Part shown: positions 1 through 32,199 of the stretch, piece by piece | Numbering within the stretch: the first letter of the stretch is position 1 | How the letters are laid out: each line of letters begins with the position of its first letter | NCBI GenBank assembly: GCA_024231775.1 | Contig: JAAEQG010000348.1 | Span: 1 to 32,199, forward strand | Reading direction: 5' to 3' | DNA from: a bacterium | Lineage (GTDB): Bacteria; Planctomycetota; Phycisphaerae; UBA1845 | DNA length: 32,199 bases | The notes under the pieces: model-generated | What the model was told of the DNA's origin: nothing | What the model saw: only the letters and a program-made list of their open reading frames with translations | Databases searched by the model: none | Translations under genes and position numbers: made by a program

Positions 1-38
1 TCTCTGCTCAGTAGTCGACTGATCCGACCTACAACCCT

Positions 39-75
39 CCCGCCCGTCCCGGCACTCCGGGGCGGGCGGGTTTTT
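39..75 (+). terminator. Strong intrinsic terminator of an upstream gene
   Basis: Positions 39-52 pair with 57-70 in a 14-bp GC-rich stem with one G-T wobble and a 4-base loop (CACT). Five T residues follow at 71-75. This is a textbook rho-independent terminator on the plus strand. The gene it ends lies left of the window; positions 1-38 show no recognisable coding remnant. Confidence 0.88.
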
Positions 76-105
76 CATGCGCGCGGCGAACGCCGTATGC
101 AGCAA

Positions 106-136
106 GTCATACGCATCACGGTTAAAGCTCGCGCGG
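106..136 (+). repeat. Copy 1 of a ~30-bp dispersed motif
   Basis: It begins GTCATACGCATCACGG and continues with an A-rich core and CTCGCGCGG. The same motif, with substitutions, recurs at 175-206 (+), 256-282 (+), 402-434 (-), 3101-3133 (+) and 3273-3305 (-). This copy stands alone just left of the larger repeat at 172-434. No coding potential is apparent. Function is unknown. Confidence 0.6.
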
Positions 137-171
137 AGCCAATCAGAGCCGCGCGAGTTGTAAGTGGAAAG

Positions 172-434
172 CGTATCATGCGCATTCTGGTTAGTTCTCG
201 CGCTTGCCCCAGCCCGTTCGACAGGCGGTCCGCAGCCGGTGTTGCGTGGTACGGGTAATGCGCATCACGTTTCAACCTCGTGATCCACTCGGATAGTTGG
301 GTGGCATGGGTAAGCTCTGCTTACCCGTGCCACTCGCTGATAGCGCACGGGCAAACAAGCTTGCCCATGCCACCCGCCGCGCAACCACTACAGGGCCTGA
401 ACAACGCGCAGCTTCTATCCGTGATGCGTATCAC
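172..434 (-). repeat. Large dispersed repeat, copy A (inverted relative to copy B)
   Basis: This block matches the reverse complement of 3101-3308. Aligned by hand, 296-434 differs from the other copy at about 16 of 139 positions without gaps, and 172-244 at about 5 of 73. Copy A has 55 extra bases between the two blocks, bounded by the 4-base direct repeat GTTG (241-244 and 296-299). Inside are two REP-like palindromes. At 301-333, 15-bp arms surround a TCT loop with one G-T pair. At 345-370, 10-bp arms carry one mismatch. The outer edges carry copies of the ~30-bp motif. The left-edge reading frames are repeat translations, not genes. Confidence 0.8.
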
Positions 435-882
435 TCGGTAGTTTGAACGTCTTGATGCGATGCGGCTGCAAGGCGAAGGCCTGCCAAATCCGCACGATCG
501 AGCGCTGTGACAGACCGGTGGCTTTCGCCATGCTGCGTGTGCTCCAGTGTGTCGCGTTCTTGGGCGTCGATTCCAAGGTGCGAACGATCACGTCTTCCAC
601 CTGAGCATCGGTGATCTTGCGAGGTGCTCCAGGTCGCGGTTCGTCGGCTAGGCCATCGAGGCGATGGACACGAAATCGTTCGCGCCACTTGCCCACGGTC
701 TGCTGAGTCACCTGGACGCGGTTCGCTACCTCCGTGTTCGTTTTCCCACGCTCACACAACAATGCGATCCTGGCCCGCAGAGCCAAGCGCTGGGCGCTCT
801 TGGGTCGGCGTGCCCACCGCTCAAGTGTTTCACGTTCATCGAGCGTCATGTTCAACGGCTTCTTCGGGCGTCCGGTTCGCAT
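415..882 (-). pseudogene. IS630-family transposase, N-terminal fragment
   Basis: The frame begins at an ATG (880-882) with GGGGAG seven bases upstream, and encodes about 155 residues. It starts MRTGRPKKPLN, then carries two helix-turn-helix units ('TNTEVANRVQVTQQTVGKW' and 'SMAKATGLSQRSIVRIW') typical of the DNA-binding half of IS630/Tc1-like transposases. It reaches 'FKLPSD', normally the entry to the DDE catalytic domain, and stops within six residues because it runs into the dispersed repeat at about 425-434. The whole DDE domain is missing, so the product cannot be an active transposase. No C-terminal half was found elsewhere in the window. A GTG/ATG start further upstream (930) is possible but lacks family support. 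Confidence 0.8.
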
Positions 883-1304
883 GGTTCGTCTCCCCAAAAG
901 GATGCTACCATGCCAAACGTAGACCATCACTCTTTATTGCAGGAACTTCTGACTCAGGGCACTGGCAAGGCGTGGATTATCGACCAAGCCAAGTCACATT
1001 TCCAGAGCCTGTGGCTGAATGCTTTGCCTGCGGTGTGGACTCTGGGATACCACGCCGACGCCCCGCCAAGAGGTGGTGACAAGATTGCACACCGTCCCCC
1101 GGAAGATGGTCAGCCGTGCAAGTCCGCGCCAGGGCTGATCTCGGGGGGTGGGCCTAATCCCGCAGCCGAGTGGAAGTGGAGCGGGTTTGGCATCCTACTA
1201 TCGGGGACCTAGAATGCTCGGTTCGTTGTGTTGCGCGTGCGTGAGACCGTATCGGATCGCCGTACCTGTGGACTACGGGGCGGCGTCCTAAGGATTCCGG
1301 GCCA
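883..1304. other. Intergenic stretch between IS fragment and lipoprotein gene
   Basis: These 422 bases hold the upstream end of the IS630 fragment and the promoter region of the hydrolase gene. An open frame 910-1212 (+) exists, but its first third has mixed third-position GC, it has no recognisable motif and no good ribosome site, so I do not call it. Clear IS630 terminal inverted repeats could not be identified by eye. Confidence 0.5.
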
Positions 1305-2714
1305 GTGAAACAAGTAATGTCGGTTTCGGGAGCGAATCGCAGACCATGCTCGGCGGCCACTCGGCTGGTGGCGGGTGGCGGTGCTGCCGTCGCTTTGTTG
1401 TCGCTGGTGCTGCTGTCCGGTTGCGCCGTCCCTCAGCGGCCCGGTGCGGGAAGGGTGATGCACCTCCGTGAGCCGAAGACCGGCGCGGGCTACTGGCTGT
1501 ACTTGCCCGATGGTTATGCGCAGGGCGGCGTCAAGCATCCGCTGGTGATGACCTTCCATGGTATGAAACCGTTCGATAACGCCAACCGGCAGTGCCGCGA
1601 GTGGCAGCAGGAGGCGGATCGATACGGTTTCGTGGTTTGTGCTCCGGAGCTGCGCAGCCCCGCGCTTTTCGGCCCGTTACCGCTCGATCGGATTACGGGT
1701 TCGCTCCAGCACGACGAACGGGTGATACTCACAATCATGGACGACCTGCGGCGTACCGTCGAAGTCGAACCCAATGCTGTACTGGTGACCTGCTGGTCGT
1801 ACGGGGGATACGTGGCGCACTACATGGTCAACCGACACCCCGAGCGGTTCAGTTGCCTGGCGGTGAAACAGTCGAACTTCTCCGCTAACCTGTTGGATCC
1901 CGCCAACGTGCCGCGCTACCGGGACTACAAGGTCGCGGTCTTCTACACGGAAAACGATTTTGCGATCTGCCAGCGTGAGTCCCAGGAGGCGGCCATCTGG
2001 TATTCCGCCCACGGTTTCGACCTGACCTTTGCTGAATTCGGAGACAAAGGCCACGAGCGCACACCCAGCCTGGCGGCGGCATTCTTCGCCCGCGATTGTG
2101 GCGCCCAAGCCAAGACCCCGCCGCTGGAACTGGCTATGCTCCGGGTCAAAGAGCGGCCGCTGCTGGATCGTACTGATGGCCACGTCAACGGGGTCGAACC
2201 ACTGGTTGCGCCCCGCCCCGTGCCCACCTCCGCGGAGGCTCCCGTGGCGGCAGCCGGGGACGAGTTCGGTTCCACGGGCGCAGGACAAACGCCGGAACAA
2301 CGGGGTTTCACGCAATGGCGCCCCATCGAATCCGGGAGTTCGCTGCGCACCCGACCTGCCAGCCCCACTGCACCGGAGGCCCGCCGCTCGGCTCCCCTGC
2401 CGGTGCAGCACACCGAACCACAACCGGAGCTACCTGTTCGGGTGCGGCTGAGGCCTACGATCGGCATTTCCCCACTGCTGGTCAGCTACTCGGTTGTGGT
2501 GCCGGACGACATTCGCGGGAAGGCCTACTACCTGTGGACCGACAATGGCGAACCGATTTCCAACGGCCTTAACGGTCAGCTATTCCTGACCGCGCCCGGG
2601 GAGCACCGCATCGAAGTGTCGGTGACCACGGAAGACGGTCAGGAGTTTCGCACCGGGCGTACGGTAACGGTGGTCAAACGGATCACCAGGCGGCAGGACT
2701 CCGATCAGGAGTGA
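1305..2714 (+). CDS. Lipoprotein alpha/beta hydrolase (esterase/depolymerase-like) with C-terminal Ig/PKD-like domain
   Basis: The 469-residue product has a hydrophobic signal ending in the lipobox LLSGC (Cys40), so it is probably a lipoprotein. Residues ~60-270 look like the esterase/PHB-depolymerase branch of alpha/beta hydrolases. An oxyanion-hole HG is at 85-86, the nucleophile elbow is TCWSYGGY with Ser165, an Asp candidate lies in 'YTENDFAIC' and a His in 'DKGHERTP'. The usual first Gly of GxSxG is Cys here. A Pro/Ala-rich linker (~290-370) leads to a ~90-residue beta-rich module ('APGEHRIEVSVTTEDG') resembling PKD/Ig folds. The GTG start at 1305 lies 10 bases after AGGA; an ATG at 1317 is an alternative. 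It sits just upstream of yidD. Substrate is unknown. Confidence 0.75.
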   Translation: MKQVMSVSGANRRPCSAATRLVAGGGAAVALLSLVLLSGCAVPQRPGAGRVMHLREPKTGAGYWLYLPDGYAQGGVKHPLVMTFHGMKPFDNANRQCREWQQEADRYGFVVCAPELRSPALFGPLPLDRITGSLQHDERVILTIMDDLRRTVEVEPNAVLVTCWSYGGYVAHYMVNRHPERFSCLAVKQSNFSANLLDPANVPRYRDYKVAVFYTENDFAICQRESQEAAIWYSAHGFDLTFAEFGDKGHERTPSLAAAFFARDCGAQAKTPPLELAMLRVKERPLLDRTDGHVNGVEPLVAPRPVPTSAEAPVAAAGDEFGSTGAGQTPEQRGFTQWRPIESGSSLRTRPASPTAPEARRSAPLPVQHTEPQPELPVRVRLRPTIGISPLLVSYSVVVPDDIRGKAYYLWTDNGEPISNGLNGQLFLTAPGEHRIEVSVTTEDGQEFRTGRTVTVVKRITRRQDSDQE

Positions 2715-2769
2715 GTCTGGAAAGCGGGACAACCTGTTCCGGCGACTTCTGGTGAGCGGGGCAGCTTTG

Positions 2770-3030
2770 ATGGGTGATGAAAACCAGAATGTCCCCTTTC
2801 TTTCCCGGATCGGACGGGCTACCGCGGAGATGCTCATTGTGCTGATCCGCATCTATCAGTTCGGCCTTCGCCCGCTGCTCATCGGGGCGTGCAAGTTCTG
2901 CCCCACCTGCAGCGAGTATGCCGCCCTCGCCCTACGGCGCCACGGAGTCTGGAGTGGCGGACGCCTCACTCTCCGCCGACTGCTCCGCTGCCATCCGTTC
3001 GGCGTCGGGGGGATCGATCCGGTCCCGTAG
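2770..3030 (+). CDS. yidD: Membrane protein insertion efficiency factor YidD
   Basis: This small protein (86 residues from ATG 2770; 92 from GTG 2752) matches the YidD family. An N-terminal amphipathic/hydrophobic helix 'LIVLIRIYQ' is followed by 'RPLL', then 'CKFCPTCSEYA', 'RRLLRCHPF' and the terminal 'GGIDPVP'. YidD assists YidC-dependent membrane protein insertion at the inner face of the cytoplasmic membrane. It usually sits with rnpA/yidC, which are absent here; it follows the lipoprotein gene by about 40-55 bases and may be co-transcribed with it. Neither start has a strong ribosome site; I prefer the ATG because family members rarely have a longer leader. Confidence 0.92.
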   Translation: MGDENQNVPFLSRIGRATAEMLIVLIRIYQFGLRPLLIGACKFCPTCSEYAALALRRHGVWSGGRLTLRRLLRCHPFGVGGIDPVP

Positions 3031-3100
3031 CCGAAGACAGGTTGTCTTGCCTCTTCGCTCTCGCGGTGGACATCGGCGGCGATCATCCGCACAGCGCCAA

Positions 3101-3308
3101 GTCATACGCGTCACGGATAGAAGCTGCGCGTTGCCCAGGCCCTGTCAGGGTTGCGTGGCGGGTGGCATGGGCAAACTTGTTTGCCCGTGCGTCATCGGCG
3201 CGCTGCACAGGTAAGCAGAGCTTACCCATGCCACCCAACACCGGTTTCGGACCGTCTGTCGAACGGGCTGGGGCAAGCGCGAGAACTAACCAGAATGCGT
3301 ATGATACC
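3101..3308 (+). repeat. Large dispersed repeat, copy B
   Basis: Inverted counterpart of 172-434, lying about 70 bases after yidD. It begins with motif copy 5 (GTCATACGCGTCACGG) and contains the two REP-like palindromic stretches built on GTGGCATGGGCAAA and GGTAAGC/GCTTACC. It ends with motif copy 6 on the minus strand. It lacks the 55 bases found in copy A. The flanking gaps 3031-3100 and 3309-3415 hold nothing coding; 3326-3332 and 3340-3346 can form a GC-rich hairpin without a T tract. Confidence 0.8.
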
Positions 3309-3415
3309 GGATCCGGCATCACGCCCCCCTCCATCTCGGGGAGGGGTCGGGGGAGGGTCATTCCTCCGGGTACTCATACCATGCACAGTCTGAGCTTGGT
3401 GTCATTCCCTTGCGG

Positions 3416-5176
3416 CTACTTCACGACCGGCGGGCCGGCGATGGCGTCGAAGTGTTCGAGAGGGGCTCGATCCCCGCTGCATACCAGCTCGAGATCTCGC
3501 CGCAGCGTGGGCATCTCCCGATCGATGAACCGCTGGGCGACGAGACGTTTGCGCTGGCTGTCCTCCGCCTGGCGGAGGAACAGGTGCCCGATGAGCACCG
3601 CCGCGGCGGCATCGACCAGTTTGCGTCCGTACAGGTCCATGTACTCGTTGCCGCGTCCCCTCACGAAAGCAACGCCCTCGAGGACTTGTTGTGTGCCCTC
3701 GCCGAGCTGCTGTTTGAGGGCATGCAAGGCTTTGTCCTTGAACTCACGCTTCTCGTACTCGGTGACTTGCTTCTCGAACGCACCGGAACAGACCCCGCGC
3801 ACCGCCGCCACGATCTGGAGTTGACTGGTGCCCTCGTAGATGGTCGTAATCCGAGCATCGCGGAAGAGGCGCTCCGCGGGGTAGTCCTGCATATATCCCG
3901 ATCCGCCGAGCACCTGGATGGCGTCGCTGGCTACGCGGTTGCACATCTCGCTGCCGTAGTACTTGCTCATGGGCGTAAGCATGCCGTTGAGCCGCTTGAA
4001 TACGCGGGCGTCGCCCCGGTGCTTCTTCTTCTCGTCCTTGGAGAGCGTGCGCAGGCTGCGCTCCTCCTCTTCCAGGATGCGGAGGGTGTTGTGCTCCAGA
4101 TCGCAGAGGCGGCTGGTTTCGTAGGTCAGCGCCCGGGAGGCTTCAACCGCGATCTTCATGTCCGTGACCATCTCCGCAACTGCGGGGAGGCGCTCGATGG
4201 AGATTCCGAACTGTTTGCGGGTGTGGGCATATTCGCGGGCCACGCGATAGGCTGCCTCGGCGATCCCCAGAGACTGGGCGGCGATCCCCACGCGGGCGCC
4301 GTTCATCAGGCTCATGATGTAGCGGATCAAGCCGAGCTGGCGCTCGCCGATCAGCCTGGCAGGAGCGTCGTCGTAGACCAACTCGCAGGTGGGCGAGCCG
4401 TGGATACCGAGTTTCTCCTCCAAGTGGCGTACTTTGATCCGTGGGTTGCGCTCGGCGAGGAACAGGCTGAGGCCCCGGCCGTCCCTGACGTCCGGTTCAC
4501 TTCGGGCGAGCGTGAGCAGCACGTCACCACAACCGTTGGTGATGAACCGCTTGACCCCGTTGAGCCGCCACTGGCCGTCGTCGTCCTGCCAGGCGCGAAG
4601 GCTGACCGCCTGCAGGTCGCTTCCGGCGTCAGGTTCGGTGAGTACCATCGCTCCGGTCAGCTCGCCACGGGCGAACCGCGGAAGGAACTCCGCTTTGGTC
4701 GCCTCGTCGGCGAAGGCGTTAATCGTCTCGGCGATGCCCTGAAGCCCGAAGATGTTCATCAGCGAGGCGTCGGCCCGGCTGACGATCTCGATCGCCATGG
4801 TGTAGACGAGATTCGGGCAGTTGATCCCGCCGTAGCGACGTGGCAGCGTGAACCCCATCAGGTCCGCCTGGGCGAGCACCTTGAGGTTCTCGCGGACCTC
4901 TTCGCCGAGCGTAACCGTACCGTCCAGGTTGAGCGTGTGGCCGTCGCGATCGACGGTCTCCGCCCTTGGGGCGATGCGGTTGGCGGCTACGTCGCCGGTA
5001 ATGCTCAGGATGCGCCGGTAGTTGTCGATCGCATCGGCTGCGTCGCGCGGAGCGTATTCTCTACCGGGACCGTCGGTCGGTGCAAAGCCGTCCTCCTGGA
5101 GCGTGGCGATCTCCGCCAAGTCCATGTGCTCGAAGAGGAACAGGATATCTTCGTTGTCGGTGTAGAAATTCGGCAT
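3416..5176 (-). CDS. Acyl-CoA dehydrogenase (long form with C-terminal extension)
   Basis: The 586-residue flavoprotein would oxidise an acyl-CoA to the enoyl-CoA and pass electrons to the ETF encoded just upstream. Seen in sequence: an N-terminal helical domain, 'GFTLPRRYGG', the FAD-binding 'AMVLTEPDAGSDL' and 'RFITNG' strands, 'RVGIAAQSLGIAEAAYR', and the C-terminal 'QVLGGSGYMQDYPAERLFRD' followed by 'IYEGTSQLQ' holding the catalytic-base Glu position. About 130 further residues make it longer than the usual ~380, like VLCAD/ACAD9-type or AidB-like enzymes. The start is ATG 5176 ('MPNFYTDNEDILF'); upstream frame is etfA overlap. It lies 5 bases after etfA, so one operon. Chain-length or aromatic substrate cannot be told. 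Confidence 0.92.
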   Translation of the reverse strand: MPNFYTDNEDILFLFEHMDLAEIATLQEDGFAPTDGPGREYAPRDAADAIDNYRRILSITGDVAANRIAPRAETVDRDGHTLNLDGTVTLGEEVRENLKVLAQADLMGFTLPRRYGGINCPNLVYTMAIEIVSRADASLMNIFGLQGIAETINAFADEATKAEFLPRFARGELTGAMVLTEPDAGSDLQAVSLRAWQDDDGQWRLNGVKRFITNGCGDVLLTLARSEPDVRDGRGLSLFLAERNPRIKVRHLEEKLGIHGSPTCELVYDDAPARLIGERQLGLIRYIMSLMNGARVGIAAQSLGIAEAAYRVAREYAHTRKQFGISIERLPAVAEMVTDMKIAVEASRALTYETSRLCDLEHNTLRILEEEERSLRTLSKDEKKKHRGDARVFKRLNGMLTPMSKYYGSEMCNRVASDAIQVLGGSGYMQDYPAERLFRDARITTIYEGTSQLQIVAAVRGVCSGAFEKQVTEYEKREFKDKALHALKQQLGEGTQQVLEGVAFVRGRGNEYMDLYGRKLVDAAAAVLIGHLFLRQAEDSQRKRLVAQRFIDREMPTLRRDLELVCSGDRAPLEHFDAIAGPPVVK

Positions 5177-5181
5177 GGTTG

Positions 5182-6210
5182 CTACGCTCGTTCTCGGATG
5201 GATTTTATCATCATGGGGATCACCTTGTTGAGATCGCCGACAATGCCGTAATGGGCGACCGAAAAGATCGGGGCTTCGGGATCCGAGTTGATCGCGATGA
5301 TCTTGGCGGATTCTTCCATCCCCGCCCGGTGCTGCACCGCTCCGCTCACCCCACACGCAATGTAGAGCGCAGGACGCACGGTCGTGCCGGTCTGCCCGAC
5401 CTGGTGCTCCTTGGCGATAAAACCGCTGTCCACCGCGGCACGTGAAGCCCCCACCGCTCCGCCCAGCACGCCGGCGAGGTCGTGGATCAACTGGAAGTTC
5501 TCCTTACTGCCCACGCCCCCACCGCCGGTGACGATGATGCGGGCCCCCTTCAAAACGACCGTGCGCTTCTCGCGATGTCGCTCGATCAGCCGGACCGCCA
5601 GGTCGACATCGCTCAGCTCAACCTTCTCCTCGATGATCGTCCCGCTACGTTTGGGATCGCCCTCCAACAGCGGCATTACCCCCTCGCGCACCGTAGCCAT
5701 CTGCGGCCAGCGATCGTGATTGACGATCGTGGCGATGATGTTGCCTCCGAACGCCGGACGAATCTGCATCAGCAGGTTCTTGTGCTCGGTCTTGCTGCGG
5801 TTGTCGTGGTAGTCGCCAATCTCCAGGGCGGTGCAGTCGGCGGTGAGGCCCGCACGAAGCTCGGAGGCCACCCGCGGAGCCAAGTCGCGCCCGATCGCAG
5901 TGGCGCCGTAAATGACAATCTGCGGCTTGTACTTCTCCACCAGTTGGCACAACACCCGGGCGTAGGGCAGCGTGCGATAGTGCTCCAACTCGGTGTCCTG
6001 CGTGCAGTACACCTTGTCCGCCCCCTGGGCGATCAGTCGGTCGGACAGCTCGCGCACGTTCCAGCCGGACAGCACCGCCGCCATCTCCACGCCGAGCTGG
6101 TCGGCCAACTCGCGCGCCCGGCCACACAGCTCCAAAGACACGTCGTTGAGGCTGCCATCTTCCTGCTCAGCGAACACCCAGACGTCGCCCTGTCGATTCG
6201 GATCAATCAT
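5182..6210 (-). CDS. etfA: Electron transfer flavoprotein alpha subunit
   Basis: The 342-residue EtfA/FixB homologue binds FAD and, with EtfB, shuttles electrons from acyl-CoA dehydrogenase. The N-terminal domain begins 'DVWVFAEQEDG' and includes 'YGATAIGRDLAPRVASEL' and the conserved 'AGLTADCTAL'. The FAD domain has 'VTGGGGVGSKENF', 'GGAVGASRAAVDSGF', 'HQVGQTGTTVRPALYIACG' with 'SGAVQH', and 'IAINSDPEAPIF' near the end, all standard. Start ATG 6210 has only a weak ribosome site. It lies between etfB (149-base gap) and the dehydrogenase (5-base gap). The gap to etfB carries no gene. Confidence 0.95.
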   Translation of the reverse strand: MIDPNRQGDVWVFAEQEDGSLNDVSLELCGRARELADQLGVEMAAVLSGWNVRELSDRLIAQGADKVYCTQDTELEHYRTLPYARVLCQLVEKYKPQIVIYGATAIGRDLAPRVASELRAGLTADCTALEIGDYHDNRSKTEHKNLLMQIRPAFGGNIIATIVNHDRWPQMATVREGVMPLLEGDPKRSGTIIEEKVELSDVDLAVRLIERHREKRTVVLKGARIIVTGGGGVGSKENFQLIHDLAGVLGGAVGASRAAVDSGFIAKEHQVGQTGTTVRPALYIACGVSGAVQHRAGMEESAKIIAINSDPEAPIFSVAHYGIVGDLNKVIPMMIKSIRERA

Positions 6211-6359
6211 TCAAGAAGCTCTCAGCTTTCAGCCGTGAATCTCAACTCGTCATCCTGCCGGTCGGTGCCGATGGTACCCGCCCTGCCTCTGCTGCCTGGA
6301 CAGCCAAGGACCTCGGTTTCATCACATCCCGGGCAGCTCGAGGGTGCGGGTACTGACAA

Positions 6360-7274
6360 TTACCCAAGCGTATGATCGAGGATCAGCTCCTGGGTCATCT
6401 GCCGGATACCGTCCTCGGTGGCAGGCACCTCCGTATGCCCCTCCTTGGTGAGCACGATGGATTGGACACGATGGACTTTGGTCGGTGACCCGGTCAACCC
6501 GCACCACTGCAGGTCCGCCTCGATGTCGTCGAGATCCCATTGGTCGAGCAGCAGGTGCTCCATCTTGAGAACCTCGAGCCGTTTGGCCCACTCCGCATCC
6601 TGTTGCTCTGCGGATGCGCCACTGAGTTCCTTAGCGACGTCCCGCTTCAGTCCGTCCTCGGTCCGGGCTCGCTTGTAGCCCATGACTCGCCGAGCAGACG
6701 CCGGTCGCGGCTCGTTTGCGGAGTCCAGCACGGTGCATAGCAGCGGAAGCTCAGCCTCCAGCACTTCCCATCCGTTGCCCACATTCCGCCGGACCCGCGC
6801 CGTGCGCTGGTCCAGCTCGACAAGCTGCTCATAGTAGGTAGCCTGGGGAACTCCCAGCTTCTCGGCAAGCTGTGGGCCGACTTGGGCTGTGTCCCCGTCG
6901 ATGGCCTGGCGGCCGCAGAAGATAAAATCGTAGCGGCTGATCTTCTCGATCGCCCGGCTGAGGATGTAGCTGGTCGCCAGCGTATCGCTGGCTGCAGCTC
7001 GCCGGTCGGTGAGCAGGATCACCCGATCCGCTCCGCGGTAGAGACACTCGCGCAGCACCTCGGCGGCGTTGGGCGGTCCCATCGCGATAGCCGTAACGGT
7101 CCCTCCGAAGCGATCACGCACGTCCAACGCCGCTTCCAGCGCGTTAAGGTCCTCGGGGTTGAAGACGGCTGGGAGGGCGGAACGGTTGACCGTTCCTTCA
7201 GCGGTCATCGCTTCGACGGTAATATTGCTGGTGTCTGGAACCTGCTTTACGCAGACTATGCTATCGTAACCCAC
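6360..7274 (-). CDS. etfB: Electron transfer flavoprotein beta subunit, FixA/FAD-type
   Basis: The product is about 304 residues from GTG 7274, chosen because 'IVCVKQVPDT' must lie at the N-terminus and GGAG sits 8 bases upstream; an in-frame start at 7346 would add 24 unlikely residues. Family motifs: 'VFNPEDLNALEAAL', 'AIAMGPP', 'GADRVILLTDRRAAASDTLATS' and 'GRQAIDGDTAQVGPQ'. The last two resemble EtfB proteins of the Fix and butyryl-CoA electron-bifurcating systems, where this region binds FAD, rather than mitochondrial-type EtfB that binds AMP. At ~304 residues it exceeds the usual 250-260, with a C-terminal extension containing 'LRWCGL'-like 'LQWCGLTGSPTKV'. First gene of the operon with etfA and the acyl-CoA dehydrogenase. 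Confidence 0.93.
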   Translation of the reverse strand: MGYDSIVCVKQVPDTSNITVEAMTAEGTVNRSALPAVFNPEDLNALEAALDVRDRFGGTVTAIAMGPPNAAEVLRECLYRGADRVILLTDRRAAASDTLATSYILSRAIEKISRYDFIFCGRQAIDGDTAQVGPQLAEKLGVPQATYYEQLVELDQRTARVRRNVGNGWEVLEAELPLLCTVLDSANEPRPASARRVMGYKRARTEDGLKRDVAKELSGASAEQQDAEWAKRLEVLKMEHLLLDQWDLDDIEADLQWCGLTGSPTKVHRVQSIVLTKEGHTEVPATEDGIRQMTQELILDHTLG

Positions 7275-7602
7275 TTCCGCGCTCCGTATGCTCCGCCAAT
7301 CCTCGCTCAGGGTGCTGAAAATAGCCATCCAAGACGCTCCCGTCAAGCTCCTGAGCCCCGCTGAACAGCACCGCTACGTAGGCCCAGGGCAGAAAGTTGA
7401 CTCCCAAGGCCCAGTTCGCCGAGTCCTCCAGCAAGTCGGGGGCCACCCCGCATTTGACGCATCCGTGTCAGCCTAACCTGTGCGGCGTTGTGCGACGTCG
7501 AAACAGCAATCGGCGTGCAGCGGTGCGTACCGCCAGTCTCCTGAGTGTCATGCGAACAGACCGAACAGTGGGCCGCACTTACTGGCGAACGGAGTTCGAC
7601 GT

Positions 7603-7628
7603 GCGTTGTGCTTTGTCAAGCACAACGC
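7603..7628. other. Perfect 11-bp inverted repeat
   Basis: GCGTTGTGCTT (7603-7613) and AAGCACAACGC (7618-7628) pair perfectly around a TGTC loop. No T tract follows on either strand, so it is not a standard terminator. Its place between divergent operons suggests an operator or mRNA hairpin; this is inference. Confidence 0.55.
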
Positions 7629-7666
7629 AACTACTGTGTCGGCAATGAATTAAGCGATTTTGGCGC

Positions 7667-7695
7667 TTGACCGATCTAGCAAGCACGCGGATACT
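7667..7695 (+). promoter_or_regulatory. Candidate sigma-70-like promoter for the fdh operon
   Basis: TTGACC (7667-7672) and GATACT (7690-7695) are separated by 17 bases, matching the -35 and -10 consensus at 5 and 4 of 6 positions. It would give a leader of about 310 bases before fdhA. This is weak evidence in a GC-rich genome whose promoter consensus may differ. Confidence 0.28.
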
Positions 7696-8015
7696 GCGAC
7701 CGGCTGGCGAAGGGATGTTGCGGTTGTGTGCGCGGAGGTCACTTGGTGATCGTGCAGCCGGTACGCCATCCTCCATGGCGTGTTCCATTCCTTCCCGCAT
7801 CTGACTCGGGTTTCGCTTGCGGCGACCTGACTCCGGCAATGCATCGATTGCGCTGGACATCCTCTATTCCGGGAACGCAGCACCGCAGGACGGCGGCCTG
7901 CCGCCGACGATCGGCTGCGCCCTTTGCCGATATCACGTGTAGCCAGGACGGTATTTCGCCAAACACCGGGCCTCTCTGGTCCGGTCGTGGCTCTGTTTAA
8001 GCACAGGAGGTACGG

Positions 8016-11000
8016 ATGTTAGTCACACGTCGAGAATTCATGAAAACCTCCGCGGTGACTGCGGGGGTGGCTGTAGCCGGGATGGGGTTCGCCCTGGCCC
8101 CTGTGAGGGCTCACGCGGTAGAACTCCGCAAGAACCTCGAGGAGGCCACTCGCACCACGACCATCTGCCCCTATTGCGCAGTGGGCTGTGGGCTCGTGGT
8201 GGACTCTTCGGGAGGTAAGGTGATCAATATCGAGGGCGACTCCGAGCATCCCATCAACGAGGGGACGTTGTGCTCGAAGGGTTCCTCGCTATTCCAGATG
8301 GCGGGTGGGAACAACGCGAACCGCCTCACCAAGGTGCGTTATCGCGCCGCAGGAGCGTCCGAGTGGACGGAGATCAGTTGGGGGGACGCCCTCGCCCAGA
8401 TCGCGGCGAAGATCAAGGCGACCCGCGATGCCACGTTCACCGAGACCAACGACGCGGGGCGAACGGTGAACCGAACCTTGGGCATCGGTTCGCTGGGCAG
8501 CGCCGCCTTGGACAACGAGGAATGCTGGTTGTACCAGAAGTTCCTGCGTGCTTTGGGCCTGGTGTACATAGAACACCAGGCGCGGAACTGACACTCTGCC
8601 ACCGTCGCCAGTTTGGCGACTTCGTTCGGCAGAGGGGCCATGACCAACCACTGGATCGACATCGGCAACAGTGATGTCATCCTGATCATGGGGTCCAACG
8701 CGGCCGAGAACCATCCGATCTCCATGCGTTGGGTGAACAAGGCCCGGGCGGATAACGGGGCCAAGATGATCAGCGTGGACCCGCGTTTCACCCGCACCTC
8801 CGCGGTGGCGGACATGTACGCTCCGTTGCGCAGCGGAACCGACATCGCCTTCCTTGGCGGGATGATCAACTACATCCTGCAGAACGACTTCATCCAGGAC
8901 ACCTACGTCAAGGAGTACACCAACGCCAGTTTCCTGGTAAACGGGAAGTTCAGCTTCGACAGCGGGATGTTCAACGGCTACGACGACACCACCGGCAAGT
9001 ACGACAAGACCGCCTGGGCGTTCCAAAAGGGCGAGGACGACGTGATCCTCAAGGACAAGGACCTGGAGGACCCGCAGTGCGTCTATCAGTTACTCAAGAC
9101 GCACTACTCGCGCTACGATCTGGCTACGGTCTCCAGCATCACCGGCACCCCGGAGGCCAAACTGCAGGAGGTGTACGAGACGTACGCCGCCTCGGGCGCG
9201 GTGGGCAAAGCCGGCACGATCATGTACGCGATGGGCTGGACCCAACACACCGTTGGGGCCCAGAACATCCGCACCATGTCCATAATCCAGCTCCTGCTGG
9301 GCAACATCGGCGTGGCCGGCGGCGGGGTGAATGCCCTGCGTGGTGAGTCCAACGTACAGGGCTCGACGGACCACTGCCTGCTGTTCCACATTCTGCCGGG
9401 CTACCTCAAGACCCCGGTGGATACCTGGACCGACCTCACCACCTACAACGAGTCGGCCCGGCCAATAACCACCGACGAGCCGCGCAGCGCCAACTGGTGG
9501 CAGCACACGCCCAAGTACATGGTCAGTTTTCTCAAGAGTATGTACGGCGCCGCGGCGACCTCCGAGAACGAGTTCGCCTACCACTGGCTGCCCAAGTTGG
9601 ACAGCGGGGCCAACTACGCCTGGCAACCGCTGTTCGACGCCATGTACAACGGGTCTATCAAGGGCTTCTTCGCCTGGGGGCAGAACCCGGCTTGCAGCAG
9701 TGGAAACGCCGACAAGGTCCGCCAGGCGATGGCCAAGCTCGATTGGATGGTGTGCACCAACATCTACTCGACCGAGACCTCCGAGTTCTGGCGCGGTCCG
9801 GGCATGGATCCCGCCTCGATCAACACCGAGGTGTACGAGTTGCCCGCAGCCGCCTCCATCGAGAAGGAAGGCAGCATCACCAACTCGGGGCGCTGGGGTC
9901 AGTGGCGCTACAAAGCCATCGATCCACCGGGTGACGCCAAGCCCGACGCCGAGATTCTGGACGAGCTGTTCACCGCGGTGAAAGCCCTGTACGGCGAAGG
10001 CGACGTTTTCCCCGACCCGATCCTGAATCTCAAATGGGATTACTTCGACGACCCAGCCAAGATCACTCACGAGTTGGCCAAGGAGATCAACGGGTATCAC
10101 CTGGTCGATAGCGAGAATGGAAACGCCGGCGACCTGGTGACCAACTTCACCAAGCTGGCCGACGACGGGACCACCGCCTCGGGTAACTGGCTGTACTGCC
10201 AGTCGTACAACGAGGACGGCAACAACATGGCCCGGCGCACCGCCGGCGGGACCGATCCGATCGGCCTGAATCTGGGTTGGGCCTGGTGCTGGCCGATCAA
10301 CCGCCGGATCATCTACAACCGGGCCAGCGTGGATCCGAAGGGCGTCCCGTGGGATGCGACTCATCCGGTGATCGCCTGGACAGGCGAGGGCTGGGAAGGC
10401 GACGTGCCCGATGGCGGTTGGGCGCCCATGCAGAACGCCGACGGTACGGACAATCCCGATTCCATGCTGCCGTTCATCATGCGGCGCTTCGGCATGGGCC
10501 AGATCCTCGGGGCCATGGCGGACGGACCGTTCCCCGAGCACTACGAACCGGCGGAATCGCCCCTGGCCACCAACCCGATGGGCTACGCTCAGCGGTTGAA
10601 TCCCGCAGTCTATGTACCCCCCGCCGAGGAAATGAACGCACTGGCCACCCCGGGCGGGTCGGACTATCCGATCGTCTGCTCGACCTACCGGGTGACCGAA
10701 CACTGGCAGACCGGGGTGATGACCCGCTGGGTTCCGTGGCTCAACGAACTCCAACCGGAGATGTTCGTGGAGATGTCCGAGGAACTGGCCACGGAGAAGG
10801 GCATCGCCAACGGTGACCGCGTCCTGGTCAAGGGCATCCGTCAACCAGCCGGGGTGAAGGCGGTGGCCGTCGTCACTAAGCGATTCAAGCCTTTCACCAT
10901 TGAGGGTGATACGGTTCACCAAGTCGGGTTACCGTGGTGTTACGGTTGGGTGGCCCCGAGCCCGGACGCCACCCGGATCACCAGCGCGAACCTGTTGACC

Positions 11001-11075
11001 CCGAATGTGGGTGACCCGAATACGCGGATCCCCGAGAGTAAGGCCTTTATGGTCGACGTGGTAAAGGAGGCCTAA
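8016..11075 (+). CDS. fdhA: Selenocysteine-containing formate dehydrogenase, catalytic subunit (Tat-exported)
   Basis: This is one 1019-residue protein read through the TGA at 8589-8591 as Sec192; the frame continues without a break to the stop at 11073-11075. It oxidises formate to CO2 at a Mo/W-bis-pyranopterin site. Seen: twin-arginine signal 'TRREFMK' with cleavage likely after 'RAHA' (residue 34); a [4Fe-4S] site at Cys51, 54, 58 and 86; 'EHQARN-U-HSATVAS', the Sec/Cys-His active-site signature; then the long molybdopterin domains and a C-terminal dinucleotide-binding domain ('TYRVTEHWQTG', 'ANGDRVLVKG'). Length matches FdnG/FdhA selenoenzymes (~1000). Start ATG 8016 has AGGAGG five bases upstream. 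The first of four tightly packed genes. A gene finder that stops at TGA would split it into 191- and ~820-residue pieces. Confidence 0.95.
8589..8635 (+). promoter_or_regulatory. Sec UGA codon and bacterial-type SECIS hairpin
   Basis: Directly after the in-frame TGA, CTCTGCC (8594-8600) pairs with GGCAGAG (8628-8634). After a 3/7-base internal loop, GTCGCC (8604-8609) pairs with GGCGAC (8615-8620), leaving the apical loop AGTTT (8610-8614). A stem close behind the codon with a GU-containing apical loop is what SelB recognises in bacterial selenoprotein mRNAs such as fdhF. The structure lies inside coding sequence, as it does in bacteria. Confidence 0.85.
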
Positions 11076-11078
11076 ACC

Positions 11079-11726
11079 ATGGCAGCAAACGGTAAATCAT
11101 TCTTGATCGACACGACCAAGTGTACTGCTTGCCGGTCCTGTCAGGTGGCCTGCAAGCAATGGAACGAACTGGAAGCCGAATCCACCACCAACCGCGGGAC
11201 TTACGAGAACCCGCCGGATCTGTCCGCGAACACCTGGGTGCTGGTGCACTTCAAGGAAAGTGCCCAGTCCGACGGAACCGTGGCGTGGAACTTCGCGAGG
11301 AACTCCTGCCGTCACTGCGTTGACGCCCCCTGCAAGCAGCGGGCGGAAAGCGGCGACTCGATCACTATCGACGAGGAGACCGGCGCGGTGCTCTTTGGCG
11401 AGGGTACACAGAGCGAGTCCTTCGACACGATCCGTCAGGCCTGTCCGTTCAACATCCCACGACAGGGGACTGACGGGCAGATGTACAAGTGCACGATGTG
11501 CGTGGACCGGGTCCACAACGGCGAGTTGCCGGCCTGTGCAAAGACGTGCCCGGTCGGCGCTATCCAGTTTGGCGACCGGCAGGACATGCTCGATGCCGCG
11601 GACGCTCGGTTGGCGGCGATCCAGTCCGACTACCCGGATGCGGCAATCCTGGACCGCAACGAGGCTCGTCTCCTGCTTCTGCTGGGCGACAAGCAGAGCA
11701 TGTACACTACGGTGGTCGGAGCGTAA
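11079..11726 (+). CDS. fdhB: Formate dehydrogenase iron-sulfur subunit (soluble, three-cluster type)
   Basis: The 215-residue ferredoxin-like subunit carries electrons from FdhA toward the cytochrome. It has exactly twelve cluster-type Cys in the motifs 'CTACRSCQVAC' (15, 18, 21, 25), 'CRHCVDAPC', 'ACPFNIPR' and 'CTMCVDRV...PACAKTCPVGA'. That is enough for three [4Fe-4S] clusters rather than the four of E. coli FdnH. It also lacks the C-terminal membrane anchor of FdnH (~290 residues). Both traits match the periplasmic Desulfovibrio-type beta subunit. No signal peptide is present, as expected for a subunit co-exported with the Tat substrate. It begins three bases after fdhA, with AGGAGG inside the fdhA end. 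Confidence 0.94.
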   Translation: MAANGKSFLIDTTKCTACRSCQVACKQWNELEAESTTNRGTYENPPDLSANTWVLVHFKESAQSDGTVAWNFARNSCRHCVDAPCKQRAESGDSITIDEETGAVLFGEGTQSESFDTIRQACPFNIPRQGTDGQMYKCTMCVDRVHNGELPACAKTCPVGAIQFGDRQDMLDAADARLAAIQSDYPDAAILDRNEARLLLLLGDKQSMYTTVVGA

Positions 11727-11737
11727 CGGAGTAGCTG

Positions 11738-12661
11738 ATGAGTGCTTCCCCCTCCTCGGAAAAGTCCACCGAAGCGGCGGTCAAAGCGTTGACCCGGCGC
11801 GCCGAGCAAATACTCAAGGCACGCTCGGCCTACCGGGAAATGGTCGACTTCTACCTGACCGTGTTCCGCCGACAGATCGAGTGGCGCAACCGACTGGTTG
11901 TCCACCCCGAACCGTTGGAGCGCGCCCAGGTGCGGGCTTGTCTAGGCGAGGGAACGCCGCTCATCGAGCGTTACGACCCGGGTATCGAATCGGATTCGCT
12001 CCAGTCCTTCTGGGCAGAGATGAAAACCGTCTTTCGCCGCGGGAACGCCGTGTTGCGCGAGGCGGTCGAGAAAGTCGAGGCGGCCGAGCAGGGGGGTAAC
12101 CTCCTGCCGGCCACCTGGCTGCTGGAGCAACGTCCGGACCGCATCGAACTGGTCGGCGAAGCTGCCGAACTGATCGGTGTAGAGGAAGCTGTGCTGGCAA
12201 CGCTGGCCCGGGCGGTCATCTTTCCGCACTGGCAAGTGGTGTCCGCAAGCTGGCTGCCGGCCTCGGGGCGGATGCACGAATGGAAACGAGCCCGCTGCCC
12301 GACGTGTGACGGGCTACCGGCGCTGGTGGAATTGGGCACGTTGCCCAGCGAGGATCCGAGTCTCAGCCCAGCTCCCCAGCGCTTCATGCACTGCTCTTTT
12401 TGTGCTTCACGATGGGCGGTTCCGGACCTGAAGTGCCCCGCATGCGGTTCGACGAAGTCGGGCGATGCGAAGTACCTGTTCAGCTCCGAAGAACCCGAGC
12501 TGCGCCTCGAATACTGCCAGGAGTGCCAGCACTATGTCAAGGTGGTGGACTCCGGCAAGATCGGCGGCCCGGTGCACGTGGGGCTGGAAGTGCTGACCAC
12601 AACTCATCTGGACGTTATCGCCCAGGAGAAGAAGTTCAAACCCCTGGAAGTATGTTCCTGA
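11738..12661 (+). CDS. fdhE: Formate dehydrogenase accessory protein FdhE
   Basis: The 307-residue cytoplasmic protein is needed for maturation of exported formate dehydrogenases. The N-terminal half is helical. The C-terminal half carries the family's rubredoxin-like Cys pairs: 'RCPTCDGLPAL', 'CSFCASRW', 'LKCPACGS' and 'EYCQECQHYVKVVD'. The ending 'GLEVLTTTHLDVIAQEKKFKP' also fits FdhE. The start ATG 11738 has GGAG six bases upstream and an 11-base gap from fdhB. Its position between fdhB and the cytochrome gene copies the order I recall for the Desulfovibrio vulgaris fdhABC3 locus. Confidence 0.9.
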   Translation: MSASPSSEKSTEAAVKALTRRAEQILKARSAYREMVDFYLTVFRRQIEWRNRLVVHPEPLERAQVRACLGEGTPLIERYDPGIESDSLQSFWAEMKTVFRRGNAVLREAVEKVEAAEQGGNLLPATWLLEQRPDRIELVGEAAELIGVEEAVLATLARAVIFPHWQVVSASWLPASGRMHEWKRARCPTCDGLPALVELGTLPSEDPSLSPAPQRFMHCSFCASRWAVPDLKCPACGSTKSGDAKYLFSSEEPELRLEYCQECQHYVKVVDSGKIGGPVHVGLEVLTTTHLDVIAQEKKFKPLEVCS

Positions 12662-12689
12662 CCACTGATACTGTTTGGAGATACACGTG

Positions 12690-13337
12690 ATGAAGAAGAA
12701 ACTGGCAACAGGCAATGTCATGCTGGCGTTAGCCTTCGTGTTGGGAATCGGCCTGATGCTCAGCGGAATGGCCTGCGGCATCCTCTGGCCGTGGCCTGGG
12801 CAGTGCGGCACCGACGCCGATTGTGCCGACGGCGAAACCTGTGCAAACGGCCAGTGCGTGACGCAGACCGCCGAGTGCACTAGTGATGCGGATTGTCCCA
12901 CGGGCCAGGTCTGTCAGAGCGGCCACTGCGTGCCCGAGGCGGCCGAGTGCACCACTGATGCCGATTGCGACGACGGGCTTTACTGCACCGGAACTGCGAC
13001 CTGTGTGCAGGGCGATTGCCAGGCTGGCACCGACCCGTGCGCTATCGGAACCACCTGCAACGAAGACACCGACACCTGCGATCCGATGGGGTCGCCGTCC
13101 CCGTATGCGACCCACGATTTCGACCACGATTTCCACGCGACCTTCGGTTGTGAAGCCTGTCACCACATAGGCAACGTCGGCTGTGACGCAGAGGGCTGCC
13201 ACGCTGAAGAGTGGATCGGCGGGGTGCCCAATCTGAAGGAAGCCATGCACGAGACCTGCGGTACGTGTCATACCGACACGACTGCGGACGAGTTGTGGGA
13301 TTGTACCAAGTGCCACACCTCGTTGCTCGACCTGTAG
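12690..13337 (+). CDS. fdhC: Exported tetraheme class III cytochrome with N-terminal Cys-rich repeats
   Basis: The 215-residue protein starts at ATG 12690, with GGAG nine bases upstream. A hydrophobic signal ends 'LSGMAC'; this could be a non-canonical lipobox or a Sec signal. Residues ~38-130 are about four Cys-rich units of the form 'C.TDADC..G..C..G.CV', a disulfide-type spacer. The last ~80 residues hold four heme motifs: CEACH, CDAEGCH (the CX4CH form found in cytochrome c3), CGTCH and CTKCH, plus extra His in 'THDFDHDFHATF' suited to bis-His ligation. It is the last gene of the fdh operon and the likely electron acceptor of FdhAB. The gene symbol is by analogy. The Cys-rich/heme fusion is unusual. 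Confidence 0.85.
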   Translation: MKKKLATGNVMLALAFVLGIGLMLSGMACGILWPWPGQCGTDADCADGETCANGQCVTQTAECTSDADCPTGQVCQSGHCVPEAAECTTDADCDDGLYCTGTATCVQGDCQAGTDPCAIGTTCNEDTDTCDPMGSPSPYATHDFDHDFHATFGCEACHHIGNVGCDAEGCHAEEWIGGVPNLKEAMHETCGTCHTDTTADELWDCTKCHTSLLDL

Positions 13338-13462
13338 AGGTCCTGGACCACCGCGGGGCGACCGGGCGACTCACCAAGCCCGGTGAACCCGCAGTCCACA
13401 AGAGTGACTCAGGAGTGTAGGGAAGATTGGGTACGTTACTGGCGGACCCAACCTATCCTCCA

Positions 13463-13508
13463 GAAGGGCGTTGGTTTGCCCGCCGCGAACCAACGCCCTT
13501 CGCATTCT
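13463..13508 (+). terminator. Perfect 14-bp hairpin after the fdh operon
   Basis: GAAGGGCGTTGGTT (13463-13476) pairs perfectly with 13488-13501 around an 11-base loop, followed by the weak pyrimidine tract GCATTCTT. It lies 126 bases after the cytochrome stop and before the carboxypeptidase start, so it probably ends fdh transcription. The T tract is poor, so termination may be partial. Confidence 0.65.
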
Positions 13509-13537
13509 TCCGCCAACGGCGCGGACGGAACTCCTCG

Positions 13538-15037
13538 ATGATCATGCGTCAGCTTCTCATCCGGTTGAACGTGGCTCCCGTGCTCGCGGTCGCGGTAGTC
13601 CTCCAGGCCTCGTTCGGAAGCTTGGCAACCGAGCCTCGCAAGCCGGCGCCCGTCGCCGCGGAACTCCGACGCCTCCTCACCAACCTCCCCCAGGAGCGCG
13701 TCGCCTGTTCAGCCATGGTCGTGGACCTGACCACTGGCAAGGTCATCATCGAGGTTGGGGCGAACCGCAAACTGATTCCCGCCAGCAATCAGAAACTGTG
13801 GGTGCTGGCGGCGGCGGCGGTCGATCTTGGAGAGTCCTTTTTGTTCAGAACGGTTCTGGCGGAGCGGGACGACCAAGTGTACGTCGTTGGTGACGGTGAC
13901 CCGGGCTTTGGCGATCCCAAGCTGGTGACGGGCCGGGGTGAGGAGGTCACCACCGGGCTGATGCGTTGGGCGGCGGTCCTGGCGGACCACGGGTTCAGCG
14001 ACCTCTCCAGCCGCTTGTGGTACGACGACACCCTGATGGACGACCAGCGGACCCACCCCTCCTGGGAACCCGGCGACCTGGACAAGTGGTATGGGGCTCC
14101 GGTCGGAGCGCTGAATCTGAACGACAACTGCATCGACGTCACGGTATGGCCTGCGAAGCAAGCCGGAGCGCCGGTCGAGTGGTCCCTGGTCCCGCCGAGC
14201 GATGCGGTTCGAGTGGACAACCGGTGTACATCTGGCGGCAAGGGAACTCCTATCATCGCCCGCCCAGGGCAAAACATGCGCTTCGTGATTAGCGGCGGGT
14301 GCGACAAGCGTTGGAGATTCCCATCCGTCGCGGTTTCGGATCCGACCGCCCTGTTCGCCGGCGCATTCCGAGCGGCGCTGCGCACGCATGGGATCACCAC
14401 CGATGGAGGTTTTCGCCGCGCCCGCCTGCGGCTGGCGGACGGAAGCTTGCCCCCCGACACCACCGTACTGGCTGAGTATCGCACGCCCTTGGCTGAGGTC
14501 TTGCGGCGGACCGGCAAGAACAGCCAGAACCTCTTCGCCGAAGCTCTGCTCAAGAGGCTGGGGTTTCAATGGTCCCGCACGGCGGGAGGAACGCAACCGC
14601 AGGGCAGTTGGGACACGGGGCAGTCGGCGATTGGGGACTTCGCCCGGCGCGCCGGGGTTCAGTTGGCCGATTCCGATTTTCACGACGGATCGGGCCTGTC
14701 CCGCGATAACCGCATGTCCGCCGCTCAGGCGGTGGCGTTGCTGGACTATCTGTACCACCATCCGAAGCGCGATCTCTTCATCAGCAGCCTCTCTCACGCC
14801 GGGCACGACGGCACGCTTAAGAGACGCCTTACTGGGCTTCCCGGAGCGGTGCATGCCAAGACCGGTTACATGAGGGGCGTGCGCACGCTGAGCGGGTACG
14901 TCGTCACTCCCGAAGGACGCTGGTTCGCATTCTCCGTTCTGTTCAATGGAATCAGAGGCAGCACCAAGCCGTTCAATGAACTCCATGATCAAATGTGTCG
15001 CCTCCTGGTATCAGTCCATTCCCCACAGCGTCAGTAG
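13538..15037 (+). CDS. dacB: D-alanyl-D-alanine carboxypeptidase/endopeptidase, PBP4 family (S13)
   Basis: The 499-residue exported penicillin-binding protein trims peptidoglycan peptides. Start ATG 13538 was chosen because the longer frame from 13427 runs through the terminator hairpin. A signal helix ('APVLAVAVVLQASFGSLA') is followed by the three active-site motifs of the serine-acyl enzymes: SxxK as 'ASNQK' (Ser83, Lys86), SxN as 'KNSQNLFAE', and KTG as 'HAKTGYMRGV'. The insert between SxxK and SxN and the ending 'GYVVTPEGRWFAFSVLFN' match the PBP4/DacB class. Finding a peptidoglycan enzyme agrees with current evidence that many planctomycetes build a cell wall. The next gene is 151 bases downstream. 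Confidence 0.92.
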   Translation: MIMRQLLIRLNVAPVLAVAVVLQASFGSLATEPRKPAPVAAELRRLLTNLPQERVACSAMVVDLTTGKVIIEVGANRKLIPASNQKLWVLAAAAVDLGESFLFRTVLAERDDQVYVVGDGDPGFGDPKLVTGRGEEVTTGLMRWAAVLADHGFSDLSSRLWYDDTLMDDQRTHPSWEPGDLDKWYGAPVGALNLNDNCIDVTVWPAKQAGAPVEWSLVPPSDAVRVDNRCTSGGKGTPIIARPGQNMRFVISGGCDKRWRFPSVAVSDPTALFAGAFRAALRTHGITTDGGFRRARLRLADGSLPPDTTVLAEYRTPLAEVLRRTGKNSQNLFAEALLKRLGFQWSRTAGGTQPQGSWDTGQSAIGDFARRAGVQLADSDFHDGSGLSRDNRMSAAQAVALLDYLYHHPKRDLFISSLSHAGHDGTLKRRLTGLPGAVHAKTGYMRGVRTLSGYVVTPEGRWFAFSVLFNGIRGSTKPFNELHDQMCRLLVSVHSPQRQ

Positions 15038-15188
15038 CGTGTCGGCTGCGTGGCGCTCTGCGGCGATGCCCGAGAATCTGCCCCTCCACATCCGGTCAGC
15101 CCTACAGCCAAAATCGCGCCGTTCGCTCGCTCAACTGGCCCAGGGAACCAGCCGACTCATATGGGGTGAGTTCCCCAGGGACTGGGAC

Positions 15189-15776
15189 ATGGGGCCGATA
15201 ATCAAAGCGAGAATCATGCGAGCATCCGTATCCACACTGCAACGACTTGATCCGAGCGCGCTACGCCCGGGGCTAAAGATCCCCGGACACATCTACAATC
15301 CCAGAGGGCGGATCTTGAAACGCGCGGGAGCCGCCCTGACCGAGGAGCACATCGAGCTGCTACTGAGTCAGGAGCTTCGTGTGGACGAATCATGGTGCGC
15401 GGCGCTGGCGGCCGAGCCCCAGGAAGCCGAACTGCGTGAAAGCGATTTCAACGATCTCTCGCTCGGCGATCCCGCACTGCTTCGCAGGCACGATCGCCAC
15501 TCCTGGCGGACAGCGCGTCGGATCGAGATAAGAGAGCCCATCGGAGCCTCCTGGGAGCGGCACGAGATGACCGTCCGCACTCACGACATCTCGCGGAGTG
15601 GCTTCAGCTTTGACTCGCCGAAACCCATTCGCCTCGACTCGTATGTGACCGTGCGTCTGAACGAGAAGGATCCAGACGGCCGTGGCGCTACGGGCATCGT
15701 GCGCAATGGCTCATGGCTGGGTGAGGGCGCATACCGAATCGGGGTGGAGTTCATCTCCAGCTCACCGGCGGAGTGA
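15189..15776 (+). CDS. PilZ-domain protein
   Basis: The start ATG 15189 has AGGGA seven bases upstream; earlier in-frame starts at 14946 and 15066 overlap or crowd dacB and lack ribosome sites. The 195-residue product has an N-terminal segment ('GHIYNPRGRILKRAGAAL', 'TEEHIELLLSQEL') like the short module preceding many c-di-GMP signalling domains. A C-terminal PilZ domain follows, with an Arg-rich box 'WRTARRIEI' and 'HDISRSGFSFDSP', the DxSxxG signature. PilZ proteins bind cyclic di-GMP to alter motility, adhesion or secretion. The target here is unknown. Confidence 0.8.
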   Translation: MGPIIKARIMRASVSTLQRLDPSALRPGLKIPGHIYNPRGRILKRAGAALTEEHIELLLSQELRVDESWCAALAAEPQEAELRESDFNDLSLGDPALLRRHDRHSWRTARRIEIREPIGASWERHEMTVRTHDISRSGFSFDSPKPIRLDSYVTVRLNEKDPDGRGATGIVRNGSWLGEGAYRIGVEFISSSPAE

Positions 15777-15929
15777 GCGCATCGTTGTCCGGTGTGCGTT
15801 TCTGCTCGTGGTCCCGTCTGCTTGACCTGCTATCCGTTCCATCGCTACATTTGCGCGGGGCTGTCGGCGCCAGGCAGATAACACGACGATGCGTCGGCTG
15901 AGTGGACTCTCTCCGCGAGCGGTATCAGG

Positions 15930-17786
15930 TTGGACCAGCGCTTCGACATTGCGGTGATCGGTGGCGGACACGCCGGTGCAGAGGCAGCCTGGGCGGCGGC
16001 CAACCTGGGCGCCCGGGTGGTTCTGCTGACGCTGGATGTCGAAGCCATCGGCAGGATGTCCTGCAACCCGGCGATCGGCGGGTTGGGTAAGGGGCAGATG
16101 GTTCGGGAGATCGATGCCCTCGGGGGCCTGATGGGCCGGGTGACCGACGCTACGGGCATTCAGTTTCGCATGCTCAATCGCCGCAAGGGACCGGCGGTAT
16201 GGGCGCCCCGTGCTCAAGCGGACCGCGCCGCCTACGCCGCCGAGTTGCGTCGGAGACTGGCAGCCCACCGAAACCTCGAGATCATCCAAGGGAGCGTCTC
16301 GGATCTGCACACCACCGAGCGCGGTTCCAGCAGTGCGGACAGGCTCACGGTGGAGGGCGTCGAGCTGGAGGATGGCCGTCGATTCGCGGTGGGCGCGGCG
16401 ATCATCACCGCGGGCACGTTCATGCGCGGCCTCATGCACTGCGGGCCGGTTCAGACTCCGGGCGGACGGGTCGGCGAGCCCGCCGCGTCTCGGCTGAGTG
16501 ACGGTCTGCTGCGGTTGGGTTTAGAGTTGGGGCGGTTGAAGACCGGTACGCCGCCCCGAGTGCTGCGTGATAGCGTGGACTTCGCAGCGCTGGAAGAACA
16601 GGCCGGCGACACGCCGCCCACGCCGTTCTCGTTTCTCACCGACCGCCTGGACCAGCCGCAGGTTCCTTGCTGGATCACCTACACCAACCCGCAGACCCAC
16701 GATCTGATCCGGGACCATCTCCACGAGGCTCCCATGTACAGCGGACAGATCCGCTCGACCGGGCCGCGTTATTGCCCGAGCATCGAGGACAAGGTCGTCC
16801 GGTTTGCGGACAAGACGCGGCACCAGGTCTTTCTCGAACCCGAGGGGCGGGATAGCGAACGCATCTACTGCAACGGAATCTCCACCTCTCTGCCCGCGGA
16901 AACGCAAGCCAAGATGCTCCACACCATCCCCGGTTTGACCCGGGCACGGATGGTCCAGGCGGGGTATGCGGTGGAGTACGACTTCCTGCCCACCCATCAG
17001 ATCTTCGCATCGCTGGAGACCAAGCGTGTGCGCAACCTCTTCACGGCGGGACAGGTTAACGGTACCAGCGGGTATGAGGAGGCAGCTGGCCAGGGGCTGA
17101 TGGCGGGCTTGAACGCAGCCCGCGCTCTCGAGAGCAAACCGCCGGTCGTGCTCTCCCGCGACCAGGCGTACATCGGCGTCATGATTGACGATCTGGTGAC
17201 TCGCCCACCGACGGAACCCTACCGGATGTTCACCTCCCGGGCGGAGTACCGCCTGTATCTCCGCTCCGACAACGCTGACCAGCGACTGACCCCACTCGGC
17301 CGCGAGTTGGGCTTGGTCGAGGACCGGCGCTGGGAGCGCTACTCCAGGAAGGCAGCTGCGGTCTGCCAAGCCAAGGACATCTGCGCGAAGCGGTCCCATG
17401 ACGGACGACGCTTGGCTGACTGGCTGCGTCAACCGGACCTCGAGCTGGACACCTTCAGAGGCATGTTCGGCATCGACGCGGCGACGTACTCCGCGGAGGT
17501 GCTGCGTCAGGTGCTGATCGAAGGCAAGTATGCGGGGTATCTCGCTCGCCAGGAACGTCAGATCGAGCGGATGCGTAATCTCGAAGCGCTGCCCATCCCC
17601 GCCTTAGTGGACTACTCCGCCATTGCAGGCCTGCGGCTGGAGGCCCGCGAGCGGTTTTCAGAGGTGAACCCGCGCACCCTCGGACAGGCTGGGCGAATCG
17701 CCGGTATCAGCCCGTCGGACGTGACTACCCTGTGGGTCCATCTTACCGCTCGGCAGCGCCGCGCAGATGAAGCTGGATCGGCTTGA
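15930..17786 (+). CDS. mnmG: tRNA uridine-5-carboxymethylaminomethyl modification enzyme MnmG
   Basis: The 618-residue FAD enzyme works with MnmE to modify U34 of certain tRNAs in the cytoplasm. It begins at a TTG (15930) because the Rossmann motif 'DIAVIGGGHAGAEAA' starts within five residues. Further signatures: 'MSCNPAIGGLGKGQMVREIDALGG', split here as 'SCNPAIGG' and 'KGQMVREIDALGG', 'RMLNRRKGPAVWAPRAQ', 'TPPR', 'CPSIEDKVVRF', 'NGTSGYEEAAGQGLMAG' and 'TSRAEYRLYLRSDNAD', then the C-terminal helical domain with 'IPALVDYSAIAGLRLEARE'. Full length for the family. The ribosome site is weak. Codon 618 is followed by a convergent gene. Confidence 0.97.
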   Translation: MDQRFDIAVIGGGHAGAEAAWAAANLGARVVLLTLDVEAIGRMSCNPAIGGLGKGQMVREIDALGGLMGRVTDATGIQFRMLNRRKGPAVWAPRAQADRAAYAAELRRRLAAHRNLEIIQGSVSDLHTTERGSSSADRLTVEGVELEDGRRFAVGAAIITAGTFMRGLMHCGPVQTPGGRVGEPAASRLSDGLLRLGLELGRLKTGTPPRVLRDSVDFAALEEQAGDTPPTPFSFLTDRLDQPQVPCWITYTNPQTHDLIRDHLHEAPMYSGQIRSTGPRYCPSIEDKVVRFADKTRHQVFLEPEGRDSERIYCNGISTSLPAETQAKMLHTIPGLTRARMVQAGYAVEYDFLPTHQIFASLETKRVRNLFTAGQVNGTSGYEEAAGQGLMAGLNAARALESKPPVVLSRDQAYIGVMIDDLVTRPPTEPYRMFTSRAEYRLYLRSDNADQRLTPLGRELGLVEDRRWERYSRKAAAVCQAKDICAKRSHDGRRLADWLRQPDLELDTFRGMFGIDAATYSAEVLRQVLIEGKYAGYLARQERQIERMRNLEALPIPALVDYSAIAGLRLEARERFSEVNPRTLGQAGRIAGISPSDVTTLWVHLTARQRRADEAGSA

Positions 17787-17851
17787 TGAGCGTATCCGGG
17801 TAGAGTTGGCCCTGGTCGGCGACGTGCCGACACCCCCAATTGGAGCCGGTG

Positions 17852-18934
17852 CTACGAGTCGCTCTTCGTCTTGACCGTTGCTTGGGGGGGGAGCACCAGC
17901 ACCTGCCCGACGCGCAGGCGCTTGGCGTTGCCATGCACCACCTCCCTGTTCAGCTCGAAGAGTTCAGTCCATCGGCTGGCACTGCCCAGCTCACGGGCAG
18001 CGATATCGTAGAAGGTGTCGCCCTCGCGGGCGGTATAGGTGCGCCCCGCTGAGGCAAGGTTAGGTTGTTTCACTTTCGCCGCGAGCACGGGAGGCTTCGC
18101 TGAGGCGAGGTCCTTCGGCAGTGGCGGGATCTTCAACACGTCGCCGATGCGCAACTTCTTGGGGTCGGGATGCTCGGGGTTTGCGTCGATCAGAAACTGG
18201 GTGTGTCGCTGGCTACCATAGTAGGTGTCCGCGAGCAGTGAGTACGAATCACCCCGCTGCACGGCATGGGTGCGTTCGGGCGCTGCGGTCTTGTTCACCA
18301 GTCTTGAAGTGCTCGGGGCAACCTCAGGCGCCTTGGGAGAAGCCGCCCTTCCGACGGGGCGGTCGTTCCTGCGCTTCGTCGCCTTTTTGGGGCTTGCGTT
18401 GCCCGGAGATGCATCGACCACCGCATCGGCTGGCGCGGCGGAGGGCGTGTTCGACGCGGACGTGCCTCTGTCGAACTTGAACCGACGGTCCGTTTCGCTC
18501 CCCTCGGTGCCGACAGACTTGTCGGGTGGAGTAGCGGCGTCGCGCCCAGCCACGGTTGTCGTCTTGGGTGACGGCCGAAGCTGCTGCGAGCCGTCCTGCG
18601 CGGGAAGGTTCGCCCGTCCCGTTCCACGGCGCCCGGCGACTCGTGGCGAGTTCGCTCCGCGCTTACTGCTCTGCGTTGGAGTGTTCGACGGTCGCTTCGC
18701 CGTAGTGCGCGGCGTCGCCCGCCGATTGCCCCGGCGCTTCGCCTCTGGTTTGCTCGCGTGGGTCGAGTTCGATGGCTTCTTGAGCGTCCCCTTATCGACT
18801 TGCGCCTTGGTGGCGGGGGTGGCGTCGTCCAACGCCAGAGGCTCGGCGGTACTGCCCCGACTGGCGTAGAACCAGCCGGCGACGACCACGGCTACGAAGG
18901 AGAACAATAAACCGAGCCTTACATCTGTGCGCAT
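17852..18934 (-). CDS. Membrane-anchored protein with two LysM domains
   Basis: The start ATG 18934 has GAGGGA eight bases upstream, giving 360 residues. A single N-terminal transmembrane segment ('LGLLFSFVAVVVAGWFYA') is followed by a ~200-residue low-complexity Lys/Pro/Ser/Thr/Ala-rich linker. Two LysM domains close the protein: 'HAVQRGDSYSLLADTYYG...LRIGDVLKIPP' and 'YTAREGDTFYDIAARELG...LRVGQVLVLPP'. LysM binds N-acetylglucosamine polymers such as peptidoglycan, so it probably tethers the cytoplasmic membrane to the wall. No catalytic domain is present. It converges on mnmG with a 65-base gap containing a small GTCGGC/GCCGAC hairpin without a T tract. Confidence 0.85.
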   Translation of the reverse strand: MRTDVRLGLLFSFVAVVVAGWFYASRGSTAEPLALDDATPATKAQVDKGTLKKPSNSTHASKPEAKRRGNRRATPRTTAKRPSNTPTQSSKRGANSPRVAGRRGTGRANLPAQDGSQQLRPSPKTTTVAGRDAATPPDKSVGTEGSETDRRFKFDRGTSASNTPSAAPADAVVDASPGNASPKKATKRRNDRPVGRAASPKAPEVAPSTSRLVNKTAAPERTHAVQRGDSYSLLADTYYGSQRHTQFLIDANPEHPDPKKLRIGDVLKIPPLPKDLASAKPPVLAAKVKQPNLASAGRTYTAREGDTFYDIAARELGSASRWTELFELNREVVHGNAKRLRVGQVLVLPPQATVKTKSDS

Positions 18935-19171
18935 GACTAAGTCCCTCGCGCTAAGCGCATCGCCCTTGTGAACCCCAAGTCGGACATCGCCTGCTACACG
19001 AAATGCCGCACCACGGTTTCCGCGCCAGCACAACCGCGTGTTCGCCAGGGGCATCTACTTCCCCGGGAGCCAATACTAATTCGAGCCGCATCGGGGGTCA
19101 AGGGAAACTGCGCATTTCAAGCGGACTTCGTCATTTGGGGAATCTGCCCGCCTTGGTCGAACGCCCGCGAC
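18935..19171. other. Upstream region of the LysM gene
   Basis: Together with the terminator at 19172-19201 this is a ~300-base gap between two minus-strand genes. It contains the LysM gene's ribosome site and presumably its promoter. I see no coding frame with recognisable motifs and no known RNA. Confidence 0.5.
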
Positions 19172-19201
19172 AAGAAAAAGGCCCGGTGATTTCCCGGGCC
19201 T
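19172..19201 (-). terminator. Intrinsic terminator of the M16 protease gene
   Basis: Read on the minus strand, AGGCCCGG pairs with CCGGGCCT (arms 19194-19201 and 19179-19186) around a 7-base loop and is followed by TTTTTCTTG. It lies 34 bases past the protease stop codon, a standard rho-independent terminator. Confidence 0.85.
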
Positions 19202-19234
19202 CTTCCATGCAACTTGGTTTCAACTGTGCGGAGA

Positions 19235-22102
19235 TCAGGCTGCCGGCTTGGCCGCGGGCTCAGCCGTCGCCTTCTCCTCTGCGTCCTGGGCAGTTTTCGC
19301 CGGAACTGCAGTCACCGCAAAGGACCGCTCCGGAGTGCAATACTTGCTGAACGTGCGTTGCACCTGCTCGGCGGTCATTTGCACAAACGCCTCCTTGTGG
19401 TGCTTCTGAGCGTCAAGGCTTCGGTGGTGGAGATCCAGGTATCTAAGCACCCCCAGCCAGTAGCTGGGCTCGCGCATCTGGGAGTCGAGGTTGTTGGCGA
19501 TCTGCAGCTTGGCGCTCTCCAGTTCCTCTGCAGTAGGCCCCTGCTCGGCGAACTCTTTGAACATGGTGTCCACCTCGCCCGCCAGACGGGACGCGTTCTC
19601 CGGGCTGCACATCGAACCAGCCATAAACCGGCCGGAGTCCGCGTAGGTCCACGAAGGAGAACTGAACGCGCCGATCGAGTAGACCAAGGCCAGATCCTCG
19701 CGGATTCGCTTGACCAGGCGCGAATCCATGATGTTCATCGCCAGGTCCAGAGCGCGGGCGTCGTCCACGTTGCGTCCTTCGCAACCGATGAATCCCGCAC
19801 TGGCGGTCGCCTGAGGCGAAATCGTCTCCACCTCTACCCGCCGAACCAGCGGCCCCGTAGGCCGGGCCAGGCGGCGCAGGTTGTCCAGGTGGGCGGCGGA
19901 CCGCTTACGCTTGGACAACGATCCCACGTACTTGGCCACCAGTTTCAGGGCTGCATCCCGCTCGATATCCCCCACTACGGCCACTTCGATCGGGGACTGA
20001 CCACACAACCGGTCGTACCACGCCTGGGCCTCTGCGAGTTTGACAGCTTCCACAACCTCCTTGGTGAGGGGGACGCGGCGGGGATCACCACCGCTGAGCA
20101 GGTCTGCGGTGGCCTCATAGGCCTTGTAGCGCAGGTTGGTCTGGTTCTGCTCGATCCGTTGAAGCCGCCCGCTCCGCCAGGTGTCAAAGGCGGATTGCTC
20201 TATCTGGCCGTCGGTCAGCAGGGCGTACACCAGTCGGAAACCGGTTTCCAGATCCTTGGGGGATCCGGAGATCGAGATCGAGAAAGCATCGTCCGGACCG
20301 CGGCCGGTCCGCACGCTGACCTTCTTGCCAGTCATCAGATCGCGAATATTCGTGGAGGTCAGGCGACTGGTCGCCGCCTGCTGAACGGCCAGAGCAGCCA
20401 CCTCGGTGAGTCCGACCTGACCGGCGGTCTCCTCGATGCGTCCACCCGCCAGGGCGATGTTCACATAGACCGAGTCCTTCTTGTAGTCCATGTAGCGGTG
20501 ATGGACTCGAACCCCGTTCTCCAGCCAGACGTTGGTGATCTTCAGGTCCGGGTCCGCAGTCTGCTCAGCGATCTTGCCCGATGTGGGCTCGGAGGCCAGC
20601 AGATCGGTCGGCACCTCGTTTTCCCGTGGAGCTTCGAGCTTGCGCCCCCACGCCGCCCGAGCTGCAGCCAGCACATCCTCCCTGGCGGGGATGGTAACCC
20701 CTTCCTTCTCCGGCATCTGGACGGCATAGGCGTAGGCATCCGACGAGAAGTGCTCCCGGAACACCTTGTTGACCTCGTCGAGGCTGATCGTCGGCAGGAT
20801 CTCCTTGTGCAGCTCCAGCTCCTGTGCTGCTGACGAAATCGGCTCTCTGGCGTTCACCCGGGACAGGTACTGGAACGTCATCCGCCGGGCGTTGCGCGTC
20901 GGCTCGGTCTCCAGCGACCGCTCGGCGTCGGCGAGAATCTCCTTCTTAGCCAAGTCCAGCTCGCGCTGGGTGAACCCGAACTTCAGCCCCTTGTTCACCT
21001 CAACGACGATCTCCTCGAGCATCTTGGACCACTTGTCCGGCTCGCCCACCGCACGGCAAGTAACGAACATGGTCGCGTTGAAGAGGCTGTACACAGACGC
21101 TCCGGCGTACAGGAAGCTGGCTTTGCCTTCTTGCACCTTCTCTTCGCAACGCCGTCCGACGATCCACGAGCCCACGTATTCGACGACTTCCGTCCGCCAT
21201 TGGTCGGTAGTAACCGTCGGCGGCCTCCCCGGACCAAGGGTCTCCAGCATCACCGTGCAACGAGCCAGCTCGGGATCGGAAACTACAATCGCCCGCTCCT
21301 TGGCGAACGGCTTGAGTTCCGGCCCCTCCTGGGAGCGATGAGGCACCGTGGCGCGGTACTCGCCGTACCATTTCTCGATCAGCGGAATGACGCCCTCAGG
21401 TTTGGCGTCCCCTACCAGGATGAGAGTCGTGTTCTCCGGGCGATACCACGTGCGGTAGAAATCCAAGAACTCCGACTGCGGAGCCCCGGAGATAACCTCC
21501 TCGGTTCCGATCGGCAGGCGTCTGGCCAGGCGCGAGCCCTCATACAACTCCGCCCACAGCTTGTCGCGAACCCGCTCGCGGTAGTCCTGCCCGGTGCGCT
21601 TCTCCTCCAGAATGACCCCGCGCTCCTTGTCGATCTCCTCTTCGAGCAGCGAGGCACCGAAGGCGTAGTCGCTCAAGGCCATCAGCCCCTTGTCGATGGT
21701 GGCGGACTCGGCATCGGGCAGGAAGAGCATGTAGGCGGTCCGGTCAAAACCGGTCGAGGCATTGATGTCGGCGCCAAACTCCATGCCGATGCTCTCGAAG
21801 GATTTAAGCAGTTCACCGGGAGGAAAGTGCTTGCTCCCGTTGAACATCATGTGCTCCATGAAGTGGGCCAGCCCACGCTGAGACTCGGTCTCGTTCAGCG
21901 AGCCCGTGCGCACGTGCATCATCAGGGCCATCTTGCCTGGCGGGTTATCGTGCTGGCGGTACATCCAGGTTACCCCGTTGTCCAGCTTCCCGGTAATGAT
22001 CCGTGCATCAGACGGCAAGGACTTGGCGTACGCTGCACCGCTCAAGAGTAGCGATACTGAGAGAACGGTCATCGCGGCGATGAATCGACGGGTCGGTCTC
22101 AT
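19235..22102 (-). CDS. Exported M16-family zinc metalloprotease (two-module)
   Basis: The 955-residue protein has a signal peptide ending near 'GAAYA' (residue ~26). The first M16 module carries the inverted zinc motif HFMEH at residues 80-84, followed by 'MMFNGSKHFPPGEL' and 'GADINASTGFDRTAY'. A further Glu ligand is expected in the 'EEEIDKERGVILEE' helix. The second half repeats the fold ('VWLENGVRVHHRYMDYKKD', 'NIMDSRLVKRIREDLALVYSIGAFSS') but lacks HxxEH, the normal division of labour in fused M16A/M16B pairs. It ends in an Ala-rich tail. Start ATG 22102 follows GAGGA at nine bases. Likely periplasmic or exported peptide degradation. It is transcribed alone and ended by the terminator at 19172-19201. 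Confidence 0.93.
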   Translation of the reverse strand: MRPTRRFIAAMTVLSVSLLLSGAAYAKSLPSDARIITGKLDNGVTWMYRQHDNPPGKMALMMHVRTGSLNETESQRGLAHFMEHMMFNGSKHFPPGELLKSFESIGMEFGADINASTGFDRTAYMLFLPDAESATIDKGLMALSDYAFGASLLEEEIDKERGVILEEKRTGQDYRERVRDKLWAELYEGSRLARRLPIGTEEVISGAPQSEFLDFYRTWYRPENTTLILVGDAKPEGVIPLIEKWYGEYRATVPHRSQEGPELKPFAKERAIVVSDPELARCTVMLETLGPGRPPTVTTDQWRTEVVEYVGSWIVGRRCEEKVQEGKASFLYAGASVYSLFNATMFVTCRAVGEPDKWSKMLEEIVVEVNKGLKFGFTQRELDLAKKEILADAERSLETEPTRNARRMTFQYLSRVNAREPISSAAQELELHKEILPTISLDEVNKVFREHFSSDAYAYAVQMPEKEGVTIPAREDVLAAARAAWGRKLEAPRENEVPTDLLASEPTSGKIAEQTADPDLKITNVWLENGVRVHHRYMDYKKDSVYVNIALAGGRIEETAGQVGLTEVAALAVQQAATSRLTSTNIRDLMTGKKVSVRTGRGPDDAFSISISGSPKDLETGFRLVYALLTDGQIEQSAFDTWRSGRLQRIEQNQTNLRYKAYEATADLLSGGDPRRVPLTKEVVEAVKLAEAQAWYDRLCGQSPIEVAVVGDIERDAALKLVAKYVGSLSKRKRSAAHLDNLRRLARPTGPLVRRVEVETISPQATASAGFIGCEGRNVDDARALDLAMNIMDSRLVKRIREDLALVYSIGAFSSPSWTYADSGRFMAGSMCSPENASRLAGEVDTMFKEFAEQGPTAEELESAKLQIANNLDSQMREPSYWLGVLRYLDLHHRSLDAQKHHKEAFVQMTAEQVQRTFSKYCTPERSFAVTAVPAKTAQDAEEKATAEPAAKPAA

Positions 22103-22596
22103 GGTTTCAGAATCCTCGTTTCGGTAGGTGATAGAGACTCGGCTGCGTCCTGGGTTGCTGGACCCAGGAGGCCTCCTGATAGGCTACCCTGTTCGGCCGC
22201 GCCGTAAAACACCCTGAGCGTCGGAAGTTGTTGAAGACGGGACTACTCCGTCCAACGCCCCGCTCCGGCAAGTGCTCCCCGCCTGATGCACGGGCCGACC
22301 GCCCCATCCGCAAGCACGTCCCGCCAGGATGTGGGGCAGATGTGCCCATTTCAATCCAGCTGGAACAGATAAAGGCGGACTGCGAGCTGCAGCCGTGCAG
22401 GCGGGTCGATCAACCCTGTGAATCCTGCCCCGAGGCTGGTTTTCCTCGACATCGGAGGTTCCAACAGCGAGAATGGACCAGACCGGACCGGTCAGGCGCA
22501 CGCTGGAACCAAGTGTGCCGCTGCCCTTGAGCAGGATCCTCGCACCTGATGGGCTGTCCGAGGAACACCGGTGGGCCAGGGGAACGGAGTATCATC
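22103..22596. other. Divergent region between the M16 and M4 protease genes
   Basis: This ~490-base region must carry both promoters. A perfect 8-bp hairpin, TCCTGGGT/ACCCAGGA (22148-22169), and the adjoining palindrome GGAGGCCTCC (22167-22176) lie in the presumed leader of the M16 gene. No gene was recognised. The ribosome site of the M4 gene (GGAG) is at 22586-22589. Confidence 0.5.
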
Positions 22597-25500
22597 ATGA
22601 TCTACGGCCAGAGGACGTCGCCCAGGACTATGCGCGCCCTGGTACTTACCGGGTTGGTCACCGCTGTGGTGTGGGCCGCACCTGTGTGGCGGCATAACGC
22701 CGTCGCCGGGGAGCTGCACATCCACCGCAATACTGCGACCGGGCTGGCATCGTTCGTCACCGCCGCCGATGGCGAGCCGATCTCCGTAGCCCGCACCGCC
22801 GGGCGGGCTCCTTCGGACCCGTTGGCGTTCCTCGCCGAGCACGGACACCTGTTCGGCATCGCTGATCCGGCGAGGGAGTTGGTGGAGGCGTCGCTGCATA
22901 CGGACGCCCTGGGCTGCACCCATGCGACGTACCAGCAGGTGTTCGCGGGCGTTCCGGTCTTCTCCGGCGTGGTCAAGGTCCATCGCAACGGCGCCGGACA
23001 GTTCATCGCAGCCAACGGCGACTTCTTCCGCATCGCGCCCAAGCTGGACACCAATCCTGCGTTAGCCGAGACAACGGCGCACAGCCTGGCGGCAGCCGCC
23101 GTCGAGGGCGGCTGGCCCACGGTGGAGCACTCCGAACTCGTGATCGTGGACCCGGGCTGGTACGGCGATCCTCCCATCGGCGCGCATCTGGCGTACCACG
23201 TGATCCTCGCCGACCGCACTGATGCGATCCACGAGGCCCTCTTTATCGATGCACATTCGGGCAACGTGCTCGATCGCTGGAGGCTGGTATGCGACGCCCG
23301 GGTACGCTCGGTTCACGACGCCGGCGGTACCGATGAGCTGCCCGGTCCGCTGGCCCGCGACGAGAACATCGGCACCACCGGAATCGCGGACGTGGATTCC
23401 GCCTTCGACTACCTGGGCGACACCTACGACTACTACTTTCGTGCTTTCGGAAGAGACGGCTACGACGACCAGGGCTCGCCCTACGTGACCACCGTCAACT
23501 CCACCGCCCCCGCCTGCCCCAACGCCTTCTGGCACCCGGGGCTGCTGCAGTCGGCGTTCTGCACCGGCACCGTCACCGACGACCTTGTCGCCCACGAGAT
23601 GACCCACGGACTCACCCAGCATACCGCCAACCTGATCTACCAGAACCAGTCCGGGCAACTGAACGAGTCGTTCTCCGACGTGTTCGGCGAACTCGTCGAT
23701 CTGTTCAACGGCGATGCGGCGTTCGCCGACACCACCGGCGTGCCCCCACTCTGGCCGGACCATCCCACCGGACCGGGGTCGGACACCCCCAACAACCGGC
23801 GGAGCTTCTGCAGCCTGAAGCCGTCCTACAACGATGGTTTTCGCTGGCTGATGGCGGAGGACGGCAGTGCGTCTTACCCCTTTGACGGCGTTCTCCGCGA
23901 CATGTGGGAACCAACCTGCCAAGGGGATCCGGACCGCGCCAACAGCCCCTACCAGACGTGCAACCTCCTGGACAACGGGGGCGTGCATAGCGGCAGTGGG
24001 ATCCCCAACCACGCCTTCGCTATGCTGACCGACGGTAAGAGCTTCAACGGCTACACGGTCAGCGGCATCGGACCCATCAAAGCCGGCGCCGTCTGGTATC
24101 GCGCCCTGACCGTCTACCTGACCATCGCCTCCGATTTCCGGGACGCCTACGCCGCGTTGAATCAAGCGGCTGCGGATCTCGTCGGGACGGTGCCCAATGA
24201 TCCGCGCACTGGCGCGCCCTCCGGCAGCACGTTCACCGCCGACGACGCCGCCCAAGTCGACCTGGCCCTCCGCGCCGCCGAAATGGACACCCCGGGTGCT
24301 TGCGGCGCGACGATCCCGGTATTGGACCCCACGCCTCCGGAGGTGTGTGCCGCACCCCAGATAATCTTCGAAGACGACTTCGAGGCGGGCACTAACGGCT
24401 GGACTGTCTCCAACACCGCTCCGCCCACCCCGTACGATTGGGTGCAATCCAACGGACTGCCCTTTGACCGCGCGGGGACCGCGTGGTTCTGCGCGGACCC
24501 CGTCTTGGGAGATTGCGGCGAGGGGGGCGTGTCCGAAGCGGCGATCCACTCACTGATCAGCCCGGTCATCCCCCTGCCCGGAAACCTGAGTCTCCCGGTG
24601 GCGCGGTTTGACCACTTCGTCGAAACCGAGCCTCGCTACGACGGTGGGGTGGTTCAGATCAGGGTAGACGGAGGAGCGTGGCAGCCCATACCACCCATCG
24701 CCTTCACCCATAACCCGTACAACACGATCCTGTTCTTCGAGAGTCAGGGCAGTGACAGTCCGCTGGCGGGCCAGCGGACGTTCAGCGGGGTCGGCGGCGC
24801 GTGGGGAACTTCGACGATCGACTTGGGCACGTTTGTCGAAGCGGGCGACAGCGTGCAGCTCAGATTCGACTTCAGTAAGGACGCCTGCTTCGGCTACACC
24901 GGTTGGTACCTGGATGACTTCGAGCTGTACCACTGCCCAGCTTCGACCGACTGCAATCAGAACGGGACGCCGGATGAGTTGGACGTTGAACCGGGCATCC
25001 ACACCGAGTTGATCCTCGAGCAACCGTCCAACCACTCCTCCGGAAACCCGAGCGACTTGGACGACGGGGGTTATGGCGTAACTGCGTTGGCTGCGGACTT
25101 TATGCTCTTGCGCTCCCAGGAGATTGGCTCGTTGCGGTTGTGGGGGGGGTACTACCCGACCAGCACTGCTCCGCAGGATGACCACTTCACGGTACGGTTT
25201 CACCAAGAGGCGGGGGGGCTTCCCGGCGTGGTGGTCGCCGCGCAGACGGATGTGCCCTCGGTGCGGACCCTGACGGGGAGGACTTTTCTGGCTGCGGAGA
25301 TCGACGAGTGGGTCTATACCCTGTCCCTGGACGAACCTGTTACTCTGCAACCGGGGACCTACTTCGCGGAGATCCTCAACGACACGACCGCAAGTACGGA
25401 GACGTTCATCTGGGGTCGGGCCATCGTTGGGGATATTCCTGGCGCAGCCTACGCCTACGAACCTCCGGGCGTAACCTGGTACTACGATCCGCTCATCAAT

Positions 25501-25752
25501 CTATCGCTGGAGTTGTACAGTCCCGAGCTCGGAATCGACTGCAACAGCAACAGTGTGCTGGACGACTGCGAATGCGGAGACCACGACGGTGACGCTGACG
25601 TCGACCTCGATGACTTGGCGACGTTGGTGAACTGCATCTCCGGCCCACAGAGCTCAGCCGCGGGCGACTGCGGGTGCATCCTCGATGCCGACGACGACGG
25701 TGATGTCGACCTGGCTGACTTTGCGGCCTTCCAGGTCTGCATATCGCCCTGA
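22597..25752 (+). CDS. Exported M4 (thermolysin-like) metalloprotease with C-terminal EF-hand/dockerin-like module
   Basis: The 1051-residue protein starts at ATG 22597 (GGAG seven bases upstream); an in-frame ATG at 22549 lacks one. A signal segment ('LVLTGLVTAVVWAAP') precedes an FTP/PepSY-type propeptide (~40-210). The M4 catalytic domain has zinc ligands in HEMTH (His333, His337) and Glu357 in 'NESFSD', with the M4 signatures 'GLTQHTANLIYQNQSGQLNE' and 'VHSGSGIPNHAF'. Two beta-rich modules follow; the first starts 'FEDDFEAGTNGWTV'. The linkers 'DCNQNGTPDELD' and 'DCNSNSVLDDCE' lead to the paired Asp-rich loops 'DHDGDADVDLDDL' and 'DADDDGDVDLADF', ending near the C-terminus. This suggests a secreted, calcium-stabilised protease. 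It converges on the beta-propeller gene with 47 bases between. Confidence 0.92.
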   Translation: MIYGQRTSPRTMRALVLTGLVTAVVWAAPVWRHNAVAGELHIHRNTATGLASFVTAADGEPISVARTAGRAPSDPLAFLAEHGHLFGIADPARELVEASLHTDALGCTHATYQQVFAGVPVFSGVVKVHRNGAGQFIAANGDFFRIAPKLDTNPALAETTAHSLAAAAVEGGWPTVEHSELVIVDPGWYGDPPIGAHLAYHVILADRTDAIHEALFIDAHSGNVLDRWRLVCDARVRSVHDAGGTDELPGPLARDENIGTTGIADVDSAFDYLGDTYDYYFRAFGRDGYDDQGSPYVTTVNSTAPACPNAFWHPGLLQSAFCTGTVTDDLVAHEMTHGLTQHTANLIYQNQSGQLNESFSDVFGELVDLFNGDAAFADTTGVPPLWPDHPTGPGSDTPNNRRSFCSLKPSYNDGFRWLMAEDGSASYPFDGVLRDMWEPTCQGDPDRANSPYQTCNLLDNGGVHSGSGIPNHAFAMLTDGKSFNGYTVSGIGPIKAGAVWYRALTVYLTIASDFRDAYAALNQAAADLVGTVPNDPRTGAPSGSTFTADDAAQVDLALRAAEMDTPGACGATIPVLDPTPPEVCAAPQIIFEDDFEAGTNGWTVSNTAPPTPYDWVQSNGLPFDRAGTAWFCADPVLGDCGEGGVSEAAIHSLISPVIPLPGNLSLPVARFDHFVETEPRYDGGVVQIRVDGGAWQPIPPIAFTHNPYNTILFFESQGSDSPLAGQRTFSGVGGAWGTSTIDLGTFVEAGDSVQLRFDFSKDACFGYTGWYLDDFELYHCPASTDCNQNGTPDELDVEPGIHTELILEQPSNHSSGNPSDLDDGGYGVTALAADFMLLRSQEIGSLRLWGGYYPTSTAPQDDHFTVRFHQEAGGLPGVVVAAQTDVPSVRTLTGRTFLAAEIDEWVYTLSLDEPVTLQPGTYFAEILNDTTASTETFIWGRAIVGDIPGAAYAYEPPGVTWYYDPLINLSLELYSPELGIDCNSNSVLDDCECGDHDGDADVDLDDLATLVNCISGPQSSAAGDCGCILDADDDGDVDLADFAAFQVCISP

Positions 25753-25799
25753 GAGGCGAACACGTCCGCGTTCGCGCTTCGGCTGCACGGACTCGGCGT

Positions 25800-28121
25800 C
25801 TACTCCAGCAACTCGACGAACTCGGCGAAGTCGCCCAAGTCCACGTCGGAGTCCGCGTTGAGGTCTGCGGCGTCAAACTCGGCGGCGGTGCAACCGGGCG
25901 GAGGAATAGAAACGCCCGGCCCGTTCAGGCAATCCACGAAAACCGTGTGGTCGCTGAGGTCAATGTCACCGTTCCCGTCCAGATCGCCGGGCAGAGCCGG
26001 CAGGTCTGCCCGCCAGGCACCGCGTCCGTAGGTCCCCGCGGTTATGGTCCGGTGGGCAACGTCGATCGCCAGGTCGCCGATGTTCACGTTCGGCAAGTCC
26101 AGACCGTCCTTGCCCCAGGTAACTCCGCCATCTTGCGAAGAGTAGACGCCGACTCCAGATCCGCTGTAGAGGTGAGGGGGGTCGAAACGCCAATCGACGG
26201 CCAACGCCCGGGCAGAGACTCCCGAGGGCATGTCCCCGGTGACATCGTCCCAGACCACGCCGTAGTTCTCCGTACGCAGGACCCGCGGACCGGAGGTGTT
26301 GTGCAATGCTACGTAGGCAACTGCGGAGTCCGCGGGATCGATCATCAGGTCGCTGATCTGTCCGCTGGGTACTCCGGTGGAGCGGTCGTTCCAGGTTGAG
26401 GCGTTGGTGGTGACGTATACTCTGCCGTTGTCACTGCCCGTGTAGATCGTGTTGGAGGCCCCCTCGGCCACTGCGATGGCGTTCAGCCTGCCACCACCGG
26501 ATACGGTGCTGGTGCTGATCGCGGTCCAGTCTGCCCCGGCGTGAGCATTGGTGGTGCGCCACACACGGTTGGTCCCCCCGAGCAGCGTGTGGGCGTCGTT
26601 CGGATCCATCAACAAGGGGGCGATGAAATTGACCGGGTCACTGTCCCACGGCCCGGTGATGTCGCTGAATCCCGGGGCAAGACGGAACACTGCCAGATAC
26701 ACGTAGGTGGTGTACTTCCGGGTAGGCCAGTCAAAATCGTACGCCAGGAAACCGCCGTCTCCGCTGACGACCTGAGGCCATTCCTCGACATCGGATTCGC
26801 GCCCCACGGTTCCGTTGTCCTGAGTACCACCCATTAGCTGGGCGGGGTCGGTGGGGTGCAGAGCGATGTTGTAGTTCTGGGTGACGGTGAGTGTGTCGTT
26901 GGTGTTGATCCACGATTGCCCACCGTTGTTGCTCTTCCAGACGCCCCCGTCGTTGCCTACCCAGACCGTCCCGCTGGGTCCGAAAGCGATTGCGTGCATG
27001 TCCGGGTGCAACTGACCTCCCAGTGCCCCCACGGTGATGTCGGTCCAATTGTCCCCGCCGTTGGTCGTCTTGATGACCCCCGCCACAGCGTAGCTGGGAA
27101 AAACGCCGCCGGCGTAGACCGTATCCGGGTCCGCAGGATCGACCGCGAGACAGGCATCATACGATCCCTGCGGGCTGGGGAAGTCCGGGGTGTTGGGTTT
27201 TTCGATCCAGGTGTCGCCGCCGTCACTGGTCCTGTACAGCCCCATCAGGCCATTACTGGAATTGATGTAGGCGGTGTACAACGTGTCCGGATCGGAGGCT
27301 GCGATGGCCAGGATGATGCGGCGGCCCCCAAAGGCGGGCAGACCGCCGGCCAGTCTGGTCCAGGTGTCGCCGCCGTCGATCGAGCGGTAGACCCCGCTGT
27401 TGTGCCGCCCCAGGAAGAGGGTTTGTGGATCGACCGGGTCGAGGGCCAAGTCTGACGCTCGGTGCGCCTCGTAGTTGGTCCACGTGGCACCGCCGTCGTC
27501 GGAGCGCACGTATCCTGCCTGACCGGTGACGTGGATGCGCAGCGGATTGGACGGATCAACGATTATGCGGCTGCAGGTAGTTCCGACCTGTGTGGTCGTG
27601 GCGATGCGCGTCCAGGAAACCCCAGCGTCGGTGGAGCGAAACAGTCCGTCGCCGCTGCTCTGGGTGGTGTACTCCCCGGTTCCGGCGTACACCGTGTCCG
27701 GGTTGGAAGGATCGATGGTCACGCACCCATGATTGAGATTAGAAAGCTCGTCGGTGAGCGGGGTCCACAATCCGCCGCCGTTGGTCGTCTTCCACACTCC
27801 ACCGGATGCGGAACCAATGTACACCGTGTCCGCATCAGTGGGGTGCGGCGCCACCGACACCACCCGACCGCTGGCATCGTCATAACCACTCCAACCTTCC
27901 CACAGAATCGGGCGCGGTCCCAGCGGCGCCCAGGTCAGCGCGCTGCGCGCCCCGCGTGGCCCGGCGAGCATGTCCGCCGGTCGCCAGCCCGGGACCGCCT
28001 CACCCAGAATCTTGATGTAACCCGGTGGCGGAGGGCCGTACTTCATCTGGTGCTGCGGTCGCGCAGCACAACCGCCGAATACCGCCAGGAGCGCAGCCAG
28101 TTTCACTGTATTGCTAAACAT
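25800..28121 (-). CDS. Asp-box beta-propeller lipoprotein (sortilin/GH74-like) with C-terminal EF-hand/dockerin-like module
   Basis: The 773-residue protein starts at ATG 28121 (GGGGA eight bases upstream; a GTG at 28127 is too close to it). The lipobox 'VFGGC' makes it a likely lipoprotein. It contains at least seven Asp-box (BNR) units of the S/TxDxGxxW type, such as 'STDAGVSWTR', 'SDDGGATWTN', 'SIDGGDTWTR', 'TSDGGDTWIE' and 'TTNGGDNWTD', each next to a 'DPxxPDTVYAG'-like strand. This is the two-propeller arrangement of sortilin/GH74-type proteins. It ends with 'GDLDGNGDIDLSDH' and 'DLNADSDVDLGDF', paired calcium-binding loops. No GH74 catalytic Asp pair could be assigned, so enzymatic activity is unproven. 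Confidence 0.85.
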   Translation of the reverse strand: MFSNTVKLAALLAVFGGCAARPQHQMKYGPPPPGYIKILGEAVPGWRPADMLAGPRGARSALTWAPLGPRPILWEGWSGYDDASGRVVSVAPHPTDADTVYIGSASGGVWKTTNGGGLWTPLTDELSNLNHGCVTIDPSNPDTVYAGTGEYTTQSSGDGLFRSTDAGVSWTRIATTTQVGTTCSRIIVDPSNPLRIHVTGQAGYVRSDDGGATWTNYEAHRASDLALDPVDPQTLFLGRHNSGVYRSIDGGDTWTRLAGGLPAFGGRRIILAIAASDPDTLYTAYINSSNGLMGLYRTSDGGDTWIEKPNTPDFPSPQGSYDACLAVDPADPDTVYAGGVFPSYAVAGVIKTTNGGDNWTDITVGALGGQLHPDMHAIAFGPSGTVWVGNDGGVWKSNNGGQSWINTNDTLTVTQNYNIALHPTDPAQLMGGTQDNGTVGRESDVEEWPQVVSGDGGFLAYDFDWPTRKYTTYVYLAVFRLAPGFSDITGPWDSDPVNFIAPLLMDPNDAHTLLGGTNRVWRTTNAHAGADWTAISTSTVSGGGRLNAIAVAEGASNTIYTGSDNGRVYVTTNASTWNDRSTGVPSGQISDLMIDPADSAVAYVALHNTSGPRVLRTENYGVVWDDVTGDMPSGVSARALAVDWRFDPPHLYSGSGVGVYSSQDGGVTWGKDGLDLPNVNIGDLAIDVAHRTITAGTYGRGAWRADLPALPGDLDGNGDIDLSDHTVFVDCLNGPGVSIPPPGCTAAEFDAADLNADSDVDLGDFAEFVELLE

Positions 28122-28512
28122 GCTCACTATCCCCGGAAGGTTCGATCTGTCTGGTCACCGATCACTATGCCATGCATCGACCAGTATAGCAGGAACTGGT
28201 GGTCATCGGTTGCTCGAAAACGCGCCGAACCTGCCAGAGGAGCGGGTTCGGTGTCGCTGTCCGAGATCAGTTATGACTGAAGATTCGGCGGCACGTGCGT
28301 CGCGCCGTGCGTAGCCCCTCATGGTGTGCGGGTCCGCTCGCTGGCGCATGTGGAAGCGGTGACGCGGGGCAAAAGTCGTGGTTGACGCCGATAGCCTGCG
28401 GTGTTACTGATCCAGAGTGTGCAGCGTGTGGGACCACACAGACGGGCGGAGGGCCTACGGCGTGTAGGACCGCGAGAATCACGGGGGATGCGGGCCGGTT
28501 CGGCCCAGGAAG
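28122..28512. other. Divergent intergenic region
   Basis: These 391 bases separate the beta-propeller gene from the HD-like gene. A minus-strand TATACT (28183-28188) could be a -10 element, but no good -35 accompanies it. The same spot carries ACCAGT/ACTGGT arms (28180-28185 and 28195-28200). No gene or known RNA was recognised. Confidence 0.45.
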
Positions 28513-29076
28513 ATGAGACGGGTGATGAAAGAACAAGTGCTGGAACTGCTGCCGGAGATCAACGAGATCAGTGACCCAGTTTTGCGCGACAAGGTCGTCG
28601 CCGTGTGGTGCGAGTCCATCAGCAAAGGCGGATGGGAACCGCGCGAGCTAACCGAGATTCCCTTCACCCTGCTGGCCGGTGACATCGACATGCGCTTCAT
28701 CGAGCACGTCCGCTCGTGTGCCAAGATGTGCATCGCCCTGGAGCGCGTACTCGCGGAGGTCTGGGGGGACCGCGTGCCGATTCATCGCGATCATCTCATC
28801 GCCGGTTCACTGCTGGCTGACGTGGGCAAACCCCTCGAGTACGCCATGAAGGACGGCAAGCTGATCAAGGGTCGCGCGGGGGACATGCTCCGCCATCCCT
28901 TCAGCGGCGTCGGTCTGTGCTGGAAGCACGAACTCCCCGAGGAGGTGATGCATATCGTCGCTACCCACTCCAAGGAGGGCGACCACGTACAGCGCACCAT
29001 CGAGTCGATCATCTTCCACCACGCCGACTTCGTGGATTTCGACATCGCCAAGGCGGTGGGGAAGGCGAATGGCTAG
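28513..29076 (+). CDS. HD-domain-family protein with altered HD doublet
   Basis: The 187-residue cytoplasmic protein resembles small HD phosphohydrolase-fold proteins. First His in 'FIEHVRSC' (His65), then 'HLIAGSLLADVGKPLEY', 'MLRHPFSGVGL', 'VMHIVATHSKEGD' and 'IIFHHADFVDFD'. In most relatives I recall, the central motif reads 'LLHDVGK'; here it is 'LLADVGK', Ala102-Asp103, so one metal-binding His is gone while the other His/Asp positions remain. Such proteins hydrolyse phosphoesters of nucleotides or pterins, but the substrate is unknown. The start may be ATG 28513 or 28525; neither ribosome site is ideal. The next gene follows after a 174-base gap holding a dispersed repeat. Confidence 0.8.
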   Translation: MRRVMKEQVLELLPEINEISDPVLRDKVVAVWCESISKGGWEPRELTEIPFTLLAGDIDMRFIEHVRSCAKMCIALERVLAEVWGDRVPIHRDHLIAGSLLADVGKPLEYAMKDGKLIKGRAGDMLRHPFSGVGLCWKHELPEEVMHIVATHSKEGDHVQRTIESIIFHHADFVDFDIAKAVGKANG

Positions 29077-29132
29077 CATCGTTTCCAGAAAGGCGGAAGT
29101 ACTTCGCCAGCGCCGTTCAGAGCCCGCGGATC

Positions 29133-29179
29133 ACTGAACCGAGCCGCGACCGTAAGGGAGCGGTCCTGACGAGACCGCT
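29133..29179 (+). repeat. Dispersed GC-rich repeat, copy 1, with hairpin
   Basis: A 25-base core (29139-29163) starting CCGAGCCGCGACCGT recurs with one mismatch on the minus strand at 31658-31682 and with more changes at 31603-31627. Directly after it, AGCGGTC (29159-29165) and GACCGCT (29173-29179) form a hairpin. The reverse translation gives the 'LPYGRGSV' peptide, which I recall as a common spurious product in environmental genomes. It lies between the HD-like and HAD genes. Confidence 0.7.
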
Positions 29180-29250
29180 GCCACCATTCTGGAAGCCCAA
29201 GCTGATACGGTTGAGCAAACGAGCAACCCCGTAATCAGGGAGCATTCACC

Positions 29251-30054
29251 GTGCGGATCAAAGGACTCCTGCTGGACGTGGAAGGCGTATTGGTGGCGGA
29301 CAAACGCTACCAGGCTGTCCTGGGAGCGGTGGAGTTCATCGCCCGCTTGCGCGCCCAGCAGATCCCGTTTCGGCTGATCACCAACAACACAACGGACCCG
29401 CGCCCGGCGCTGGTCGAGAAGCTGAACCGTGCGGGTTACGACTTCACCGCGGCGGAGGTACACACCTGCACAGCCGCAGCGGTGACCCACCTTCAGACCC
29501 ACGGCGCCCGCAGTTGCCTGGTACTCGGCGGCGAGAGCTTGCGCGGCATCTTCGTCGAGGCGGGGTTCTCGGTGCTCGAGTCCTCGGAGGTGGACGCGGT
29601 GGTGGTCGGGCTGGATACCCAACTGACTTTTGATCGGCTGCGGATCGCCTGCGATGCGGTGTCACGCAGAGGAGCAGCCTTCCTCGCTCTCCATCGCAAC
29701 CGGGTCTACACCGATGCCGACGGCTGCAACGCTCCCAGCGTGGGCGCAATCGCCGAAGCAATCCGCTACGCCACGCAGACCGACCCGGTCGTCATCGGCA
29801 AACCAAGCCCCACCTACTTTCAGCAGGCCCTCGACGAGATCGACACCGCCCCCGAAGAGGTGATGGTCGTGTCCGACGACCCTTTCTCGGATCTGGCAGG
29901 AGCCAAGCGGATGGGGATGAAGGCCGCCTTTGTGCTTTCCGGAAAGTACCCGGACACCAACGGCCTGGAGGACATTCCTCCAGCGGAACGTCCTGATCTC
30001 GTCGCGCCGCGAATCGGAGACCTGCTCAGTTGCGGCAACATCACCCTCGGCTAG
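29251..30054 (+). CDS. HAD-superfamily phosphatase, NagD/LHPP-like
   Basis: The 267-residue cytoplasmic enzyme starts at GTG 29251, with AGGGAG eight bases upstream. The four HAD motifs are present. Motif I is 'LLDVEGVLV', with the nucleophile Asp9 but Glu in place of the usual second Asp. Motif II is 'LITNNT', the Lys region is 'VIGKPSPTYF' and motif IV is 'VSDDPFSDLAGAKRMGM'. The C2-type cap between motifs II and III fits the NagD/LHPP (class IIA) branch, which acts on small phosphate esters or phosphoramidates. DxE in motif I is unusual for a phosphatase. It converges on the glycosyltransferase gene with only 15 bases between. Confidence 0.85.
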   Translation: MRIKGLLLDVEGVLVADKRYQAVLGAVEFIARLRAQQIPFRLITNNTTDPRPALVEKLNRAGYDFTAAEVHTCTAAAVTHLQTHGARSCLVLGGESLRGIFVEAGFSVLESSEVDAVVVGLDTQLTFDRLRIACDAVSRRGAAFLALHRNRVYTDADGCNAPSVGAIAEAIRYATQTDPVVIGKPSPTYFQQALDEIDTAPEEVMVVSDDPFSDLAGAKRMGMKAAFVLSGKYPDTNGLEDIPPAERPDLVAPRIGDLLSCGNITLG

Positions 30055-30069
30055 TCCTGCGACACACTG

Positions 30070-31530
30070 CTAGGCACTCTGGCGTGGTCCATCCCGGCCT
30101 TCTCGAGGCGGTGGTGTGACCGATAGTGTCGCTCCGGCGGCCAGCGCCGCGCCCAGCAGCGCGATCAGGGTGACACCCCACTCGATCGGTTTGGTTCCGG
30201 CTCGACCTTCGAGGTACGCGGCCCGGCGCACAGCCAAACCCCGATCAAAACCATCGGCAGCCCCGCTGAGCGCCACTTCCCCGATCTCCTGCGCGGCGAT
30301 GTGCCGCTGGGTCTCGGCCTCAACGTGGTTCGGCCAAGTACCCGCCGGCGTACCGATCCACAGCGGCCAGGTCATCTGGCAGGTAGCCACCACCAGCAAT
30401 AGCACCAGCGACGGGAGAAACCGCCGCCACCACATCGTCAGCACCACCAGAAAGGGAACCACGAGCAACAGATAACGCTCGTGAACGCGAGGGGCCACCA
30501 TCACCGAGATCAATGGCACCCACAACGCCATCAGCACCAACCCGCGTGGGTCGCGCCGCCACCGGCGGAGAATCCACCCTGCTCCGCCGGCCAAACCTGC
30601 GAACGCCAACCCCCTACCCCAGGTCTCCTTGGCTACGCCGAACCACGTCGCCGAAACGTCCAGAGAATCGCAGCACAGTAGATCGGCGTACCACAGGTTG
30701 AATGCATTGAGGGTCGTTGCGGGAAACTCGGCGGACAGGGTTTGCGGATAGCTGATCCACCACCAGGTCCAGCCGCCGTGCAGCGTGTGCGGCAGCGCAC
30801 ACAGCAGGAGAACCAGGGCAGCCCACCCAATGGACAGCGCCGCCCGGAATCGCTGAGGTCCACCCACCACGGCGATCAGCCACACCGGCATGACCAGCAA
30901 CGCCTGAGGTTTGAGGGCGGCAGCCACCCCCAGCAGCACACCGGCCAGCATCCACCGCCGACGCAACAGGGCCCACACCGCCCCCACCGAGGCGGCGAGC
31001 AACGCAGCGTCAAACTGCCCCCAATAGCAGGTATCCAACCAGAACGGCGGAACGAGCAGCACCAGCCCATACGTCCAACGCGCACCGCGCGCCGATCCGT
31101 ACGCTCGGACCAGCGCCGCGCATCCCCAGGCCAGCAGAATCTCACCCGCCATTCCCCAGACCGAGAAGACCAGACGCGAAGTGATTGTGTTGACCGTACG
31201 GTCCGGGCTGAGCGCCAGGTGGGCCAGACCCGACGCGTGCAGCAGGTGCGCAGTCAGCGGGGGGTAGTGAAACCCACGCTGGTCAGGCCGCTGGGTAATC
31301 ACCCACTGGCCGGCGTGCCAGCAACGGATGTCCCAATGGGGTGGCGGCTCCTCGTAAAGCGATAGAGACCCGTGGTCGGCGGCCTGAATGCCCCACCGGA
31401 CTGCGTCATCATGGTCGAACAGGTAGCCCCAGCGTGGGCTCAGCAGGATGAGCAACAGGCGCAGAACCACGCCCAGGATGGTCATCACCACCCAGAACCG
31501 GAGGTTGCGGCGGTTGCTGGGGCTATTCAT
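30070..31530 (-). CDS. Polytopic GT-C-type glycosyltransferase
   Basis: The start ATG 31530 ('MNSPSNRRNLRFW') gives 486 residues; the frame extends upstream to 31647 only by translating the dispersed repeat ('FLTGAARIT'). About ten hydrophobic helices are visible. The first is followed by a loop with the Asp pair 'DHDDAVRWG', as in lipid-phosphate-sugar-dependent GT-C enzymes; others include 'GFHYPPLTAH', 'YWGQFDAALL' and 'AALKPQALLVMP', which resemble mannosyltransferase/GT87-like and ALG6/8-like families. It would transfer sugar from a polyprenyl-phosphate donor on the outer face of the cytoplasmic membrane. The acceptor is unknown. The C-terminus has a soluble loop and a last helix. Confidence 0.78.
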   Translation of the reverse strand: MNSPSNRRNLRFWVVMTILGVVLRLLLILLSPRWGYLFDHDDAVRWGIQAADHGSLSLYEEPPPHWDIRCWHAGQWVITQRPDQRGFHYPPLTAHLLHASGLAHLALSPDRTVNTITSRLVFSVWGMAGEILLAWGCAALVRAYGSARGARWTYGLVLLVPPFWLDTCYWGQFDAALLAASVGAVWALLRRRWMLAGVLLGVAAALKPQALLVMPVWLIAVVGGPQRFRAALSIGWAALVLLLCALPHTLHGGWTWWWISYPQTLSAEFPATTLNAFNLWYADLLCCDSLDVSATWFGVAKETWGRGLAFAGLAGGAGWILRRWRRDPRGLVLMALWVPLISVMVAPRVHERYLLLVVPFLVVLTMWWRRFLPSLVLLLVVATCQMTWPLWIGTPAGTWPNHVEAETQRHIAAQEIGEVALSGAADGFDRGLAVRRAAYLEGRAGTKPIEWGVTLIALLGAALAAGATLSVTPPPREGRDGPRQSA

Positions 31531-31602
31531 GCTGAGGCCTGGCTGCCGAGGCTGCCCCCAATGGCCGACCAGTGCTGCGTCATGCCTGGTTCGATGAGTA
31601 AT

Positions 31603-31682
31603 CCGAGCCGCGCCCGTGAGGAAGCGGTTGACTGAGGTATCCGCCACTCTGGGGAGTCCGCTCCCTGACGGTCGCGGCTCGG
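31603..31682. repeat. Inverted pair of the dispersed GC-rich repeat (copies 2 and 3)
   Basis: 31603-31627 (+) and 31658-31682 (-) are copies of the repeat seen at 29139-29163, facing each other with a 30-base spacer; 22 of 25 positions can pair. The minus copy differs from the first copy at one base. The pair lies between the DsrE-like gene and the glycosyltransferase, both minus-strand, so it would form a long hairpin in any joint transcript. Confidence 0.75.
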
Positions 31683-31718
31683 TTCAGGTAACGCCATCAA
31701 ACGATGCGTGACGGAGCA

Positions 31719-32051
31719 CTAGAGCGTGATCACCTTGTCGGCCGCCTGAAGCGTAGCGACGATCTCATCCATATTACTGACGCGGTCCAAGACCATCCGG
31801 TCCTTGATTCCGTAGTGGTCGACGCAAGTCCCACAGGGCAGCACGTCCACTCCACCCTCCTGGAGTTGGTGAAGACATGCCCCCAAGGGCGAGTCCGTGG
31901 TGGCCAACTTGACCCCGGCGTTGTAGAGCACGATGGACTCCAGGCCCGAATCTCGATTCATCCGCCCCAGGTAGGCGCTGAGCAGCTTACGGCCCAAGCT
32001 CGCGTCGCCATGTCCCATCTGGTCGTGGTTGACCACCAATACCGTTTTCAT
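31719..32051 (-). CDS. DsrE-like protein resembling the C-terminal domain of YedF (selenium metabolism)
   Basis: The 110-residue protein starts at ATG 32051 with AGGGAG five bases upstream. It has the DsrE/F fold motifs: 'VLVVNHDQMGHGDASLG', 'IVLYNAGVKLAT', 'SPLGACLHQLQEGGVDVLPCG', 'CGTCVDHYGIKD' with a Cys pair, and 'VSNMDEIVATLQAADKVITL'. The last two closely resemble the C-terminal half of YedF, a protein that tends to occur with selenium-utilisation genes. The usual N-terminal TusA-like half is absent; it may be a separate gene beyond the window. Likely role: handling of persulfide or selenium on Cys in the cytoplasm. This is inference from family resemblance. Confidence 0.78.
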   Translation of the reverse strand: MKTVLVVNHDQMGHGDASLGRKLLSAYLGRMNRDSGLESIVLYNAGVKLATTDSPLGACLHQLQEGGVDVLPCGTCVDHYGIKDRMVLDRVSNMDEIVATLQAADKVITL

Positions 32052-32199
32052 TCACGCTCCCTTCATCACTTTTGGGCTCGACGATTCTCCGGTGCATCCG
32101 GCGAAGTTGCCAAGGGAAGACCGCCCGTCATACTCCCCGAGCAGCTCGCACGAACGCTACCTGCCACAGACGCCCCCGACAAGCCCTGGCAGCATCCAA

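Follow-up and report, generated by a model that had tools for sequence, protein, structure and literature searches.

Formate dehydrogenase operon

The analyzed stretch of DNA (hereafter, the window) comprises 32,199 nucleotides and belongs to a metagenome bin from the Phycisphaerae (6.71 Mb, 1677 contigs, 97.6% complete, 6.04% contamination). It contains an fdhA-fdhB-fdhE-cytochrome operon with the following features:

8016-11075, + strand: fdhA, formate dehydrogenase catalytic subunit of 1019 aa with predicted selenocysteine (Sec) at residue 192 (TIGR01553, PDB matches)
8016-8117, + strand: putative twin-arginine (Tat) export signal, TRREFMK and then a hydrophobic stretch (motif in the translation)
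8589-8591, + strand: TGA, predicted Sec codon of residue 192 (in frame; aligned codon in relatives)
8594-8634, + strand: putative bacterial SECIS hairpin within the coding sequence, loop AGUUU at 8610-8614 (fold, register, relatives)
11079-11726, + strand: fdhB, iron-sulfur electron-transfer subunit of 215 aa without a membrane anchor (PF13247, 102 bits; PDB matches)
11738-12661, + strand: fdhE-like formate dehydrogenase accessory protein (TIGR01562 and PF24860, both below cut-offs; position in relatives)
12690-13337, + strand: class III type c cytochrome, N-terminal modules rich in Cys; may be a lipoprotein (PF02085, DUF7107)

The reading frame that starts at ATG 8016 is interrupted only once, by the in-frame TGA, and closes at the TAA at 11073-11075. 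It is thus open both before and after the TGA, as the initial annotation had proposed. A standard gene caller would end fdhA at residue 191. The full-length product was assigned to the formate dehydrogenase-N alpha family TIGR01553, which spans residues 3-1017 with a score of 1313.7 bits, well above the curated cut-off of 814.2. The nearest solved chains are the FdhA proteins of PDB entries 9qm0, 8cm4 and 6sdr, described as “selenocysteine-containing”, followed by 1h0h and E. coli FdnG (1kqf). Residue 192 lies in the context EHQARN-U-HSATVASL, and in the printed alignments it is matched with the X or C active-site residue of the solved chains, confirming the active-site signature previously recognized around the TGA. 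Just upstream of fdhA, genes for an acyl-CoA dehydrogenase and electron transfer flavoprotein occupy the opposite strand (3416-7346).

The FdhB protein is most similar to beta subunits of the D. vulgaris and D. gigas enzymes; the solved chains nearest to it are 30gj_B, 6sdr_B (E ~4e-61) and 1h0h_B (214 aa). The third gene product is an FdhE-like protein that scores below the family cut-off in TIGR01562 (E 1e-10, 41 bits against 188) and just below it in the FdhE_C family PF24860 (24.5 bits against 27); its gene occupies the same position in the operons of relatives. The cytochrome frame is open from 12675, with ATG 12690 as the likely start. It contains three CxxCH haem motifs and one CxxxxCH motif, and is assigned to the class III (c3) tetrahaem cytochromes with a PF02085 (Cytochrom_CIII) score only just over the cut-off (24.8 bits against 22.9). 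Its N-terminal Cys-rich modules match DUF7107, over the cut-off, and the Myxo Cys repeat.

The gene order fdhA-fdhB-fdhE-cytochrome is retained in those Phycisphaerae relatives whose contigs are long enough. No gene for a cytochrome b subunit was found next to fdhA-fdhB or later in the operon. The small soluble iron-sulfur beta subunit together with the lack of an adjacent cytochrome b gene places the locus with the FdhAB(C3)-type enzymes of D. vulgaris.

Candidate SECIS hairpin

The 41-nt hairpin starts two bases 3' of the TGA. Its lower stem is formed by positions 8594-8600 and 8628-8634, A8601-C8602 pair with G8624-U8625, and the upper stem (8604-8609 with 8615-8620) is capped by the apical loop. 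The start and the GU-containing loop given in the initial annotation were therefore retained, while its end coordinate, 8635, was one base too long. The published characteristics of bacterial SECIS elements are a loop of 3-9 nt, an upper stem of 4-16 bp, G in one of the first two loop positions, a distance of 16-37 nt between UGA and the loop, and a minimum free energy (MFE) of at most -7.5 kcal/mol (PMC13188914). Folding of the region, as suggested in the initial annotation, gave values within all of these ranges: the loop is GUU or AGUUU on an upper stem of 7 or 6 bp, respectively, G is the second base of AGUUU, the distance is 18 nt and the MFE is -23.5 kcal/mol. With the U of UGA numbered 1, G and U of the loop fall on positions 23 and 24, in register with E. 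coli fdnG, where TGA is found at the same codon. Base U17 is bulged in E. coli SECIS elements and is paired in the predicted fold of the window hairpin, which may thus differ from them in detail.

The stability of the hairpin corresponds to a z-score of -2.68, and 2 of 200 dinucleotide shuffles were equally stable. As a stricter control, the 16 downstream codons were recoded synonymously 5000 times; 248 of these recodings matched the MFE, and 25 in addition had a SECIS-like G(U/G) loop at the proper distance. By this control, the hairpin alone is only moderately above chance. Its upper stem is nearly invariant in the Phycisphaerae group, and covariation is too weak to serve as independent proof. 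The lower stem is often broken and shows little conservation beyond the close Phycisphaerae group, and the Desulfobacterota relatives show other pairings in this region. The case for a selenocysteine at this site is decided by the relatives, which keep TGA at the codon, and by the genome's Sec machinery, rather than by the hairpin itself. A scan of the window with Rfam at gathering level and with ARAGORN gave no matches; selC is located on another contig.

Conservation of the codon and the selenocysteine machinery

By scanning public genomes, we collected the 80 closest relatives of FdhA. These are Phycisphaerae and other Planctomycetota bins with 67-81% identity, followed mostly by Desulfobacterota-type bins with ~58-62%. 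At the codon aligned to residue 192, 77 of these relatives have TGA, two TGC and one TGT. Within the order of the window's genome, FdhA matches were found in 15 of 114 genomes, and among the copies close to full length nearly all contain a single TGA; in the phylum sample, matches occur in 14 of 294 genomes, most also with one TGA. In a quick tree, the window protein falls within a supported Planctomycetota group (SH-aLRT 98), with sequences from Desulfobacterota, Myxococcota and others next to it. When plasmids were searched with the Sec region, only partial matches of 60-80% identity were obtained.

These data bear on whether the TGA could have arisen through faulty sequencing or assembly, or through a recent nonsense mutation, in a Cys-type fdhA. 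Such an origin would agree with the many-contig metagenome bin from which the window derives, and with the few relatives that carry a Cys codon at the site. However, TGA occupies the exact codon in independent assemblies from several phyla, as well as in relatives from the same order and in E. coli fdnG. Since so many independent assemblies share it, a sequencing error is excluded, and the explanation as a whole is extremely improbable. The case foreseen in the initial annotation, a spurious TGA among Cys-encoding homologs, thus does not apply.

All four components of the Sec machinery that the initial annotation had singled out for a genome search are present in the bin: selB (contig C1143, 300 bits), selA (C1193, 525 bits; apparently divided between the ends of two contigs, its first residues lying on C578), selD (C360, 366 bits) and selC, the tRNA-Sec gene (C763, 61.4 bits; ARAGORN agrees, anticodon UCA). 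The selD gene (G000:C360:1404-2324; L012/L133) is itself interrupted by an in-frame TGA (SCAG-U-AGK), which makes SelD a probable second selenoprotein. The SelB protein shares 71% identity with its counterpart in a congener and ~50-55% with those of other genera of the family; within the family, 43 of 51 genomes have SelB. Of the 114 genomes of the order, 93 have a SelA score above the cut-off and 85 a tRNA-Sec; in the phylum sample, SelA exceeds the cut-off in 191 of 294 genomes. The kinship of SelB and the frequencies of SelA, SelB and tRNA-Sec indicate that the Sec trait is at home in this lineage. The earlier impression that selenoproteins are not routinely reported from planctomycetes is contradicted both by the SelA distribution and by a 2016 publication describing planctomycete selenoproteins, including Sec-containing FdhA, and complete sets of Sec genes in four planctomycetes (PMC4807772).

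The sel genes could, in principle, reside on contaminating contigs, the organism itself being unable to insert Sec, as might be suspected from the contamination figure of the bin. We assign this scenario a negligible probability: contamination does not explain the sel genes, given that the nearest relative of SelB is found in a congener, selA and tRNA-Sec are present in most genomes of the order, and the G+C content of the sel loci (0.64-0.65) is close to that of the window (0.63). Similarly, the frame would be open under any sense reading of UGA, including tryptophan or another residue inserted through an altered code or general readthrough. Yet other genes of the lineage end normally at UGA (e.g. 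selB in G359), the site is a Sec/Cys active-site position and the genome encodes the complete Sec machinery; hence there is hardly any chance that the codon specifies another residue. As judged from these sequence comparisons, UGA 8589 is almost certainly read as selenocysteine, a reading of the formate dehydrogenase catalytic subunit that agrees with every test available.

Two other TGA codons in sel genes were considered as candidates and rejected. In SelA of the relative G366 (L149; G366:C353), TGA stands at a conserved Gly position of SRGQLIEIGG and is probably a point error or the mark of a broken copy. In SelB of G359, the TGA flagged as internal is the terminal stop. In several f95 genomes (e.g. 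G314:C2:212248-213711), SelA is matched in separate parts of a single open frame, the break falling at model positions ~259-267, which suggests a lineage-specific insertion in SelA.

Comparison with known enzymes and predicted function

In D. vulgaris, DVU_2812, DVU_2811, DVU_2810 and DVU_2809 encode FdhA, FdhB, FdhE and cytochrome c3 of the FdhABC3 complex (PMC10920352). The D. vulgaris FdhAB/FdhABC3 system (6sdr, 8cm4; DVU_2809-2812) has the same A-B-E-c3 gene order as the window. Both systems combine a Tat-type catalytic subunit with known or predicted Sec, an anchorless iron-sulfur subunit (215 aa), FdhE and cytochrome c3. Unlike its D. vulgaris counterpart, the window cytochrome possesses an N-terminal region of Cys-rich modules and a borderline class III similarity; the window also comes from a different phylum, and its FdhE-like protein is below the family cut-off.

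E. coli formate dehydrogenase N (FdnG) shares with the window protein membership in TIGR01553 and the active-site position of Sec. However, E. coli FdnH is longer than the window FdhB (294 against 215 aa), and no fdnI-like gene follows the window fdhB. FdnH of E. coli has a membrane anchor, and FdnI is a cytochrome b. Within the planctomycetes, isolate P1 from Porphyra resembles the window's genome: P1 has a selenoprotein FdhA, as predicted for the window, and both genomes carry the complete Sec genes (PMC4807772). The P1 fdhA gene is in an operon with nuoEF, whereas the window fdhA is of the periplasmic FdhAB-cytochrome type.

Taken together, the window very probably encodes a periplasmic formate dehydrogenase of the Desulfovibrio FdhAB/FdhABC3 type, in which Sec would be inserted at residue 192 via SelB and the hairpin. 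In the proposed mechanism, SelB carrying Sec-tRNA(Sec) would bind the hairpin that closely follows UGA 8589, and the selenocysteine put in at this position would serve as a ligand of the active-site metal, presumably molybdenum or tungsten. The FdhE-like protein would act as a maturation factor. The twin-arginine motif in the translation suggests that folded FdhA leaves the cytoplasm by the Tat route, probably together with the iron-sulfur FdhB. Formate would then be oxidized by FdhAB, and the electrons would probably pass to the co-encoded multihaem cytochrome, and not to a quinone-reactive cytochrome b, since the operon contains a cytochrome gene and none for a cytochrome b subunit.

It can be further speculated that Phycisphaerae of this family have an FdhABC3 variant in which the cytochrome, with its Cys-rich modules and possible lipid anchor, is a surface-tethered acceptor replacing the quinone-reactive membrane subunit. 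We regard this as rather unlikely; if true, the tethered cytochrome would serve, e.g., in electron transfer outside the cell or between species.

Among bacterial selenoproteins, FdhA has the widest distribution (PMC1794560, PMC5029168), and its use of Sec is among the commonest and best-known bacterial uses of selenium, to which the window gene adds one more member without altering any open question. It provides further evidence for widespread selenium use in Planctomycetota, and indicates that some Phycisphaerae have a module for formate oxidation that resembles the one in sulfate reducers.

Minor observations concern individual fdhA relatives. The Cys codon was found at loci L103, L092 and L108; in L103, the DNA after the TGC is still strongly similar to the SECIS region of its TGA-containing relatives, which looks like a recent change to Cys. 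Locus L150 (G318:C204:16500-25500) contains a tandem pair of fdhA genes, the first without an in-frame stop (ESRICVTSAV) and the second with a Sec TGA, which possibly form a pair of non-Sec and Sec isozymes.
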